From Methanosarcina horonobensis HB-1 = JCM 15518 (GTDB lineage: Archaea; Halobacteriota; Methanosarcinia; Methanosarcinales; Methanosarcinaceae), in contig NZ_CP009516.1 in assembly GCF_000970285.1 (NCBI RefSeq), positions 3,823,036-3,887,035 on the forward strand: a stretch of 64,000 nucleotides of DNA, in the 5' to 3' direction. Positions 1 to 64,000 of this stretch are shown here, in pieces. The notes under the pieces were generated by a model. It was not told the DNA's origin. It did no database searches and was given only the letters and a program-made list of their open reading frames with translations. Every line of letters starts with the position of its first letter. Within the stretch, counting starts at the first letter, position 1. The position numbers were made by a program, and so were the translations under genes.

Positions 1-1
1 T

Positions 2-631
2 ATTGTCAGGAAACTTTCTTCAAACATACTCTGCCCTGAAGATCTGTCCATCCTCCCTGACCTCATAAACTCTCATGATGTGGTTGTGATGGGGATGGGG
101 CTTGGAAGAGCAACAGAGACACTTGAAGCTGTCAGGAAGGTACTGCCCTTTTGCAGAAAAGTGGTCCTTGATGCCGATGCCCTTTCAGCCCTTTCAGGCA
201 CTCTATTTGAGACTCTTGCAGGAAATTGCGAAATCATAGTTACGCCACATGCAGGAGAATTTGCGCGCCTGAGGAATATGGAAACTCCCGAGATCCATGA
301 AGCCCGTGAGAAAGCTGTCAGAGAGTTTTCCGAGGAAAAGGGCGTGATAACACTTCTGAAGGGAAAAATAGACATAATATCTGACGGAAAACAGACACTT
401 CTGAACAGAACAGGAAACCCGGGCATGACTGTAGGAGGTACTGGAGACGTTCTGGCAGGCATTACAGGATCTTTATTTTCACGAAATCCGGCATTTCTTG
501 CTGCCGTCTGTGCAGCCTTTATCAATGGGGCAGCCGGAGATCTTGCGTTTGAAAAAGCAGGAAATGCACTGCTTGCAACTGACGTGCTTGAAAAGATCCC
601 TGAAATAATCAAAGAGGCAGGAATAGGATAA
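2..631 (+). CDS. nnrD: ADP-dependent NAD(P)H-hydrate dehydratase (5' end cut off)
   Basis: C-terminal carbohydrate-kinase-like domain of the YjeF/Nnr family. It dehydrates the damaged cofactor NAD(P)HX back to NAD(P)H using ADP, in the cytoplasm. The frame is open from base 2 with no start, so the gene begins upstream of the window; the ATG at 80 is internal. The visible 209 codons hold the family signature GNPGMTVGGTGDVLAG (codons 399-446), where the GTGD aspartate is the catalytic base, and the VTPHAGEFARL segment. In many prokaryotes this domain is fused to an N-terminal epimerase; whether that holds here cannot be seen. No partner gene follows closely. Confidence 0.93.
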   Translation: MVRKLSSNILCPEDLSILPDLINSHDVVVMGMGLGRATETLEAVRKVLPFCRKVVLDADALSALSGTLFETLAGNCEIIVTPHAGEFARLRNMETPEIHEAREKAVREFSEEKGVITLLKGKIDIISDGKQTLLNRTGNPGMTVGGTGDVLAGITGSLFSRNPAFLAAVCAAFINGAAGDLAFEKAGNALLATDVLEKIPEIIKEAGIG

Positions 632-676
632 AAGAATTAGAATACAAAGCTGCTCTAAAAAGCACACATGATACAG

Positions 677-765
677 AAATAATGTTCAGATAAAATAATG
701 TTCAGATAATGCTCGGACAATACTCAAATAATACTCAAACATAACCATATTGTACTCAAATAATA
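677..765. repeat. Degenerate short tandem repeats, ATAATGTTCAGAT-like
   Basis: Between nnrD and the next gene the sequence repeats variants of ATAATGTTCAGAT and ATAATACTCAAAT about six times, with a spacing of roughly 10-17 bases. It is AT-rich and could act as a promoter-proximal control region or simply be slippage-derived filler. No function is assigned. Confidence 0.5.
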
Positions 766-797
766 ATTGTTCATTACCTGGATGGGGGTAGAAAAAT

Positions 798-983
798 ATG
801 GTACACGACTTTGAGAGAAAAATAGATGTGGAAATCGAAAGGACAAGAATAAGAATTACAATTTTCCATGGGGAAGATGAAGAAGTTATAAAACTCAATC
901 TTGAAGAAGCCGAGGAACTTGCAGAAAAACTTGAGCAGACGATTGAGGACTACTCACAGAGAAAACAAATCCGGATTGACTGA
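798..983 (+). CDS. Small acidic helical protein, unknown function
   Basis: 61 residues, rich in Glu, Lys and Ile, with no Cys and no membrane segment. The N-terminal half (FERKIDVEIERTRIRITIF) alternates in a beta-strand manner. The C-terminal half (NLEEAEELAEKLEQTIEDY) looks like one amphipathic helix. A GGATGGGGG purine-rich stretch lies just upstream of the ATG and can serve as the ribosome binding site, which supports real translation. The gene stands alone between nnrD and moaC, with gaps of about 165 and 120 bases. I do not recognise the family. Confidence 0.75.
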   Translation: MVHDFERKIDVEIERTRIRITIFHGEDEEVIKLNLEEAEELAEKLEQTIEDYSQRKQIRID

Positions 984-1104
984 ATAGAAAAATTGAAATC
1001 GGAAACTGCTGTCAAAGGAGCCAGGACGTAATAAAAGAAATTAAGAATTGATGTTAAATTGAACCATATAGAATCCGGACTAGTACAAAAAACGTGGTGG
1101 TTTC

Positions 1105-1572
1105 GTGGAAAAGTCATTTACTCATATTGAAGCCGGCAGGGCACGAATGGTCGATATAAGCGAAAAAAATAATGTTCCCAGGCTTGCAAGGGCTGCGGGA
1201 GAAATCGTACTTTCCGCAGAGACCATAGAGAGAATAAGGACGGGAACCGTGGAGAAAGGAAACGTGTTTGCAACTGCCAGAGTTGCAGCCGTACTCGCTG
1301 TTAAAAAGACTCCCGAGACAATTCCAATGTGCCACCAGATCCCCATAACAGGGATAGACGTGGACTTTGAGATAGGAGAAGAAGCGATTTCTGCCGTAGT
1401 TGAGGTCAGGACTGTAGGGAAAACCGGAGTTGAAATGGAAGCTCTGACAGGGGTATCGGTTGCACTGCTTACCATCTGGGATATGGTAAAATCTGCGGAA
1501 AAGGATGAGACTGGAAATTACCCGCACACACTGATAAGAAATATCAGGGTGCTTGAAAAGCTCAAAGGCTAA
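1105..1572 (+). CDS. moaC: Cyclic pyranopterin monophosphate synthase MoaC
   Basis: Converts the 3',8-cyclo-GTP product of MoaA to cyclic pyranopterin monophosphate in molybdenum/tungsten cofactor synthesis. The cofactor is needed here for formylmethanofuran dehydrogenase and similar enzymes. At 155 aa it has the family's usual length. Visible family motifs are PMCHQIPITG (about residues 73-82) and the GVEMEALTGVSVALLTIWDM block (about 110-130) with the active-site region. The start is a GTG at 1105, the first start codon giving the conserved FTHIEAGRARMVDIS N-terminus. No other moa gene is adjacent. Confidence 0.95.
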   Translation: MEKSFTHIEAGRARMVDISEKNNVPRLARAAGEIVLSAETIERIRTGTVEKGNVFATARVAAVLAVKKTPETIPMCHQIPITGIDVDFEIGEEAISAVVEVRTVGKTGVEMEALTGVSVALLTIWDMVKSAEKDETGNYPHTLIRNIRVLEKLKG

Positions 1573-1670
1573 AGCTTTTGAGAAAGTAAAGCCGGAAAAA
1601 AGCAGGGTCCATTAAAAATAAGCTTTTTAAAGGATGGAATATATCAAGACGGCACACTGAGGTATGTATC

Positions 1671-2522
1671 TTGAAGATCATAGGTGGACCAGCATCACAG
1701 TTACTTGCCAGCCGCACGGCCAGAGCTCTGGGGACAGAGCCTGTACTTTGCGAGTTTAACCGCTTCCCTGACGGGGAACTTTATCTTAGAATAGCAGAAG
1801 AAATCGAAAATGAAAAAGTTACCCTTATACAGAGTACACCCACAGACTCCGATTTTGTATCCCTGCTCCAGCTTATCGATGCCTGTGAAGGGGCATCCGA
1901 AATCAATGTTGTGATCCCTTACATGGGTTATGCCAGGCAGGACAAGAAGTTCAAACCTGGGGAGCCCATAAGTGCCCGCGCTATTGCCCGCTGCATTAAT
2001 GCTGACAGAATTTTTACAATGAATATTCATGCAAAGAGTGTACTTGAGCACTTCTCCTGCCCTGCTAGAAACCTTGATGCGGCCAACCTTCTGGGTACAT
2101 ATATTGCAGGTTTCGGCCTTGAGGACCCTATGCTGATTGCTCCCGATGAAGGGGCACAGGGACTTGTAAAGAACGTGGCTTCAGAACACGGCTTTGATTA
2201 TGACCATCTTCAGAAAACAAGGCTCAGCGGAGATACCGTTGTGATTAAGACAAAGAACCTTGATGTAACCGGCAGGCACGTTGTCCTTGTGGATGATATG
2301 ATTGCAACCGGAGGAACAATGGCCGAGTCAATCCGGATGCTTAAATCCCAGGGAGCAATTGATGTCCACCTTGCCTGTGTACACCCTGTCCTTACAAGAA
2401 ATGCGGCTTTAAGGCTTTTCAACGCAGGCGTAAAAGATATAATCGGAACCGATACTTTAGAAAAAGCCGAAAGCAAACTGAGTGTTGCACCTCTTATTGC
2501 AGAAGCCCTTTCAGGGTACTAA
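1671..2522 (+). CDS. prs: Ribose-phosphate pyrophosphokinase (PRPP synthase)
   Basis: Makes 5-phosphoribosyl-1-pyrophosphate from ribose-5-phosphate and ATP for nucleotide, His and Trp synthesis and, in methanogens, for methanopterin-related pathways. At 283 aa it is the compact archaeal form. Recognisable are the RQDKKFKPGEPISAR flexible-loop region (about residues 88-102), the metal-binding NIHAKSVLEHF region, and the PRPP loop VVLVDDMIATGGTMAES (about 205-221). The start is the TTG at 1671, because MKIIGGPASQLLASR is the normal archaeal N-terminus and the nearby ATG at 1664 is out of frame. It ends just before a strong hairpin terminator. Confidence 0.95.
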   Translation: MKIIGGPASQLLASRTARALGTEPVLCEFNRFPDGELYLRIAEEIENEKVTLIQSTPTDSDFVSLLQLIDACEGASEINVVIPYMGYARQDKKFKPGEPISARAIARCINADRIFTMNIHAKSVLEHFSCPARNLDAANLLGTYIAGFGLEDPMLIAPDEGAQGLVKNVASEHGFDYDHLQKTRLSGDTVVIKTKNLDVTGRHVVLVDDMIATGGTMAESIRMLKSQGAIDVHLACVHPVLTRNAALRLFNAGVKDIIGTDTLEKAESKLSVAPLIAEALSGY

Positions 2523-2556
2523 ACTCTGAGTCAAAAGCCTATACTCTACACAATCA

Positions 2557-2588
2557 AAAAAAACGTTACTTTATTTAAACGTTTTTTT
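2557..2588 (+). terminator. Hairpin with T-run after prs
   Basis: A perfect 11-base inverted repeat (AAAAAAACGTT at 2557-2567 and AACGTTTTTTT at 2578-2588) with a 10-base loop starts 35 bases after the prs stop. It ends in seven T residues, so it can terminate prs. Being symmetric, it could also stop transcripts arriving from the right. Confidence 0.7.
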
Positions 2589-2597
2589 ATTTACTTC

Positions 2598-2748
2598 ATG
2601 ATGTCTGCCCGACGAAACACAGGTGCTTCCCGTCTGGGCAGTACATATCTAATTCAATTTTTATTCTCTGTATGAGATCACAGCAGTAATCAGATGCAAC
2701 ACTATAGCACTTTTTCAGAATTCTGCAAAGTTTCCGGACATCTTTTTT
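2598..2748 (-). pseudogene. Truncated 3' remnant of a small zinc-ribbon-family gene
   Basis: Read leftward, this stretch encodes LCRILKK, then YCC, then LIQRIKIELDMY, then KHL, and ends in TGA at 2598-2600. The same frame and nearly the same residues occur at 12718-12865, in the tail of the zinc-ribbon gene on the far side of the restriction island. Upstream of this piece an in-frame stop (2749-2751) and hsdR follow, so it is a headless fragment. The two copies lie in the same orientation and bracket the island. Confidence 0.75.
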
Positions 2749-2795
2749 CTATTTCTCGTTGTTCCTCATTATTAAAGTACTTCCCATTTGATAGA

Positions 2796-5700
2796 TTAAA
2801 CACCCTTTGTTATTTCATCTGCAATTAATTCCGCCTGCCTAAGCACTGTTTCTGTAGCAAGTGCTTGCATATCAGGTGGATAACCATATTGCCTTAGTGT
2901 CCTTTTTACAATTACTTTTAATTTGGCCCTGACGCTTTCTTTAATTGTCCAGTCGATGGATGCGTTTTGTTTTACCTTTTCAAATAAAACAACAGCTAAT
3001 TCCCGTAATTGCTCTTTTTGCATTACTTCCCTGGCACTTTCATTATCTGCAATTGCCGTGTAAAAAGCATATTCAAATTCAGACAAGCCCATTTCTTGAG
3101 GCTCTTTGTCCATCCGTTTAATCTCTTTACTGAGTTTAATTAGTTCCTCAATGACCTCAGCCGCAGTTAATACCTTGTTATGATATTTCACGATAGAATT
3201 TTCCAGCATTTCCATTAATGATCTGCTCTGAATAAGGTTCTTCTTTGTGCGAGCTCTTATTTCGTCATTGAGCAACTTTTTCAAAACCTCCAGAGCCAGA
3301 TTTTTGTGTTCCATATTCCGGACTTCTAAAAGGAAATCCTCTGATAATATGGAAATATCCGGTTTTTTAATTCCGGCTGCATCAAATACATCTATCACCT
3401 GTTCGGTAACAAGGGCCTTATCAATAACCTGCCTGATCGCGGTCTCAATTTCCTCGTCTGTTTTACCTGTTCCGGTACCGTCAAATTTAACAAGTCTGGC
3501 TTTTACTGCCTGATAGAACGAGATTTCGTCCTTTACATCCATTGCCTGTTCGTGCGGGATAGCAAGGGAAAATGCCTTTGATAAAGCAGTTACTTCATCA
3601 ATGTACCTTTTTTTGCCATTTTCCAGACCCAGGATATGTTCTTCTGCTTCAAGTATGATTGACAGCTTTCTGGATGTATCCGCTTCAAAGTAATCATCGA
3701 AGGTAAATCCGTGAAACATCTGTGATACAATCTCCAGTTTCTCAAGCATTAACTGAACTGCTTTTTCCTGAAGTACAGCAGGATCTCCCTTCCCTCCGCT
3801 GTCAGAATAGAAAGATAAAGCTTCTTTTAAGTCGGAAGCTATTCCCAGATAATCAACGATCAGGCTGCCGGGCTTGTCTTTATAGACGCGGTTTACCCGT
3901 GAGATCGCCTGCATGAGGGTATGACCTTTCATCGGCTTATCGATGTACATTGTGTGAAGACACGGAACATCAAAACCTGTAAGCCACATATCCCGGACAA
4001 TTACCAGTTTCAGTTCGTCCTCCGGGTCTTTCATTCGTTCTGCTAAAGCTCTTCTTTGATCTTTTGTAGTATGATGTTTCGATATTTTTGGACCATCGGA
4101 GGATGCTGAGGTCATGACGACCTTGATGGCACCTTTTCGGAGGTCATCACTGTGCCATTCCGGTTTTATCTTAATAATTTCATCATACAGGTCGGCAGCT
4201 ATCCTTCGTGACATTGTAACGATCATCCCTTTGCCTTCGAACACTTCCTGTCTTTGTTCGAAGTGAGTTACAATATCCTGTGCGATCTGTTCTATCCGGG
4301 CCTCACTACCTATTAAGGCTTCCAGTTGGGTCCATTTCGCTTTGATTTTTTGGGTTTCTGCAAGGTCTTCTTTATCCAGCTCTTCATCCAGCTCTGCGAC
4401 AAGTTTTTTTCCTTCACTGCTAAGAGCGACTTTTGCCAGCCTGCTCTCATAATATATCTTTACTGTGGCGCCGTCCTCGACAGATTGTGATATATCATAG
4501 ATGTCAACATAATTGCCAAAAACAACAGGCGTGTTCACGTCTGTTTTTTCTATCGGCGTACCGGTAAAACCAAGGAAGGTGGCATTTGGCAGGGCATCAC
4601 GTGTGTATTTCGCAAAACCATAAACGATTTTTTTGCCGATTACGTTTCCTTGCTCATCTTTGACATCAACATTTTTTGCCTTGAAACCATATTGTGTCCG
4701 GTGTGCTTCGTCAGCTATGACAATGATGTTTTCCCGGTCTGAGAGTTTCGGGTAAACGTTGCCTTCTTCAGGCTGGAATTTCTGGATGGTGGTAAATACG
4801 ATTCCACCTGATGCGACGTTTAAGAGTTGTTTCAAATGGTCCCTGTTCTCTGCCTGCACAGGTTCCTGCCTCAGAAGTTGCTTTGAAGCGGCAAATGTGT
4901 CAAAAAGCTGGTCGTCTAGATCGTTCCTGTCAGTGATCACCACCAGGGTGGGATTGTCCATTGCCAGCACGATTTTTCCTGTATAGAATACCATGGAAAG
5001 AGATTTGCCACTTCCCTGGGTGTGCCAGATGACACCGCCTTTCCGGTCCCCTACTGGCTGTTTTTTCACTCCGGGAAGACCATAACTTTCAGGACTTTCA
5101 TAATGTATACCTAAAGTATTCCAATCCCAGTTTTCCTTTGCAGCATAACCCGATGCTCTGAGTGTCGATTCTACCGCCCGGTTAACTGCATAGTACTGAT
5201 GATATGAAGCGAGCTTCTTTACGGTTTGAATAGTAATAATACCTGTTGCCGAGTCTTCTTTTTTTGATTTTTCAAATACGATGAAGTGCCGGAAAATATC
5301 CAGGAGAGTGGTTTTTTCAAGCATCCCTTTAATGAGTGTTTCAAGTTGTCCGATGAGTGGTGAGGCTTCACCCCTTCCATCCGAGCTTTTCCATGCCATA
5401 AACCTGGTGAATCCTGCGGAAAGGGAACCTGACCTGGCTTCCAGGCCATCGGAGATGACCATAAAACCATTGTATGCAAATAAAGATGGGATGGTTTGTT
5501 TATAAGTCTGCATCTGCTTGAATGCAGATCTTACGGTTGCGTTCTCATCTGCAGGGTTCTTGAGCTCGATAACCACAAGAGGCAGACCGTTTACAAAGAG
5601 GATGATGTCAGGACGTTTGTTCTTATCGTTCTCAACAATAGTGAATTGATTGGCAACAAGGAAATCATTATTTTCAGGATCGTTAAAATCAACCAGCCAG

Positions 5701-6035
5701 ACCAGATCGCCCCTGTCTGCTCCTTCTTTTCGGTAGCTTACGTTTATGCCCTCTGTAAGCATCCTGTGAAACGCCTCGTTGTTGGAGATCAGTTCAGGAG
5801 AGTTCAGGCGCCGAACCTGCCTGATAGCGTCTTCCCTTGCATCTGCCGGAATGTCGGTATTGATCCTCGCAACTGCTTTTCGCAGGCGTTCTAACAATAA
5901 CACATCCTCAAACCTTTCCCGTTCAGGAGTTTCGCTATCTGGGGCAATGGTCGGGGCATAGATATACTGGTAACCCTGTTTCTCAAGAAGATTAATAGCT
6001 AAATCTTCTATTTCGGATTCGGTTATTTTTATCAT
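2796..6035 (-). CDS. hsdR: Type I restriction enzyme, R (endonuclease/translocase) subunit
   Basis: Motor and nuclease subunit that binds the M2S core, translocates DNA with ATP and cuts unmethylated DNA. At 1079 aa it has the usual length. The N-terminal PD-(D/E)XK nuclease is visible as RPDIILF...VIELK (D143, E157, K159). The superfamily 2 helicase has Walker A QGSGKS (about 340-345), Walker B DEAH (about 442-445) and FTGTP (motif III). The helical C-terminal region contacts the methylase. Its ATG overlaps the TGA of the HEPN-like gene by 4 bases, so the two are translationally coupled. No frameshift is seen, and all catalytic motifs are intact. Confidence 0.95.
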   Translation of the reverse strand: MIKITESEIEDLAINLLEKQGYQYIYAPTIAPDSETPERERFEDVLLLERLRKAVARINTDIPADAREDAIRQVRRLNSPELISNNEAFHRMLTEGINVSYRKEGADRGDLVWLVDFNDPENNDFLVANQFTIVENDKNKRPDIILFVNGLPLVVIELKNPADENATVRSAFKQMQTYKQTIPSLFAYNGFMVISDGLEARSGSLSAGFTRFMAWKSSDGRGEASPLIGQLETLIKGMLEKTTLLDIFRHFIVFEKSKKEDSATGIITIQTVKKLASYHQYYAVNRAVESTLRASGYAAKENWDWNTLGIHYESPESYGLPGVKKQPVGDRKGGVIWHTQGSGKSLSMVFYTGKIVLAMDNPTLVVITDRNDLDDQLFDTFAASKQLLRQEPVQAENRDHLKQLLNVASGGIVFTTIQKFQPEEGNVYPKLSDRENIIVIADEAHRTQYGFKAKNVDVKDEQGNVIGKKIVYGFAKYTRDALPNATFLGFTGTPIEKTDVNTPVVFGNYVDIYDISQSVEDGATVKIYYESRLAKVALSSEGKKLVAELDEELDKEDLAETQKIKAKWTQLEALIGSEARIEQIAQDIVTHFEQRQEVFEGKGMIVTMSRRIAADLYDEIIKIKPEWHSDDLRKGAIKVVMTSASSDGPKISKHHTTKDQRRALAERMKDPEDELKLVIVRDMWLTGFDVPCLHTMYIDKPMKGHTLMQAISRVNRVYKDKPGSLIVDYLGIASDLKEALSFYSDSGGKGDPAVLQEKAVQLMLEKLEIVSQMFHGFTFDDYFEADTSRKLSIILEAEEHILGLENGKKRYIDEVTALSKAFSLAIPHEQAMDVKDEISFYQAVKARLVKFDGTGTGKTDEEIETAIRQVIDKALVTEQVIDVFDAAGIKKPDISILSEDFLLEVRNMEHKNLALEVLKKLLNDEIRARTKKNLIQSRSLMEMLENSIVKYHNKVLTAAEVIEELIKLSKEIKRMDKEPQEMGLSEFEYAFYTAIADNESAREVMQKEQLRELAVVLFEKVKQNASIDWTIKESVRAKLKVIVKRTLRQYGYPPDMQALATETVLRQAELIADEITKGV

Positions 6036-7051
6036 AATAGAGCCCCAAGAGAAACATTAATGCAATTTGGTATATGTGTAGGATTTATGGCAATCTCGCG
6101 ATTGGTACCACCAATTAGTTCAAACAAATAATTGCCTGCAGAATCAATTTTTTTAAAGTAACACAACTTTATTTGAGAACCTTCATGATAGAAATGGATA
6201 AAAGGAGATACGTTAAAAACACTATTGAACTCTATTAAAATACATTGATTATTTAATATTGATGTGCAAAGTGATAAATCAGGATCTGAAAGTGTTATAT
6301 CATAATTTTGTTTTTGTAATGAATGACCTCCAAACTTATTAAACCTGACTTTATGAATATCACCCAAATTGTTTACATATCTTAACAACGACACATTTTC
6401 CAGAAAATCTAATTCAAAAAGCAAGTCTAAAACTTTTGGAGAAAGTTCATCATATCTTTCTTTTGCTTCTTGTTCGGATAAAGCCGCTATATGTGAGAAA
6501 GAATTTCTTCCTTGGTTCAATTCCTTAATTAATTCAAATGTACCTGTATTTATACAAGACGAGATCTTTAATTCATTTTGATTTTGTTTATCGTACTCAA
6601 TAATTTTTTCCATTGCTTCAACTTTCCACCCTAATTTGTCGCTCATTAGTCCTCTATGGTCTTGTTTAATCTTTTGACCATCAAATATTCGCACATTGTT
6701 CAATGAAAATCCTTTGACATTAACCTCGCCAAGAACTAAACCATAGAGAACATAAATTAAGGCTTCCCAAGTTGATCTCAAAAGTTGTAATCGGTGTTGC
6801 TCATTATCATAAGCTCTTTCTGTCTGATGATAAAAGTAGGCAATTGGTGCAGGGAAACTGTCGTAAACAACTTGAGGAAAATCTTCTTTTTTTTGATCAA
6901 CATATTCACGTAACTGTTCATTGTATGCGGTTTCATCCATTTCAAATAGAATATAACTTGGCGGTTCGTCAAAGTTAGAACCAATATAAATATTCCCCCC
7001 TTCATCTAGAAACGACTCAAACTCTTCTCGATATTTTTGGTAGTCCGTCAC
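6032..7051 (-). CDS. HEPN-like protein inside the type I RM operon
   Basis: 339 aa, not a known core subunit. It is alpha-helical in its first two thirds. Around residues 190-235 it carries GRNSFSH, which fits the R-(polar)-x3-H catalytic motif (RX4-6H) of HEPN ribonucleases, followed by an acidic helical stretch (SEQEAKERYDELSPKVLDLLFELDFL), as HEPN domains often have. The last ~100 residues look like beta strands. The start is the GTG at 7049-7051, which overlaps the hsdS TGA; the frame extends further upstream but inside hsdS. Its position between hsdS and hsdR, with 4-base overlaps on both sides, shows co-expression. PrrC and RloC are HEPN-superfamily nucleases known to pair with type I RM, but they carry ATPase domains that are absent here. 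The HEPN assignment rests on motif and context only. Confidence 0.72.
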   Translation of the reverse strand: MTDYQKYREEFESFLDEGGNIYIGSNFDEPPSYILFEMDETAYNEQLREYVDQKKEDFPQVVYDSFPAPIAYFYHQTERAYDNEQHRLQLLRSTWEALIYVLYGLVLGEVNVKGFSLNNVRIFDGQKIKQDHRGLMSDKLGWKVEAMEKIIEYDKQNQNELKISSCINTGTFELIKELNQGRNSFSHIAALSEQEAKERYDELSPKVLDLLFELDFLENVSLLRYVNNLGDIHKVRFNKFGGHSLQKQNYDITLSDPDLSLCTSILNNQCILIEFNSVFNVSPFIHFYHEGSQIKLCYFKKIDSAGNYLFELIGGTNREIAINPTHIPNCINVSLGALL

Positions 7052-8163
7052 AATTCCACCCTCAGTTCCCCACTCATCAGTTTCGGCAGCAGAGCATCCC
7101 GCAGCTTTTCGAGGGTGTAAATTTGATTTACATTTTCCCAACATTTCATGTGAATTGGTTCTAATGTCTTTAGCGTCTTAATTTGCAGTTCTATTGGAGG
7201 TAATTTTAATTTGAATTTACGGAAGTCTTTGAGCACAATTCTTGGAATAACAGCACCAGTTACAATGTTCTCCAAAGCTTCACAAGTAGAATTCATTTTT
7301 AAGTATATTGAAAGCAATAATGGGTTATACTTTCCATTTGGTCTTAAAATTGCGATTGATGAAAGAATCACTAAATCCAAGTCATTTGGTGCAACAAAAA
7401 CATGTTTCAAATAGCTTCCATCTTTAGCAATGATAATATCATTTTTTAAAGGACGGCAGTCATTGCGTACCAATTCCTCAAAATCCGATTCAGAGATTTT
7501 CCTGCAAGAATCAAGGTGAATACCCCACTGGTGCATGTCCTTGACAGATGCCATCGGTAATCCAACTTCAACTGTAGGGGGACTTTTATGTGCACCGTCA
7601 GTTATTTTTTGGGTTACGTATTCTAAATCAACTTCTTCCCATCCCTCATCAGCTTCCTCCACAAACCACTGCTTGAACAGCGTTTCTGCCATAGCTTCAA
7701 GGGTTTTGTTCTGGCGGTGGAGCAGGTCAATCTTGTCGTCGAGGCTGGAAAGGACAGAGGCGATGGAGCGTTGTTCGGGGAGAGGGGGAATAACGACATC
7801 AATTGGATGAATATGATTTCTGTTTAACGTTGGTACCGCGCTTCCAACATTGAATTGTTTAAAGTCAAATGTTTTTAAAAAATAGTAGATAAATAACTCA
7901 TCATTCCCTTTAAAATCTTTGACATACAATGTTGTATTGTGTGCCCAAAAGTCAACGTTATAAAAATAAGCGTTACCCAAATTGCCACTTCTGCCGATTG
8001 TAATTCCGGGTGCTTTTGTGGTAGCTTCATTATGATAGCCAATGATTCCATTTGAACCTGCAACAGGAATCGTACCATTCATCATTTTACTTTTTGGTAA
8101 ATCATGTCCCCTTTGTAGAGTTATTACGTCCCCCAACTTACATTCCTTCCACTCACCCGTCAT
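7048..8163 (-). CDS. hsdS: Type I restriction-modification specificity subunit
   Basis: DNA-recognition subunit of the M2S methylase and of the full R2M2S complex. 371 aa with two target-recognition domains. TRD1 covers about residues 1-125 and ends in the conserved IPPLPEQRSIASVLSSLDDKI spacer start. A helical spacer with LLHRQNKTLEAMAETLFKQWF follows. TRD2 covers about 175-315, and the second spacer contains LRDALLPKLMSGELRV. The ATG at 8163 overlaps the upstream ORF6N gene by 4 bases, and the stop overlaps the downstream HEPN-like gene. Both TRDs appear complete, so it should recognise a normal bipartite sequence that cannot be predicted by eye. Confidence 0.93.
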   Translation of the reverse strand: MTGEWKECKLGDVITLQRGHDLPKSKMMNGTIPVAGSNGIIGYHNEATTKAPGITIGRSGNLGNAYFYNVDFWAHNTTLYVKDFKGNDELFIYYFLKTFDFKQFNVGSAVPTLNRNHIHPIDVVIPPLPEQRSIASVLSSLDDKIDLLHRQNKTLEAMAETLFKQWFVEEADEGWEEVDLEYVTQKITDGAHKSPPTVEVGLPMASVKDMHQWGIHLDSCRKISESDFEELVRNDCRPLKNDIIIAKDGSYLKHVFVAPNDLDLVILSSIAILRPNGKYNPLLLSIYLKMNSTCEALENIVTGAVIPRIVLKDFRKFKLKLPPIELQIKTLKTLEPIHMKCWENVNQIYTLEKLRDALLPKLMSGELRVEL

Positions 8164-9086
8164 TTCATCCCCTCCAGCCTTGTGAGCATCTCAACTGCTC
8201 CGATGTCCATTTTTGAGAAGGCGAACCACTTCTTTCCGAGGTCTTTCAGGGAAGCGCCGAAGTGGTATAGGTCGGTGTTGTCTATTATGATGAACCTGTC
8301 GTGGGCGCTTTTGAATTCCCTGAGTTCGACTGGCGGGTACTGCTCGTTGCACTTATTCACATCCTGGGCCAGGGCTCTGGTCGGGTTCCTCGTGAAGAGC
8401 AGGACCTTCACTCCCTTCTTCCGCTTCGTGAGTAGGGTCAGGACGCTATCGTCCAGATAGTTGTCTATGATGGTTATCGACTTCTTCGCGCTCATGAATA
8501 GATCGGAGACGAATATGTAGGCGTCGAATACCTGGCCGTCGTAGAAGATGCCCTGCTTCGGCTTTATCTCCCTGGACTCTATGGCAACCAGGACCTTTTC
8601 CATCTTTTTGTCAGTCTCGAGTTGCTTGAGTTCGAGCGTGTCCAGTCGCTGGAATATCTGTGCGTTGGCAAGGATGAATTTACGCATGGCGACGAAGGCG
8701 TTGATTATCCTGACGCTCATCTCCACCGCGACATCGCTTCTCAGAACAGCCGAGAGCATGGCCACTCCCTGTTCGGTGAACGCGTACGGCAAGTATTTTC
8801 GATGCTTCCCGCGCCTGCTTTCTAAGGTCACATCCTGTGATGTTAAAGCTCCATCATTCTCTAAGGTCACAATTTGTGATCTTAAACGTTCATATTCCCC
8901 GGCGGTCAATTGAAAACAGAACTGCTCCGGGAACCTGTCTTTGTTTCTTTTGACCGCCTGGTTTAATATCCTGGTCTCAACATGATAAAGAGCGGCCAGA
9001 TCCCCATCCAGCATCACCTGTACGCCTCGAATCGTGTAGATCCGGCTTTGGATGCCCTCGACGACCATCAATTCATTCCTAGTCAT
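8160..9086 (-). CDS. ORF6N domain protein with C-terminal phospholipase-D-like domain
   Basis: 308 aa. Residues ~8-95 form an ORF6N (KilA-N-related) DNA-binding domain: [23 protein letters not shown] and [11 protein letters not shown]-type motifs, then the [17 protein letters not shown] block. A short coiled region follows (about 125-170). The C-terminal ~140 residues contain [30 protein letters not shown] and [25 protein letters not shown], a single PLD-like half-site in which the HxK motif is altered to HDR. ORF6N proteins are common in phages and near hsd genes, but their role there is unsettled. It overlaps hsdM and hsdS by 4 bases each, so it is made with the RM complex. Confidence 0.85.
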
Positions 9087-10600
9087 TCAAGCTTCACCTT
9101 TTTCAGATTCTCGGCGACCAGCAGGTTCAGTCTCTCTTCCTCTTTCAACTGCTCCTCGAGCTCGGCTTTCAGCGCGGTGAACCGTTCATTGAAATCAAAA
9201 TCATCCTCATCATCCGGCAATCCCACATAACGCCCCGGCGTCAGCACATAGTCCAGTTCACGCACCCGTTCAATTGGAGCAGAATTGCAGAATCCTTTCA
9301 CATCTTCGTAATTCCCGTCAGGATTGCGCCAGTTATGGTAGGTGCTCGCGATCTCCTGTATATCCTCAGATGAGAATTCACGGGTTCTGCGGTTTATCAG
9401 ATGTCCCATGTTCCGTGCATCGATGAACAGGATCTCATCTGTTCTGTTCCTGTACCTGCCATTGGATTTGTTTCTGCTCAGGAACCAGAGGCTGGCCGGG
9501 ATCTGGGTATTCAGGAATAGTTTTGGCGGAAGGTTTACTATACAGTCCACTAAGCGTGCCTCCACAAGCTCTTTCCTGATATCTCCCTCTCCCGATGACT
9601 TGGACGTCAGGGAACCTTTAGCCAGAACAAAACCGGCCTGACCGCTCGGACCTAAATGATAAAGAAAGTGCTGTATCCAGGCATAATTAGCATTTCCGGC
9701 TGGCGGAACACCATACTTCCATCTTCCATCCTTGCGTAATAGATCGCCACTCCAGTCGCTGTCATTGAAAGGTGGATTAGCTATGACATAATCCGCTTTC
9801 AGGTCTTTGTGGGCATCATTCAGGAAAGAACCTTCATTGTTCCATTTAACTTGGGAGCTATCAATGCTTCTGATGGCGAGATTCATTTTTGCCAGCCGCC
9901 ACGTTGTCTGGTTGCTCTCCTGCCCATAGATCGATATATCGTTTATTTTTCCCTGATGGTCGGCAACAAACTTCTCCGACTGCACAAACATGCCACCGGA
10001 ACCGCAGCATGGGTCAAAGACCCGGCCATTGTAGGGTTCCAGCATTTCTACCAGTAACTCAACAACACTTCTCGGAGTGTAGAACTGTCCACCCTTTTTT
10101 CCTTCTGCCAGAGCAAATTCACCAAGGAAATATTCGAAAACATGACCAAGAACATCAGCACTTCTGTTTTTGGCATCTCCAAGAGCAATATTGCTCACCA
10201 GATCGATCAGACCGCCAAGATTTGTAGGGTCAAGATTGCCCCGTGCATATACCTTTGGTAAAACCCCTCTAAGCAAAGGATTCTCTTTTTCGATGGCATC
10301 CATTGCATTATCAACAGCTTTACCGATTTCTGGTTTTTTAGCTTCTGACTGCAAGTATGACCAACGGGCAATTGTGGGTACAAAGAATACATTCTCAGCT
10401 TTGTATTCATCCCTGTCTTCAGGATCCGCACCAGCATACTCTCCTTCCCCTTGTTGCAATTTTTCATATAATTCCTCAAAGGCATCTGAGATGTATCTTA
10501 GGAAAATCAAGCCCAAGACTATGTGCTTATACTCAGCAGCATCAATATTTTTTCGAAGTTTGTCTGCCGCTTTCCACAATTGCTTTTCAAAATCACTCAT
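9083..10600 (-). CDS. hsdM: Type I restriction-modification methyltransferase subunit
   Basis: N6-adenine DNA methyltransferase subunit; two copies join one HsdS. 505 aa. The N-terminal helical HsdM_N domain (about 1-130, starting [20 protein letters not shown]) is followed by the gamma-class methylase domain. This has the SAM-binding motif [13 protein letters not shown] (about 195-206) and catalytic motif IV ANPPF (about 273-277). A charged C-terminal helix ([19 protein letters not shown]) probably contacts HsdS. It is the first gene of the five-gene leftward operon, and the long AT-rich region to its right must hold the promoter. No damage is visible. Confidence 0.96.
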
Positions 10601-11531
10601 AATTAATGCCTTCCATTATTCAAATTTTTAATCAGCTTAATGAACCAGTACAAAAGCCGTTTCGTGTAGTTTTGATGTTTTTCTTAGTCACAAAGATAGT
10701 TGGAACTTGAAAATTCTTATTTTTCAAAAATTCAAATTTACCGTATTCAATTCCTAATCCTTGTGTTTTAGTTATAGTATGCCTTACTTGAAATTTACAT
10801 AAACTTTATAAGATATCTTATGGAAGAGAATATCTATATTAATATAAAGCATTTACTAAAATTCATTTAATAGAATGTAGTAATTTGGGTTAAATATGGA
10901 TTATTAATTTTGCTCAAACGATATGGAATACAATCAAGATCTAATAAAATCACTCCAATTTTTTTCAATTTACTTTTGGTTTTATTTGTTCCATCTATCA
11001 AAGATTCTAAGAAATATTAAATTGAATAGTTTTCTGTGATGCAATCAGGCGCTTCATAATGTATCAACTCTTAAAAATATTTTTTTATTCATGTAGATTT
11101 TTATTAAATGCGGCGCATAAAAATGAATTAATCTTTGTTAGTGCAACTTTCGGAAAAAAGACAGTTGTGCATAACTCATACACTAGCGTTGCGTTTTTTG
11201 AAGATATCTATATCCCTAAACAAAAGTAAGAGATGTTTAATTCGAACTTATGAAATCCTTTGACAGATATATTCTTTAAAAACATTTACTCAATCACGAC
11301 TTTTTGTGAGCACCATAAGCTCATCTTAATCTTTCCTTCAAGTTCTTGACTTTTGCAAAATATCCCTTTCCTTTTTTCAGATAGGAACGCTAGGTCAGAT
11401 AAGCCATTTAGTCTTAATGTTCATGTTCTGAAAAGGTGGAGAATTGAGGAAAATGTTGATATAATGCTAGAAACCAAAGAATAAACTTACTTTAGCTATA
11501 TTTTTATTGTAATAACAGCTTCATATGATGC
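10601..11531. other. AT-rich intergenic region between divergent hsdM and a membrane-protein gene
   Basis: About 930 bases without a convincing gene. The left end must carry the hsd promoter read leftward and the right end the promoter of the gene at 11532. Bases 11200-11300 are copied in degenerate form at 12446-12555. Around 11340-11370 a stretch resembles the antisense of the TPR gene at 13.6 kb (a match to AGTTCTTTGGCTTTGCAAAA), so it probably contains a worn-down gene remnant. Confidence 0.6.
11200..11300 (+). repeat. Left copy of ~100-bp imperfect direct repeat
   Basis: Shares the series GATATCTATATCCC, then TCGAACTTATGAAATC, then TTGACAGATATAT and ACTCAATCA with 12446-12555 in the same order and orientation, at roughly three quarters identity. 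The two copies bracket the membrane-protein gene at 11532-12377. Confidence 0.65.
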
Positions 11532-12377
11532 ATGGTTTATTACTATAGTTTAAGAAGACAAGAGACTGAACTCAAGATATTGTTTACAACTGGCGTTATT
11601 TTTTCTTTTTTTATATGTTACATAGAAAAATATATTTCAGGATTTACGGCTATTTTACTATTTTTTATGTATATCTACAGTTTAATGTCATTCTCTCCAA
11701 ATATTTTTAAGTTAGTCATCAACAATATTTTCGCGGTTATAATAATCTGTTTGTCATTTTTTGCAATTTTATTTTGGTATTTTAAGATTGATGCATTACC
11801 TATGGGAAGTATAAATGACAATCAAATGCTCATTTTTGTTACATTACTTTATGTATTTTTGACTTATAAAACAATGAAAAGTAATTTTTCAATATATCAA
11901 CATCAAAGAATGCCTCAGTTGCTTATAGATATTGCAAATAATGATAGTAAAGCGCTATTTATGATTAAAAATATAAGCGATTTCCATGCTGTAGAGTTAC
12001 TTGTTACATTTGAAATATTGTATCCAATACCAGTTAGCACATTTTCAACAATAAAATTGTTTATAGTAAGAAGTCTTTTCAAAAAGAGAAAAAATGACTA
12101 TATAATTCATTATTTCTTAGAATATCTTGAACCAAAAAGCACTGCAGATCTTGATATAGAACAGGAAATCCAATGTTTAATAGATAAAGAAGCCATTACA
12201 AAAAAAAGAGGGTTAGACATAATAGGTGAAGATCTTCATGTTATTGTGAAATATGAGTATAAATCATTAGATAATTTAGACTTAGAAAAACCGTTTTATA
12301 AGCGTTTCAAATTCAAGATACATCCTACAGGAAGTAAACTAGTGCATAAAAGTGGCAATCCAGTTAAATTAGATTGA
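11532..12377 (+). CDS. Membrane protein with cytoplasmic tail, unknown function
   Basis: 281 aa. The first ~115 residues contain four hydrophobic segments (about 14-30, 36-53, 62-83 and 98-112). The rest is soluble and charged, beginning KTMKSNFSIYQHQRMPQLLIDI and containing a run typical of beta strands (ALFMIKNISDFHAVELLVTFEILY). The codon use is very AT-rich. It lies on the island side of the zinc-ribbon repeats, divergent from the hsd operon, and between two ~100-bp direct repeats. A GTG or ATG start is not available upstream; the reported ATG at 11532 has no clear ribosome binding site. I do not recognise the family. The membrane-plus-sensor-like layout next to RM genes makes a defence role possible but unproven. 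Confidence 0.65.
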   Translation: MVYYYSLRRQETELKILFTTGVIFSFFICYIEKYISGFTAILLFFMYIYSLMSFSPNIFKLVINNIFAVIIICLSFFAILFWYFKIDALPMGSINDNQMLIFVTLLYVFLTYKTMKSNFSIYQHQRMPQLLIDIANNDSKALFMIKNISDFHAVELLVTFEILYPIPVSTFSTIKLFIVRSLFKKRKNDYIIHYFLEYLEPKSTADLDIEQEIQCLIDKEAITKKRGLDIIGEDLHVIVKYEYKSLDNLDLEKPFYKRFKFKIHPTGSKLVHKSGNPVKLD

Positions 12378-12445
12378 TATAAATTTATTTTAATCACTAA
12401 TCTTTTTAGAATATTAACATCAAACAGTCATGCATACAAAAAATT

Positions 12446-12555
12446 CGAGATACCTATATCCCAAAACTAAAGTGTGAGATATAAAACTCGAACCTATGAA
12501 ATCTTTGATAGATATATGTTTTAAAAAATGTCTATTCGATCATAACTCAATCAAG
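12446..12555 (+). repeat. Right copy of ~100-bp imperfect direct repeat
   Basis: Partner of 11200-11300; best shared blocks are ACCTATATCCC, CGAACCTATGAAAT, GATAGATATAT and ACTCAATCA. Just to the right, 12630-12675 again resembles the antisense of the TPR gene at 13.6 kb, which suggests that both repeats are parts of decayed gene copies. Confidence 0.65.
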
Positions 12556-12717
12556 TATAAACTCACAACTCACGTGGTAATCTTCCTCAAAAAGTACCTT
12601 GTTCTCAGATTTAGAATTCTTTGGGTCCAAGTTATATTTGCCTTCAAGTTCCTTGGCTTTTGTTTCAACAACTTCTTAACTTTTCAAGAATATGAAACAA
12701 TTTTTTAACTTATCTTC

Positions 12718-13071
12718 TCACTGAAAAGAATAAACAAAGTAGAGATGTTTTTTGTCAGGACTATACATATCCAGCTCTATCTTTATTCTCTGTATTAAAC
12801 CGCAACAATATGTAGATGCTATCCCTTAGTATTTTTTCAGGATCCTGCAGAGTTCATCAACTTTGATCCCGTCACTGAGATATCTCCGAATCGTGTAAAG
12901 GACATGCCTGACCATTGCCTCTTCTGTGATAGTGTCCTTGACTTCGATGTATTCCACAGCGTACCGAGATGCGCTATCCTGATCTGATACAGGAGTCGTT
13001 TCCAGATAGTGTAGTTCAATAGACTGATAAAGAGGCTTCCTACAGTGAGGACAAATCGCTTTAATGTACAC
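12718..13071 (-). pseudogene. Zinc-ribbon protein gene interrupted by an in-frame TAA
   Basis: Read leftward from the ATG at 13071. The N-terminus MYIKAICPHCRKPLYQ has a CPHC zinc-knuckle half. After 81 codons the frame meets TAA (12826-12828), but it continues cleanly for another ~35 codons (YCC, LIQRIKIELDMY, KHL) to TGA at 12718-12720. The remnant at 2598-2748 has TAT where this copy has TAA, and matches on both sides of it. This shows that the stop arose by mutation within a 117-codon gene. The 81-aa product may still be made; whether it works is unknown. It is TAA, so pyrrolysine readthrough does not apply. Confidence 0.72.
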
Positions 13072-13223
13072 AGATAACTACCTTCTCTATTTTTAGTCCA
13101 AAAAGTCCGAACCCCCAGACAATATAAAAATGATAGTATAATATGTAAAAACATGCTTTAAAAAGTAAAATCCGTGTTATAAAAAAAGATATTTGTGTGA
13201 ATACACAAACTTGAATTTTTTAA

Positions 13224-13736
13224 TTATTCCCCAAGCGAGAAATAGAAACTATCATCCAATAGACCAGGTTCGTAGCCCATAATTACTTCTTTACCCTGAG
13301 GCACTGTATAAGGATGGAGCAGTTCACTCAATAACTCCTCATCGCACGGTCTCGCGAGGAATTTCATCTTTTTCCAGTTCTTCAGAAATAGGTTTTATTT
13401 TGGCTGCGAGTTCATCAATTTTGTAAAGAGGAGTAGTGTTGTGTTCTTTCGCAAGATGCTCATCGAGTGCACGGGGATTTTCTTTTGCTTTGCGTTGCTC
13501 TTCAGGAGTGGGGATCCGATGATTTGATGGATTCTGAAGAGGTTCTTCTTTTTGTTTCTCTTCGAGTTCTTTGGCTTTGCAAAACACTTCTTTGCTTCTT
13601 CGTATTCACCCGCTTCAACATGAGCAATTCCTGCTTTTGTGAGTGCTTCGATTTTTTCTTTTGTGGTACGCGGAACTTCATTGAGAAGTTTCCTACCCTC
13701 TTCGTGTTGGATCAGGACAGAATAGGGTTCTGCCAT
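13224..13736 (-). pseudogene. Frameshifted TPR-repeat protein gene
   Basis: Three consecutive pieces of one protein lie in two frames. The first, from ATG 13736 to about 13580, contains a tetratricopeptide unit (KIEALTKAGIAHVEAGEYEEAKKCF). The second, about 13580-13342, continues as AKELEEKQKEE...EELEKDEIPRETVR. The third returns to the first frame with DEELLSELLHPYTVPQGKEV and ends SFYFSLGE at TAA 13224-13226. The join at FCKAKELEE/FAKPK is a clear single-base slip, and the second slip near 13340 restores the frame. A sequencing error could explain one slip but hardly both. TPR proteins mediate protein-protein contacts; the partner is unknown. Confidence 0.75.
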
Positions 13737-13865
13737 CTTTTTTTCATTTTCTCTCTGTTCTTCACGAACGAAGTGCTGAGTACGAATACAGATAAATAGG
13801 ATGATAAAAAATAATTAGACAAGTAATTATCATGTAAAATAAAGAAAAAACAACAGCTCAGGACA

Positions 13866-14076
13866 GTGGACAAAGAGCATTTTGTTAGAATGTTTGAAGA
13901 TGAAGAGTTTCTAAACGCTGTCCAGAAATGCATGGATGAATCTACCTGCACAGCTGCAGAAGTTGCCGATGAGAGTAGGATGTCATCCCACAGTCGCAAA
14001 AAACAGGCTTTTACTAGCAGAACAAGGCAAATAAAAGAAAAAGTTGAGAGGCAGAACATAAGGTTTTAGACCCTGA
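13866..14076 (+). pseudogene. Decayed helix-turn-helix protein gene
   Basis: Starts GTG at 13866 with MDKEHFVRMFEDEEFLNAVQ and reads TAAEVADE, the first part of a typical archaeal winged helix-turn-helix. A one-base slip after GATGAG moves the frame; the other frame continues VGCHPTVAKNRLLLAEQGK, which completes the recognition helix, then hits TAA, continues KKKLRGRT, hits another TAA and ends GFRP TGA. So the original ~70-residue DNA-binding protein has a frameshift and two stops. The open 67-aa frame at 13866-14069 is therefore not a genuine intact product. Confidence 0.65.
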
Positions 14077-14149
14077 AAACTTCAAGCGATGACAAAGAAT
14101 AAAACACCTTTTAAAAAATAGTCTTTATGTTACTACGGAGAATATACAC

Positions 14150-15919
14150 GTGCAAAACCTTGATCTTATCCTCACGTTGACCGGAGGATTTGCTGCAGCT
14201 CTGGTGTTTGGCTATCTTACTCACCGCTTCGGGCTTTCACCGATTGTTGGCTACCTGCTGGCCGGGATCATGGTAAGCCCTCATACACCGGGTTTCGTTG
14301 CAAACACAGAACTCGCTGAACAACTCGCCGAGATCGGAGTTATCCTGCTCATGTTTGGGGTCGGCCTGCAGTTCCATTTCCGGGAATTCTGGGCAGTCAG
14401 GCGCATTGCCCTTCCCGGGGCCCTTATCCAGAGCCTGGCAACGGCGGCCTTTGGAGCAGTCGTGATGCATACGCTCGGCTGGGATTGGAAGGTAGGGATC
14501 GTCTTTGGTCTTGCCATATCGGTTGCAAGTACCGTTGTCCTGACCAGGGTCCTCTCGGACAACAACGAGATCCATACCCAGACCGGGCATATTGCCTTGG
14601 GCTGGCTGGTGATGGAAGACCTCTTTACCGTATTTGTTCTGGTGCTGCTCCCTGTCATATTCAGTCCTGGAGTTGTCGGTGCAACCGGTATCATTGAAGC
14701 CTTCGCGTTTACAGCCATAAAAATCATCGTTCTGGTGATATTCACCTTTGCAGTCGGGGGACGGCTTCTTCCACGCTTTCTTACCCATATTGCAAATACT
14801 AATTCACAGGAGCTGTTTACCCTCGCAGTGCTGGCAATCGCCCTGGGTATCGCCGTGGGATCGGCTTATATGTTCGAGGTCTCGATGGCCCTGGGGGCGT
14901 TCCTCGCCGGGATGGTGGTAGGGCAATCAGAATTCAGCACGCGGGCAGCAACAGAGGCACTCCCCCTGCGGGATGCGTTTGCCGTGCTCTTCTTTGTCTC
15001 GATCGGGATGCTCTTTGACTTTAACAGCCTGATTGAGTCCCCGGTTTTCGTGATAGCTACCCTTGCAATCATCCTGCTGGGCAAACCGCTGGTAGCGTTT
15101 CTCATCGTTGCCCTGATGCGATATCCGCTCCGGGTTGCTCTCTCTGTTGCCCTGATTCTCTCCCAGATCGGTGAGTTTTCATTCATTCTGGCAACGGTGG
15201 GAGCGGACATGGATATTCTTCCTGCAAATGCCCAGAATATCCTCGTAGCAGCTGCAATCATATCAATTACCCTTAACCCTCTCCTCTACCGGGCCGGCGG
15301 AAAGATAGAACGTTGGCTAGACCGGTGCATGCCAGGTCTCACCAATTGTATCCATGCCCGGTGTGCTCCCATCCCGGCTACGAACGGGCAGGTAAACAAG
15401 CAATCCGGACAGATCCATGTCATCGTGGTTGGGTACGGGCTCGTTGGCCAGACCGTGGTACGGTTGCTCATGGAGAACGATATCTGCCCGACGATCTTGG
15501 AACTGAACGTCCAGACCGTCCAGTCTCTTCGTTCCCAGGGGTACCGGACAATATACGGGGATGCTGCACGCATCAATACGCTTACCGATGCCGGAATTAC
15601 GGATGCCCATGCACTGGTGCTCAGTGTATCCGATGTTAAGGGAGAAAGCGAGATTATCAGGCAGGCACGGGAATTGAACCCCCATATCAGGATCATTGCA
15701 CGGACCACCTACATGTCCAACCGGCAAAACCTGATCGCTGCAGGGGCAGACGTCATCTTTACCGACGAGGGCGAAGTGGCGCTTTCGGTTACGGAAATGA
15801 TTTTAAAACAGTTCGGTGCAACACCGGACCAGATAAACCGGGAGCGTCAGAGAGTGCATGAGAGTTTCTATGAGAGTTTCTTCCCCACTCCGCCGCAGGC
15901 AAAAAAAGAAGAAACTTGA
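14150..15919 (+). CDS. Kef/CPA2-type cation:proton antiporter with TrkA-N domain
   Basis: 589 aa. Residues 1-380 are a Na+/H+ exchanger (CPA2) membrane domain with about 12-13 hydrophobic segments, including the conserved LMFGVGLQFHFREF and ALGAFLAGMVVGQSE regions. Residues ~420-540 are a Rossmann TrkA-N domain with the nucleotide motif VVGYGLVGQTVVR. It is related to KefB/KefC and YbaL, probably exporting K+ or Na+ in exchange for protons under nucleotide control. The start is the GTG at 14150 with ACGGAG just upstream. Codons are markedly GC-richer than those of neighbours, with many CGG arginine and CTG/CTC leucine codons, a sign of transfer from a higher-GC archaeon such as a Methanomicrobiales relative. 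Confidence 0.9.
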   Translation: MQNLDLILTLTGGFAAALVFGYLTHRFGLSPIVGYLLAGIMVSPHTPGFVANTELAEQLAEIGVILLMFGVGLQFHFREFWAVRRIALPGALIQSLATAAFGAVVMHTLGWDWKVGIVFGLAISVASTVVLTRVLSDNNEIHTQTGHIALGWLVMEDLFTVFVLVLLPVIFSPGVVGATGIIEAFAFTAIKIIVLVIFTFAVGGRLLPRFLTHIANTNSQELFTLAVLAIALGIAVGSAYMFEVSMALGAFLAGMVVGQSEFSTRAATEALPLRDAFAVLFFVSIGMLFDFNSLIESPVFVIATLAIILLGKPLVAFLIVALMRYPLRVALSVALILSQIGEFSFILATVGADMDILPANAQNILVAAAIISITLNPLLYRAGGKIERWLDRCMPGLTNCIHARCAPIPATNGQVNKQSGQIHVIVVGYGLVGQTVVRLLMENDICPTILELNVQTVQSLRSQGYRTIYGDAARINTLTDAGITDAHALVLSVSDVKGESEIIRQARELNPHIRIIARTTYMSNRQNLIAAGADVIFTDEGEVALSVTEMILKQFGATPDQINRERQRVHESFYESFFPTPPQAKKEET

Positions 15920-16128
15920 CCAGATCCAGCTCCCCGTTCCTTAGATCCTGAAAGGCAGGAAAAGCAATCCGGAAGTAAGCAGGGCGGGGTAGTTTTAGGA
16001 TCTGTTTTCCGAGCTTTCTGAAAGTAATAGGTGTTTGACCCAGACATCTCCCCCTTTCAGGGCTTTAATTGTTTACTCCAACTTTATCACCGTTAACTAT
16101 TTTTTATATTCTGCATATTCTTATTATC

Positions 16129-16878
16129 ATGACCCTTCCAGAACTTTGTCCACTTGATGAATCCCAGGCATGCAAAGGGCGGGAATGCCATCTCTTCTGC
16201 CTGGAATGGAGAACAAGGGAACCTACCTGTCTTATAGGTTACAACACAACAAGTAAAGTCAGATCTAACAAAGCTGATCGTAAAAAAGACACCTATGCCG
16301 AAGATACCTTCCGCAAGTTAGGAAAGCAGCAGCCCCTGCCCAAATGGAAGAACGTTTCTGAAAAAGGCGACTGGATGCCAACAAGGCCTGTAGAAATACC
16401 TCCTGAAAGGCCTGCTGAGAGAAAAGAAGAAAAAGTTCCTCACCTTGCACGAAAGGATCCCGAGAAACTGTTCTTTGGATGCCGCGAAGAAATCAGGGAG
16501 GCAAGAGCCGAAAAGGCCCCTGAAGAAAATCTCGATAACAGGCCGCAAGGAAAACAGGCTGCCAGTGAGGCTGAGAAAGCATCCATGAGACTGGAAGCCA
16601 GGTTGAAAAAAGAGCCCGTTGAAGAAAACCCGATTATATATGCAAAGCCGCAGCCAAAAGCTCAGGAAAAACCAAAGGCTCAGGAAAAAATAATTTCCAG
16701 GGATAAACATGCAACAATCTTTGCATCCTGTGATGAAGAAGAACAGAAAAATATTTATCCTTCAGGCAGGGAAGAGAAACCTAGAAAAACGACTGAAAGC
16801 AGAGAAAAACGCAAAAAACTTGATGAAGTAATGAATATAGACCTTCCTGATAATTATGAAGAGGAGTTCTGGAGTTAA
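16129..16878 (+). CDS. Cys-rich N-terminus plus long charged disordered tail, unknown
   Basis: 249 aa from the ATG at 16129. The frame extends upstream to 16069, but that part encodes a hydrophobic string typical of AT-rich noncoding DNA. The first 40 residues have four close cysteines (CPLDESQACKGRECHLFC), then a fifth (PTCLIGY), suitable for binding Zn or an Fe-S cluster. From residue ~45 on the protein is low-complexity Glu/Lys/Pro/Ala with near repeats (PKAQEKPKAQEK) and is probably unstructured. It ends MNIDLPDNYEEEFWS, a compact acidic motif that might be a docking tail. I do not recognise a function. Confidence 0.7.
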   Translation: MTLPELCPLDESQACKGRECHLFCLEWRTREPTCLIGYNTTSKVRSNKADRKKDTYAEDTFRKLGKQQPLPKWKNVSEKGDWMPTRPVEIPPERPAERKEEKVPHLARKDPEKLFFGCREEIREARAEKAPEENLDNRPQGKQAASEAEKASMRLEARLKKEPVEENPIIYAKPQPKAQEKPKAQEKIISRDKHATIFASCDEEEQKNIYPSGREEKPRKTTESREKRKKLDEVMNIDLPDNYEEEFWS

Positions 16879-17390
16879 GATTCCTCAATTTGAAAAAATC
16901 TTCGAGAAATTCAAAAGAACCTGTAAAGCAAATGTAAAGGCAGAACAATTTAAGGTTAGCTCCAGGTAAATATAAGGTTAACCCTTACAAGAGTTAACTT
17001 AAGATTGGCTAGAATAAACTGGTGTTATCTGGAGTATTCATAACTGCTTGAATTAACTTGAAATGGAGCGGCAGGCTAAAGTTCCGGAAAAACTGTTTAG
17101 AACCTGAAAAAAAGGAGAAAATACTTTCTCGCTTTCTGAGTTTCAAGCAAGCCTGCATACTCCCGAATTAAATCGTGACTTATGGTTTAACTCCGTGCGT
17201 TTTGCCTTCTGAGTTTTTTGCTTCTTAAAGCATGGTCGGAGTTACGGTCAGTGATTTATATAGAAAGAAATGAATAAAATTCTATGGGTAAAAATAAGCT
17301 CATATAAATTATAAATGTTCGAAATATTCACTTTCGTTCATGTTATTCAACTTTATTTTCTATGATAAAACAAGAATAGGGACACAATGA
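16879..17390. other. Intergenic region, no gene seen
   Basis: About 510 bases. It contains a cluster of related GGTTAAC/GTTAACTTAAG words at 16955-17000 (AAGGTTAGC, AAGGTTAACC, GAGTTAACTTAAGATT), which may be degenerate repeats, and AT-rich promoter-like DNA at 17270-17360 before the nuclease gene. No RNA gene or ORF is convincing. Confidence 0.5.
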
Positions 17391-18191
17391 TTGAGAATGG
17401 ACCGCCAGACATACCAGAAGATATACAGTTCACTGCATAATTTTGGAGACGTTTTCCGTCTTTCAGAAGAACATACAAAACCTGCAGGCATGCTTGCTAC
17501 CATTCTTAACCAGAAAATAGTGAAAATGACAAGGTTCAAGCACAGGAAGGTCTATTCCAGGGAAAAGGAACTCTTTTCGCGGTGGAAACAGGGTAGGTCT
17601 ATTCTTGAACTTGCGGAATATACGTATTTTCCACCGACCCTCATGGCGTCCCTGATCCTTAAGAACTGCGACCTGTCCCGAAAAAACATAAACTGGCTGT
17701 TCAAGCATCTCGACTGCATTGAAAACCGCCGCCTGAGAAAAGAGGTTAGAAAAGCTCTTGAGGCAGACTATTTCTTTTCTCCCCGCGCCCATGAAATGCA
17801 GTGCAAAAAAGGCGAAATGGGAGAGGAGATTATCTGCAAATGGCTTGAAGACAAAAGAATTTCCTACTGCACCGAAGCTGAAATAAGAGCTCAGGGAGAC
17901 GGCAAAACCCCGGACTTTGTCCTTTCAGATCCGATCCCTATAGATGACCATATGGTTAGATGGATTGAAAGCAAAGCCCTCTTCGGGGATGATTTCGAAC
18001 ACAAACACTACGCAAAAAAACAGTTCCGTGAATATGCCGACATTTTCGGGGAAGGCATGGTAGTTTACTGGTATGGTTATCTGGAAGACCTTGATTCCGA
18101 AGGTGAAGGCTACCTGATAAAAGACTACAGCTTTTTTGAGGGATGTAAAGAACAGATTGACGAACTGTTCAATTACCTTGTTTACTGGTAA
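17391..18191 (+). CDS. TPD-motif nuclease, CDAN1-interacting nuclease (CDIN1) family
   Basis: 266 aa. The C-terminal half is a PD-(D/E)XK nuclease fold with the diagnostic KTPDF motif (D about residue 175) and the WIESKALFGD strand (E193, K195), the hallmark of the TPD family shared with eukaryotic CDIN1/C15orf41. The N-terminal half (about 1-130) is helical and contains a helix-turn-helix-like segment (GRSILELAEYTYFPPTLMASLIL). The exact substrate in archaea is not established; DNA or RNA cleavage in repair or processing is the inference. The TTG at 17391 is about 8 bases after TAGGGA; an ATG two codons later (17397) is the alternative start. It lies alone. Confidence 0.85.
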   Translation: MRMDRQTYQKIYSSLHNFGDVFRLSEEHTKPAGMLATILNQKIVKMTRFKHRKVYSREKELFSRWKQGRSILELAEYTYFPPTLMASLILKNCDLSRKNINWLFKHLDCIENRRLRKEVRKALEADYFFSPRAHEMQCKKGEMGEEIICKWLEDKRISYCTEAEIRAQGDGKTPDFVLSDPIPIDDHMVRWIESKALFGDDFEHKHYAKKQFREYADIFGEGMVVYWYGYLEDLDSEGEGYLIKDYSFFEGCKEQIDELFNYLVYW

Positions 18192-18495
18192 ATTCTTTCT
18201 TGCTCTTTCTCAATCATTCTCCTTCTTTTTTCTTTCTTTTTCTGTTTCTTCATTTTTCTCCCGTTCCTTTTCTGTTTTTTCTCGTTCTTTCATGGTTTAT
18301 GACTCTATTTGCTCTAACATTTTATTTTTTGTTTTAAGTTAATACGATACAATTATCCATTGCATACTATGCAGCACATATTTTTGCGTCTTCCCATACT
18401 GTTTTAGTAGTCACATCATAAAGGACATCAAGACCATATCATTATTAACACGGAAATATAATTATCCAATATATACTGGAAATATGGGGGTAAAT
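18192..18495. other. Pyrimidine-rich intergenic region
   Basis: Bases 18192-18290 are almost entirely C and T, with repeats of TTTCTGTTT and TTTTTCT, right after the nuclease gene; this T-rich run probably ends its transcript. The rest is AT-rich and ends with GGGGG at 18486-18490, the ribosome binding site of the next gene. Confidence 0.55.
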
Positions 18496-19494
18496 ATGCT
18501 TAAACTGGGATATAAAATTGGACCTGAACAGTTTCCACCTTCAGAGATGCTGGAACAGGTAATTGCAGCCGAGAAAAACGGGTTCGAAAGTATAGATTCA
18601 AGTGATCATTTCCATCCCTGGAGCGAAGAAGGACAGGCGTGTTTTACCTGGAGCTGGCTTGGAGCAGCAGCTGCAAGGACGAGTACTATCGAACTGGGCA
18701 CAGGAATCACATGCCCGTTCCTGCGCTATAATCCGGCTATCATTGCTCAGGCAGCAGCAACCGTCTCCTCTCTGGCAGGAGGAAGAACCTATCTCGGAGT
18801 AGGGACCGGAGAGGCACTCAATGAATATCCGGTAACTTATGAATGGCCGACTTTTAGAGTTCGCCAGGCAATGATGATTGAAGCCATACAGCTTATCCGC
18901 AGCCTCTGGACCGGAGACAAAATAGATTTTGAAGGGTGTCATTTCCGCCTGAGGCAGGCTAAATTGTATACACTACCTAAAAATGAGATTCCTATCTACA
19001 TCTCTTCCCTTGTGCCGGACAGTGCCTACCTTGCCGGGTACTATGGGGACGGGCTTATAACCGTAGGTGGATCTCTGGAGATGCCTGAATATGAACAGAT
19101 GCTCTCAGAAGTAAGAAGAGGCGCTATTGACGCGGGTAGGGACTATGAGAAGATGCCAAAAGCTGTAGAGCTTTTCGTGGATTACACCGGCGATGTTGAA
19201 AAAGCGGTTAAGAGTTTCAAAAAATACTGGGCAGGAGCTTTAATACCCGCACTTTTCCTGAATAAAATCTATACTCCTGCCATGTCTGCGCAGAACGGCA
19301 AAGTAGTTGGGAAGGATGCTGTCCAAGAATCAGTCCTTATATCAGATGACCCGGAAAAACATATAGAATTTGCAAAACAGTACATCGATGCAGGTTTCAC
19401 CCATCTTTACTTCCATTCGGCAGCCGAGGATCAGATAGATTTCATTGAGAGATATGGAAAGGATGTTTTACCTGCTTTAAAGAAGATGGGATAA
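18496..19494 (+). CDS. F420-dependent LLM-class oxidoreductase (G6PDH/Adf-like)
   Basis: 332 aa luciferase-like TIM-barrel enzyme. The motifs SSDHFHPWSEEGQACFTWSWLGA (about 35-57), ELGTGITCPFLRYNPAIIAQ (about 66-86) and GVGTGEALNE (about 105-114) are those of the F420-dependent glucose-6-phosphate dehydrogenase/secondary alcohol dehydrogenase subgroup. The substrate in Methanosarcina is not known; hydride transfer to or from coenzyme F420 is expected. Two ATGs are in frame: 18484 and 18496. The second is chosen because GGGGG sits 5 bases upstream, and it gives the usual LKLGYKIGPEQ start. Monocistronic. Confidence 0.88.
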   Translation: MLKLGYKIGPEQFPPSEMLEQVIAAEKNGFESIDSSDHFHPWSEEGQACFTWSWLGAAAARTSTIELGTGITCPFLRYNPAIIAQAAATVSSLAGGRTYLGVGTGEALNEYPVTYEWPTFRVRQAMMIEAIQLIRSLWTGDKIDFEGCHFRLRQAKLYTLPKNEIPIYISSLVPDSAYLAGYYGDGLITVGGSLEMPEYEQMLSEVRRGAIDAGRDYEKMPKAVELFVDYTGDVEKAVKSFKKYWAGALIPALFLNKIYTPAMSAQNGKVVGKDAVQESVLISDDPEKHIEFAKQYIDAGFTHLYFHSAAEDQIDFIERYGKDVLPALKKMG

Positions 19495-19543
19495 ATACTC
19501 CATCAAACTTTACTTTTCCTTTACTTCTTATTTTCTCGCTATT

Positions 19544-22500
19544 TCAAATCCTTGTAATTGAGGACATATTTGTAATGGGATCTTTTTCTACCTGGAAGAC
19601 GTGATCTGCCGAATCGATCAGGGACTCATCATGAGAGACCACTATAATCTGCCCTACTCCGATACTGCGCATCATATCTATGAGTTTCAGAAGCTGCCTG
19701 ACATGCCCGCGGTCCAGGAAAACTGTGGGCTCATCAAGGATCATTGGAGGAAGTCCGTCCGGTTTATCTCCGCCAAAGCCAAGGGCAAGAAGCCGGTAGA
19801 TGGCACAGCGAAGGACAAGATTGAAAATTGCACGTTCGCCTCCGCTCAAAAGTTTGGGCTCGAGAGGCGTGCCGTCTTTTCTATAGACCGTCAAATTGTA
19901 TTCCGGGTCAAGCTCGATATGGGAATAAGCGTTGTTTGTGTACATAAAACCGAACATCTCATTTAAGAGGATGGAAAGAGCGCCTATGTTCCTTGCTCGC
20001 ATATCAGCCCGGACGCGCAGATAGGTATTTTCAAGCTCATCAGCATTATTATATACGGCTTCAAGATACAGCCTTTTGTTTTCAAGAGCTCTCAGTTCTT
20101 CTTTGAGTTCCCTCAAACGTTTTAAGCTATTTTCGATCATGCCGATTTCTTTAAGAAAAGTATCCTTTTCGGCAGTTACTTCCCGGGTTTTCTCCGTAAT
20201 ATTTGCATGTGCTTCTTCAAACTGAACACGTTTTTGCTGGAGTTCTGCAAGCCTGTTTCCTTCCAGTTTTTCTTGCAGCTGCCTTATCCTGTCGCTGCGT
20301 TCAAGGATTTCGCGGTCAAAGAAACCGATTTTTTCTGCCAGATTTCTGATACCGGTCTCAAGCTCGGAGATCTTATGTTTGATGTTTTCCATACGGAGCA
20401 GGTTAGCCTGAAGTTTTTTTGCCTGCAAAAGAAGCCTTTCGCTTTCGACATGGGCTTTTTTTGCTTCATCTTCTTTTTTCCGCACAGCTTCAAGGGCGAG
20501 TTCGAGAGCTTCGAGTTTTTCTTTTGACAGGGATTCCTTTTCTGTAAACGTTTTTAATTTTTCATTGAGCTCTTCAAGCCTTTGCCCGTAATTTTCGATA
20601 AGCGCAAGAGATGTTCGGATTTTACCATTTAGAGATTCGATTTCAGAGGCGTTTTCGGCAAGCTTTCTTTCAAAAACTTTTGCCTCCCTGAGAGCTTTTT
20701 CACCCTCATCATGAGCTTTTTGAGCTTCTTCTTCCTGATCTTTCAGAGCTTTAATATCTGAAACAATCTGGCTCATTGCAGTCTCAAGTTCCTGTTTCCG
20801 TTTATCGAGGTTCTCAAGTTTCAGAGAGTCTTCTTCTATCCGGTCTCTATGAGTCTCTATCAGTTTCTTGGAAGCTCTTGCCTTTTCAGCGAGCTTTTCG
20901 ATTTCGATATCATAATCAGAGGCCTGTTTCTCAAGCTTCTTTGCATCCTTTAGCCGGTTGAGCTTTTTCTCAAGTTCAGTGTTTTGCAGTTTTATGTCCG
21001 CAAGCTCCGAGGCAAGCTTTTCTTTTTTTTGCTCGCATTCCTCTGCTGTACATGCGACTTCCGATCCTTTCAATTCCTGCCCGCAGGTAGGACATTTTCC
21101 TTCGGCAAGCAGTTCCCGGTTTTTACGGAGGCTGTTTTCAATTTCCCTTAAAGTAGCCTCAAGTTCCTTTTCTTTTCCATGAAGCCGGTTTTTATTCTCC
21201 AGCAGAAGCTCGTTGAAATCCTCAAGATTTTCGAGCTGGCCCCCAGTGAAGCCGAGAGCCTTTAGCCCCGCAAAAACTTCGGACTTCTGCTCCTGGATAT
21301 CCAGTACTGCTTTTGAGTTGTCCCTGAGTTCCTGCTCAAGCGCCTCAATCTCAGTACTTCCTTTACAGACTGCAGAATGGCAGTTTTGCATTTCCACATC
21401 AAGCTCGCGCAAGCCTTTATCCAGGGTTTCTTTTTCTTTAAGAACAAGACTAAGTTTTGTCGAAACCTCATTTTTCCGGTCTCTGAGGAGGCTTTCCTTT
21501 TCTTCAAGTTCTTTTATAATTGAAATGACTTCCTCAACAGCCCCAAAGCCTGCTTTTTCTCTCAGCCCTTTATTGTCCTCTTCGAGCTGCTTTATATTTG
21601 CCCTGTACCCTTCAATTTCCTTATTTGCAGTTCCAATACTATTTCTGCATTCAATAAGAGTGCGCTCAGTCTCAGCCTTCTCCTTTTCAAGCTCACTCAA
21701 TGCCTGTACACCGGTTTCTTCTTCTTTCAGGAGAAGAGCAAGTTCTTTTGATACTGAATTTACTTTCTCCCTGGAAGAAGATTCCTCTTTTTCCTGTCGC
21801 AAAAGCAGAGCCTCGATTTCGAGATCTCTAAAACCGCACTCTTCTCTCAAGCCGACGTTTTCTTCCCCGAGTTCAAGCAAAACGCGCCTTTGAACCTGGA
21901 CTTCCCCTGAAAAGGCCTCTTTTTCTTTAAAGCAACCAGCCTTATCCTCCTTAGACTTATGGATAGCCTGTTTCAAAGCTTCAATTTCCTGCAGGCGTTC
22001 CCTATACTCGGCAATTTTAAGGTCGAGTTCTCCTTTACGTGCAGCTGCAAATTCTTTCTTCTTACTGAGATCTTCCAGGATTGAGTCAGTTTCTTTTACC
22101 TTTTGCCTGAGCCTGTTAACGGCTGCAACAGGCTCTGTGCTTTCAATTCCCTCTATTTCGACTTTCACTCCCGAAAAGCTATTTTTTGCATCTCTTTCAA
22201 GCCTTCTGACAGCCGTCTTAGCATATCCTGCCCTTTCACGGTACTCCTCGAGCTTTCCAAGCTGAAGCAGGTCGTCAATCATGCGCTGCCTGTCCTTTGG
22301 CTTTGCATTAATAAGTACGTCAATTTCACCCTGCCGGATGTATGCGCAGTTCCTGTATGCTTCTTCGTCCATGTTCAGGAGGGCACATATCTCTTCATAG
22401 GTGCGGGTTGCCTGGTCAACGATGTTTTCCCCATCAGCAAAAAGCACACATCTTGAGCTTAAAGCATTTTCACTTTTCGAAGAGTACCTGAAAACCTGCT

Positions 22501-22756
22501 CAAGGAGGTACTCCCCCCCAAGGTGCTCAAAACCGAGGTTGATTTTTGCATTCTCAGCTCCCTTGAAAATCATATCAGCAAGCACAAAGTCCTTTGAGAG
22601 GATCTTACTCCCGAAAAGCCCCATGAAGCAGGCTTCGAGCAGGCTTGATTTCCCACTACCGTTTACTCCGGAGATCACGGTCACTCCGTCTTCGAAAGTG
22701 AAGTCCAGCTTTTTATAGCTCCGGATATTTTCTATGTACAGGTTTTTTAGCTTCAC
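19544..22756 (-). CDS. rad50: DNA double-strand break repair ATPase Rad50
   Basis: SMC-like ATPase partner of Mre11 in DNA end tethering and resection. 1070 aa. Walker A GVNGSGKSS (about 30-38) lies in the N-terminal lobe. Two long coiled-coil arms flank the zinc hook CPTCG at about residue 555. The C-terminal lobe has the signature motif LLSGGERAIFNLVLR, Walker B MILDEPTVFLD and the switch SHDESLID. The coil is heptad-rich and full of Glu/Lys. The ATG overlaps the mre11 stop by 4 bases, so the two subunits are made together. All catalytic parts are present. Confidence 0.97.
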   Translation of the reverse strand: MKLKNLYIENIRSYKKLDFTFEDGVTVISGVNGSGKSSLLEACFMGLFGSKILSKDFVLADMIFKGAENAKINLGFEHLGGEYLLEQVFRYSSKSENALSSRCVLFADGENIVDQATRTYEEICALLNMDEEAYRNCAYIRQGEIDVLINAKPKDRQRMIDDLLQLGKLEEYRERAGYAKTAVRRLERDAKNSFSGVKVEIEGIESTEPVAAVNRLRQKVKETDSILEDLSKKKEFAAARKGELDLKIAEYRERLQEIEALKQAIHKSKEDKAGCFKEKEAFSGEVQVQRRVLLELGEENVGLREECGFRDLEIEALLLRQEKEESSSREKVNSVSKELALLLKEEETGVQALSELEKEKAETERTLIECRNSIGTANKEIEGYRANIKQLEEDNKGLREKAGFGAVEEVISIIKELEEKESLLRDRKNEVSTKLSLVLKEKETLDKGLRELDVEMQNCHSAVCKGSTEIEALEQELRDNSKAVLDIQEQKSEVFAGLKALGFTGGQLENLEDFNELLLENKNRLHGKEKELEATLREIENSLRKNRELLAEGKCPTCGQELKGSEVACTAEECEQKKEKLASELADIKLQNTELEKKLNRLKDAKKLEKQASDYDIEIEKLAEKARASKKLIETHRDRIEEDSLKLENLDKRKQELETAMSQIVSDIKALKDQEEEAQKAHDEGEKALREAKVFERKLAENASEIESLNGKIRTSLALIENYGQRLEELNEKLKTFTEKESLSKEKLEALELALEAVRKKEDEAKKAHVESERLLLQAKKLQANLLRMENIKHKISELETGIRNLAEKIGFFDREILERSDRIRQLQEKLEGNRLAELQQKRVQFEEAHANITEKTREVTAEKDTFLKEIGMIENSLKRLRELKEELRALENKRLYLEAVYNNADELENTYLRVRADMRARNIGALSILLNEMFGFMYTNNAYSHIELDPEYNLTVYRKDGTPLEPKLLSGGERAIFNLVLRCAIYRLLALGFGGDKPDGLPPMILDEPTVFLDRGHVRQLLKLIDMMRSIGVGQIIVVSHDESLIDSADHVFQVEKDPITNMSSITRI

Positions 22757-24786
22757 AGGTAATCACCAAGGTTGTACTGTCTGGGTACGGCAGATTTTTC
22801 TTTTCCTTTTTTCTGGCTCTGCTTTACCGGTTTTGCAGCTTTATCCGGAGCCTTGACTGGCTTCTCGTCAGGGAGCTTAATATCCGCCTTAATATCCGCA
22901 GGCTTTTCATCCGGAAGCTTTTCGGTTTTGTCACCTTCCTCATTTACGGAACTGACTTCTACTCCTAACCCGGATAGTTTCCCTGCCTCGGTTTTAGTTT
23001 TATCTCCGGGATCTTTCCCGAGCACAGCCCTTTCCTCACTATCTTCAGATTGGATTTCTACAGGGGTTCCGGAAATTTCTTGAGAAATTTCGGGTACGGA
23101 GGGAACTTCAGCCAAAGAACTTGCCTGGGAATTAGCCGAGAAATTAGACTGAGGATCAATAGTAACTTCGGAGTTAAGAGTTACTCCAGATATTCTGGCT
23201 ACTGCAGATGCTTCCGCAGATCCGACAGTTTCGGATAGTTCAGCCGTTTCAGTGGATTCGGTATTTTCGCATACAATAGAAACATGAGGAGATTCGGAAC
23301 TTTCATCAGGAGATTCAGAGATCGAATTGGAAGACTCAGAAATAATATCGGAGGATTCAGGGACTTTATCAGATGCTTCAAGACCTTTATTGAGAGACTC
23401 GTTAAGAGATTCAGATCTTTGAATTCTCGGAAAGGCCTTCGGTGTTTCATATTTTCCAGAAACTGCCGCTGCAAACTCAGTCCCGCCGACAGGTTCGAGA
23501 GTCTCGAATTGTTCAGCCGTACCTGCAGGTTCGTTTCCTTCAGATTCTCCAATTGTGGTGGAGCTGATCAAGCCTGCAGGACTGGTAGAGCTAACCGGAA
23601 TAACAGGACTGACAGGAATTTTTATCATGAAATCTGGATCTTTGAAATCTATTGTTTCAATCAACCCAATAAGTCGGTTCTCTGTTTCTTCATCCACCCT
23701 TGACCTTGGAACATCCGGGTTCCGGATAACCTCATCAATTATCAACCCGCCGTCATTCAGGCTCATCCTGCGGATCTCTTCGGCAACAGCCCTGTCAGGG
23801 TCAGAAAATGCAACTTTAACAACTTCCTCAGGAACACCACCTTTTGTCCTGGAGTCATTGACTTTTGCCACTACGAGGGCTCCTTTGCTCAGCACGTATT
23901 CTTCGATTTCGCTGAACGAAAGGACTGAGCCTGAATCCCCTGAAATATCCAGAAACACCACTGATTCCGGGATCTCTTCAAGACGCTCGTTTACGGTAGA
24001 AAAAATCTGTTCATAGGGCTTTTCTTCCCCATCAAGTTTTGCCGTGATAAAAATGAAGTCGCGGGTAGGGATAGTTCTCCTGCTGATTTCCAGCCCTTCC
24101 CCGGAAAGAGTGATAATGCTGTAAGAGCGGGACTCTTTTTCTGTTGCACTGTTGCGCTCTGTGCTGCCCGAGTAAGTGATCCAGGTTTCTCCTTCCTTTT
24201 TTTTCTCGTACTCGTGGTAGTCCCCCAGGAGAATTGCATCAACCTTGAAAGGAAGGTTTTCAATCACCTCAGCGCAGTCCCAGTCCGCAAATGGAAGAGG
24301 CTCTACGATCTGGTGCATTACAAGCAGCTTCCTGCAGTTTTCCGGCAGGGATTCCGGAATTTCAAACCCTGAATAATCGTAAAGAGGAATTTTTGATTTT
24401 GGGACGCTGTCAATTCCGTAGATTGCCACGTCTCCGACCATCTGCGGTTTTTTCCCGAGCCTTGCCGCAAGCCCCATTTCCTCAAAAAGGTCCAGCCACT
24501 GGGTACTTTGCTTGCTCTCGTGGTTCCCGACAATTCCAAAAAAAGGTATGTTTGCAGTCTTTAATCGGGACAGGATGTTCATGGTCTCAAGGAGGTCTTC
24601 AAGGGTCGGGTTCCTTGAATCAAAAAGATCTCCCGCATGCACGACAGCATCAACTTGCATCTCAACCGCGTCCTTTATGACCATTTCAAAAGCCTTAAAA
24701 AAGTCCTGCCTCCGTACCTCGCTGTGGTACTGCCGGTATCCCAGGTGCGTGTCTGCTGTGTGGAGTATCCTTATTTCCCGGTCCAT
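22753..24786 (-). CDS. mre11: DNA double-strand break repair nuclease Mre11, with long disordered tail
   Basis: Mn-dependent 3'-5' exonuclease and endonuclease of the Mre11-Rad50 complex. The first ~380 residues carry the phosphodiesterase motifs: HTADTHLGY, VHAGDLFDSRNP, GNHES, VMHQIVEPLPF and LGDYHEYEKK. After about residue 395 come ~280 residues of low complexity (Ser/Glu/Pro/Thr), with repeated ESSDIISESSNSISESPDES-like text. It finishes with a Lys/Pro-rich stretch and the conserved end AVPRQYNLGDYL, which probably docks to Rad50. The tail is longer than in most archaeal Mre11 (usually 350-450 aa in total). It is the first gene of the mre11-rad50 operon. Confidence 0.96.
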   Translation of the reverse strand: MDREIRILHTADTHLGYRQYHSEVRRQDFFKAFEMVIKDAVEMQVDAVVHAGDLFDSRNPTLEDLLETMNILSRLKTANIPFFGIVGNHESKQSTQWLDLFEEMGLAARLGKKPQMVGDVAIYGIDSVPKSKIPLYDYSGFEIPESLPENCRKLLVMHQIVEPLPFADWDCAEVIENLPFKVDAILLGDYHEYEKKKEGETWITYSGSTERNSATEKESRSYSIITLSGEGLEISRRTIPTRDFIFITAKLDGEEKPYEQIFSTVNERLEEIPESVVFLDISGDSGSVLSFSEIEEYVLSKGALVVAKVNDSRTKGGVPEEVVKVAFSDPDRAVAEEIRRMSLNDGGLIIDEVIRNPDVPRSRVDEETENRLIGLIETIDFKDPDFMIKIPVSPVIPVSSTSPAGLISSTTIGESEGNEPAGTAEQFETLEPVGGTEFAAAVSGKYETPKAFPRIQRSESLNESLNKGLEASDKVPESSDIISESSNSISESPDESSESPHVSIVCENTESTETAELSETVGSAEASAVARISGVTLNSEVTIDPQSNFSANSQASSLAEVPSVPEISQEISGTPVEIQSEDSEERAVLGKDPGDKTKTEAGKLSGLGVEVSSVNEEGDKTEKLPDEKPADIKADIKLPDEKPVKAPDKAAKPVKQSQKKGKEKSAVPRQYNLGDYL

Positions 24787-24892
24787 GGTATCAGTCTCTA
24801 GTTTTTACGGTATAGGAATTTGTATATTAGTATTTAACTGATTTCCATAGAAGCAGGGCTCAGCTGGATATGGAACTAATACAGATAACCCA

Positions 24893-25040
24893 TCAAAAAA
24901 TAGGAATCTTGTCACTTTCATTCCTTAGGTGCTTACTCAGTTCTCTCATATACATGTCAAAACCGGAACACTTCCGGCAGGAATAAAGGCGAACTGACAT
25001 TTCTTGTTTTACTACTGAACGATTTTCCACAATAAATTCT
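24893..25040 (-). pseudogene. Frameshifted copy of the mini zinc-finger gene
   Basis: Read leftward. The YCGKSF start of the finger is readable in one frame at 25015-25035. After a one-base slip it continues in another as SVRLYSCRKCSGFDMYMREL and ends at TAG 24893. The second copy at 26724-26882 has the same protein without the slip. The long open frame 24893-25081 mixes the two frames and is not expected to give a working finger. Confidence 0.65.
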
Positions 25041-25196
25041 AAGGAGATATCGAGGATTATATTGCTGGTTCTATTATTCACGTTTTTTATCGGATTGGAA
25101 AAGAATTAATAAATTTTTTATATCTTTGACTATTAAAATTAATATAAGTACAAAAAATAAGGTCAATTCCAAATAATTTAGAATTACGGTGAAAAA

Positions 25197-26054
25197 ATGA
25201 TTCCTAACTATAGATACAAACCCGGAATTTATTTTACTGCGACTTTTATCATAACCTATGCTCTTTGGTTTCCAGCAGCGTATTTAAGTTTTCATGATAA
25301 TAGCGGAGTTTATATATTATTAGCATTTCTTGGAATGATGGTGCCTTTTCTTGTCTCATTTTTTATGATATTTACATCTAAAAATTCAGATCTAAAAAAG
25401 GATTTTATCAACCGGCTTATCAATCTCAGGTTAATAAGGCCAAAATTACTACTGGCATTTTTTTTAATAATGCCACTTACTGTCCTGGTATCTATCTTCC
25501 TCTCTCTTCCATTTGGTGGATCGACTTCTCAATTTCAATTTGCTGAAAATTACTCTTTTTCATCAGGGTTTGTCCCTGCGTTTCTTACTCTTATCATGGC
25601 TTCAACTTTTGAAGAGCTTGGGTGGAGAGGATACGGTTTTGAAAGCCTGCAAAGCCGGCACACTTTCTTTACGGCATCAATTGTTTTCGGTATACTCTGG
25701 TCTCTCTGGCATTTCCCGCTGATCTTTGTCAATAACATGTATCAGTACGAGATTTTCCACGAAAACATCCGGTATGCAGTGAATTTTTTTGTCAGCATCA
25801 TTCCTATGGGAGTGATTATCAGCTGGCTCTATATAAAAAATGGAAAAAGTGTTCTGGCAGTGATTCTAATTCACATTGTCATAAATTTCTCGCAGGAAGC
25901 TCTGCAAATGACCCAATTTGCAAAGTGCATTGAAACTGTGGTTGTTACTGTCGTTGCTGCCATTATTTTCATATCAGACAAAGAGATGTTTTTTTCGAAA
26001 GAGCATCTCGTTGCTGGAGTTAACCGAGTTACTGGAGTTGACGGAGTCACTTAA
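25197..26054 (+). CDS. CPBP-family intramembrane protease (CAAX protease-like)
   Basis: 285 aa with about eight hydrophobic segments. The family's catalytic motifs are present: EELGWRGYGFESLQ (glutamate pair, about residues 139-152), FGILWSLWHFPLIF (His, about 162-175) and HIVINFSQE near the end. CPBP enzymes include Rce1-type prenyl-CAAX proteases and bacteriocin-immunity proteins; the archaeal substrates are mostly unknown. The ATG at 25197 follows GGTGAAAAA. The last 13 codons (GVNRVTGVDGVT) come from a 9-bp repeat array and look like a recent extension of the original C-terminus. Confidence 0.87.
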   Translation: MIPNYRYKPGIYFTATFIITYALWFPAAYLSFHDNSGVYILLAFLGMMVPFLVSFFMIFTSKNSDLKKDFINRLINLRLIRPKLLLAFFLIMPLTVLVSIFLSLPFGGSTSQFQFAENYSFSSGFVPAFLTLIMASTFEELGWRGYGFESLQSRHTFFTASIVFGILWSLWHFPLIFVNNMYQYEIFHENIRYAVNFFVSIIPMGVIISWLYIKNGKSVLAVILIHIVINFSQEALQMTQFAKCIETVVVTVVAAIIFISDKEMFFSKEHLVAGVNRVTGVDGVT

Positions 26055-26103
26055 GTTAGCTGAAGTAACTGAGCAGGCTGAATTACTGGAGTTAACCGAA
26101 TGA
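26014..26103 (+). repeat. Ten tandem 9-bp units, CTGGAGTTA-like
   Basis: Exact 9-base period over 90 bases: CTGGAGTTA, ACCGAGTTA, CTGGAGTTG, ACGGAGTCA, CTTAAGTTA, GCTGAAGTA, ACTGAGCAG, GCTGAATTA, CTGGAGTTA, ACCGAATGA. It spans the last codons and stop of the protease gene and ends on the ATG of the broken MFS gene. Being a multiple of three, it can lengthen the reading frame without shifting it. Confidence 0.85.
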
Positions 26104-26520
26104 CAAATAATTCTAAAGATCTCTATTCCAAATTCCTTCTTATCTGGGTTGGGCAATTTATCTCAATAATAGGTACCGGCCTTACAATTTTTAGCAGGAT
26201 TTCTATTCTTTGCCACTCTGCCTTTTATTAATACTTCTATTGAAGTTTTAATCCGAAAGAACATTGACAACAGTAAACAGGGACGTGTGTGGCCGATTAT
26301 TTCAATGGTTACTTACCTTGGCTCCATCGTTGCTTTTGCAGTTGTGGGTTTTTTAGCAGATAAAATCTTCAATCCGCTTTTAGAATCGGATGGTTTACTG
26401 GCTAAAACAGCTGGTTCCATTATTGGAGCAGGAGAGGGCAGAAGAATTGCCTTAATGTTTATAATTTCCGGAATAATGATTTCTATAGTTGCTCTATTGA
26501 TCTGGAAAAATAAAAAATAA
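26100..26520 (+). pseudogene. MFS transporter with its middle deleted
   Basis: The ATG at 26100 (inside the last 9-bp unit) starts MTNNSKDLYSKFLLIWVGQ, the typical N-terminus and first helix of a 12-helix major facilitator. At about 26185 the frame jumps. From there the other frame gives AGFLFFATLPFINTSIEVLIRKN, the hallmark of the second half of MFS proteins (helices 10-11), through two more membrane segments to KNKK TAA at 26520. About 250-280 internal residues are missing, so the gene is dead. The open frame from 26287 is only its C-terminal end. Confidence 0.8.
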
Positions 26521-26723
26521 AAGAACTGAAAAGTGTTGAAAATCTGGACAATGAGCTATCCCAAAACAAATATGTTGAAATGTAAATTTAGAATTTCAGG
26601 GCAAGTAAGTGAGAAGTCCGACATTATAAACCTGTGAGCTGAATTTATTGAATATATTGAGCCAGTACTGCCTCCAAACTCTCAACATCAGGAGGCTGCT
26701 CTATCCTTTTTAATTTCATCTTA

Positions 26724-26882
26724 TCAATGTGTTTTAAAGATCTGGCCACTTTCGTTTCTTCGCTGCTTACCCTGTCTTCTCACATACATATCAAAACCAG
26801 AACATTTCGGGCAGGAATGCAGGTGAACTGACACACCTCTTTCGCTATTGAAAGATTTTCCACAATAAGGACATCGTGCCAT
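26724..26882 (-). CDS. 52-aa zinc-finger protein
   Basis: Read leftward from ATG at 26882: starts MARCPYCGKSFNSERGVSVH, then HSCPKCSGFDMYVRRQGKQ. The spacing C-x2-C...H-x3-C-x2-C gives five ligands for one or two metal ions, like a C2H2 finger followed by a short knuckle. It is positively charged at the C-terminus, so nucleic-acid binding is plausible. A frameshifted copy lies at 24893-25040 in the same orientation, on the other side of the protease and MFS genes. No clear ribosome binding site precedes it, but the frame is intact and conserved against the copy. Confidence 0.62.
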   Translation of the reverse strand: MARCPYCGKSFNSERGVSVHLHSCPKCSGFDMYVRRQGKQRRNESGQIFKTH

Positions 26883-27317
26883 ATTTTATATTTATGTTTT
26901 ATTTTATTATTAACATTTTCGCAGATTGAGGTTTGTCGTGAAATAGGAACGAAACAAATTTACACCTATTTTACTTCTATGACAAAATAAGAAGTAACCG
27001 GGACTGAAGGCAGTATAACGAAATGTAAGATCGTTTTTCTGCCCTGGATTCCGGGAGTTAATTGACGTCCAGAATAGCATCACAGCCACAGAAATTGCTT
27101 TAAGGTTTTTTTCTGAATCAGAAACTCTTTTATTCTCCAAATCCAAATAAAAAGCAAACTTGGACTTACACAGTTGAACTGAAAAAGTAATAGCGTGAAA
27201 TCTCTACTGAATAAATGATGATACTTATGATAGAGCCGCTTATGCTTTGTTTTGTTTCATTAACACGTAAGTCTAAACCAATTTAACTATCGAGTTTTAT
27301 TGAAAAGGGGTTTTTAT
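26883..27317. other. Intergenic region before rubrerythrin
   Basis: About 430 bases between divergent genes; it should hold promoters for both. The one open frame (26910-27146, minus) lacks any recognisable motif and is not called. A purine block AAAAGGGG at 27303-27310 is the ribosome binding site for rubrerythrin. Confidence 0.5.
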
Positions 27318-27866
27318 ATGAGGAAAATAACAGAACAGAATCTGATCAATGCATTTGGTGGGGAAAGCCAGGCACATATGAGATATTTGCACTTCGGAAA
27401 TCAGGCAGAAAAAGAAAAATTCACTAACGTAGCCCGCCTGTTCCGTGCAATCTCCCATGCCGAATATGTCCATGCAGGCGACCATTACAAAGCTTTAAAA
27501 CATCTTAATGGAGGATTTGTTGCAAACAGCATGGCAGCTTTCGGTCCCGGAGATACATTAAAAAATCTTCAACTGGCAATTGACGGGGAAACATACGAAA
27601 TTGAGGAAATGTATCCCGCATATATTGAAGTAGCAAAGTTCCAGGAAGAAAAAAACGCACAGAGAAGTTTTGAATGGTCTTACGCCAGTGAAAAACTGCA
27701 TAAACAGCTTTTTGAAAGAGCATTCGAGTCGGTCAACGCAGGAAAAGATGTAGAACTCGGACCCATCCAGGTTTGCGAGGTATGTGGATATACTCTAGAA
27801 GGAGAAGCGCCTGATAGATGCCCTATATGCAACGCATTAAAGGAGAAATTTACTGCATTTAGATAA
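27318..27866 (+). CDS. rbr: Rubrerythrin
   Basis: Cytoplasmic non-heme iron peroxidase that removes H2O2 in anaerobes. 182 aa. The N-terminal ferritin-like four-helix domain binds a diiron site through residues such as E in GGESQAHMRY, E in SHAEYVH, and EEMYPAYIEVAKFQEEKNAQRSF-type helices. The C-terminal rubredoxin-like knuckle has CEVCGY and CPICNA, the four Cys for one Fe. The ATG at 27318 is chosen over the TTG at 27300 because AAAAGGGG lies about 7 bases upstream of it. It stands alone, as oxidative-stress genes often do in methanogens. Confidence 0.95.
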   Translation: MRKITEQNLINAFGGESQAHMRYLHFGNQAEKEKFTNVARLFRAISHAEYVHAGDHYKALKHLNGGFVANSMAAFGPGDTLKNLQLAIDGETYEIEEMYPAYIEVAKFQEEKNAQRSFEWSYASEKLHKQLFERAFESVNAGKDVELGPIQVCEVCGYTLEGEAPDRCPICNALKEKFTAFR

Positions 27867-27944
27867 GATTATTCTGAAAAACCATTTTTTATCAGATAAG
27901 TTCGTCTTCCAAGGATTTAATGGTCCTCAATTCTTAAAAGACGG

Positions 27945-28009
27945 GCTTATCCTAACTCAAAATTTACTTCTTTCATTTTCGTTTTTTAAGGATCGATATC
28001 AGGATAAGC
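27945..28009. terminator. Inverted repeat between convergent genes
   Basis: GCTTATCCT at 27945-27953 pairs perfectly with AGGATAAGC at 28001-28009 around a 47-base T-rich spacer that contains GTTTTTTAAGG. It lies between the convergent ends of rubrerythrin and the sarcinarray gene and may mark transcript ends. Confidence 0.4.
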
Positions 28010-28037
28010 TCAAAAAATAGGTTTCTCCATAAGCACT

Positions 28038-28643
28038 TCACCTGCGGAACAGGGCAAGAACCAATGCAATAACCGGAATCGCGCCGGCAAGTGTAAAGGC
28101 TGGAGTGGATGCGGATGAGGGTGAAGGTTCGGTTTCTGAAACTGGTTGGTTTTCGGAAGTGGGAGTTTCACCTCCGTAGTACTCGTTAGAGATGGTGCAG
28201 TAGGCGACTGTGAATTTCCCTTTTACTAAAATATCCCCTGTATCGAAATCGTTAATCTGGTATACTAGGTTGATTGGTAAAGATCCCCCCGCCCAGTTAT
28301 CTGTGGCTTTAACAGTCCATTCGTACATTTTACTAGAATTTTGATCCAGAAGCTCTGTTCCATAATCTTTCATTTTTGAAGTTGGACCCGAAACTATCTC
28401 AAAATTATTATCTCCAATTTCGGACAACATGATTGAGACATGACATTTTTGGTGGACTGTTAAATTAATCCCTATCTTAAATGGCTCTTCAACCTTCAAA
28501 ACTGGTTTTGCAACATCTTCTCCGGATAATAGCTTTTCATTATAATAAATATCCATTTTACCATAGGGACTATCTGCTGTAGCTATACTCGGAATTAGTA
28601 CCAATATAATTAATAGGTTTACTAAGAAAAATTTCTTGTTCAT
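28038..28643 (-). CDS. Sarcinarray-type surface protein with sorting-signal-like C-terminus (copy 2)
   Basis: 201 aa secreted protein. Signal peptide FFLVNLLIILVLIPSIATADS (about 4-24). The mature beta-rich domain (about 25-165) contains the shared WAGGSLPINLVYQINDF motif. A Ser/Thr/Pro/Glu-rich linker (about 170-185) leads to a terminal hydrophobic segment (AGAIPVIALVLALF) and RR. The linker, PAF, helix and basic tail imitate PGF-CTERM archaeosortase signals with Ala for Gly, so anchoring or processing at the cell surface is likely. I recall this as the sarcinarray family, found as tandem arrays in Methanosarcina. Its ATG overlaps the upstream gene by 4 bases. Paralog of the gene at 29534-30142. 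Confidence 0.75.
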   Translation of the reverse strand: MNKKFFLVNLLIILVLIPSIATADSPYGKMDIYYNEKLLSGEDVAKPVLKVEEPFKIGINLTVHQKCHVSIMLSEIGDNNFEIVSGPTSKMKDYGTELLDQNSSKMYEWTVKATDNWAGGSLPINLVYQINDFDTGDILVKGKFTVAYCTISNEYYGGETPTSENQPVSETEPSPSSASTPAFTLAGAIPVIALVLALFRR

Positions 28644-29455
28644 ATCTCTTCTCCTAACTTTTCCAATAGATCATCGTAGCCAACTGATTCTTCCGAACTT
28701 CCACCAATCTTATCTCCAACGCCTTTTGGTCTTGGTCCAACAATTGTCGCAGAATAACCATTCATCTGAAACGTAATTGGAGTATTTTTTCCGAGCCGGA
28801 CAAAAGTTCCATTTTGATTATTCCCTGCTGGATTAGAAATAAGCTCATCTTGTCTAATGTATTTCTGCCCTTTATGCCCGAAATAAGGTTTGGGAATTAC
28901 TTCATTATCATTGTCAACAACAGTAAACACTTCATATTCCCCCATCACCTCATAAGTCCAAACATTAACCGTAAAAACCCAGTGAGGAGGCATTACCGGA
29001 AGCCCGCAAGGAACAGCTGCCATAGTCCTATCCAGCCTTTTTGTAACCTTATCTGCCACTTCTCCCGAATACTTATCCACGGTCTCATTTGCCAGATGTT
29101 TTAGCTCCCCATCAATTTTTCCAAAAAGAATATCAATTGTTTCACCTTTACTTACTGTCACTTCACAGATGCCGTTTGCAACTCCCATTCTAACGTCTGT
29201 ATCTACCCTGTTCAAAACGGCTTCAAATTCATCAGGTCCAACTACAGGATTTGAACTCCGAATTTCTGTTTTTATAATAGCAGCAAGTTCGATTGCAAGC
29301 TGGTCAGTTGTGGATTTTTCGATTAATTCTTCATCGGTGAGGCTATTGAGATAACTCGCTGTAATCGCACGGACGCGGTCCTTTTTGATCCAGCCGGAAA
29401 TGACAGGATTTGAACTTACTTCATCGACTACCTCTTCGATGATTTGAAGTCTCAT
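28640..29455 (-). CDS. Short paralog of the C-terminal domain of the 1392-aa surface protein
   Basis: 271 aa, closely similar along its length to the last ~270 residues of the large protein encoded at 30139-34317. Shared blocks include SSNPVISGWIKKDRVR, MGVANGICEVTVSK, PCGLPVMPPHWVFTVNVWTY and FGHKGQKY. It starts exactly at the Met that corresponds to an internal Met (ATG at 30952-30954) of the large gene, and it has no signal peptide or membrane segment of its own. It therefore looks like a duplicated 3' end that kept an open frame. It overlaps the following sarcinarray gene by 4 bases, as in the parental pair. Whether it is expressed or exported is doubtful. Confidence 0.7.
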   Translation of the reverse strand: MRLQIIEEVVDEVSSNPVISGWIKKDRVRAITASYLNSLTDEELIEKSTTDQLAIELAAIIKTEIRSSNPVVGPDEFEAVLNRVDTDVRMGVANGICEVTVSKGETIDILFGKIDGELKHLANETVDKYSGEVADKVTKRLDRTMAAVPCGLPVMPPHWVFTVNVWTYEVMGEYEVFTVVDNDNEVIPKPYFGHKGQKYIRQDELISNPAGNNQNGTFVRLGKNTPITFQMNGYSATIVGPRPKGVGDKIGGSSEESVGYDDLLEKLGEEI

Positions 29456-29533
29456 TTGAACAACCCTGAAAACTGTTATGAGTAAAAAAATAAGTTTGAG
29501 ACAAGCCCAAAAATAAGCTTCTAAGCAGGAATT

Positions 29534-30142
29534 TCATCTGCGGAACAGGGCAAAAGTCAATGCAAGAACTGAAATCGCGCCGACAAACGTAAAGGCTGGA
29601 GTGGATGCGGATGTGGGTGAAGGCTCGGTTTCTGAAACTGGTTGCTTACCAGAAGTGGGAGTTTCGCCTTCATAGTATTCGGTGCTTATAGAAGGATAAG
29701 CAATGGTAAAACCGTTGTTAACTAAAATTTTCCCCGTTTCAAAATCATTAATTTGATACACCAAATCTATTGGTAAAGATCCACCTGCCCAACTTTCGGT
29801 AGGAGCAACCGTCCATTCATATGATTTAACGGAGTTATTCTCTACAACATCCCCAGTATAGATATTCATTTTTTGCGTTGAACCAGTTATCACATAAAAA
29901 TTATTCTTTTCGATCTCACTTAGCATTACAGACAATTCACACTTTGTATATATTTTAAAATCAATCCTTACTGTAAATGGTTCATTTACCTTCAATACCG
30001 GTTTTGGGACTTCTGTAGTATCCAAAAGTTTACCATTGAAGTAAAGATCGTATTCATAAACTTCTCCATAAAGATTATGTGCTGATACAGTGTTTATCAG
30101 TAAAATAAAACCCAAAGTTGACAGTAAGAATTTTATATTCAT
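29534..30142 (-). CDS. Sarcinarray-type surface protein with sorting-signal-like C-terminus (copy 1)
   Basis: 202 aa from the ATG at 30142; the frame is open to 30205, but only inside the upstream gene, and the ATGA overlap with its stop fixes the start. Signal peptide IKFLLSTLGFILLINTVSAHN (about 3-23). It has the same mature domain as the copy at 28038 (ESWAGGSLPIDLVYQINDFE), the same Pro/Ser/Thr linker and the same PAF-helix-RR end. The two differ mainly in the first half of the mature domain. It is expected on the cell surface together with the large protein encoded just upstream. Confidence 0.76.
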   Translation of the reverse strand: MNIKFLLSTLGFILLINTVSAHNLYGEVYEYDLYFNGKLLDTTEVPKPVLKVNEPFTVRIDFKIYTKCELSVMLSEIEKNNFYVITGSTQKMNIYTGDVVENNSVKSYEWTVAPTESWAGGSLPIDLVYQINDFETGKILVNNGFTIAYPSISTEYYEGETPTSGKQPVSETEPSPTSASTPAFTFVGAISVLALTFALFRR

Positions 30143-33100
30143 GTTTCTACTCCAATCTCTGATAATAGATCTCCGTATCCAGTGGATTCCTCGAGACTCC
30201 CACATATTTTGTCACCAACACCTTTTGATCCAGGACCAACAATTGTAGCACTATATCCACTAAAACGAAAATTGACTCTATCATTAGTTCCCATCCATAT
30301 GCTACTACCATCTAAGTTCCTTTTGTAAGGATGGTTTATACGCTCATATTTTCTCACATATCTCTGACCTTTATGCCCAAAATAAGGCTTAGGAATTACT
30401 TCGTTGTCATTATCAACAACAGTAAACTCCTCATATCTGCCAATTACCTCATATGTCCACACATTAATCGTAAAGATCCAATGCGGAGGCATTACCGGAA
30501 GCCCGCAGGGAATAGCACTCATCGTCTTTTCCAGCCTTTTTGTAACTTTATCTGCCACTTCTCCCGAATACTTATCCACAGTCTCGTTTGCCATGTTTTT
30601 CAGTTCACCGTCAATTTTTCCAAAAAGAATATCAATTGTCTCACTTTTGCTTATTGTCACTGTACATATGCCGTTTGCAACGCCCATTCTGACGTCTGTA
30701 TCGACTCTGTTCAAAGTTGCTTCAAGTTCATCAGACCCAACTGGAGGATTTGAATTCCGAATTTCTGTTTTTATGATGGCAGCAAGTTCAGTTGCTAACT
30801 GGTCTGTAGTTGATTTTTCGATCAATTTTTCATCGGAGAAGCTGTTAAGATAACCTGCTGTGATTGTACGGACACGGTCCTTTTTGATCCAGCCGGAAAC
30901 AACGGGATTCGAACTTACTTCGGATACTACCTCTTCAGTAATCTGAAACCTCATTTCTCGCGCATATATCAGTCTCAGGTTGTGGACTTCCCTATCAAGG
31001 CGGGCTGTGTCCAGAAAAACTCCCTGTTCGCTGAGGTTTTGTTCCAGAAGGTTAACTTCTGTGTTCAGGGTGAAAATGCTCTGGCTGAGTTGTCGGGAAG
31101 TTTCGGTTTTTACATAATCGCCGCTTGAGGATATGGCATCTGCAATTTCTTCGGAAATGTTAGTTGTGAAAATGCAGGTATTACGAACACCTAAAGGATA
31201 AGTAACCCTGCCCCTTGAGTCTGTAAGCTCATATTCTCTCCTGAGATCGAAGTCCGGGTCATGGTAGAGATAGTTCGGCTTCTGGTCAACGATGAGAGTC
31301 AGATTTTCAGTCCAGTTGTATTTACTTTCGGGCTCACCGGTAACTGTCATTGTGGAGATGATGCCCATTTCCTTTCCGAGGGCAGAGGCAGCCATTTCCA
31401 TTGCAGGGTTATCGAAAAGTGTCATGGGGCCTGAGGTTACGCTGTCAAAAGCACCGGTACTTAGGCCTTTTTCCTCAAGGGCATCGAGGATGTAGGAGTT
31501 CAGGTTAGAGTCCAGCTTTTTGTTCTTCTGCTCAATGTCTTTGAGCAGCCTGTTGTAAGCTTCGTTTCTTGCAATGTAGCGAGCGGAGTCACTTGAAGTG
31601 TACATCTTCCTGGCTGATGTGAGATGCTGCTTTTTATTTACGTAGGTCTCCCGGTTTGCTTTCAGATCAAGAATCAGTTTTTCGGCAGTTTTCACCTGAA
31701 GATCTGTCGGGTCCTGGCCTGGGGACTCCAGAAGAGAGTAATTGAACGTGGGGTTATCCTTTTCAATGGCATCAAGCATTACCAGCACTTCTTCAGCCAT
31801 TACCCTGTGCAGCCAGGGAGGAATATCACAGCTGACTGTGCGCTGCGGAAGATACTTCCTGTCAGGGTAAGCCCAGAATGTGCTTTCGATTGCCCTGAGA
31901 TTCACATGAGCAGCCCGGTACTTATCTGCGGCATCTGAACAGCAGGGATCAAACCTTTCTGCACCGGCTGTGTAAAGGGTTGTATTTCTGTATTCTCTTT
32001 CTATCAGGTCAGTATAGGTAGATATGCCTGTATAGCCGCCTGTAGGCGGTCGCTGGTGATAGACTACTGTCAGGTTTTCGGATTCAGTTTCAGTGTGGAA
32101 AAGGGATTCATAATCGGCTTTGCTTAGAGTTTCAGAATTCGAGCCACTTGATGTAGCAGAATGTGATTCTATAGATGATGTGCCGTCTGCACGACGGTTG
32201 ACTGTATGCCAGACATATGTATAGGTATAATCATAATTTATTTTCCACGTTGTCCTGATCCTGTAATAGATATCGTAACGGATGCCCCAATCAAAGGTAT
32301 GATCCTCTCTGCTGAGATAGCCATCATCAGTCCTGTGCTCCGCAATAAGCTTGTCATTAGCCCTGTACTCGTAATGAGGCTCAACTCTTACATCAGTTAT
32401 TTCTACGGAATTCAATCTAACAGAGGCATCCGTGATATGCCAGCTTTTTAGCTTTCCTCTTGGAGGAACGATTCCAGGGTCCAGTGTTTTGGAATAGAAG
32501 TTTGTAACAGATTGACTCCATGAGTAAGAGGGCACACGCGATCCTGCATGCGTGCCCGATGCAAAATAATCAGAATCCCAGCTGACCGTGTGCCCGCCAT
32601 ATGAAACCGAATCCTGGTCAAACCCTGCTATGACTGTTGAAGTTACCGGGTCAGGAGAATTGAAGCCGTCCCTAAGGATCTGCCCCTGGACAGGAGCCGT
32701 GTAAACAATATTTGTGACTGCGTGGATGAGGTCAGGATTTTCCTCTGTCCATGCATGGTCATTGAAGACCCAGCCGTCGAGAACTCCTTCTGTGTAGTCT
32801 GAGGCTGAAACTTTTATTTCAGAATATTCGGAAAGCTCATCATAGGAGGTATTTGCTTCAACAAGGGAGTTCTCTATACCTTCCTCCACATCCAGCGAAA
32901 AGGATTTATTCTGCGCAAGGGAGGCATAGGTGGTTGTGAGGTTCGCGCCTTTATCTATTTCATATGAGGGCATGGAGGTATTCGAGCCGGTTGAGTTAAA
33001 CACGGTTGAATTAAGCATAGTTGAATTCGGCAAACCTGAACTCATTTTTGGACTACCGGAAGCGCAGACATCTTCATACAGGACCTTTCCATTGTAGTAA

Positions 33101-34317
33101 GTGGCGTATGTAAGGGCAAGAGGGTCAACGGAGTCAAAGACCTTTTTCTGAGTATAGAGTGTAGCTCCGTTAACCGAACTTGCAAGGGCAGGATTGGTCA
33201 GAATATTCAGAGGACCGTTTGCATAATGCTGCCAGGGACCGTAAATAAAGGTCCTGAGGTTTGTTGCCCCAAGAACGATATTCGAAGTTGAGTCCAGGCT
33301 TGAAGATGTCCCGAGTGCGGTTTCATATTCCCTCACAAGTTCTTCGAGAAGAGGTTCCCTTGAAGTAATAAGGGTAGAGAGGTTCATACTCATGTTATAT
33401 GTTTCTCCGGATTCGAGGTCAACAAGAGTATAGTTCAAAACAGGGATTTCAAAAACGTAGTAAATCATGTAGTTTTTATCAGAAGGGGAAATTTCACGCT
33501 GTAAAGTCCCGTTAACTTTTCTTATCTGTATCTGTTCGGGTTTGATGTCAGGTTCTACATTAATAGCAAATTCCATGAAAGTGTGGCTGTTAGCCTGATA
33601 ATTTGTCGAAAGCAGCTGGTTAAAAGCTTCTGCCGTAATATCCTTTATTGGGCTTGCTTCAATCTGGAACCAGTCCGAAGCTTTGAGTTCGTCCCCATAA
33701 TAGAGTTCAATAGACGCATATCCGGCTTCTGCGGTTTCCGGGATTTCCATATGTTCATTAAAGGAAACTTTTTGAAGGAAACCGGTAGCTTTCCCATAGT
33801 TCATGCGTTTGAGTTGCTTCCCTGAAGAGTCATTTATGACCAGAATGACATTCCTGTTTTTCCATAGGGATTCAATTCTGCCCCATACATCGGAGGGCAG
33901 ATTTATTGAGATTTGGAGGGTATCTCCTTTCTCAAGGTTCTGGTTTTGCGGCGTTGCCATAAAGTTGTCTTCAGAAAACCTCTCAACCGGAGAGCCATCA
34001 GGAATGATCACAGGATGTTCTCCCTGCCACTCCAGAGCTTCCATTCCGGCATAGTTAAGGCAGCGGACAAGGTCAGCTGCGGCGAGGTTGATAGCCGTCT
34101 GTCTGGGGTTGCTTTTCTCTGTGGTGTAAATTGTTTCGGCAACCTCACTGTCCATTTTCATAAGGTAGACAGAGAAAAATGTTGCTGCAAGGACAATGAA
34201 AATCCCTATTACGGCGTAAGGAATGTAGGCGCTGGTATCCTGGAAAAACCAGGATAATTTAAAAAAAGAACGTTTAATGCATTTTCTTTCAGCTATATGC
34301 CTCACCCCAGAACGCAA
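30139..34317 (-). CDS. Very large membrane-anchored surface protein
   Basis: 1392 aa. One N-terminal membrane segment (about 33-53, IPYAVIGIFIVLAATFFSVY) is preceded by basic residues, so the bulk is outside the cell. Long stretches are Ser/Thr/Asn/Tyr-rich with many N-x-S/T sites (for example NSTMLNSTVFNSTGSNTS near residue 430). Helical regions lie around 830-960. The C-terminal ~270 residues form a distinct module duplicated at 28640-29455. The N-terminal single helix followed by a secreted body resembles pilus/Tad-associated large proteins of archaea, but I cannot name the family with confidence. The frame starts with TTG at 34317; a GTG four codons later is an alternative. It is co-translated with the sarcinarray gene. 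Confidence 0.75.
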   Translation of the reverse strand: MRSGVRHIAERKCIKRSFFKLSWFFQDTSAYIPYAVIGIFIVLAATFFSVYLMKMDSEVAETIYTTEKSNPRQTAINLAAADLVRCLNYAGMEALEWQGEHPVIIPDGSPVERFSEDNFMATPQNQNLEKGDTLQISINLPSDVWGRIESLWKNRNVILVINDSSGKQLKRMNYGKATGFLQKVSFNEHMEIPETAEAGYASIELYYGDELKASDWFQIEASPIKDITAEAFNQLLSTNYQANSHTFMEFAINVEPDIKPEQIQIRKVNGTLQREISPSDKNYMIYYVFEIPVLNYTLVDLESGETYNMSMNLSTLITSREPLLEELVREYETALGTSSSLDSTSNIVLGATNLRTFIYGPWQHYANGPLNILTNPALASSVNGATLYTQKKVFDSVDPLALTYATYYNGKVLYEDVCASGSPKMSSGLPNSTMLNSTVFNSTGSNTSMPSYEIDKGANLTTTYASLAQNKSFSLDVEEGIENSLVEANTSYDELSEYSEIKVSASDYTEGVLDGWVFNDHAWTEENPDLIHAVTNIVYTAPVQGQILRDGFNSPDPVTSTVIAGFDQDSVSYGGHTVSWDSDYFASGTHAGSRVPSYSWSQSVTNFYSKTLDPGIVPPRGKLKSWHITDASVRLNSVEITDVRVEPHYEYRANDKLIAEHRTDDGYLSREDHTFDWGIRYDIYYRIRTTWKINYDYTYTYVWHTVNRRADGTSSIESHSATSSGSNSETLSKADYESLFHTETESENLTVVYHQRPPTGGYTGISTYTDLIEREYRNTTLYTAGAERFDPCCSDAADKYRAAHVNLRAIESTFWAYPDRKYLPQRTVSCDIPPWLHRVMAEEVLVMLDAIEKDNPTFNYSLLESPGQDPTDLQVKTAEKLILDLKANRETYVNKKQHLTSARKMYTSSDSARYIARNEAYNRLLKDIEQKNKKLDSNLNSYILDALEEKGLSTGAFDSVTSGPMTLFDNPAMEMAASALGKEMGIISTMTVTGEPESKYNWTENLTLIVDQKPNYLYHDPDFDLRREYELTDSRGRVTYPLGVRNTCIFTTNISEEIADAISSSGDYVKTETSRQLSQSIFTLNTEVNLLEQNLSEQGVFLDTARLDREVHNLRLIYAREMRFQITEEVVSEVSSNPVVSGWIKKDRVRTITAGYLNSFSDEKLIEKSTTDQLATELAAIIKTEIRNSNPPVGSDELEATLNRVDTDVRMGVANGICTVTISKSETIDILFGKIDGELKNMANETVDKYSGEVADKVTKRLEKTMSAIPCGLPVMPPHWIFTINVWTYEVIGRYEEFTVVDNDNEVIPKPYFGHKGQRYVRKYERINHPYKRNLDGSSIWMGTNDRVNFRFSGYSATIVGPGSKGVGDKICGSLEESTGYGDLLSEIGVET

Positions 34318-34525
34318 GATTGTAAAGAACTGAGAGATTATAGTAAAAAATATTAGATAGTTTTATGCATAAATACTTTACTTTTTATTGGAAGACAATA
34401 TAAATAAAAATAAAAGATAAGCAAATAAAAAACGAATAAAAAGTAAAGAAAAAGTAAAAACAGAAAAAATCAGGTCTTTTTAAGTTATTTTTACTTGCTG
34501 CACTTTGCTTGTGAATATTTCTCCC

Positions 34526-35833
34526 TTAACCGATGATTTTTCCCAGGAAATAACCGGGCTTTGCTCCCGTAATTTCCACTTCAGTGTATTCACCGGGCTT
34601 AAGATCGGAACCACTAATCACAACCGGACGGTAAGAGTCCGTACGCGTGAGGACATCTCCAATCTCCGTGTATTTAGAAACAAAAGCTCTGCCTTTCCAG
34701 CCAATCATTTCCCGCTTGGATTCGAGTTTTATTTGCTCACATACTTTATGCAGTTCATGTGAGCGTTTTACGGAAACTCGGGAGTCCAGGTTCCGGAAAG
34801 AGAATGCTTTAGTGTGCGGACGGGGAGAGTATCTGGAAATATTGATCTTTTCAGGACGGTATTTCTTTACCCACTCTACTGTTTCTTCAAAGTCCTCATC
34901 GGTTTCATCACAGAAGCCAACAATTATGTCCGTAAAGAGGGAAAGATCTTCGAAACGAGTACGGAATTTCGTAATAATTTCATCCACATCATCCATTTTA
35001 TGGAGGCGGTTCATTTTTTTCAGGACCGGGTGAGAAGCGGACTGAATCGGTAGATGGAGAAGTTTGAAAATTTTATCCGAGTCGAAAGCATCCACCAGAT
35101 CATCCAGAATAGGAAGGACTGAAAAAGGGTTCATCATGCCGACCCTTACTTTGAAATCACCAGAAATTTCCGAAATCATGTGCAGGAGTTCAGGGAGTTT
35201 GACGCCTGTATCCATTCCGTACTGGCTGTCGTCCTGAGAGGTAAGCCAGATCTCCCTGCAGCCGTCTGCAACTGCGGACCGAATGTCTTCTACGATTTCC
35301 TCAGGGGGAAAAGAGCGGAGCTTACCCCTTGCATGCTTTACAATACAATAAGAGCAGGCAAAATTGCAGCCCTGAGAGATCTGGCAAATATGAATATTCG
35401 GGTTTGAGCGCTCACGAGGGACATTAAGAAAACCCAGGGGCTCGGAAATACGCAGTTCCAGACGTTCTCCCCCAGGTAATCCAGCCTTTTTTCTCTGTTC
35501 GATTGAAAAGAGGAGTTTTCCTAGATGGGAAACCGCATTTATTCCAAGAATATGGGCTTCAGGATTTGCATGCAGGATATCTTCAAGCTGGACTTCGGGC
35601 ATGCAGCCGGAAACAATCACCTGTATACCTTTCTCTCCCATAGTGCGGATCTTATAGAGGATTTTTTGTTCTGTTGTATATTTGACTGTACAGGAGTTGC
35701 AGATATAAACTTCTGCCTGCCCGGCAGAGCCAGGGCTCAATAATTCATGCCCGAGCCTCTCAATGCTTGCTTTCATGATCTCGGCTGATGCCAGACTTGC
35801 GGAACAACCAAAACTCTCAAGGTAAATCTTCAT
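34526..35833 (-). CDS. tRNA t6A37 2-methylthiotransferase (e-MtaB type)
   Basis: Radical-SAM enzyme that turns t6A37 of tRNA into ms2t6A37. 435 aa, the archaeal/eukaryotic CDKAL1-like form. The N-terminal UPF0004 domain uses C10, C48 and C82 (in SFGCSAS, CNSCTVK, SGCMPE). The radical-SAM core has CNFACSYCIVKHARG (CxxxCxxC, about 155-169). The C-terminal TRAM domain (about 370-433) contains RTDSYRPVVI and GEYTEVEITGAKPGYFLG. A KEOPS subunit (Cgi121), needed to make the t6A substrate, is encoded 2.6 kb away. Not in an operon. Confidence 0.93.
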   Translation of the reverse strand: MKIYLESFGCSASLASAEIMKASIERLGHELLSPGSAGQAEVYICNSCTVKYTTEQKILYKIRTMGEKGIQVIVSGCMPEVQLEDILHANPEAHILGINAVSHLGKLLFSIEQRKKAGLPGGERLELRISEPLGFLNVPRERSNPNIHICQISQGCNFACSYCIVKHARGKLRSFPPEEIVEDIRSAVADGCREIWLTSQDDSQYGMDTGVKLPELLHMISEISGDFKVRVGMMNPFSVLPILDDLVDAFDSDKIFKLLHLPIQSASHPVLKKMNRLHKMDDVDEIITKFRTRFEDLSLFTDIIVGFCDETDEDFEETVEWVKKYRPEKINISRYSPRPHTKAFSFRNLDSRVSVKRSHELHKVCEQIKLESKREMIGWKGRAFVSKYTEIGDVLTRTDSYRPVVISGSDLKPGEYTEVEITGAKPGYFLGKIIG

Positions 35834-35852
35834 ATTCTGCCTTCACATTTCG

Positions 35853-35940
35853 ACTTGATACTTTGACTTTTTACACTTTGGCCTGATACTTTAACTTACT
35901 TGATTGACACTTCAACTCGACACTTTAACTTAGCAGTTCA
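35853..35940. repeat. Degenerate GATACTTTAACTT-like repeats upstream of the methylthiotransferase
   Basis: The words TTGATACTTTGACTT, CTGATACTTTAACTT, TTGACACTTCAACTC and CGACACTTTAACTT occur in a row with a spacing of about 15-25 bases directly upstream of the methylthiotransferase start. They could be a control region or slippage products; no function is assigned. Confidence 0.55.
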
Positions 35941-36116
35941 ATTTTTGCCTTAAATTAAAATTGACTCGAAACTTCACAATTGCCCTGATATTTATCTGAT
36001 ATTTATAATTAATGTCCATAGTCCATGTTTTCTGATTACATAAGAAAAAGAATGACCTTTATCAACCAGTGTTTCAAAAAGAGATCAAAAAATAAAAGTA
36101 AAAGGTAAAAAAGGAT

Positions 36117-37205
36117 TTACAGATAAAGAGGAGTCGTCTGCTTATCCTTAATATAAATACTGTCTGTAAACCTGACAGCTCCGGATGCACCCATAGAAAC
36201 TGTGTGCACTCTGGCATCTCCTCCGCCAAAGAGACGGGTTTCTCGCAGGAAGTGGCTAGAAGTTACGGCTGTTGCGGAAAAGATAATATCATTACCCGGT
36301 ACAAGCTTGTCTGCATCAAGGACATCATTGAGGTTATCAAGGGTAATTCCCATTTTTTCGAGCCTTGGCATTTTTTCCTCTATTTCTTCATCGATCTTGT
36401 CCTTGGTTTTTCCGTTTGCAACAGTTGGCAGGACAAGCCTTGCAAGGATTTTTCCGCCCAGGATCTTGATTGCAGCGGCTGTCAGGACAGCTTCTCCTGA
36501 GCCGCCTGCACCCATGACCATATGGATGCCTGAACCGCGGACAGCAGTTGCAACGCCTGGCATTAGATCGCCGTCAGTAATCAGCCTTACACGGGCTCCG
36601 GCTTCCCTGATTTCAGTTATCTTCTGGGCATGTCTCGGGCGGTCGAGAATCACGACCACAAGTTCTTCAATATTTCTTCCGAGCGCTTTGGCAACGATTT
36701 CGAGGTTATGCCTGACAGGGGCATCCAGATCGAGTCTTTCACCGGGATGCTCCATTTCATAGCGCACAACGTCCGGTCCGACAACTATCTTGTCCATATA
36801 GATATCAGGGCCGTGGAAAATTCCGCCTCTCTCCGCCATTGCCATGACCGCAACCGAACCTGGAGAGCCGTCTGCCGTAAGGTTTGTGCCCTCCAGGGGG
36901 TCAACTGCAATATCAACTTCAAGATCTCCCTTTCCTGTCCCTACTTCTTCCCCTATATAAAGCATGGGAGCTTCGTCCCTTTCCCCTTCTCCTATCTTTA
37001 TTATGCCTTTCATGTCAAGCTTGTTAAGCATCCGTCTCATGGAGGCAACTGCTACCTGATCGGCAAAGTGCTTGTCTCCACGTCCCATCTGGTAGGCTGC
37101 GGCAATTGCAGCAGCTTCGGTTACCTGAATGAGCCTGGGCAGTAACTCACATTCAATTGGTCCGGCGCACTCAATCATTTCTTCTACGGTCTTTGGATGA
37201 GGCAT
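36117..37205 (-). CDS. glpX: Class II fructose-1,6-bisphosphatase GlpX
   Basis: Hydrolyses fructose-1,6-bisphosphate to fructose-6-phosphate in gluconeogenesis. 362 aa, slightly longer than the bacterial ~335. Metal and phosphate motifs: KIGEGERDEAPMLY (about 70-83), DIAVDPLEGTNLTADGSPGS (about 98-117, the DPLEGT signature), MGAGGSGEAVLTAAAIK (about 231-247). Most archaea use the bifunctional FBP aldolase/phosphatase, so a GlpX-type gene in a methanogen is of note, but I believe it is known in Methanosarcina. The ATG at 37205 gives the MPHPKTVEEMIE N-terminus. Monocistronic, divergent from the amidotransferase. Confidence 0.93.
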   Translation of the reverse strand: MPHPKTVEEMIECAGPIECELLPRLIQVTEAAAIAAAYQMGRGDKHFADQVAVASMRRMLNKLDMKGIIKIGEGERDEAPMLYIGEEVGTGKGDLEVDIAVDPLEGTNLTADGSPGSVAVMAMAERGGIFHGPDIYMDKIVVGPDVVRYEMEHPGERLDLDAPVRHNLEIVAKALGRNIEELVVVILDRPRHAQKITEIREAGARVRLITDGDLMPGVATAVRGSGIHMVMGAGGSGEAVLTAAAIKILGGKILARLVLPTVANGKTKDKIDEEIEEKMPRLEKMGITLDNLNDVLDADKLVPGNDIIFSATAVTSSHFLRETRLFGGGDARVHTVSMGASGAVRFTDSIYIKDKQTTPLYL

Positions 37206-37450
37206 GATAATCGACTCTTATTTTTGCTTCCAGATAATATCCTGATAGTATCCTGAGGATAATAATCCTTTTCTGGCTATTCCCTTTGTCTGTTAATGTG
37301 ATCTGTTAACACAATAGTATATTAATATCTATTGGAAGAGTTCAGACAAGATATCTCACTAAATTTTACTGAGACAATCAAATTTATATAAAAATACCTT
37401 TGATTACCGGGAAAAACTTTGATTTTCAAAAAGATATCAAAAAGATAATC

Positions 37451-37484
37451 TCTTAAGGTAACCTCTTTCTTAAGGTAACCTCTT
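37451..37484. repeat. Perfect 17-bp tandem direct repeat
   Basis: TCTTAAGGTAACCTCTT occurs twice head to tail (37451-37467 and 37468-37484), 28 bases upstream of the amidotransferase ATG. Each unit contains the palindromic core AGGTAACCT, so it could be a duplicated operator. It lies within the ~300-base divergent region between glpX and this gene. Confidence 0.85.
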
Positions 37485-37511
37485 ATTACACTCAACTGAA
37501 GTGAAAAACCT

Positions 37512-38240
37512 ATGAAAATTCATTGCCTCCAGCATCTAAAAAACGAAACTCTTGGAAACATAGGGACCTGGGTGTCTCTGAAGGGGCATACGCTCACAAA
37601 AACCCTGCTTTATGAAAAAGCTGTCTTTCCCGCGCCTGAAGATTTTGACCTGCTCCTGATAATGGGCGGGACAATGAGTGTTTATCAGGAAAAAGAGTTC
37701 CCATGGCTGAGATCGGAAAAAGAGTTTGTGAGAAAGGTAATAGATGAGGGCAAACCAGTACTTGGAAGCTGTTTCGGAGCACAGATGATTGCAGAAGTTC
37801 TGGGAGGAAAAGTTACCAGAAACAGGTTCAAGGAAATAGGCTGGCACAGAGTAAAAGCTCTGGCAGGAGAAAAACTGAAAATGAAAAATGAAGGAGTGAT
37901 GAACTCATGGCTTCCTTCAGGCTTATTTCCCGAGTTTACCGCATTCATGTGGCATGGGGACACCTTTGAGATTCCGGCAGGTGCGGTAAGAATTTTCGAA
38001 AGCGAAGCCTGCCCGAACCAGGGTTTTATTTATGGAGAAAACGTTCTCGGGCTACAATTTCATCCTGAAGCCGACAGGCGGTGGATAGGAAATCTGATAG
38101 AAGATTCCGGGCACGAGCTTGTTGAAGGGGAATATATTCAGTCTAAAGAGGAAATACTTGAATATGAACGCTTTCTTGGAGATTCCCGGAGTATTGCTTT
38201 TTCTCTCATGGATTGGTTTGAGAAAAAGTGTGAAAATTGA
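37512..38240 (+). CDS. Class I glutamine amidotransferase-like protein
   Basis: 242 aa, a stand-alone GATase1 domain like those annotated as GMP-synthase-like amidotransferases. The catalytic triad is visible: nucleophile Cys in GSCFGAQMIAEVLGG (about residue 93) and His/Glu in LGLQFHPEAD (about 180-189). The oxyanion-loop region LLIMGGTMSVYQ is present. No synthase domain or synthase gene is adjacent, so the acceptor is unknown; gamma-glutamyl hydrolysis of a small molecule is one option. The divergent control region carries the 17-bp repeats. Confidence 0.85.
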   Translation: MKIHCLQHLKNETLGNIGTWVSLKGHTLTKTLLYEKAVFPAPEDFDLLLIMGGTMSVYQEKEFPWLRSEKEFVRKVIDEGKPVLGSCFGAQMIAEVLGGKVTRNRFKEIGWHRVKALAGEKLKMKNEGVMNSWLPSGLFPEFTAFMWHGDTFEIPAGAVRIFESEACPNQGFIYGENVLGLQFHPEADRRWIGNLIEDSGHELVEGEYIQSKEEILEYERFLGDSRSIAFSLMDWFEKKCEN

Positions 38241-38241
38241 G

Positions 38242-38312
38242 TGAAGTCTAAAGGCTCGAAGTTTATAGGTAGAAGCGTAAAACCCGAAGTCTTTAGCTTC
38301 GTGGGATATAAG
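38242..38312. other. Possible right-end scar of an IS200/IS605-type element
   Basis: AACCCGAAGTCTTTAGCTTC followed by GTGGG (38281-38305) forms a hairpin (CGAAG...CTTCG) flanked by CCC and GGG. This looks like the conserved 3' end of archaeal IS200/IS605 elements that carry TnpB and its guide RNA. A partly complementary stretch lies at 38243-38258. No transposase or tnpB is next to it, so at best it is a solo end left after loss of the element. Confidence 0.35.
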
Positions 38313-38461
38313 CGTTAACTTCCAAACTATTATCAGTTATCGATCCTGAAAATTTATTTTAATTGTTACCCATTATATAATATTTGATACTGTCACCACA
38401 ACCCAAAATACGAAAACCAAGGAACCGAAAAATTAAGGCAGGACTGGAATCGATAAACCGC

Positions 38462-38992
38462 TTACTTTACAAAATTTGCAAGCGCCACTCTCTCGATCAC
38501 GAGTTCCGGGATATGTTCTTCTCCTGAAGCCTCTATTTCTTCATCTGTTATCCTGAAGAGAGAAAGGATTCCTTTTCTTTTTGAACCGGAATAAGCAAGA
38601 ACTTCGGAACATGGTTTTTCTTCGATAAGTTTCCGAACTTCGGAGAAAGCGAGAAGCAAATTATCCATTTTTCCAAGAAGCACAAAAACCGCATTATTAT
38701 CTCCTTCATGAAGCCCTATAGAAAAACTCCTTTCAATCTGTCTTTCGCCTGCTGCATAACGCATGATCTCGATTCCCGGATCTTTTGCCACATTCATACC
38801 TGATGCGACAGCCCTGAGAGCCTTCCCTACTGCAAAATGAAGATGCCTTTCGCCTGTTATAAGGTCAGCGTTAAGGCCCTGAATGGTTACTTCATTTTCG
38901 GAAGCGATTGTGTTTACGATCTTTAGAAAACCGGGAAGGTTCGGAATTCTCACCGCTCCACAAATAACCTGGATTTCCCTTTGCATTTCCAT
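38462..38992 (-). CDS. cgi121: KEOPS complex subunit Cgi121
   Basis: Accessory subunit of the KEOPS complex (Kae1-Bud32-Cgi121-Pcc1) that makes t6A37 in ANN-decoding tRNAs; Cgi121 binds tRNA and stimulates Bud32. 176 aa, the usual size. Family landmarks are GLNADLITGERHLHFAVGKALRA (about 39-60) and EIMRYAAGERQIERSFSIGL (about 74-93), where the RYAAGERQI block is nearly diagnostic. It ends in ERVALANFVK, matching the C-terminal strand that binds tRNA ends in homologs. Monocistronic. Confidence 0.9.
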   Translation of the reverse strand: MEMQREIQVICGAVRIPNLPGFLKIVNTIASENEVTIQGLNADLITGERHLHFAVGKALRAVASGMNVAKDPGIEIMRYAAGERQIERSFSIGLHEGDNNAVFVLLGKMDNLLLAFSEVRKLIEEKPCSEVLAYSGSKRKGILSLFRITDEEIEASGEEHIPELVIERVALANFVK

Positions 38993-39167
38993 ACTCCTGC
39001 CATATCCCGGATTCTACAATAAGGGTTTCGGTTGAGGAAAGTGTATGATAAAAAGAGCAGGACTCCAGATCTAATATAAAAGTTTTTATTCTTCTAATGT
39101 GTAGACATAGTGACTAATAAAGTTAATATAGTACTCACATATTCATTATAAAATTTTGTAAAATATT

Positions 39168-41744
39168 TTGCACTCAAAAAGTTCAGAGAACTTGGTTCGC
39201 TGTTTCCGGGAGGTGTTAAATATTCAAAAGAAAAAAGTCAAGTCTGAATTCTGTTTCTGTTCGACTATTCCATCCAACGGCCTTACTGCAGTTTATAAGG
39301 AGCCGGAAGAAAGGACGGAACTTATAGTAGATTATATTAAAGCAGGCCTGCAACAAAACGAGCGCTGCATCTGGCTTGTCCCGGATTCTGAGAGTGCAGA
39401 GTCAGCAAAAGATTTGCTTTCAAACTCAGAGCTGGATATCGAAAGCTGTATAGAAAAATCCAGACTTAAGATAATTTCCCTGCAGGAAACAGAAATCCTT
39501 TCTGTCAAACAGCCAGAGACTTCAGGGATATATTTTGATTGGAATGCAGGAAACCCGCAGAAAGAGATTATAAAGTTCATTCACGCAGGAAACTGGCGAT
39601 ACCTGCGCATTAATCTTGAGGTCGGAAACTTTGGTAAGTCAATTACAGATTCCCTAAAGGAACTAAGGCGCATCTTTGCTGAGAATATACCTGAAAAGAA
39701 GATCAGACCACTCTTTATGATTAGAGAGGAAGATCTTTCCCCGGATGAAGTTTTCTACCTTATAGAAGCCGGGGAGAAACTGATAATTAGAAGAGACGGA
39801 AGATGGAAGTCTCTTAGAGTAAAGCAAGAAAACCCGGACAAAAAATTCAAGACATTACTTGAGAGTTCAAGTGACTCTATACTTATACATGATATGAAAG
39901 GAAGGGTTCTGGAAGCAAACCACGTGGCCTGTGAAATCTTCGGATATACGCGCAGTAAAATGCTCGGGAAGCACATTAAAGATTTACGGACTAATATCCA
40001 CCTTACCGAGTTCGGACAGCAGATAGAGAAGCTGAAGCAAACAGGATACTTCATTTTCGAAATGGACTCACTGCGGAGAGACGGCACGGTTGTTCCTCAA
40101 GAGATCAATAACAGGTTAATTGAATACGATGGAGAAACAGCCGTACTATCCATAGGGAGAGATATAAGTGAAAGGAGAAAGAATGAAGAGGCACTGAGGG
40201 CTTCGGAAAGAAAATACAGGACACTTTTTGAGGAGTTTCCCGGAGGAATTGCCCAGTTCGATACCGAGGGGGTTATTACTCTCTGCAATGAGAGCTTTGT
40301 AAACCTCTCCGGAAGCCGTGAAAAGGAAAAAATTAGCTTTAGTTTACTGAACCTCCTAGAAGGAAAAAATCCCAAAAAGAGTATTACATGCCTCCCCGAA
40401 GTTCCTGTTCATTATGATCTGAAGTATATCTTCAGTGAAAAAAATGGGAGAACCCCTGTTGCTATAACATACAAGCCTCTAATATCCGAAAATTTCGAAC
40501 TTGTCGGAGGCATTGTGCTTGTAGAGGATCTGACTGAAGTAAAGAGGTTAGAGACCGTAAGGCTTCAGCAGACGGAGTCTCTTAGAAAGCTGGTGGATTC
40601 AATACCTGTGCCTGCATTTTGTAAAGACAGAAACGGAATATATATTGCCTGCAATAAGGGTTTTGAAACTCTTGTAAGAATGAAAAAAGAAGAAATTCTC
40701 GGAAAGTCTATTCATAACTTCATCTCTCCTAAAATTGCTGAAAAGCACCATGCAATGGATATAGAACTGGTAAAACATAAAAGAACTCAGGTCTATGAAG
40801 CATCTTTGAAATTTGCTGATGGTTTAGTACATCAGGTAATGTTCAGTAAGTTCGTGTTCAGTGGAGTAAATGAAGAAGACTCTGTGCTCCTCGGCATTAT
40901 GATCGACATAACAGAACGCAAGCAGGCTGAAGAAAAAATGCTTCAGGCAAAAATGGCGGCTGAAACCGCAAACAGAGCGAAAACCACATTCATTGTCAAT
41001 ATGAGCCATGAATTGAGGACTCCCCTGAATGCTGTTATAGGGTTTTCGGACCTTCTATTGAGCGAGACTTTCGGGCCTCTTAACGAAAAGCAAAAGAGGT
41101 ACGCTGAAAACATTTCAAAAAGCGGAAACCATCTTTTAGATGTCATCAATGATGTACTGGATATCTCAAGGCTTGAACTGGGAAATATTGAGTTATATTA
41201 CGAAACAGTGGATATACCCGCAGTAATTGAAGAAGTACAGAGAGTTCTTTCCTCTCTCTCAGCGGGAAAAAATATCCGTATAGAATACAAGGTTGAGAAG
41301 GGTCTGAAAACTATAATCGTGGACAAGGTAAAGTTCAAACAGATTCTTTATAACCTTCTGAATAATGCAATTAAATTCTCATCCGAAGGCGGGAAAGTAA
41401 ACATCTCTGCAGAGCTTAAGGAAGATATAGTTGAGATCAGTGTAAAAGATGAGGGTATCGGCATCAATGAAGCTGATTACGAAAGAGTTTTCCATCCATT
41501 CGTGCAGATTGATGAGTCCATATCCAGAAAACATGGAGGCGTGGGGCTTGGGCTTGCACTCGTCAAAAGGTTTGTCGAACTTCACGGAGGAAAGGTATGG
41601 GTTAAAGCCAGCCCGGGAAAAGGCAGTACATTCACCTTTAGAATTCCAAAAAGGCCTGAAAGCCAGGTACAGGAAAATATTAGCTCTGTACAAACCTCTT
41701 ATGATCTTGAAATTGAGAGGGAAAAAGAAAAAATAGAAAAATAA
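39168..41744 (+). CDS. MEDS-PAS-PAS-PAS sensor histidine kinase
   Basis: 858 aa, with no membrane helix, so cytoplasmic. Domains: MEDS sensory domain (about 25-205, FCFCSTIPSNGLTAVYKEPEE and YIKAGLQQNERCIWLVPD), three PAS domains (about 225-335, 345-460, 470-585), a HisKA dimerisation domain with phospho-acceptor His in NMSHELRTPLNAVIGFSDLL (about 613), and HATPase_c with LYNLLNNAIKFSSEGG, DEGIGI and GGVGLGLAL. MEDS domains are thought to sense methanogenesis- or methylotrophy-related ligands. There is no receiver domain and no response regulator next door, so its partner is elsewhere. The start is uncertain: TTG at 39168 gives the full MEDS domain. Confidence 0.9.
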   Translation: MHSKSSENLVRCFREVLNIQKKKVKSEFCFCSTIPSNGLTAVYKEPEERTELIVDYIKAGLQQNERCIWLVPDSESAESAKDLLSNSELDIESCIEKSRLKIISLQETEILSVKQPETSGIYFDWNAGNPQKEIIKFIHAGNWRYLRINLEVGNFGKSITDSLKELRRIFAENIPEKKIRPLFMIREEDLSPDEVFYLIEAGEKLIIRRDGRWKSLRVKQENPDKKFKTLLESSSDSILIHDMKGRVLEANHVACEIFGYTRSKMLGKHIKDLRTNIHLTEFGQQIEKLKQTGYFIFEMDSLRRDGTVVPQEINNRLIEYDGETAVLSIGRDISERRKNEEALRASERKYRTLFEEFPGGIAQFDTEGVITLCNESFVNLSGSREKEKISFSLLNLLEGKNPKKSITCLPEVPVHYDLKYIFSEKNGRTPVAITYKPLISENFELVGGIVLVEDLTEVKRLETVRLQQTESLRKLVDSIPVPAFCKDRNGIYIACNKGFETLVRMKKEEILGKSIHNFISPKIAEKHHAMDIELVKHKRTQVYEASLKFADGLVHQVMFSKFVFSGVNEEDSVLLGIMIDITERKQAEEKMLQAKMAAETANRAKTTFIVNMSHELRTPLNAVIGFSDLLLSETFGPLNEKQKRYAENISKSGNHLLDVINDVLDISRLELGNIELYYETVDIPAVIEEVQRVLSSLSAGKNIRIEYKVEKGLKTIIVDKVKFKQILYNLLNNAIKFSSEGGKVNISAELKEDIVEISVKDEGIGINEADYERVFHPFVQIDESISRKHGGVGLGLALVKRFVELHGGKVWVKASPGKGSTFTFRIPKRPESQVQENISSVQTSYDLEIEREKEKIEK

Positions 41745-41762
41745 AAGAAAAAGCCGAAGTTT

Positions 41763-41912
41763 TCAGTATGGGCCCTGAATCACCAAACATTTGAGAACAA
41801 CCTCAACCACAACCAACCCAAGCAGTACCATTAAAAAAAGAATAAAAAGGTTGAGGATGATCTGGCCGACTTTTGTGCTGACTGCCGCCAGTTCATACAT
41901 CCGGATTCCCAT
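41763..41912 (-). CDS. 49-aa single-pass membrane protein
   Basis: Read leftward from ATG at 41912 (another ATG at 41900): MGIRMYELAAVSTKVGQI, then a 20-residue hydrophobic segment (LNLFILFLMVLLGLVVVEVV), then KCLVIQGPY and TGA. A TATA-rich stretch (ATATATGGGACAATATATAA, 41922-41941) lies just upstream and can be its promoter. It lies tail to tail with the histidine kinase. The frame is short, but the amphipathic start plus one perfect membrane helix is unlikely by chance in this otherwise AT-rich spacer. Function unknown. Confidence 0.5.
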   Translation of the reverse strand: MGIRMYELAAVSTKVGQIILNLFILFLMVLLGLVVVEVVLKCLVIQGPY

Positions 41913-42102
41913 ATATATCTATATATGGGACAATATATAATCGTTTGGAAATTTTTACACTAATTCAAATATTTGAATTTGAAAGTCAGGACTAAAAAAG
42001 TTTCGGAGCCTGCCCTTTTAGCGATTTCTTCTTCGTATTCTTTGCTGTTCTTCATTGCAATTAACTTCTACTACCAATTGCCATCTCTACTTTTTACTGC
42101 AA

Positions 42103-42915
42103 TTAATGCTCTTCCATTACTCCCTTTTGATCTGTCAGCAATCCTTTTTGATCCTTTTCTTCAATTACCCTGACAAAATGCCTGTCTGATAAATCCTCTT
42201 TCCCGGACCAGAAAATTGCTTTATGGTATTTCCATACATCAGGGTCAAACTCAAGGATGCCCACGTGGACTATGAGTTCAAAGACAAACCAATAGGCTGC
42301 AAACAGGTGTACTAAACGGATCAACCCCAGAGCATCAACGTTAAACAAAGACGCAACATACCAGGCTGCAGAGAGAATCCATTCGGATATGGGAAGCCCT
42401 AAAGGAGCCCAGGCAATGTTGTAAAGCACAACTCCTGTTATGGCAATGAGAGCAATTGCAGTACTTTCGAAAATAATCAGCAGCTTGAGCATAGGATGAA
42501 GTTTCGTAACATAATGCCCTTCCTGCTCATCATAGATCGTAAATGCGGGGTACTTTCCTTTGCCGAAAAAGTTCCTGACAATACCAGACAGGCGTTCAGC
42601 ATCGTCCTCCCCAAAAACATAGGACTCTTTGAAATGTTTTACTCTATTTCTGACGCACCATCTCTCACCTTTGCAGGAAAAGATATTATAGGGAACAAGA
42701 ATCCAGTTTGCGACCAGGAAAAAAGGAACTGCAATCATGTGGAAAGCCCGAGCTGTTTGAAAAGACATGAAGTCCCAGCCAAAGTAGATCTTGAACCCTG
42801 TGATAAGAAGGGTAAACATGGCAACCAGATGAACCAGGTGAGTAACCCTCTCAAGCCAGGTATACCGTTCGACAATTATCCTCCTGGAAGCAGGTTTCTC
42901 AGCAGATCGTACCAT
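42103..42915 (-). CDS. vhxC: Cytochrome b subunit of the Vhx hydrogenase-like complex
   Basis: 270 aa membrane cytochrome b of the NiFe-hydrogenase HyaC/VhtC family, which passes electrons to methanophenazine. Four to five membrane segments. Candidate heme-b ligands are conserved with VhtC: HLVHLVAM (about 26-33), RAFHMIAVP (about 56-64) and [31 protein letters not shown] (about 197-227). AAAGGAGA lies 8 bases before the ATG at 42915, and the gap to vhxA is only 11 bases. It has kept all its residues although the small subunit of the operon is altered, so the operon has not simply rotted away. The tail after SGKEDLSD differs from VhtC. Confidence 0.88.
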   Translation of the reverse strand: MVRSAEKPASRRIIVERYTWLERVTHLVHLVAMFTLLITGFKIYFGWDFMSFQTARAFHMIAVPFFLVANWILVPYNIFSCKGERWCVRNRVKHFKESYVFGEDDAERLSGIVRNFFGKGKYPAFTIYDEQEGHYVTKLHPMLKLLIIFESTAIALIAITGVVLYNIAWAPLGLPISEWILSAAWYVASLFNVDALGLIRLVHLFAAYWFVFELIVHVGILEFDPDVWKYHKAIFWSGKEDLSDRHFVRVIEEKDQKGLLTDQKGVMEEH

Positions 42916-42926
42916 ATAGGTCTCCT

Positions 42927-44717
42927 TTAGAGTATTTTTATAGTAGAATTGGAATGCTTTCCAGTTTTGTCAATTGTATGAACCGCACATGCAAAACAGG
43001 GATCATAAGAACGGGCTGTATGCAGGATTCCGAGAGGATTCGAATAATCTACTCCAAGAGCATTTTCCGCAGCTGAAATCTTGGTGCCTATAAGAGCCTG
43101 CTCAACAGGGCTCGGAATTCCCTGTGAATTTCTGGGACCAAGGTTCCAGGTACTCGGAACTACAGCCTGATACAGGGTTACCATGGAATCCGAGCCTGTA
43201 GTAATCCAGTGCCCCAATGCTCCGCGCGGAGCTTCCCATAAACCCATTCCTTCGGAGTTCTTTGCCATGGAAAGATCGGTATGTACTGCAACCCTTGCAT
43301 CAGGCTCCAGATCCTGCGAAATCCATTTCAACAGTTCAGGCATAACTACCAGGATTTCCTGCATCCTTGCAATCATGCGAGTATAGTTGTTTAAAGGAAA
43401 ATAACCATTTTCTTCAAAAATTCTCACCAATCCGGTAACAAGAGGTTCTCCCATAATCAGGAGGCGAGCAAGAGGCCCAACTTCACAGGGAATGCCACCA
43501 TAATGAGGAGCCTTTGACCAGGAGTAACGACTTTCCGAACCTCTGGTGTAATCGATTTCATCAGGGTTGTCTTCAGGAACAGTAATTCCGTTCCATGGAG
43601 GCCGGTCTCTTTCTTCGTCAATATAAAGTGCATGAGCAGTGCTTTCCGAAATTTTCCTGTAATCGAATTTTTCAAGTTCCAGATGCCCATTCATATAACC
43701 CGAAGGAATTACTCTACTATCTGCAGGACTTGTAGGATCATATCCCTCCCCTTTTTCAGGCTTGAAGAAAAGCCCGTAGGAAAGAAAACCGATCTTATCA
43801 GGATCAGTGTAAACTCCTGCGTGTTCCATTTTCATACTGATAGGCAAGCCGAGAAGTTTTTCTCCGATTAATTCCGAACCAAAAGCCGCGAAAAGAGGGA
43901 CATCTCCCCAGCCTGAAGAGTGTGAAAAATCATTGTTAGAAAGAGAGTTATCCAGAAGTTCCTGCAGGCGTTCGAGGACAAAATTGACAGCTTTTTGAGG
44001 AGAAGAAGCTCTGTAAGTGTTTTCTATCCATGTCCCGGGAGAGACTCCGAGAGTAGATGTTTCAACGAACTTAGCAGTTTCTGAAACGTACGCTTCAAGC
44101 TTCTGAATATCTCCAAAATTGGGAGAGTAAACTACTCCTCCGACATGCTGCAGAACAGAATGAGGCATTTTGCCGGCTATAAGCGAAATACCCACGTGAA
44201 GGCGGCGAAGCTCCCTTATAGCACCAAGATAAGAAGAGCCGGCAGGATAGGTTGTACCATTGTATTGATTCACCAGAGGCGCAAAACGTCCAACTAATTC
44301 GCCCCATACTGCATTTCCCACATCTCCGTATTGTGTAAGGATATCACGATAAGCCGGGTTTGCAAGATCTGGACCCCACAGCACGTAAATATGGACTGCA
44401 TGGCTGGCTATCAAATTCATTCCCTGGTGAATATTTCGCATAACAAGGGCGTCTTTGGGAACCTGATCCGCAACCCCGAAAAGATCGTCCAGAGCATTTG
44501 CTGCAGCTATACTGTGACAAACCGGACAAACACCACATATTCTCATAGTCATAAGTGCCGCATCCCTGGGGTCATGTTTTTGAAGAAGCCTTTCAAAACC
44601 TCTAAAAACCAGGCCGCTGCTCTGTGCATCAGTAATTACACCATCAGCATCGACTTCAGTATTGACTCTGTAATGCCCTTCAATTCTAGAAAGAGGATCT
44701 ACGGTCACCTGTACCAT
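42927..44717 (-). CDS. vhxA: Vhx NiFe-hydrogenase-like large subunit
   Basis: 596 aa paralog of VhtA. The NiFe-binding motifs L1 RICGVCPVCHS (about 59-69) and L2 SYDPCFACAVHT (near the C-terminus) are both complete, so a NiFe(CN)2CO site could be built. A 16-residue tail after the final His would be removed by a VhtD-type protease. No D gene follows vhxC, so VhtD would have to serve both. The ATG overlaps the vhxG stop by one base (TAATG). Differences from VhtA: CPVCHS for CPISHS, and overall clear divergence. Confidence 0.88.
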   Translation of the reverse strand: MVQVTVDPLSRIEGHYRVNTEVDADGVITDAQSSGLVFRGFERLLQKHDPRDAALMTMRICGVCPVCHSIAAANALDDLFGVADQVPKDALVMRNIHQGMNLIASHAVHIYVLWGPDLANPAYRDILTQYGDVGNAVWGELVGRFAPLVNQYNGTTYPAGSSYLGAIRELRRLHVGISLIAGKMPHSVLQHVGGVVYSPNFGDIQKLEAYVSETAKFVETSTLGVSPGTWIENTYRASSPQKAVNFVLERLQELLDNSLSNNDFSHSSGWGDVPLFAAFGSELIGEKLLGLPISMKMEHAGVYTDPDKIGFLSYGLFFKPEKGEGYDPTSPADSRVIPSGYMNGHLELEKFDYRKISESTAHALYIDEERDRPPWNGITVPEDNPDEIDYTRGSESRYSWSKAPHYGGIPCEVGPLARLLIMGEPLVTGLVRIFEENGYFPLNNYTRMIARMQEILVVMPELLKWISQDLEPDARVAVHTDLSMAKNSEGMGLWEAPRGALGHWITTGSDSMVTLYQAVVPSTWNLGPRNSQGIPSPVEQALIGTKISAAENALGVDYSNPLGILHTARSYDPCFACAVHTIDKTGKHSNSTIKIL

Positions 44718-45928
44718 TATTTTTCACCTCCGATTTCCTCGGAAGTACTTTCTTCAGCAGTGCCTTCCTTTTCTTCAGGCTTTTTCAAAACAGTCCTCCG
44801 GAGAGCGTGAGCACCAGCAGCAAGGAGTGCTCCTCCTATTGCTACGCCTGCTATAGTATCCAAATTTGTACCGACAATTCCGGTATCTTCAATCTCGACA
44901 TAAAAAGGCCTGGTACTATCCGGAAAACCGGGCTGTACACAGCCAATACATGGAGAACCTGCCTGAGGACAGAAGTTGAGATGACCATTCCAGTGGCGAA
45001 GAGCGCAGTCAGCATGGGAATAAGGCCCCTTGCACCCTAATTTCCAGAGACACTTCGGTCCGCCTACTGTCGTATCAAACTCTCCGCGATCATAGTATCC
45101 ACGGCGAGGACAGTTATCATGGACAACATGGTCAGGGGGATAGAAAACCTTCGGACGGTTCCATTTATCCAGCACTTCAGGTAAATCTTCAGGTACCTTG
45201 ATTTTTCCAGTGGCGATCGCTCCTATGGTTAGAAACACCCAGTCAGGATGGGCTGGGCAGCCGTTAATATTAATAACCGGTGTGTCGATCCCAAGCAGGT
45301 CTATAATTCCTTTTGACGAGTCTTCCAGAGTAAAGGCAATCCCACGATGGTCCATAAGCTCAGCAACATCACTCTTAGCAGCATTCACTCCACTATGGGT
45401 CGCACACTGCCCGATTGCAACGATTACTGAGGCATTTCTCGCAGCTTTCTCATAAACCTCCTTATAGGGCCTTCCACCCAGCATCAGGTATTTCCCGGAG
45501 CCATGAGGCCCGTTCGCGACTGCTCCTTCAGAGATAAGGATGTAGCCCCTTTCATTTTCAAGAATCTCGTCCAGTAGGATTTCGGAGTTCAGCTCACTGG
45601 TATTTGCAGGTTTTCCGTCCACGAAAATTCCCTGCTGCATCATTAAAACTTCCTGATAGAGCAATTTGAGGTTATAAAGCTGAAGTAACTCTATGAGATC
45701 AGGTGATTCTCCGTCCAGCATTGATATGGTACAGCCGCTATCCATTACCCCGTGAAGCCATACTATTTTGGTTTCCGGTAGCTCACTAAGGGCTTTTATC
45801 ATATCACTTTTATATGTTTGTAAGAATAACGAAGCTCCCAGTATCCCGACAGCTTTTATAAAGGTTCGACGATCCATCGTCATGAAATCGAGGTTTTTAA
45901 ACTTTTCAAGTAAACACTCTTTACTCAT
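44717..45928 (-). CDS. vhxG: Vhx hydrogenase-like small subunit lacking a proximal-cluster cysteine
   Basis: 403 aa with a twin-arginine signal (DRRTFIKAVGILGASLFL), so exported folded, and a C-terminal membrane anchor (GVAIGGALLAAGAHAL). The normal ECTGC motif of the proximal [4Fe-4S] cluster reads MDSGC here (residues 62-66): the proton-relay Glu is Met and the first Cys is Asp. The other proximal ligands (IGQCATHSG, NGCPAHPDW) and all distal and medial ligands (HDNCPRRGYY, KCLWKLGCKGP, CPQAGSPCIGC) remain. It resembles VhtG over its whole length. With three Cys and one Asp it might hold a modified cluster, but ordinary H2 oxidation is doubtful. M. barkeri VhxG is, to my memory, similarly unusual. 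Confidence 0.88.
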   Translation of the reverse strand: MSKECLLEKFKNLDFMTMDRRTFIKAVGILGASLFLQTYKSDMIKALSELPETKIVWLHGVMDSGCTISMLDGESPDLIELLQLYNLKLLYQEVLMMQQGIFVDGKPANTSELNSEILLDEILENERGYILISEGAVANGPHGSGKYLMLGGRPYKEVYEKAARNASVIVAIGQCATHSGVNAAKSDVAELMDHRGIAFTLEDSSKGIIDLLGIDTPVININGCPAHPDWVFLTIGAIATGKIKVPEDLPEVLDKWNRPKVFYPPDHVVHDNCPRRGYYDRGEFDTTVGGPKCLWKLGCKGPYSHADCALRHWNGHLNFCPQAGSPCIGCVQPGFPDSTRPFYVEIEDTGIVGTNLDTIAGVAIGGALLAAGAHALRRTVLKKPEEKEGTAEESTSEEIGGEK

Positions 45929-46245
45929 CCTACTCTCCCCAACAATAAGAAATAATTTATTAAATAGAGATATAATAAGACATAGACCCTATTATATTAA
46001 AAGACTATCACGGTTCAGAACAAAATCATCGGTGTTATAGCTGATTCTTATAACAAATATTTTCTACATTATTTAGATAGTCTAGTTACATTTAAAATAA
46101 ATATAGTTTTTCTAAAGATTTATATATTTTAATAACCAGCTTATATATTGAAATTTTAAGTTTAGTATTTGCAGCATAGTACGAAAAAACAGCACGCGCT
46201 GCATAGTACAAGAAATAGAATTATGAAGAATGTGGGGGATAGAGT
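45929..46245. promoter_or_regulatory. Divergent promoter region, vhxG / peptidoglycan-binding-fold gene
   Basis: 317 bases, strongly AT-rich. TATA-like TTTATATATTTT at 46119-46130 and TTATATATTG at 46141 face right. A direct repeat GCATAGTACGAAAAA (46174-46188) and GCATAGTACAAGAAA (46201-46215), 27 bases apart, lies between these and the ATG at 46246. Toward vhxG, GGGGAGAGTAGG just before its ATG is the ribosome binding site. Confidence 0.5.
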
Positions 46246-47235
46246 ATGACTATAGGGGATGGTCACGATTTAAAATCATCGAGATTTTCAGGCGATGAGG
46301 TTTTAGAGGCTTGTTATGATAATGAAAGGGCTCTTCGTAGCGGCGACAGAGACCCCGCAGTAGAGAAAGTTCAGGAAGCTCTGATAATTTTAGGTTTTCC
46401 TGTGCCCAAAGTCGGAATCACCGGTATCTTTGGCGATGAAACTGAGTTAGCTGTCAGAAGTTACCAGGAAGCACGTGGATTGAAGGTTGATGGGATAATA
46501 GGGCCGGAAACTATAGAAAGTCTGGACTCAGAGTTCCCGAGAATAGTATCAGAACCTTCCGTTTCACCAACAACGGAACCACCGGTCTCTAAGGTTCCAA
46601 CTCCATTAACACCGGAATCTCCGGTTAGGTCACCCAGGGCATCTGCGGTCAGATTGGCAGGGGAAACTCCGGAGCCGGTAAGAGCACCTCATGCCCCATC
46701 AGTAGAAGAGCTCTCAGTCCCACCAGTGGAGGAAGCTCCGGATGTTGAACCGGTACATGCGCCTGCGGTAAAGCCAGTACATGCACCGCCTGTCCCACCG
46801 GTAAGGGAAGTTTCGGCTAGACCAGAACATACAATGAGGCATGTAGAAACAAAACCGCCTTCAACTGCACCTTCAACTGCACCTTCAACTCCACCCGTGA
46901 CTCCAGAAATCCCTGAGACTGACAGCCAGGGCCGCAAGTTCCATTCCTCCGGCATGTGGAATGTGGACAGTTTTCTTGAAATCAAGGGTGGTCGATCAAT
47001 GCACTTTGAGGTGAAAAACCTCGGTGTCCTTGCATCACCTCTCAGGATAAAAGCCAATACCGGAGAATCCCGAGATGCTATGATTCTATCTCAAACCATT
47101 GCAGATTTCGAATTCTCTATGGTCGGCAAAGAGCCGTTTAACTGGAGATTTGATATCGAAACAGATAGCGATACGGCTTTACTTGAGTGGTATCTCTACA
47201 GTACCTGGGTGCCGGGAGAACCAGAGAAACCTTGA
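46246..47235 (+). CDS. Peptidoglycan-binding-fold (PG_binding_1) protein with Pro-rich linker
   Basis: 329 aa, no signal peptide. Residues ~25-95 match the PG_binding_1 fold: LRSGDRDPAVEKVQEALIIL, GIFGDETELAVRSYQE and GLKVDGIIGPETIESL. A ~130-residue Pro/Val/Ala/Thr linker follows, with repeats such as HAPAVKPVHAPPVPPV and STAPSTAPSTPP. The C-terminal ~95 residues form an unknown, probably beta-sandwich domain (MWNVDSFLEIKGGRSMHFEV to WYLYSTWVPGE). Methanosarcina has no peptidoglycan, so the fold must bind something else. It sits rightward between two leftward hydrogenase operons. Confidence 0.82.
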   Translation: MTIGDGHDLKSSRFSGDEVLEACYDNERALRSGDRDPAVEKVQEALIILGFPVPKVGITGIFGDETELAVRSYQEARGLKVDGIIGPETIESLDSEFPRIVSEPSVSPTTEPPVSKVPTPLTPESPVRSPRASAVRLAGETPEPVRAPHAPSVEELSVPPVEEAPDVEPVHAPAVKPVHAPPVPPVREVSARPEHTMRHVETKPPSTAPSTAPSTPPVTPEIPETDSQGRKFHSSGMWNVDSFLEIKGGRSMHFEVKNLGVLASPLRIKANTGESRDAMILSQTIADFEFSMVGKEPFNWRFDIETDSDTALLEWYLYSTWVPGEPEKP

Positions 47236-47377
47236 GCGGAAAGAATACTCTTTCCTTTTTAATTTGTCCGCTCGACACGCTCTTTAAGAGCCTGGTTCAT
47301 CCTGTTAAAGCCGTTTCTGGTATTTTTAAGTACTGAAGTGGAAAAAACCAAAAAGGAAATGAAATTAATAAAAAAGA

Positions 47378-47863
47378 TTAAAGAGTATGGGAAAACTCTT
47401 CCCTGATGAGCCTTATAGCTTCATCTACAGCCTCGAGGACTTCAGGGTTAATATCCGTAGAGATTTCTGTAGCTACCTCTCCAATCTCTATTCCTATTAC
47501 CACAACTTCCGGAAGGGACTGAATCTGCTCTCCGATTCTCAAAACATCAGTAATTGTGAGATCGTGTACCGAGACCAGTGTATGAGGCTCAGTACCCTCC
47601 AGAAGGTCTTTGCCTTCGATCCGGTGTACCGAACCTGTCCGGCTGCCTGTCAGAACCGCATCGACAATTATTACTTTTCTGGCGCCGTCAAGCAGATTAA
47701 GGAGATCCAGCCCGCAGACTCCTGCATCTGCTATATCAAGCCCTTCGAGCCCTTCAAGATCTGTTTTTTTAAGAGCTTCGATGATCCTGATACCTATGCC
47801 GTCATCGCCCATAAGCGGACTTCCGCAGCCCAGAATTCTGACAGGAGCATGTAGTATAGACAT
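47378..47863 (-). CDS. vhtD: Hydrogenase maturation protease VhtD
   Basis: HycI/HyaD-type endopeptidase that removes the C-terminal tail of the large subunit once Ni is inserted. 161 aa. Nickel-contact motifs: GCGSPLMGDDGIGIR (about 12-26, first Asp), VIIVDAVLTG (about 63-72, second Asp) and LVSVHDLTITDVL (His, about 97). It is the last gene of vhtGACD, about 110 bases after vhtC. It is the only such protease in the window and must also serve VhxA if that is matured. Confidence 0.92.
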   Translation of the reverse strand: MSILHAPVRILGCGSPLMGDDGIGIRIIEALKKTDLEGLEGLDIADAGVCGLDLLNLLDGARKVIIVDAVLTGSRTGSVHRIEGKDLLEGTEPHTLVSVHDLTITDVLRIGEQIQSLPEVVVIGIEIGEVATEISTDINPEVLEAVDEAIRLIREEFSHTL

Positions 47864-47974
47864 ATTCTCACTTCATGAAATTGAACATATGTAATTCTTT
47901 TCTGGCAGCTCTATGTCTATACCACATTTTTTCTGTGCCCGAATATATTTCCTGATAATGGAATTCCCGGAATG

Positions 47975-48787
47975 TTAGTCCTTTACAACTTCCGAAGGCG
48001 TATCTGACGAATCGTGCCAGAGCTCCCTATCAGGAAGGTGCTTCGGGTTGGGCTTAACAATTTCTACGTAGTGGGAATCCGAAAGGTCTTCTTTCCCGGA
48101 CCAGAAGATAGCCTTGTAGTACTTCCAGACATGCGGATCAAACTCAAGAATACCCACGTGAACAACCAGTTCAAAGACAAACCAGTATGTCAGCAGCAGG
48201 TGGGAAAGCCTGAGAAGCTGCAGGGAACTCATTCCGAATGAAGGTGCAATCAGGTCTCCAGCTGAAAGAATCCATGATGCCAGGGGGAGGCCGAAAAGCG
48301 ACCAGTCAAGCTTGTAGAGAACGACTCCAGAAACCGCAATTAAGAAGATAGCTGTACCCTCGAGTACGATAAGGATCTTCATTATGGGGTGGAGTTTGGT
48401 CTTGTAGTGTCCCGAAACTTCATCATAGATGGTGAATGCTGGATACTCTCCCTTTCCGAAGAAATTGAGAATTATTGCCTTCATGCGCTTTGCATCTTCA
48501 GGACCGAAAACATAATGGTCCATGAAATGTGCCAGTTTTTCCATAACTCCACCTTCACTTGCAGAGAAGATGTTGTACGGAATAAGGATCCAGTTCACTG
48601 CAAGTAAAGCAGGAACCATGATCATGTGAAGGGCGCGGGCAGTATGGAAACTCATAAAGTCCCAGCCTGCGTAGATTTTTAACCCGGTAATGATGAGCAC
48701 CAGCATCGCCACAGCATGGATGGTGTGGGCCGTCCTGTCAAGGACGGTATAGCGCTCAACAACCATCGGGTTATCTTTGGATTTCAT
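47975..48787 (-). CDS. vhtC: Cytochrome b subunit of methanophenazine-reducing hydrogenase
   Basis: 270 aa, five or so membrane helices. It takes electrons from the VhtG Fe-S chain and reduces methanophenazine on the membrane, coupling to proton translocation. Histidines in [10 protein letters not shown] (about 17-26), RALHMIMVP and [19 protein letters not shown] fit heme-b ligation, and [28 protein letters not shown] is the family end. The ATG at 48787 follows AGGAGATG closely. Third gene of vhtGACD. Confidence 0.94.
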
Positions 48788-48810
48788 CGTGGGTCATCTC
48801 CTATACTTTC

Positions 48811-50598
48811 TTAGAGTATTCTTATAGTATTTGGAGCGTTTTTCCCGGTAAGGTCAATGGTGTGGACTGCGCATGAGATGCATGGGTCATAGGATCTGCC
48901 TATATGGAAGATACCGGTAGGATTTGCATAATCGACACCAAGAGAGTTTTCTACGGCATTAATTTTTGACCCTATAAGGGACTGTTCGAGCGGACCAGGA
49001 ATGCCTTTGCTGTCTCTTGGGGACATTAACCAGCTACCCGGAACAATTGCTTGATAGTTTGAAACCTTTCCATTGCTACCAGCAGAGACCCAGTGCCCGA
49101 GAGAGCCACGCGGAGCTTCCCACAGGCCCATTCCCTGATTATCTTTAGCTTTATTAAGGTCTATAGGCACAGAAATCTTGCCGGTGGGGTTATAGTCAAC
49201 TGTTACCCACTGGAGAAGCTGGTGTGCAAGGATAGTGGTTTCCTGTATGCGGGCCATCATTCTTGTGAAGACGTTAGCTGCAGAGTAGCCTTTAGCATTG
49301 AAAGCCTGAGCAAGTCCGGTTACAAGAGGTTCTTTCATTACAAGCAGGCGTGAGAGAGGTCCGACTTCGGCAGGAAGTCCATCGTATCTTGGAGCCTTGT
49401 CCCAGGTATACCTGCTCTCTGAACCACCAGTGTAAGAGATTTTCTCAGGGTCGGTAAACGGAATGGTCTCTCCCTTTGAGGGGTGAAGATCGCCTTTGCT
49501 GTCATCGTAGAAGGAGTGAGCAACACTTTCAGTAATCTTGTCAGAATCAAATTCCTTGCGCTCAAGGTTGCCGGTCACGACACCTGATGTCTGGAATCTG
49601 GCTCCTGCAGGACTCTTCGGGTCGTATCCGTCATCTTCGACATTGTAGAACCCACCATATGCAAGGAAGGATATCTTTGAGGGGTCGCTGTATCCGCCAA
49701 TTTTGTCGTGTTTCAGGCTTGCAGGAAGACCAAGGAGGGTTTCTCCTACAAGTTCAGAACCGAAAGCTGCATATAATTCCACATCTCCCCAGCCCGCTTC
49801 TCTTGAGAAGTCGTTGGAAGTTGTTGATTTATCAATAAGGCCCTGGAGATGTTCGGTTACAAAGCTTACAGCTTTGTCGGGAGAGCTTGCCTTGTATGTG
49901 TTTTCAATCCATGTATCAAAAGGAACTTGCAGAGTATACTTTGATACAAAGTCCATTACCTGGAGATAGTAGGAGGAAAGTTTAACGATATCTGCAGCTG
50001 TTGGCTTGTAGGTATATCCACCAGGGTAGGGTGTTACCGGGCCCGGCATTCTGCCTGCAATAAGTGCAATGGCTTCCTGAAGGCGCTTCTTTTCAGGAAT
50101 TGCTGCCATGTAAGAAGTTCCTGCAGATATGGCTGCTCCGTCAATCTTGTAGCTTATAGGGGCAAACCTTCCAACCAGCTCTTTCCAGACTGCATTTCCT
50201 GTGTCTCCGAGAGTCCCAAGGACATCTCTGTATGCAGGGTTTGCAAGGTCAGGGCCCCAGAGCACATAGATGTGGGTTGCATGACTTGCAATGGTGTTTA
50301 AACTCTGGAAAATGTTCCGCATAACCAGGGCATCTTTTGGAACATATTCAGCTACACCGTAGAGATTGTCAAGGGCATTTGTGGCTGCCAGGGAGTGAGA
50401 AATCGGACAGACACCGCAGATTCTCTGGACAAGAAGAGCTGCATCCCTGGGATCCTGTTTCTGCAGGATGCGTTCAAATCCACGGAATATCGTACAGGAA
50501 CTCTGAGCATCCGTGATGACACCGTTGGCATCCACTTCCGTGGAAACACGAAGGTGACCTTCAATTCTGGTTAAGGGGTCTACTGTAACATTTACCAT
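48811..50598 (-). CDS. vhtA: Methanophenazine-reducing [NiFe] hydrogenase large subunit
   Basis: 595 aa catalytic subunit holding the NiFe(CN)2CO centre, on the outer face of the membrane. It has L1 [11 protein letters not shown] (about 58-68) and L2 [12 protein letters not shown] near the C-terminus, with a short tail ([16 protein letters not shown]) cut off by VhtD. It travels with the Tat-exported VhtG, having no signal of its own. The gene starts 8 bases after vhtG. Confidence 0.96.
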
Positions 50599-50605
50599 TT
50601 TTCAC

Positions 50606-51757
50606 TCACTCTCCTTTCATTCTTCTAACAGCATGTACCCCTGCAACTACAGTAGCTGCACCGACTGCAGCTTTGGATAATGTGTCAATATTTGCCCCAA
50701 GAAGCACGCCTTTGTCTTCGGCTTCAACATAAAGGGGTCTTGATGAATCAGGGAATCCAGGTTCCACACAGGCTATACAGGGACCGCCTGCCTGGGTACA
50801 CATGCTTACGGAACCGTTCCATCTGCGAATTCCACAGTCAGCATGGGAATAAGGAGCTTTACAGCCTAATTTCCACAGGCACTTTTCCCCGCCAACCTGC
50901 TCGTCAAATTCTGCACGGTCATAGTATCCGCGGCGAGGACAGTTTTCATGTACAGTGTGATCCGGAGGGAAGAAAACCTTTGGTCTGCCATAATCATCCA
51001 GAACGGCAGGAAGGTCACCAGGCACCTTGATCTTTTCAAGGATTACCGCACCCAGGGTAAGGAGAATCCAGTCAGGGTGAGCAGGACAGCCAGGGATGTT
51101 GATTACAGGTTTATCGATGCCGAGCTCCTGAAGCATGCCTTTTGTTTTATCATTCTTTGCGAAGGCCACTCCTCTGTAATCTGTGTCCTTGGCAATATCA
51201 CTGTCTGCAGAAGTAATTCCTCCGTATGCGGCACAGGTTCCGACTGCAATGACGGCAGTGGCATTCTTTGCAGCTTCTCCGAGGATCTCCTTAAAGGTCT
51301 TGTTCCCGATCATGAGATACTTACCTGAACCCTGGGGACCGTTTGGAATTGAGCCTTCAACAACCAGAATATAATTACCTTCTTCAATAAGCTCTTCAAG
51401 AAGGATCTCGGAGTTGAGTTCGGCATTGTTTGCAAGTTTTCCATCTACGAATATTCCCTGCTGAGCAAGAAGAGTCTCGTGATAAGCAAGGTTAACATTG
51501 AGTTTGCTCAAAGCCTGCGCAACATCAGGGTTGCCTCCGTTTAAAAGAGATTCTGAACATCCGGTGCATTCGGACCCGTGGAGCCAGACAATCTTTGTCT
51601 CTGCAAATTCAAGCGCGCTTACAATTTCTGTTTTATAGGTGCCAAGAAACGCTGTTGCACCAAGCACGCCTACAGCCTTCATGAAAGTACGCCGGTCTAG
51701 TTTTAAGAAATCTAAACTATCCAGTGTACGGGCAAGGTTTTTCATTCCAGTACTCAT
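50606..51757 (-). CDS. vhtG: Methanophenazine-reducing [NiFe] hydrogenase small subunit
   Basis: 383 aa Fe-S subunit that wires VhtA to cytochrome b. Twin-arginine signal DRRTFMKAVGVLGATAFLGT (about 21-40). Proximal cluster ligands are complete: GSECTGCSES (E63, C64, C67), VGTCAAYGG, PGCPAHPDW. Distal and medial ligands: HENCPRRGYY, KCLWKLGCKAPYSHADC, CTQAGGPCIAC. A C-terminal hydrophobic anchor ends MKGE. The frame extends to a TTG at 51784, but the ATG at 51757, preceded by GTGGTAGAG, gives the usual MSTGMKNL start. First gene of vhtGACD. Confidence 0.95.
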   Translation of the reverse strand: MSTGMKNLARTLDSLDFLKLDRRTFMKAVGVLGATAFLGTYKTEIVSALEFAETKIVWLHGSECTGCSESLLNGGNPDVAQALSKLNVNLAYHETLLAQQGIFVDGKLANNAELNSEILLEELIEEGNYILVVEGSIPNGPQGSGKYLMIGNKTFKEILGEAAKNATAVIAVGTCAAYGGITSADSDIAKDTDYRGVAFAKNDKTKGMLQELGIDKPVINIPGCPAHPDWILLTLGAVILEKIKVPGDLPAVLDDYGRPKVFFPPDHTVHENCPRRGYYDRAEFDEQVGGEKCLWKLGCKAPYSHADCGIRRWNGSVSMCTQAGGPCIACVEPGFPDSSRPLYVEAEDKGVLLGANIDTLSKAAVGAATVVAGVHAVRRMKGE

Positions 51758-53060
51758 CTCTACCACATCTTGTTTTTTACCCAAATTATATATCCGAAAG
51801 AAAATTTTAATTTAATTTCCACTGCAATTATATAAATGTGTATATAAATATACCGATAATGTTTTCAATGAGGGAATAGTATTTAAGGTTTTTTACACAA
51901 TAGAATAAATATATTAATGCGGTAGATGGAATTTATTTAATATAGATAAAAATATAAAATATAAGATAAATTAATCTTGCGTCTTAATACAGACAATAAA
52001 CCTGTAAAAGGCGATTTAACAGGATCAGTTAACCATACAGATCGAAAGAAATAGTCTACACATAAAAGAAATTTATTTCCTGAAGTAAACGATTTGCAGT
52101 ATGCAGATATGGATTACAGTGCGGTTAAAAGTATCATAGAAGTCATCATAAGCACAATATAGAGATTCAAAATTATCAACCCTCAAAGAATTACATGCCT
52201 TATTTACCATGTTCTTCTTAAGTACCACTTATTTTTGTTAACCTGCATATTAATAATGTATGAACTCGTAAGTATATCCTTGATTTATCTATACCTTAAG
52301 CCGAGCATGCAGATCGATTAATATTTGGCCTCAGGTAAACCCACATATATCGCCTTGACCAGCGACTTTTGTGCAATTACTCTTATTCTGATTACTGTCG
52401 ATCCTATTGCCTGCAGAAAAGTTGGTAAAACTCATTTAATATAGAAAATATTAACAAAGTTGCCTGAAATTTTAGTTATTTAATAAAAATCTTTGACTAA
52501 AATAGCCCTTAAGTAGTCAGAACAGATTTTTATTACTCTATAAAAAGCATTTCACGAGCTGGTTCTAAATAAAAAAACAGGTAAAAGTTTTGGAAGCAAA
52601 ATTAAAAAACAAAAAAGATATAAGAAAGCTATACAATTGAGCAAAAATAATATTCACTATTATATTCGCTATAAAATACCCACTTGTATACTTACTTTTA
52701 TGAATTTTCAGAGATTAATTTCTGGTGTTCAGGGATTTAGTTTCTGGAATATTCTACATACCATACTAACCCTTGATTATTAACTGCTCTTTCCTAACCA
52801 GGAGACAGAATAGATAGGGAAATAGAGTTACCCTGGAGAGAGTAGTTTTTCTAAGGTTGCTAACCTTACAACGTATACCCTATACTTACAATGCGTATCC
52901 TGTAGAATTATTTTTTAAAAGAACAATCAAATAGTCCAGAACGTTAATCCTCCAAATATTAATTCAGATATCAGTTTAAATATCAATTCGAGTATCAATT
53001 ACAAACAAGTATCGTTCGAATCTTAAAACAAAAGCAGGAAAGAAAAACAATAGAGGTAAT
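51758..53060. promoter_or_regulatory. 1.3-kb divergent control region between vhtGACD and hypCDABE
   Basis: No gene is seen in 1.3 kb. TATA-like TTTATATA words (minus strand, 51829-51855) lie about 75-100 bases before the vhtG start and probably drive it. The right end has four 12-bp repeats before hypC. The middle is AT-rich with no clear ORF; long leaders before hydrogenase genes or an unseen small RNA are possible. Confidence 0.55.
52955..53002 (+). repeat. Four tandem 12-bp units upstream of hypC
   Basis: AATATTAATTCA, GATATCAGTTTA, AATATCAATTCG, AGTATCAATTAC in direct succession, consensus NATATCAATTNN, ending 58 bases before the hypC ATG. About one DNA turn apart each, they present one face of the helix to a binding protein, so an operator or activator array is a reasonable reading. 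Confidence 0.75.
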
Positions 53061-53339
53061 ATGTGCATAGCTATTCCTGGAATGATTAAGGCTATCGTAG
53101 ACGAAAACACTGCTACGGTTGATATGGGAGGGATCTGCAGAGATGTAAATATGGACCTGCTTGGAGGTGCCACTGCTGATCTGCTCGGAAAGTATGTCCT
53201 TGTCCATGTAGGGTACGCAATATCTGAGATCTCAAAAGAAGAGAGTGAAGAAACCATGCGCCTCCTTAAACAGTTATCGGGCCTTGAAGATTCAAATTTC
53301 TTTGAAACGGGGTTTTCCGGAGAGGCGGACGTTGAGTAA
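53061..53339 (+). CDS. hypC: Hydrogenase maturation chaperone HypC
   Basis: 92 aa. It begins MCIAIPGMI; Cys2, conserved in all HypC, carries the Fe(CN)2CO unit between HypD and the large subunit. The OB-like body contains ATVDMGGICRDVNMDLL and GKYVLVHVGYAIS, followed by an acidic helical tail (SKEESEETMRLLKQLSG). First gene of hypCDABE; the hypD ATG follows its stop after one base. Likely serves Vht and other NiFe hydrogenases. Confidence 0.96.
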   Translation: MCIAIPGMIKAIVDENTATVDMGGICRDVNMDLLGGATADLLGKYVLVHVGYAISEISKEESEETMRLLKQLSGLEDSNFFETGFSGEADVE

Positions 53340-53340
53340 A

Positions 53341-54459
53341 ATGAAAAACGAGGATTCTTCTTTAAATCCCTCCATGCCTGACCTTGAAAAAAAGCTCCTT
53401 GAAAGGATTCAGGCTTCAGAAATGCCGCTTCGCATAATGCATGTCTGCGGGACGCACGAAAGAACCATATCAAAATACGGACTCAGAAGTGTACTTCCGC
53501 AAAACATAGAAGTAATAAGCGGTCCCGGATGTCCGGTCTGTGTCACCCCTGAAGAAGATGTTGATATTGCGATCGCTCTTGCAAAGAGCGGCGCAACTGT
53601 AGTCACTTTCGGAGATATGATGAGGGTTCCCGGTTCGGCAGAAAGTCTACTTGATGCAAAATCCGGGGGAGCGGATGTAAGGATGGTATACAGCATTGAT
53701 GATGCCATATCCCTTGCAAATAAAAAGCCTGAACTTGAAGTAGTCTTTTTCGGGATAGGCTTTGAAACCACAGTTCCTGCCAATGCGGCTGCCCTTTTAA
53801 GAAAAACTCCAGAAAACTTCAGCCTTCTTGCATCCCAGAAACAGACCCCTCCTGCAGTCGGGCTTCTTGCAAGGGATTCCGAAGTTGACGCTTTTATTGC
53901 TCCCGGACATGTTGCAACCATTATAGGGACAAAGCCGTTTGAGCCCCTTGCAGAAAAAGGCTTTCCTGTTGTTGTAAGCGGGTTTGAAGCAAGAGATGTC
54001 CTCCTCGGGATAAACCTGCTCCTCGCACAGGCAGAAAAAGGAGTTTCAAGGGTAGACAATGGTTATCCAAGAGTCGTAAAGCCGGAAGGGAATAAAATAG
54101 CCCTGAAAATGATGAATGAGGTATTCGAAACCTCAGAGTCGGAGTGGAGAGGTATCGGAAACATAGAAAATTCAGGTCTCGTGCTCAGGAAAGAGTATGA
54201 GGATAAAAATGCTTCAAAGAAGCATGAAGACCTTTATTCCACTTCCCTTGAAGAGATAAAAGCAAAAGCCGAGAAAAAGGATAAAAAACGCTGTATCTGC
54301 GCGGCCATCCTGACAGGGAAAGCAAAACCCTCCCAGTGCCCCAACTTCGGGAAAGAATGTACCCCTAAAAAGCCTTCAGGACCCTGTATGGTCAGTCAGG
54401 AAGGTATGTGTTACAACTGGTTCAGGTACTCAAAGGAAGGAGGCAGCAGATTTGCATGA
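53341..54459 (+). CDS. hypD: Hydrogenase maturation Fe-S protein HypD
   Basis: 372 aa scaffold on which Fe(CN)2CO is assembled with HypC and HypE. Motifs: MHVCGTHERTISKYGLRS (about 34-51, CGTHE), SGPGCPVCVTP (about 60-70), GFETTVPANA (about 139-148) and FIAPGHVATIIG. The C-terminal [4Fe-4S] region has CICAAILTGKAKPSQCPNFG, CTPKKPSGPCMV and GMC. The start is the ATG at 53341 just after the hypC stop; the frame is open back to 53245 but overlaps hypC. The end overlaps the hypA start. Confidence 0.96.
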   Translation: MKNEDSSLNPSMPDLEKKLLERIQASEMPLRIMHVCGTHERTISKYGLRSVLPQNIEVISGPGCPVCVTPEEDVDIAIALAKSGATVVTFGDMMRVPGSAESLLDAKSGGADVRMVYSIDDAISLANKKPELEVVFFGIGFETTVPANAAALLRKTPENFSLLASQKQTPPAVGLLARDSEVDAFIAPGHVATIIGTKPFEPLAEKGFPVVVSGFEARDVLLGINLLLAQAEKGVSRVDNGYPRVVKPEGNKIALKMMNEVFETSESEWRGIGNIENSGLVLRKEYEDKNASKKHEDLYSTSLEEIKAKAEKKDKKRCICAAILTGKAKPSQCPNFGKECTPKKPSGPCMVSQEGMCYNWFRYSKEGGSRFA

Positions 54460-54853
54460 GTATTCCCTTGCCTGTGAGATCTTTGAGCAGGTAATATCAA
54501 CTGCCGAAGCTCACGGAGCTCTGGAAGTCAGGCATGTAATCCTTGAAATGGGAAGGCTTGCTCATGCGAACCCCGAGCAGTTGAGTTTCTGTTTTAAAGC
54601 CATTGCCGAAGGGAGTATTGCCGAAAATGCGGAGTTTATTGTAGAGATGATCCAGCCTTCACTGGAATGTGAATGCGGATACACAGGTACCCTTGATAAA
54701 ACACAGGCAGGAAAAGACGATGAGCTCCTGAGCGAACTTCTGGAATACATTTCAGCGCTTGAGTGCCCGATATGCGGAAAAAACGCCCGCATTACAGGCG
54801 GTAGAGAGCTGATTATAAAGAGCATCGATATTGAGACAGAAGTAGAAAAGTGA
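54452..54853 (+). CDS. hypA: Hydrogenase nickel-insertion protein HypA
   Basis: 133 aa. It delivers Ni to the large-subunit precursor together with HypB. It must begin Met-His-Glu, since the N-terminus and His2 bind Ni, so the start is the TTG at 54452; GGAGG lies about 11 bases upstream, inside hypD. The zinc domain has CECGY and CPICG with a long ~40-residue insert between the pairs, somewhat longer than in bacterial HypA. It overlaps hypD by 8 bases. Confidence 0.94.
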   Translation: MHEYSLACEIFEQVISTAEAHGALEVRHVILEMGRLAHANPEQLSFCFKAIAEGSIAENAEFIVEMIQPSLECECGYTGTLDKTQAGKDDELLSELLEYISALECPICGKNARITGGRELIIKSIDIETEVEK

Positions 54854-55078
54854 GCTTCCAGGCAGGTAAATATATAAATCTGGTAGAAGGTAGCAGGTCT
54901 ATCAAATAAGCTCATGTAAGTACTCACTTAAATGCTCATTAGAAATTTCACTGGAATTCACTGAAAATCTAACTAAAAGAGCTTAATAATTAACACACCC
55001 CCATCCGCAAAATTGGTCAATATCAGTGAGCGGATTTCCCTTCAGATAACCAAGTAACCCCGAGTGATGTTTATGTTA

Positions 55079-55750
55079 ATGCATGTAATCCACATGGGAC
55101 ACGATGTGTTCAAGGCAAATGATAAAATTGCCGAAAAAAACAGGAAGACCCTTGACAAACATAGAGTCTTCTCGGTAAATGTTATGGGAGCCATCGGGTC
55201 AGGAAAGACCACTCTGATCGAAGAGGCGGTCAGGCATCTGAAAGAAAAATACAGAACCGCAGTAATCGCAGGTGACGTTATTGCAGAGATGGATGCCTCC
55301 CGATTCAGGAAACTCGGGGTGCCGACAATCCCTGTAAACACAGGAAAGGAATGCCACCTGGATGCAAAACTGGTGGAGAAAGCCCTCAACGATATAGACC
55401 TTGACAATACGGACCTCCTTATTATTGAAAATGTGGGTAATCTGATCTGTCCTGTAGACTTCAAGCTTGGAGAACACCTGAGAGCGGTTGTGGTCAGCGT
55501 CACCGAAGGAGATGATATCATTCTGAAGCATCCCATGATATTCAAAACCGCAGAACTTGCAGTCATAAACAAAGTTGACATTGCACATGCAGTTGATGTC
55601 GATGCCGAGAAAATGAGGGATGATATCCTTTCCTTAAACCCTGATGTGCCGGTTATCCTTACTTCAAAACACGACTGGGAGAGTCTTGAGACCTGGATAA
55701 GCTTTATTGAGCTTGGAATCAGAAGAGCTCAGGAAGCTCAGAGAAAGTAA
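55079..55750 (+). CDS. hypB: Hydrogenase maturation GTPase HypB
   Basis: About 223 aa. SIMIBI-class GTPase that works with HypA in Ni insertion. P-loop NVMGAIGSGKTTL (about 34-46), AGDVIAEMDASR switch region, NTGKECHLDAKLV with the metal-binding Cys-His pair at the dimer face, ENVGNLICPVDF, and the guanine motif NKVDIA. It has no His-rich Ni-storage arm. Several starts crowd together (GTG 55064, ATG 55067, 55073, 55079); the ATG at 55079 gives MHVIHMGHDVF and is taken as best, with GAGTGATG upstream. About 210 bases separate it from hypA. Confidence 0.94.
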   Translation: MHVIHMGHDVFKANDKIAEKNRKTLDKHRVFSVNVMGAIGSGKTTLIEEAVRHLKEKYRTAVIAGDVIAEMDASRFRKLGVPTIPVNTGKECHLDAKLVEKALNDIDLDNTDLLIIENVGNLICPVDFKLGEHLRAVVVSVTEGDDIILKHPMIFKTAELAVINKVDIAHAVDVDAEKMRDDILSLNPDVPVILTSKHDWESLETWISFIELGIRRAQEAQRK

Positions 55751-55805
55751 GGCATTGAAAGCTGTTCGAACGCGGGAAAAGAAGCACGGAAAAAGAAGGC
55801 AGTAC

Positions 55806-56852
55806 ATGAAAACAAACACCATTTCCCTGGAACACGGGGCAGGCGGAGAGGTAATGCAGGCGCTTATAGGGGAGATTATCCTTAAAAATTTCCGCAATAG
55901 AAGCGCAGGCTCAATAGGACTTGATAGCCTCGATGACGGGTCTACTGTCAGACTTGAGAACTTTAACTCTGCCTCCGAACTTGTGCTGACAACGGACAGC
56001 CATGTTATAACCCCTGCTTTCTTCCCGGACACCAATATAGGACGCCTCGCAGTTTCAGGCACCATCAACGACCTCACCGTAATGGGAGCAAAACCCCTGG
56101 CCCTTACCTGTGCAGTTATAGTCCCCGAAGGTTTTCCGATCCATGAGTTTGAAGAGATAATTAAAACAATGGACGAAACTGCTGCCGAAGTAGGAGTCCC
56201 CATAATTACAGGCGACACCAAGACCGTAGAAAAGACAGCCCTTGATTCAATCATCCTGAACACAGCAGGCCTCGGCATAACGGACAGCCCTGTCAGAGAC
56301 TCAGGCCTGAAACCGGGAGACAGGCTCCTTGTCACAGGCACTATAGGCGACCACGGGATTTCTCTCATGGCCCACAGGGAAGGCTTTGACTTTGAAACCG
56401 ACCTTGTTTCGGATTCTGCTCCCCTCTGGAAACTCATAGAACCGGTCCTGAAACTTCGGACTCCGGAAGGAGAGCCTGTAGTAACGGCCATGAAAGACCC
56501 GACCCGCGGAGGTATTGCAAACGCCCTAAATGAAATGGCAGCAAAAGCCGGAGCAGGAATTCTGCTTGAAGAAGACCTTATCCCTTACAAGCCCGCAGTC
56601 ACTGCAGCCTGCGAAATGCTTGGTCTTGACCCTCTCGAGGTTGCAAACGAAGGAAAAGCCGTTATCGGAGTCAAAGCCGGCTTTGAAGAAGAGGTTATCT
56701 CCATTCTCAGACAGCACCCCTACGGCAAAGACGCAGCCCTTATTGGAGAGGTTACCGCAGAAAACAAAGGCGAAGTAATCCTCAGGAACCGCTTCGGTGG
56801 AATGCGTTATGTGGACATGCCGGCTGGAGACCCGATCCCGAGAGTCTGCTGA
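55806..56852 (+). CDS. hypE: Carbamoyl dehydratase HypE
   Basis: 348 aa PurM-like ATPase that dehydrates the thiocarboxamide on its C-terminal cysteine to the cyanide ligand of the NiFe centre. Motifs: LEHGAGGEVMQALIGEIIL (about 8-26), SIGLDSLDDGSTVRL, TVMGAKPLALTCAVIVPEGF, KDPTRGGIANALNEMA, and the C-terminus ending PRVC, whose last Cys carries the carbamoyl group. The start is the ATG at 55806, after GAAGG; an open frame further upstream overlaps hypB. HypF, which makes the carbamoyl donor, is not in this window. Confidence 0.96.
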   Translation: MKTNTISLEHGAGGEVMQALIGEIILKNFRNRSAGSIGLDSLDDGSTVRLENFNSASELVLTTDSHVITPAFFPDTNIGRLAVSGTINDLTVMGAKPLALTCAVIVPEGFPIHEFEEIIKTMDETAAEVGVPIITGDTKTVEKTALDSIILNTAGLGITDSPVRDSGLKPGDRLLVTGTIGDHGISLMAHREGFDFETDLVSDSAPLWKLIEPVLKLRTPEGEPVVTAMKDPTRGGIANALNEMAAKAGAGILLEEDLIPYKPAVTAACEMLGLDPLEVANEGKAVIGVKAGFEEEVISILRQHPYGKDAALIGEVTAENKGEVILRNRFGGMRYVDMPAGDPIPRVC

Positions 56853-56907
56853 GAAATGCTTATCTTGACCCTGAAAACTGCATTTAACCCGTACACATAA
56901 CACAGAT

Positions 56908-56967
56908 TGTTTTCCATATGCATTTTCTGTTTTCCATATGCATTTTCTGTTTTGAACATGCGTTTTT
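56908..56967. repeat. Three tandem 20-bp units downstream of hypE
   Basis: TGTTTTCCATATGCATTTTC twice exactly (56908-56927, 56928-56947), then the diverged TGTTTTGAACATGCGTTTTT (56948-56967). It is T-rich on this strand and may mark the end of the hyp transcript. The rest of 56853-57280 has only a 37-codon open frame (57121-57234) without a recognisable motif. Confidence 0.85.
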
Positions 56968-57279
56968 TGTTTTTATCCGACCTTCCGCAGATGTCTTCAA
57001 AAAAATAACATTTTTCCTGTTTTCAATGAAGGAAAAAGGTCGAAAATTATGGGACATTTCAAAAACACACATGTTTGAGTAACCAGGGAGATTCCCAGAA
57101 AAAACGATAGCAGAGGAAATTATGAAAATTGAAAGAGCACCTGCGGAAAGTGGGAATGTCCTGCAGGATTCAGCAAAGTTTGAGACCGATTCTGAATCCT
57201 GTACACCCGAAGGCATGAAGTACATAACTTCATAAATATTTTAAGGTTTGTTTCTTGGAGTCCGGATAGTAGCAGATTG

Positions 57280-57895
57280 GTGGTAGAAACATCTATTAAC
57301 TCTCAAAATGAAGCCGCTCTTCATGCAATTTGTATGCTGAATGCAGATGGGAATTGAATTCGGGAACTCGCATCAACCCCAAACAATACAAAAGAAAAAT
57401 CCGTGAGCCTGCATATTCTGGAAAGTCCGTACATGCAAGTTACAATATTCTGGATATCGAATGGCAGAATAATTTTATGTGAAATCCAGAAGGTACAAAA
57501 GCCAAAATCAATATCGGAGGATTCTATACTGAAAAATGGAGACTTTTATTGGTATGATTTAGGAATCAAAAGGATACAAACTCTTATTTAAAGTCATTAT
57601 TCGATTTCAAGAGAGATAGGTACAAAGATATTTCTTCTAATAGATAGAGCTACATGGCATAGACTAGCAAAGGCAGAGGAATTTTATCAAAACAATAAGC
57701 AGTGGTTGAAAATATCGTTTTTCCCTCCGGCTACTCCAGATAAGAACCCAACAGAACATTGTTGGAAAGCGACAGGAGAAGATTTAACATAAATAAAATA
57801 ATTTAAAAATGTGAAAGTACTAAAGGAAGAACTAGATAAGTTTTGGGAGAAATATACATTTAAACATAAAATATCGCATTATTTAAAATGGTGAC
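57280..57895 (+). pseudogene. IS630-type transposase remnant
   Basis: Pieces of a DDE transposase remain in different frames. The clearest is at about 57615-57790: LLIDRATWHRLAKAEEFYQ, then LKISFFPPATPDKNPTEHCW, the familiar D-x-WH...PPYSPDLNPIEHxW end of IS630/Tc1 elements. Earlier fragments (57400-57590) are in another frame, and several stops interrupt. No clean terminal inverted repeats were found. The element is dead. Confidence 0.75.
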
Positions 57896-57993
57896 TATAG
57901 TCTTGGTCGGAGTTTGGAAATGCGTCAAAGGAGAGTTCATGAAATATTTAAAGAAGAAAATCTGTAAGTTAAAAAATCTGTGGGGAATCCGTT

Positions 57994-58545
57994 GTGGAAC
58001 TGAAGATTACACGTAAAGTTTTTTCAGCCTACTGGCTGCTCCCTGCAAAGTTTATTTTCGCAATACTCGGGTTATGGATTACAGGGCGAGCAAATGGACT
58101 TGAGAATCCAAACCGAGATAGCATCTATGAGTATATTAAAGCCAATCCTGGAGTTTGTTTTAGTGACATTGCGAAAAGTACGGGCTTGAGCAGGAGAATA
58201 GTTCAACATAGTATACAAGTTTTGGAAACTCAATATAAAATTGAGGTTTACAAGGAAGGTGGAAAAATAAGGTGTTTCCAAAACTCAACATATAGTGAAA
58301 AGGAAAAGAAAGTTCTTGTGACCACTCAAAACATAACGAATAAAAAGATAATTTCAGAAATATTAAATGGTGAATGCAATACAAACACAGCTCTTGCGCG
58401 TGAAATTGGAATTTCCAAGGCTACAGTTAGCTGGTATATGAAAAATCTTAAGGAAATTGGCCTTATAAGGGAAATAAAAAGAGGAAAAAGTAAAATCTAT
58501 AAAATAAACATTTCGTACAGAAACCTGATAGAAAGATACAAGTAA
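57994..58545 (+). CDS. Winged-helix transcription regulator with two HTH units
   Basis: 183 aa from GTG at 57994. After a hydrophobic stretch (AYWLLPAKFIFAILGLWITG, about 12-31) that could be a membrane anchor, the first helix-turn-helix is RDSIYEYIKANPGVCFSDIA, SRRIVQHSIQVLE (about 43-78). The second is IISEILNGECNTNTALAREI, SKATVSWYMKNLKEIGLIRE (about 120-160), followed by a wing (KRGKSKIYKIN). Such double winged-helix proteins with an N-terminal hydrophobic segment are numerous in Methanosarcina. Targets are unknown. It lies next to an IS remnant. Confidence 0.78.
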   Translation: MELKITRKVFSAYWLLPAKFIFAILGLWITGRANGLENPNRDSIYEYIKANPGVCFSDIAKSTGLSRRIVQHSIQVLETQYKIEVYKEGGKIRCFQNSTYSEKEKKVLVTTQNITNKKIISEILNGECNTNTALAREIGISKATVSWYMKNLKEIGLIREIKRGKSKIYKINISYRNLIERYK

Positions 58546-59287
58546 GCATTTAGTCCACTTCACAATATTGTATATACCCAAAAGCTTTTAGAAAAATTTA
58601 CTGGAATCTCTTTTTGTATCAGAATACTTTTGTTTTTTTCAATTCATCATCTCTTAAAATTTCTAACCTGCCTTATTTTTGGAGTAAGGAATTAAAGATT
58701 GATTGCAGTCTCAGTAATATAGTGAAATTCTCCTTTTATTGATCACGCTGTTTGTTTCATGACTTTATTAATTGGAGCTAACTTTCTCATTTTGCAACAA
58801 ATATACATCACTAGCAATATTGCGAGGCTAGAAAGCCTTGTAAAGTTCAGTTTTATTTAATTCTCACTATAGAGAAATATAGCGTCTTAAAAAGTGCTGC
58901 TACTTTTCCTAAAAGGAATGTCCAAACATCGAAGATACAGATGAAAATCGATAGGCAGTAAGCAACATTATTTTTAACTTCTGTGCAAGCTCTCAAACTA
59001 TTTTTTGTTAACTCGTTTCAGATTTGTACTCTTCTCTTATGCCTGATTGTTTGAGATTTTACACATAAAACTTTTAAAGGATTATAGATATTGTGAACGT
59101 GGGATTGAACATAAAGAGATAACAGGAATGGAAAGGTATGAAAATATTGCTTTTGCTCTGAATCTTAAAGATGTTCAAAAACTTTCCGGAAAAATTCAGA
59201 TGTAAAAGACACTGAATTTAAGTTTAAACCCCCAGAACATACAGAGGTGGTCAATAGAATATAGATTATATTATAAAAGAGGAATTA
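58546..59287. other. AT-rich intergenic stretch with gene debris
   Basis: About 740 bases without an intact gene. On the plus strand at about 59040-59206 a frame reads FEILHIKLLKDYRYCERG, then MERYENIAFALNLKDVQKLSG to TAA; it looks like the 3' end of some lost gene that I cannot name. No RNA gene or repeat is recognised. Confidence 0.4.
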
Positions 59288-59602
59288 TTGCGTTCATTTC
59301 CAGTATATTTTTTTAGTTTTTTAATAATCGGGTTTCTAGATAAGGAAGAATATATCTCGATAGGGATGTCAGGGGTATTTATTCTGGCTTTTGTTTTAAC
59401 AGCAATACACTTCAAACTTATAGTCTGGTACAGGAAAGAGGAGTATTTGACAGACCCTTCAATCAGTTCAATAATAGACAATATGTTTAAGCGACAGAAG
59501 CCCGAAATAAGGAATGCAGGATATGAAGAATTAAACCTAAACTTCCGTCCTATTCTAACAATACTTGTCATCGCAGATCTTGTGTTTCGTTATGCGATCT
59601 GA
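59288..59602 (+). CDS. Small two-helix membrane protein, unknown
   Basis: 104 aa. Two hydrophobic segments (about 5-17 and 26-45: VYFFSFLIIGFL and GMSGVFILAFVLTAIHFKLIVWY) are followed by a soluble part (YRKEEYLTDPSISSIIDNMF) and a final hydrophobic end (RPILTILVIADLVFRYAI). The TTG at 59288 follows AGAGGAA by about 5 bases, which supports the start. It is monocistronic, upstream of the gamma-carbonic-anhydrase-like gene. I do not recognise the family. Confidence 0.55.
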   Translation: MRSFPVYFFSFLIIGFLDKEEYISIGMSGVFILAFVLTAIHFKLIVWYRKEEYLTDPSISSIIDNMFKRQKPEIRNAGYEELNLNFRPILTILVIADLVFRYAI

Positions 59603-59745
59603 ACCAAGAGCTATTTTTGAGGCTTGCAGAAAAAATTACATGCATAGCAGTAGCTAAAGCTAAGAAATGACATAAATAATGTCGGTAAAATGTCAATAAA
59701 GAAATAGTTAAAGAGAAAATAAACCTGAAAAGTAGAGTGATAAAG

Positions 59746-60291
59746 ATGAGAATATATTTTAAAGGAAAAACCCCGAAAATCTCAGAAACGGCTTTTGTTG
59801 CGGATTCGGCAGATATAATCGGAGATGTTGAGATAGAGAGCTTTTCAAGCATATGGTTCAATGCCGTGATCAGAGGAGACCAGAACAAAATACAGATCGG
59901 AAGTCGAACAAGTATCCAGGACGGAGTAGTGATTCACGCAGACCCTGAAAATGGGGTTCAGGTTGGAGATAATGTATCAGTCGGGCACGGGGCTGTGCTG
60001 CACGGATGCAAAATCGAAGATAACGTGCTTATCGGCATGAATTCAACTGTGCTGAACGGGGTAGAGATCGGGAAAAATTCAATCGTCGGAGCAAATGCGC
60101 TTGTGCCTCAGGGGAAGAAGTTTCCTGCTAACAGCCTTATTATCGGAGTCCCCGGGACGGTAAAAAGGGAAACAAACAAGGCAGAGGTTGAGGCTATAAA
60201 AGAAAATGCAGAAGAGTATGTAGAGATGGCAAAAGAGTACAGGGAAGAGATGAAGAAGTTTGCCTTTGCAGCATCAAATTCAATGACCTGA
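59746..60291 (+). CDS. Gamma-carbonic-anhydrase-like hexapeptide-repeat protein
   Basis: 181 aa left-handed beta-helix protein of the CamH/YrdA group; forms trimers with one metal per interface. The three ligand histidines are in VVIHAD (about 63-68) and VGHGAVLHGC (about 80-89), and the partner RGD (AVIRGDQNKI) is present. The acidic loop of the prototype Cam enzyme is missing, so activity may be low or the substrate different. A C-terminal amphipathic helix (about 145-172) caps the helix. The ATG at 59746 is preferred over GTG 59737, which lies inside the likely ribosome binding site (AGAGTGATAAAG). Confidence 0.9.
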   Translation: MRIYFKGKTPKISETAFVADSADIIGDVEIESFSSIWFNAVIRGDQNKIQIGSRTSIQDGVVIHADPENGVQVGDNVSVGHGAVLHGCKIEDNVLIGMNSTVLNGVEIGKNSIVGANALVPQGKKFPANSLIIGVPGTVKRETNKAEVEAIKENAEEYVEMAKEYREEMKKFAFAASNSMT

Positions 60292-60338
60292 ACAGAAAAC
60301 CATTGTGGGAGAAAGAATAGGAGCAAAGGGAGGTAGAA

Positions 60339-60977
60339 ATGCCAAAACTGGATCTCAAAAAAGAAAATAAGGAGCTCTATAATCCGTCTGCAAAGGAAGT
60401 TTCAATAATATATGTCCCTGAAATGAACTATCTAATGATAGACGGGGAAGGAGACCCCAATACATCACAGGAATACCAGGACGCGATAGAAGCATTATTT
60501 TCAGCATCATTTAAAGTTAAGTTTATTTCTGCAAAAGAGGCATCGAAGGACTATGTCGTAATGCCTCTTGAAGGGCTGTGGTGGGTTGAAAATATGGAAG
60601 ACTTCAGCATCCGGGACAAAAGCAACTGGAAATGGACAGCAATGGTAAGGCAGCCCGACTTTATCACAGAAAGTATGATAAAAAAATCCATAGAAGAAGT
60701 TGAAAAGAAGAAAGATCTTCCTGCACTTTCCAGGATAAGGTTTGAAAGCCTGCATGAAGGCTTATCAGCTCAGATTATGCATCTTGGTCCGTACTCCGAA
60801 GAAGAGCCAACAATGGAGAAATTGCACAATTTCATTGAAGCAAAAGGCTATGAATTTGACGGCAGCATGCCCGGGGAAAAGCACCACGAAATATACATAA
60901 GTGATGTGCGCAGGACAAAACCTGAGAAGCTTAAAACTATTATAAGGCAGCCCGTAAGACAGAAGAAAAAGGAATAA
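60339..60977 (+). CDS. GyrI-like small-molecule-binding protein
   Basis: 212 aa of the stand-alone GyrI-like (SOUL/GyrI fold) family. Landmarks: PEMNYLMIDGEGDPNTSQEYQDAIEALF (about 28-55), the PLEGLWW strand (about 74-80) and the C-terminal KHHEIYISDVRRTKPEKLKT (about 187-206). Related proteins bind or hydrolyse hydrophobic or cationic toxic compounds; the ligand here is unknown. The ATG at 60339 has GGGAGG about 8 bases upstream. It starts 48 bases after the carbonic-anhydrase-like gene, so the two may form an operon. Confidence 0.87.
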   Translation: MPKLDLKKENKELYNPSAKEVSIIYVPEMNYLMIDGEGDPNTSQEYQDAIEALFSASFKVKFISAKEASKDYVVMPLEGLWWVENMEDFSIRDKSNWKWTAMVRQPDFITESMIKKSIEEVEKKKDLPALSRIRFESLHEGLSAQIMHLGPYSEEEPTMEKLHNFIEAKGYEFDGSMPGEKHHEIYISDVRRTKPEKLKTIIRQPVRQKKKE

Positions 60978-61153
60978 TGCAGGATTGCAGGATTACAGAA
61001 ATTGCTCCTGCCGTTATTGCGAGAATCACTGGCAAGCTATTAGCAGCAAGATTTAGCTCAAAAGCATTCTATACTGAAATCCTTTCCGTCTGTTTAAGAT
61101 ATTATAGCGAACTTATGGTGAACAATTGGTTATCGCAGTACTGAACATTCGGC

Positions 61154-61918
61154 CTAGATATTCTTCGGGTATACCATCATCAGACGGTCCATATAACCAA
61201 CACTGCAAATGTTGTTAAATATAGTGCTCAGTAACTGCTCGGAGACTACACTTTTTGGGCTCCCTTTTGCGACCAGACCTCCCCGATACATGACAACGAC
61301 ATCATCACAGAACCATGAGATATGGTTTGGATCGTGGCTGCAGGCAAGTATTGTCGTCCCTTTCGCAGATATCTTCTTCAGGATATTCCAGATTCGGATC
61401 TGATTGCAGAAGTCCAGAGCGGATGTAGGCTCGTCCAGCAGCATTAAAGGTGTGTCCTGTGCCATAGCCCTTGCGATAAGCACGAGCTGGCGCTGACCAC
61501 CGCTAAGCTGGTTGTAAGGCTTATCGGCTAGATGAGAGATCTCGAGCATTTCCATAGCTTCCCGGACCTTGTTCCTGTCCTCCTCGGAAATGCCAAAGAT
61601 GCCGCCCATGTGCGGGGTCCTGCCCATCAGCACAACTTCCTTGACGAGGTAAGGAAAAGGAGGCTTGTGTTCCTGGGGCACGTAGGCAACAAGTTTTGCC
61701 AGCTCCCCGATCTTTTTCTTCCTGACATCGCATCCGTCAACGGATATGCTGCCGCTGCCGTACTTAAGGAAGCTCATGCAGCACTTGAACAGGGTTGTCT
61801 TCCCTGAACCATTTGGCCCGAAAAGTCCGCATAAAGAACCTTTCTCTACCCTGAATGAAATCCCTTTGAATACGGGTACGCTGTTGTACCCGAAGCTGAG
61901 GTTATCTACTTTCAACAT
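61154..61918 (-). CDS. ABC transporter ATPase, FecE/BtuD type
   Basis: 254 aa energising subunit of an iron-complex or corrinoid importer. Walker A GLFGPNGSGKTTLFK (about 31-45), Q-loop VPQEH, signature LSGGQRQLVLIARAMAQ (about 136-152), Walker B PLMLLDEPTSALD and switch His in LACSHDPNH. The frame extends to 61978, but the ATG at 61918 begins the domain (MLKVDNLSFGYN) and follows the permease stop by 4 bases. Third gene of a binding protein-permease-ATPase set read leftward. Confidence 0.93.
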   Translation of the reverse strand: MLKVDNLSFGYNSVPVFKGISFRVEKGSLCGLFGPNGSGKTTLFKCCMSFLKYGSGSISVDGCDVRKKKIGELAKLVAYVPQEHKPPFPYLVKEVVLMGRTPHMGGIFGISEEDRNKVREAMEMLEISHLADKPYNQLSGGQRQLVLIARAMAQDTPLMLLDEPTSALDFCNQIRIWNILKKISAKGTTILACSHDPNHISWFCDDVVVMYRGGLVAKGSPKSVVSEQLLSTIFNNICSVGYMDRLMMVYPKNI

Positions 61919-61922
61919 ATAA

Positions 61923-62990
61923 TCACCCGAAAATCTCCTTTTCTTTACTACGCAACAGATACACCAGGTAAGGTGCACCTACGATAGCCGTGATGATCCC
62001 TATTGGGATTTCTGCCGAAGTCAGAGTACGTGCAATCGTGTCACAAAAGATAATATAAACACCACCCATCAGTGCTGCCGTGGGAATGACAAAACGGTTA
62101 TCCGGTCCCTGGATAAGGCGGGCTGCGTGGGGCATCATCAGGCCGACCCATGCAATAATCCCGACCGAAGATACACAGATAGCAGTAACCAGTGTAGCCA
62201 GTACAATGAAAATAAACTTAAAAACCTCCGGGTTCACACCCAGTGCTCGGGCCTCCTCGTCGCCCATGGAAAGGACGTTCAGCTTCCACCCGAAGAACCA
62301 CATGATAACTACGGATATCAGCACAACAGGTACAGTCAGATACACATCATCCCATGTTGTGTAGTAAAAGCCGCCCATCATCCAGAAGACAATTTCTCTC
62401 AGTTGTGTATCGTTTGAGAGGTATTTCATGATGGAAACACAGGCGGAAAATATCGAGCCTATGATGATACCGGCAAGTACCAGCGTGACAACAGGTGTCT
62501 GCCCCCTGCTCCTTGCCAGTGTATATGCAAGGAATACGGAAAGAGAGGCAAACGCAAAAGCACCCAGCTGTATAGAAACAAAGATATGAGGATAGACAAT
62601 CCCCAGGGCTGCGCCGAACGCCGCTCCCGAAGATACTCCAAGGATATATGGTTCCACAAGAGGGTTGCGGAAACACCCCTGATAAATCGCCCCGGCCACA
62701 GAAAGCCCGATACCGACAGTTATAGCCATAATGACTCTCGGGAAGCGGATATTCCAGACGATTGTGTTTTTCAGCTTATTCAGGGAATCCGCGTTATCCG
62801 GTGAAAACAGATGAGTGGCGATGATAGAGTATACTTCCGGTATAGAGATATGATAGGTCCCTAAACAGATCGTGACCATCCCGCCTGCCATCATAACAAC
62901 AGCGAGAAAGAGCATGACACACATCTTTCTCGCCTCAAAAAAATTGAGGGCAGTAAAGGTTGATTTTTTTACGTCAATCGATACTTCTTC
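61923..62990 (-). CDS. ABC transporter permease, FecCD/BtuC type
   Basis: 355 aa with about ten membrane helices. Family motifs: RFPRVIMAITVGIGLSVAGAIYQGCFRNPLVEPYILGVSSGAAFGAALG (in the first half, about 85-133) and VGIIAWVGLMMPHAARLIQGPDNRFVIP (second half, about 267-295). The frame is open to 63023; the ATG at 62990 (MEEVSIDVKKS) with CAGGGTG upstream is the likelier start. It forms the channel with the ATPase and feeds from the binding protein encoded upstream. The substrate is probably ferric chelates, heme or cobamides, and cannot be settled here. Confidence 0.92.
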   Translation of the reverse strand, partial: EEVSIDVKKSTFTALNFFEARKMCVMLFLAVVMMAGGMVTICLGTYHISIPEVYSIIATHLFSPDNADSLNKLKNTIVWNIRFPRVIMAITVGIGLSVAGAIYQGCFRNPLVEPYILGVSSGAAFGAALGIVYPHIFVSIQLGAFAFASLSVFLAYTLARSRGQTPVVTLVLAGIIIGSIFSACVSIMKYLSNDTQLREIVFWMMGGFYYTTWDDVYLTVPVVLISVVIMWFFGWKLNVLSMGDEEARALGVNPEVFKFIFIVLATLVTAICVSSVGIIAWVGLMMPHAARLIQGPDNRFVIPTAALMGGVYIIFCDTIARTLTSAEIPIGIITAIVGAPYLVYLLRSKEKEIFG

Positions 62991-63130
62991 CATGAAAAAC
63001 ACCCTGGAATCCTGCTCTATCATCCAGTCCAGACACTTGTTTGAACGAAGAGATACATTTGATACATCCCGACACTTTCATCCGCACACCATGCACGCCA
63101 TAACACACCTTTATCCGTTCCACTGCGTTT

Positions 63131-64000
63131 TTAGAAATCGTACTCCACTGTCCAGTCAAGGTACTGGGCCGACCTGATTTCTTCTGCTGTTGCACGGTCC
63201 ACTCCATATACATCCTGGTACAGTTTCAATGCAAACTCATGGACCTTGATATCCTGGAAAAGATCAGGATAACAGCCTTTCGCAACAATCAGCAAATCCA
63301 GAGGATACTCGACACGGCGGTCGCAGTTTCTCGGCGTGTAAGGCATGGAATAGATACGCTTGTTTTTGACTGCCTTAAGTTCCTGCACATTCTGGTAATA
63401 CATCGCATCCTGAAGTTCGATAGGCGGATGGTACCCGGAATATGTGGGTAAAAAAATCACATCAGGGTTCAATGCCAGAACCTGCTCGGCGTTAAGCAAC
63501 TTGCCAGAACCGGTATCCTGGTAAGCATTCCTGCCATTGGCAACAGTCTCGAGGATGTATGATTCCGGAGTATCGATGCCGCTTACATACCCGGCACCGC
63601 CGCTTTGCCTGGCCTTGGAAGAGATCCCGAGATAGAGCGCTGTGACCTTTTCCTCTTCAGGGATATCTTTAGTTCTGTCCAGAATCATCTTTTCCGTATT
63701 ATCCAGATAATCTGCCAGGGCCATTGTCTTTTCCTCCTTATCGAACAACTGTCCGATTACACGCATCTCATCGCGCATGGTGTTCAGGCCGGAATTATTG
63801 TAGTTGTTCGGAGAATAGAGCACGATTACGGGTATGCCCAGAGACTTGATCGTTGATATCTTTTTATTGTTATTTTCGATATCATTAGCACTCATAGAGC
63901 AGTCACCAACCCTTATAATGAGTACATCAGGATTCGCACTAGCCAGTTTTTCGTAGTTAATGATGGTCATACCTGACGAAGACTCCGTACAGGACACATT
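63131..64000 (-). CDS. ABC transporter substrate-binding protein, FecB/BtuF type (5' end cut off)
   Basis: At least 290 aa; the frame runs off the right edge, so the signal peptide is not seen. Two-lobe class III binding protein: MTIINYEKLASANPDVLIIRVG (lobe 1 end), a long backbone helix (about 125-145 of the visible part), GAGYVSGIDTPESYILETVANGRNAYQD, and ALNPDVIFLPTYSGYHPP (lobe 2). It ends AQYLDWTVEYDF. It lies 140 bases upstream of the permease and belongs to the same importer. Many methanogen importers of this class carry iron, heme or corrinoids; the ligand is not determined. Confidence 0.9.
   Translation of the reverse strand, partial: NVSCTESSSGMTIINYEKLASANPDVLIIRVGDCSMSANDIENNNKKISTIKSLGIPVIVLYSPNNYNNSGLNTMRDEMRVIGQLFDKEEKTMALADYLDNTEKMILDRTKDIPEEEKVTALYLGISSKARQSGGAGYVSGIDTPESYILETVANGRNAYQDTGSGKLLNAEQVLALNPDVIFLPTYSGYHPPIELQDAMYYQNVQELKAVKNKRIYSMPYTPRNCDRRVEYPLDLLIVAKGCYPDLFQDIKVHEFALKLYQDVYGVDRATAEEIRSAQYLDWTVEYDF

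Follow-up and report, generated by a model that had tools for sequence, protein, structure and literature searches.

The stretch of Methanosarcina horonobensis HB-1 = JCM 15518 DNA that we analyzed (64,000 nucleotides, hereafter the window) carries on its minus strand five genes with intact reading frames, in the order hsdM, ORF6N, hsdS, HEPN-like and hsdR (Table 1). HsdM, HsdS and HsdR are encoded in a single operon and match their Pfam domains, in HsdR those being HSDR_N (8.9e-56), SWI2_SNF2 (4.9e-75) and T1RH-like_C (9.3e-131), which supports the type I restriction-modification (RM) core of the original prediction. The two accessory genes lie between hsdM and hsdS (the M-S slot) and between hsdS and hsdR (the S-R slot).

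Table 1. Genes, domains and motifs of the operon, in window coordinates
Feature	Position	Strand	Remarks
hsdR, helicase-nuclease subunit, HsdR 1079 aa	2796..6035	-	T1RH-like C-terminal domain
HEPN-like accessory gene, S-R slot, 339 aa	6032..7051	-	GTG start
C-terminal part of HEPN-like protein, residues 232-339	6035..6358	-	possibly beta-rich (low-confidence model)
R-N-x3-H motif (R182, N183, H187), HEPN-type	6491..6508	-	kept in 4/4 family members
N-terminal adaptor domain of HEPN-like protein, residues ~1-58	6878..7051	-	common to SIR2 and Abi_C effectors of S-R slots
hsdS, specificity subunit, HsdS 371 aa	7048..8163	-	Pfam Methylase_S 8.2e-33
ORF6N-PLD accessory gene, M-S slot, 308 aa	8160..9086	-	Pfam ORF6N 7.8e-34; PADLOC PDC-S05 8e-124
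HxR-x4-D motif (HDRFIIID, residues 262-269), then GAS	8280..8303	-	alignment of order homologues
ORF6N domain, residues 15-114	8745..9044	-	Pfam
hsdM, N6-adenine methyltransferase subunit, HsdM 505 aa	9083..10600	-	Pfam N6_Mtase 2e-109, HsdM_N 5e-27

Direct reading confirmed that stop and start codons overlap by exactly 4 bases at each of the four junctions (ATGA, ATGA, GTGA and ATGA), as had been noted, with one of the starts being GTG. At the other loci that we fetched, 65 of 261 neighboring same-strand ORF pairs overlap by exactly 4 bases, and all 65 fall within the 238 pairs with at least one non-core ORF. Simple arithmetic at the surveyed rate gives a chance of ~0.005 for four exact overlaps out of four. 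The same format connects very different cargo in other loci, and the 4-base overlap is a common junction format that is not special to this five-gene set. A longer HEPN-like frame is possible from an ATG at 7144. Since two of the three homologues (L039 and L067) have no in-frame start codon further upstream, the GTG at 7051, the start within the overlap that was originally proposed, is the better choice.

The ORF6N gene is already catalogued, as PADLOC PDC-S05, a family of ORF6N/RhuM candidates whose profile matches residues 6-305 of the protein. Candidates of this kind were reportedly found embedded in immune operons by the "guilt-by-embedding" approach of Payne et al. 2024. The C-terminal half of the protein has no canonical PLD/HKD motif (HxKx4D) and no Pfam PLD match; it has HxR-x4-D, which resembles an HKD/PLD motif except for R at the K position and may be a PLD active site. 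Of the aligned sequences, 11 keep this region: ten of them have HxRx4D and not HxKx4D, and the other, L049, has Y for H. The Pfam ORF6N match and this motif bear out the earlier description of the protein as ORF6N with a PLD-like tail. Among relatives truncated copies of the gene are frequent, and around the best ORF6N match no hsd gene is seen in 8 of 25 genomes, though in one of these 8 (G178) a second ORF6N fragment adjoins hsdM. ORF6N-PLD is probably a defense gene that is either independent or loosely coupled. In viral contigs we found 13 ORF6N relatives.

The HEPN-like protein, which had been proposed as a candidate RNase, has the R-x4-6-H pattern of HEPN domains as R182-N183-x3-H187, and the motif is also found in L039, L067 and L076, the other three family members. 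The original description is supported to the extent of a probable HEPN protein. A profile match above cut-off is lacking: HEPN_Swt1 is sub-threshold in the window protein (13.7 bits, where the cut-off is 27.5), the three homologues have no HEPN match, and for the window protein PADLOC gave nothing, and Pfam and NCBIfam nothing above cut-off. It has no ATPase domain either, adenylate kinase being sub-threshold at 14.3 bits against 195. The AlphaFold model, predicted from only two sequences (window and L067), is poor (mean pLDDT 43.6) and mostly helical in its middle part; Foldseek with this low-confidence model returned nothing at E<=0.001, and searching solved structures by sequence gave nothing credible. 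On the strength of the one motif and the sub-threshold Pfam match, we regard the protein as a putative, probable RNase. The family is rare in the searches made (4 members found). A scan of genome contigs with two short peptide patterns, which is not a measure of rarity, gave one relative, L067; the HEPN profile had no relatives in viral contigs, and HEPN queries had no match in plasmids. PF18731 was found in 3 of 39 relative genomes, and the genome of the window is not one of these three.

Across the hsdM/hsdR clade of this operon, identity in the hsdM/hsdR core is 81-97%; hsdS is variable, as is the content of the M-S and S-R slots. Ten other loci of the clade have M, S and R visible, and a full-length ORF6N gene is present in three of them, the HEPN gene in one, and the two together in none; indeed, no other surveyed locus holds both accessory genes. 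M-S-HEPN-R operons that have no ORF6N gene are found in G057 and at the Desulfobacterales locus L067; in G282 the HEPN gene is present and an AlbA gene replaces ORF6N, and G113 is M-ORF6N-S-R without HEPN. Alternative cargo across the two slots includes RhuM (which also matches PADLOC PDC-S05), Fic, PDDEXK, AlbA, SIR2, FRG and Abi_C genes, as well as a KwaB-like gene. The two extra genes of the operon are thus interchangeable slot cargo and not fixed parts. The original prediction suggested that the five proteins are made in fixed ratio and act as one unit, and named same-clade hsdMSR loci that lack the accessory genes with no change in defense as evidence that would count against it. At the level of gene content such loci exist, lacking one or both genes. 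A fixed five-gene unit was therefore rejected, each accessory gene occurring without the other in the same clade. It is the HEPN gene, and not the accessory pair, that shows signs of being specifically coupled to the RM operon.

These signs come from the N-terminus of the HEPN-like protein. What is new here is a domain of ~58 residues that is common to HEPN-like, SIR2 and Abi_C proteins of the S-R slot, N-terminal on the HEPN-like and SIR2 proteins and C-terminal on the Abi_C proteins. By blastp, in a comparison with nine sequences, the HEPN and SIR2 adaptors are 40% identical over 52 aa (E 6e-7). Among the 968 ORFs of the fetched loci, a HEPN-only profile finds the SIR2 protein L040 at 3.7e-8, and in the ORFs of these loci a SIR2 profile finds the HEPN protein L039 at 1.6e-6. 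SIR2 effectors are probably NAD-consuming, Abi_C is HEPN-type, and both families are typical suicide effectors.

We searched 185 + 395 genomes for the adaptor with no requirement for RM context. At E<=1e-3 it was found in 10 genomes, 6 of them seed genomes and 4 new, and all ten genes are directly upstream of hsdR, with a recognizable hsdS in 8/10. None of the four further matches at 0.001<E<=0.01 adjoins recognized hsd genes. Four weak members (L082, L085, L092 and L101) scored 0.0087-0.046 with the first profile; their later scores are circular because they were added to the 18-row adaptor alignment. In one case an Abi_C protein has no adaptor, and its gene is just downstream of hsdR. Among the plasmid matches listed, all four effectors covering the adaptor, which score just ~11-18 bits with the first profile, lie between hsdS and hsdR, as against 0/10 of the looked-up plasmid effectors without it; tblastn of plasmids with the adaptor alone returned the query records themselves and nothing else. 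Two FRG effectors of the same slot (L088 and L102) end in an HsdR-type T1RH-like_C domain, above the Pfam cut-off. By hhalign, no relation was found between the adaptor and the HsdR tail. Adaptor similarity follows HsdR similarity weakly at most, with rho 0.23 over all pairs (permutation p 0.016) and 0.22 over cross-effector pairs (p 0.10), and does not track HsdM (p 0.35 and 0.40, respectively).

The reading that we favor, with a probability of about 0.5, is a type I RM operon with two slots for exchangeable cargo and a HEPN-like effector docked via the ~58-residue module. Conserved M and R with a variable S would form an ordinary type I enzyme, and the ORF6N-PLD gene (PDC-S05 family) and the HEPN-like gene are each one of many alternatives for its slot. 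The N-terminal module, which SIR2 and Abi_C effectors also carry where they occupy this slot at other loci, would hold the silent effector on the RM complex. HsdR would most likely be the partner, given that the adaptor gene is directly upstream of hsdR in every case seen, and the FRG effectors with an HsdR-type domain may be a precedent for docking in this slot. The effector would be released or switched on when something inhibits or overwhelms the RM complex, by analogy with PrrC-PrrI. We hold more tentatively, at somewhat less than even odds, that the adaptor is a general plug, such that RM complexes carry swappable HEPN RNase, SIR2 NADase or Abi_C effectors and that FRG effectors borrowed the C-terminal domain of HsdR for this.

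Passive embedding, in which the M-S and S-R positions are recombination hotspots that gather independent, uncoupled defense genes on the operon transcript, is the rival that we take most seriously, although we consider it rather unlikely. The highly varied cargo, down to a KwaB-like gene, fits it well, as do the signs of recombination in the 73 scanned loci (the hsdS 3' end is present more than once in 7 of them, the hsdR 5' end in 4), and the hsdS/hsdR junction has been named a potential recombination hotspot (PMC12255303). Neither the adaptor nor the HsdR tail was found in any of the 14 S-R cargo proteins from the 14 plasmid type I loci that we sampled, and therefore most cargo is without the adaptor. 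Passive embedding does not explain, however, why one small domain is present on unrelated effectors, at either terminus, and above threshold only directly upstream of hsdR, nor why a C-terminal domain of the HsdR type is present on FRG effectors.

The HEPN-like protein could instead be no toxin but a catalytically inactive protein that binds RNA or assists assembly and so adjusts the synthesis or activity of HsdR, given that HEPN domains can be non-catalytic (PMC3710099) and that the Pfam match is sub-threshold. This seems improbable to us, since R-N-x3-H is retained in every family member and SIR2 and Abi_C proteins use the same slot and adaptor. Least credible of all is an obligate five-protein unit of fixed stoichiometry: it would account for the four exact overlaps, but the identical format occurs with quite different cargo, and the two accessory genes are separable within the clade. 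PrrC-PrrI is among the closest known systems. In it, an anticodon nuclease is tethered to a type I RM enzyme (PMC3710099, PMC3506569), and we likewise predict a HEPN-type RNase within an hsd operon and propose, by analogy, its silence until the RM enzyme is disturbed. In PrrC and RloC the HEPN nuclease is fused to an ABC ATPase domain, whereas the protein here has no ABC ATPase and has instead a short adaptor common to SIR2 and Abi_C proteins.

Layered defense by RM plus suicide has already been hypothesized for such loci (PMC3710099, PMC3506569), so the cut-then-suicide idea is not new; that part of the original prediction agrees with a published hypothesis, and the five-protein unit is not supported. 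Campylobacter RloF, and DarTG2 or TgvAB, all embedded in type I RM operons, are also located between or beside hsdS and hsdR, but the accounts of them in PMC12255303 and PMC11411939, as far as these go, describe no shared adaptor domain, unlike the S-R effectors here. The concept of one N-terminal domain on several effector classes is the same as in AbiJ-NTD1-5, HEPN/RES-NTD1 and HEPN/Toprim-NTD1, the N-terminal domains of HEPN families that are linked to RM operons; compared with the description of those domains in PMC3710099, the adaptor is ~58 residues long, is found at either terminus and belongs to a gene directly before hsdR.

In 2012 it was described as unclear whether toxins in RM operons cooperate with the RM enzyme or are mere passengers (PMC3506569), and we found no general answer on such coupling in the later papers that we consulted. 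A small domain that is a mark of association with RM in otherwise unrelated effector families gives an experimental handle on this coupling, and the adaptor would supply a sequence rule that separates coupled effectors from passive passengers. If the adaptor is indeed a general plug, the RM enzyme would be both a DNA cutter and a sensor platform whose failure frees a toxin.

All four junctions of the minus-strand type I restriction-modification (RM) operon, from hsdM through the ORF6N, hsdS and HEPN-like genes to hsdR, have the exact 4-base overlaps of the original prediction, and all five reading frames are intact in what is a 5.02 Mb single-contig genome. The HEPN-like protein has no PADLOC match. 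Its C-terminal ~108 residues (window 6358-6035, minus) have a possibly beta-rich look in a low-confidence model; they gave no family match and are conserved along with the remainder of the protein. Upstream of and divergent from hsdM is a 281-aa ORF (window 11532-12377, plus), apparently membrane-bound by eye and without Pfam, PADLOC or NCBIfam match.

Genes of the operon in the window, and FRG proteins in two fetched loci of other genomes (L088, L102)
Feature	Location	Strand	Remarks
hsdM	10600-9083	minus	intact frame; HsdM confirmed by Pfam
ORF6N gene	9086-8160	minus	intact frame; ORF6N confirmed by Pfam; PADLOC PDC-S05, 8e-124
hsdS	8163-7048	minus	intact frame; HsdS confirmed by Pfam
HEPN-like gene, GTG start	7051-6032	minus	intact frame; HEPN_Swt1 E=0.08, below Pfam cut-off
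hsdR	6035-2796	minus	intact frame; HsdR confirmed by Pfam
FRG protein with T1RH-like_C end	L088:2510-3781	minus	between hsdS and hsdR; PADLOC PDC-S15
FRG protein with T1RH-like_C end	L102:460-1743	minus	between hsdS and hsdR; PADLOC PDC-S15

The overlaps had been taken to lock five genes into a fixed protein ratio and a joint layered defence, and the same five-gene order was sought in related operons. An HsdR-anchored survey gave a match at E<=1e-100 in 74 of the 185 genomes of the order, and upstream DNA was then fetched. Besides the window, 13 loci had near-full-length HsdR at 83-96% identity; hsdM, hsdS and hsdR are all visible in ten of these (L039, L044, L046, L048, L052, L053, L055, L057, L059 and L077), and in the remaining three (genomes G008, G024 and G036) the contig ends before they can show. 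In the ten same-clade loci, identity to the window is 85-97% for HsdM, 81-96% for HsdR (the lowest value, 81%, covers the first 241 residues in L077) and only 32-41% for HsdS over the best segment. A 294-299 aa ORF6N gene is present in three (L044, L046, L048) and the HEPN gene in one (L039); no locus combines the two accessory genes (0/10).

Matches to the HEPN-like protein occur in 4/185 genomes of the order, full-length only in its own genome and G057; the others are in G041 (residues 6-56) and G163 (weak, broken frame). A HEPN-like profile found 4/392 genomes of the same phylum, namely these two full-length carriers plus two weak partial matches, and 2/395 Desulfobacterota genomes, G282 and G185, the latter being the Desulfobacterales MAG of locus L067. 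All four full-length genes (own, G057, G185, G282) lie between hsdS and hsdR (the S-R slot). The other three operons have no ORF6N gene (0/3), so the two accessory genes are not kept together; in G282, the slot between hsdM and hsdS (the M-S slot) is occupied by an AlbA/Schlafen gene.

The ORF6N protein has matches in 25/185 genomes of the order, with hsd genes visible around the best match in 17, own included. The other eight (G061, G062, G134, G137, G172, G178, G180 and G183) have no hsd genes near the best match; some of these matches sit on short contigs. G178 has another ORF6N fragment, on a different contig, that adjoins hsdM. In L050, L052, L053, L055 and L059 the copy is shortened or has an internal deletion (90-228 aa). 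The HDR-x4-D...GAS motif of the ORF6N-PLD protein is found in 10 of the 11 aligned sequences retaining the region, L049 having H to Y; the usual motif has HxK, and this protein has HxR. The ORF6N-PLD protein is probably not tied to HEPN function. A Fic gene precedes the truncated ORF6N gene in the M-S slot of L053, L055 and L059, and a pair of uncharacterised proteins (about 183 and 274 aa) recurs in the S-R slot of L052, L055 and L059.

Across 44 loci with S and R genes (43 besides the window), the two slots hold RhuM, Fic, YhcG-type PDDEXK, AlbA/Schlafen, SIR2, FRG, AAA_13 (RloC-like) ATPase, DUF3644, a small 83-90 aa protein and others, the labels being BLAST matches to family representatives. 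The exact 4-base overlap occurs at 65/261 same-strand neighbour pairs in the surveyed loci and at 0 of the 23 core-core pairs among them, and is a common junction format in slot-bearing operons. Among 73 scanned loci, the hsdS 3' end is repeated in seven (L043, L048, L056, L079, L080, L084, L100), the hsdR 5' end in four (L048, L080, L084, L097; the extra ends of L084 and L097 are weak, 32-37% identity) and the ORF6N 3' end in L055, as expected if recombination stacked cargo units. By appearance, the repeated ends in L043, L048, L056, L079, L080, L084, L097 and L100 resemble scars of stacked insertions. The small 83-90 aa protein (L043:7866-8123, minus; also L041, L046, L048, L062 and L080) directly precedes hsdS in several loci, and the one copy scanned had no Pfam family above cut-off.

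A SIR2 protein (SIR2_2, 3.6e-19) is the product of the gene that occupies the HEPN position in G041, and at its N-terminus residues 7-56 align with the window HEPN-like protein at 40% over 52 columns (E 6e-7 when nine sequences were compared). Among 968 ORFs, a profile built only from the four HEPN proteins (window, L039, L067, L076) retrieves this SIR2 protein at 3.7e-8; conversely, a profile of two SIR2 proteins retrieves HEPN proteins L039 (1.6e-6) and L067 (1.6e-4). We call this region, the first ~58 residues of the HEPN-like protein, the adaptor; no Pfam or NCBIfam match covered it in the scanned proteins. Searched without any RM condition, a six-row adaptor profile (4 HEPN, 2 SIR2) found seven of the 185 order genomes and seven of 395 Desulfobacterota genomes at E<=0.01, five of each at <=1e-3. 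Six of the latter ten contain seeds and four are new (G163, G568, G389, G571). In all four new hits the adaptor forms the C-terminal end of a different protein, whose gene immediately precedes hsdR: Abi_C (Pfam) in G568, G389 and G571, and in G163 a broken gene whose pieces have no Pfam match. Because no hsdS was recognised in G568 and G389, eight of the ten adaptor genes lie between recognisable hsdS and hsdR. For G090, G101, G479 and G527, which scored 0.001<E<=0.01, the DNA fetched around the hit (3.2 kb for one of them) contained no hsd match, and these hits are probably due to chance. The S-R slot of L139 holds a KwaB-like (Kiwa) gene (L139:2502-3479, plus) after a membrane-bound-looking protein, and also a broken adaptor-bearing gene.

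Plasmid tblastn searches with an Abi_C (L140) and a SIR2 (L040) query gave 51 and 59 records, of which the best 20 of each are considered here. Among these, one match (Abi_C) and three (SIR2) cover the adaptor, on plasmids of Paraburkholderia, Ketogulonicigenium, Photobacterium and Vibrio, and the annotation puts 4/4 between 'restriction endonuclease subunit S' and 'type I restriction endonuclease subunit R', with one other gene separating S from the SIR2 gene in Photobacterium. Ten of the 36 listed effectors not covering the adaptor were looked up, and none is in the S-R slot (0/10); one (Salimicrobium) is just downstream of hsdR. The adaptor profile gave modest scores, about 11-18 bits, with the four adaptor-bearing effectors and matched 0/6 of the adaptor-less ones on which it was run.

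Slot cargo is mostly without the adaptor. It is present in 5/27 HsdR-survey loci showing S and R (L082, L085, L090, L092, L101, all weak members except L090), and FRG proteins ending in the HsdR-type T1RH-like_C are present in 2/27 (L088 and L102; 49.6 and 29.7 bits, cut-off 26.8). In 14 plasmid type I records hand-chosen from 60 listed of 184 matched, nine gave 14 same-strand cargo proteins, with adaptor or HsdR tail in 0/14. Adaptor similarity follows that of HsdR at most weakly (p 0.016 over all pairs, p 0.10 over cross-effector pairs) and does not follow that of HsdM (p 0.35, 0.40).

Earlier papers already describe HEPN and Sir2 genes embedded in RM loci, for which a layered role was proposed (PMC3710099, PMC3506569), an association of 16 or more HEPN clades with RM (PMC3710099), DarTG2 between hsdS and hsdR at a junction named a potential recombination hotspot (PMC12255303), TgvAB and RloF as defence genes inside type I operons (PMC11411939), and an archaeal survey that includes PDC-S05 (PMC12988326); passages of PMC12839542, PMC6158711 and PMC11514479 hold no closer parallel. 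Among the papers listed by a search without preprints and most subscription journals, we recognised no description of a domain common to the SIR2, Abi_C and HEPN effectors found in type I operons, and this silence argues only weakly for absence.

The C-terminal region of HsdR binds the methyltransferase core. Since FRG effectors carry an HsdR-type tail, this suggests that docking on the RM complex is possible for slot effectors, and the adaptor is a second candidate for docking. PrrC is kept silent by PrrI and released upon disturbance of the enzyme (PMC3710099, PMC3506569). By analogy with PrrC, the HEPN-like protein may be a tethered backup RNase.

Follow-up and report, generated by a model that had tools for sequence, protein, structure and literature searches.

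An aspartate at a proximal-cluster ligand position of the Methanosarcina hydrogenase VhxG is conserved under selection and probably belongs to a working enzyme

The vhxGAC operon of Methanosarcina horonobensis HB-1 raises the question of whether a hydrogenase whose small subunit lacks a cysteine of the proximal iron-sulfur cluster is a working enzyme or a dying duplicate. We analyzed the operon within a 64,000-nucleotide stretch of the 5.02-Mb chromosome, referred to here as the window. Three minus-strand genes make up the operon: vhxG (44717–45928), an ORF with an ATG start that encodes a [NiFe]-hydrogenase small subunit of 403 amino acids with matches to the Pfam families NiFe_hyd_SSU_C and Oxidored_q6; vhxA (42927–44717), which encodes the large subunit; and vhxC (42103–42915), which encodes the cytochrome b subunit. 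The operon adjoins hyp genes and vhtGACD (47378–51784), also on the minus strand, in which vhtG-vhtA-vhtC (47975–51784, with vhtG at 50606–51784) encode the canonical paralogous hydrogenase used here for comparison, and vhtD (47378–47863) encodes a hydrogenase maturation protease. No maturation protease gene follows vhxC within the vhx operon; vhtD lies approximately 1.5 kb upstream of vhxG. Between vhtD and vhxG is a divergent ORF (46246–47235, plus strand) for a protein that combines a peptidoglycan-binding domain with a Pro-rich linker, and the vhx operon converges at its end with a MEDS-PAS histidine kinase gene (39168–41744, plus strand).

The motif GVMDSGC, described in an earlier sequence-only reading of this DNA, was confirmed in the vhxG ORF. 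VhxG reads W-L-H-G-V-M62-D63-S64-G-C66 where VhtG from the same window reads W-L-H-G-S-E-C-T-G-C. The codons ATG GAT AGC (45737–45745, minus strand) encode Met62-Asp63-Ser64, which in phmmer alignments with group-1 small subunits (E. coli Hyd-1 and D. gigas 1frv) fall on Glu16-Cys17-Thr18 in D. gigas numbering; the best PDB match of VhxG was E. coli Hyd-1. We take Cys17 to be the first of the four proximal-cluster cysteines, which places Asp63 at that ligand position. The other three are retained as Cys66 (group-1 Cys20, 45731–45733; Cys in 18/18 proteins with the Met-Asp-Ser motif, here called MDS forms), Cys175 (group-1 Cys112, 45404–45406) and Cys224 (group-1 Cys148, 45257–45259), all on the minus strand, so that VhxG has three Cys and one Asp in place of a four-Cys proximal [4Fe-4S] site. 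Medial and distal cluster ligands are of the group-1 type, and a Tat signal (MDRRTFIK) is present. VhxG scored 161.4 bits against the NCBIfam model hydA (TIGR00391), under the cut-off of 179.5, whereas VhtG passed with 202.7. An AlphaFold model built from 19 related sequences had a mean pLDDT of 48, too low for interpretation. The earlier description of two substitutions, Glu to Met and Cys to Asp, holds for those two residues but overlooked a third, Thr to Ser, so that three adjacent residues have changed. Both Glu and Thr of the small subunit are proposed proton relays. The claim that VhxG has lost the proton-gate glutamate has to be set aside: mutagenesis placed the gate residue on the large subunit (D. 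gigas Glu18 and D. fructosovorans Glu25; PMC3325256), and VhxA retains it within the motif RIEGH, together with RICGVC, DPCxxCxxH and a C-terminal extension for protease processing.

The distribution of the motif in the Vhx proteins of other strains, a check proposed in the same reading, was determined with a degenerate DNA pattern for WLHG[V/A/G]MDSGC in 31 Methanosarcina genomes and 155 other genomes of the order. The pattern matched 18 of the 31 and 0 of the 155. One of the 18 (G003) has an FrhG 100% identical to PDB chain 6qii, presumably M. barkeri FrhG, and we take this genome to be M. barkeri. VhxG itself was present in 23/31 Methanosarcina genomes at 79–100% identity (one copy fragmentary) and a sister form in four; vhx was not found in the remaining four of the sample (G016, G017, G019 and G024). 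The ancestral Cys is retained by five VhxG, as VECTGC in four (G001, G020, G025 and G027) and AGCTGC in one (G009), and by the four sister proteins, termed 'y', as GGECTGC (G007, G010, G022 and G023). These M. acetivorans-type VhxG (the ECT form) and 'y' proteins share with the MDS forms, in most cases, a locus beside vht, but they retain the ancestral residues in a canonical GVECTGC or GGECTGC, and their hosts mostly have Rnf, not Ech. Each of the three adjacent residues is nearly universal in 42 relatives (Glu in 41, Cys in 40 and Thr in all 42) but is replaced, by Met, Asp and Ser respectively, in 18/18 MDS forms, and synonymous changes have accumulated at the codons: Asp is encoded by GAT in 14 and GAC in four, and Ser by AGY in 11 and TCN in seven, with neither amino acid ever changed. 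The replacement is not a product of chance.

The start of vhxG was examined by orthologue comparison. In the window the start codon is ATG (45926–45928, minus strand), preceded by 6 nt by the Shine-Dalgarno-like sequence GGGGAG (45935–45940), which is GGGGGA in most relatives. Among the 23 orthologues (L044–L064, L069 and the window), the corresponding codon is ACG in 18, where it sits 6 nt after the GGGGGA-like sequence, ATG in four including the window, and GTG in one. A Thr codon at this position is always ACG, never ACA, ACC or ACT, although ACG makes up 11% of the Thr codons in these genes. Two genomes (G004 and G028) carry an in-frame TGA six codons upstream of the ACG, and lack any NTG between that TGA and the Tat-motif ATG; G021 has a single NTG in that interval, an ATG two codons before the Tat-motif ATG. 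Variation from the ACG to the Tat motif is mostly synonymous. Taken together, these observations make ACG very likely the vhxG start in most species. The M. barkeri genome and four others also contain an ATG that overlaps the Shine-Dalgarno sequence (ATGGGGGGAAGT or similar). Annotation of the start at this ATG would have left reporter constructs without the true ribosome-binding site. This bears on the report that the M. barkeri vhxG promoter and ribosome-binding site, described as not discernible, were silent in a reporter (PMC11409679); the ACG start may explain the silence of vhx or, by way of start annotation, may have led to its being mis-explained. A transcriptome study found regulated vhx transcripts under acetate stress (PMC6913021).

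Selection on the operon was estimated as omega (dN/dS) with maximum-likelihood codon models in IQ-TREE, separately for MDS genomes, ECT genomes and vht. For vhxG, vhxA and vhxC, omega was 0.104, 0.121 and 0.175 in MDS genomes and 0.131, 0.123 and 0.178 in ECT genomes; the MDS values are below those of vhtG, vhtA and vhtC (0.157, 0.144 and 0.201). Pairwise values between the window and its nearest homologue were 0.069, 0.082 and 0.15. In the 18 MDS VhxG, the other three proximal Cys and the medial and distal ligands, including the distal His, are invariant. VhxA of the same genomes keeps the N-terminal CxxC of the NiFe site in 18/18 and the C-terminal DPCxxCxxH pair in 17/17 proteins that extend to the C-terminus; the gate Glu is kept in every genome, and VhxA also retains the C-terminal tail that the protease removes. 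The conserved His of VhxC are intact in the window and in MDS genomes except for one Arg. These data bear out the view that the remaining Fe-S ligands, the Tat signal, VhxA and VhxC are kept and that a complete but altered complex is preserved by selection, which apart from the replaced site retains all that a Tat-exported [NiFe] enzyme coupled to cytochrome b requires. In M. barkeri (L060) the tail of VhxA that is cut off by the maturation protease contains an in-frame duplication, TIDKTTIDKT.

A potential concern is that Vhx is inactive and drifting, a duplicate on its way to loss. The literature on M. barkeri, in which vhx is held to be incapable of forming an active hydrogenase (PMC6030560), leans this way, as do the weak ACG start in most species, the four genomes in which vhx was not found, a truncated vhxC in G002, and a broken vhxA with a vhxG deletion in G027, an ECT-type fragmentary MAG that is 60% complete. 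We looked among relatives for the frameshifts or relaxed selection by which the sequence-only reading would have recognized a dying duplicate, and found few lesions and an omega at or below that of vht. Eighteen species carry the same motif, with its codons altered synonymously, and the Shine-Dalgarno sequence and an upstream AT-rich block are conserved. We consider drift highly improbable; decay of the duplicate was rejected on omega and conservation. Since the MDS motif is genus-wide and strongly selected, the Vhx protein does something, and it is probably, judged from sequence, a working variant expressed at a low level.

The suggestion that Asp could ligate an Fe-S cluster has a structural precedent by analogy in FrhG of M. 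marburgensis, whose density clearly shows three Cys and Asp60 binding the proximal cluster (PMC3591093, PMC3930138). In the alignment Asp60 falls on the D of GCTGD, where a CxxC would have its second Cys (the Cys20 position). Both proteins would have a proximal site of three Cys and one Asp, predicted in the case of VhxG, and both lack Glu before the first ligand; they differ in that the Asp is the second CxxC ligand in FrhG (CTGD) and the first in VhxG (DSGC), a mirror arrangement, and in that FrhG is cytoplasmic, FAD/F420-linked and equipped with a ferredoxin-type C-terminal domain. The M. horonobensis genome also encodes an FrhG (L097, G000:C1:2967827-2968522) with GCTGD, with Asp at a proximal ligand like Asp60; this pattern occurs in no other of the 31 Methanosarcina genomes, and FrhG of M. 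barkeri is canonical at this site, with GCTGC. Changes at the first ligand were seen as well in VhtG of two draft genomes in which vhx was not detected (G016, L030/L071; G019, L032/L072), where Cys is replaced by Ser at the same position. The Ser codons of this pair are TCC and AGC, each one base from TGC, which makes two independent changes likely. We know of no other group-1 enzyme with a native proximal cluster of three Cys and one Asp.

From the precedent of Asp60, and from the absence of the Glu in FrhG, we infer that a hydrogenase with a cluster of three Cys and one Asp and an altered potential is the most likely form of Vhx. VhxGAC is a genus-wide paralogue of Vht, kept by selection with a re-engineered site beside the active center; according to this model, Asp63 would supply the fourth ligand of the proximal [4Fe-4S] cluster in place of Cys. 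The cluster would have a shifted potential, a greater lability or both, and the enzyme would operate without the small-subunit Glu relay. Vhx would transfer electrons as a hydrogenase on the methanophenazine branch. With Vht/Vho it shares the gene order G-A-C, the Tat signal, the NiFe ligands, the medial and distal clusters, a cytochrome b subunit, and 57–62% identity in the small subunit. It differs from them in the Met-Asp-Ser replacement, in having no maturation protease of its own, in the ACG start of most species and in the lack of a reported activity. Maturation could be provided by VhtD and Hyp, and translation of vhxG would be weak where the start is ACG (it is ATG in M. horonobensis). 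The role would probably be minor or conditional in H2 metabolism and hidden under laboratory growth. In its general form, a functional group-1-type membrane hydrogenase made at a low level with its proximal cluster on three Cys and one Asp, we judge this reading to have about an even chance of being correct. A more specific version, in which all three residues switched together to give the cluster (perhaps through a 2-base frameshift that was compensated), translation is held low by the conserved ACG, and the reporter silence is in part an artefact of start annotation, is put forward only tentatively.

Alternatively, Vhx might be non-catalytic or weakly catalytic, the MDS motif breaking the link between NiFe site and electron chain, and be kept for H2 binding or sensing, as an assembly partner of Vht, or for cytochrome b anchoring. 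Strains with only fre and vhx are cited second-hand in PMC13224831 as having no hydrogenase activity, and strong constraint is combined here with no known phenotype. It is also the case that the proximal ligand changed together with two residues that lie on proposed small-subunit proton routes. However, the NiFe ligands, the three remaining proximal ligands, those of the medial and distal clusters, the gate Glu and the protease tail are all invariant, which is more than a scaffold needs. The Tat motif and the cytochrome b subunit also do not suit a regulatory hydrogenase, a type marked by a cytoplasmic location; the match of VhxC to Pfam Ni_hydr_CYTB was weak and under the cut-off. The earlier suggestion of a sensor is unlikely given the Tat signal and the cytochrome b subunit, and those of slow, reversed or oxygen-tolerant catalysis are conjectural. 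We regard a non-catalytic Vhx as rather unlikely. Nor do we find it probable that the site serves protection, with a labile Asp position allowing [3Fe-4S]/[4Fe-4S] interconversion in an oxygen- or redox-protected stress enzyme, which would resemble the [4Fe-3S] cluster of O2-tolerant hydrogenases in purpose though built differently; in favor of this reading are the Asp ligands found in labile or sensing clusters such as that of B. subtilis Fnr (Gruner et al. 2011, as quoted in PMC3591093). E. coli Hyd-1 and R. eutropha MBH do resemble VhxG in having an altered proximal cluster site in an enzyme of the membrane-bound uptake type, but they have gained two Cys ([4Fe-3S], ECTCC) where VhxG has lost one; VhxG has no extra Cys of this kind, and its host is a strict anaerobe.

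The preferred reading of a working hydrogenase is compatible with more than one history of the motif. On the vhxG and vhxGAC trees the MDS forms are mixed in with the ECT forms, implying two or three changes; the Ser codon is AGY in one clade and the window and TCN in another clade; and the vhxC trees show recombination. These data raise the possibility, to which we give somewhat less than an even chance, that the MDS form had two or three separate origins or was spread through gene conversion of short tracts. Against this, a single MDS clade was not rejected by the AU test for vhxGAC (p = 0.26), vhxG (p = 0.105) or vhxA (p = 0.09) and was rejected only for vhxC (p = 0.0013); a single ECT clade was likewise not rejected. 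A single origin followed by reversion, repeated origins (two or three), or short gene conversion may each account for the history. An economical route would lead from GTA GAA TGT ACT GGT TGC, by removal of GA, insertion of AG before the T of ACT and one substitution, to GTA ATG GAC AGT GGT TGC. The vhxC genes of G004 (L051) and G028 (L064) are near-identical although their vhxG and vhxA are far apart, indicating recombination inside the operon. Candidate compensatory changes that track the motif in VhxA, VhxC and VhxG were rejected: Gly at VhxA residue 35 and Ala in VhxG (position 131 of the trimmed alignment) are shared with the 'y' forms and look ancestral.

We also considered the energy-conserving background of the hosts. 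RnfC was above cut-off in eight genomes, most of which lack EchE-like genes, and 16 of the 17 well-covered MDS genomes are Rnf-negative and Ech-positive (Fisher p = 0.0001 for Rnf and 0.001 for Ech). Because the rpoB tree provides no more than two independent contrasts, a tie between the MDS form and Ech-bearing, Rnf-lacking genomes is not separable from shared descent, and it was set aside. The window genome is an exception among MDS-type genomes, having RnfC, lacking the 362-amino-acid EchE-like protein and carrying the MDS form.

Genetic work on M. barkeri has so far dismissed Vhx as incapable of forming an active hydrogenase. If initiation at the conserved ACG is real, it would give the archaea a rare example of a non-AUG start maintained throughout a genus, and published reporter results would need re-testing. 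The 18 Asp and nine Cys forms make up a natural set for testing how H2 catalysis is tuned by the proximal ligand and by the Glu of the small subunit.
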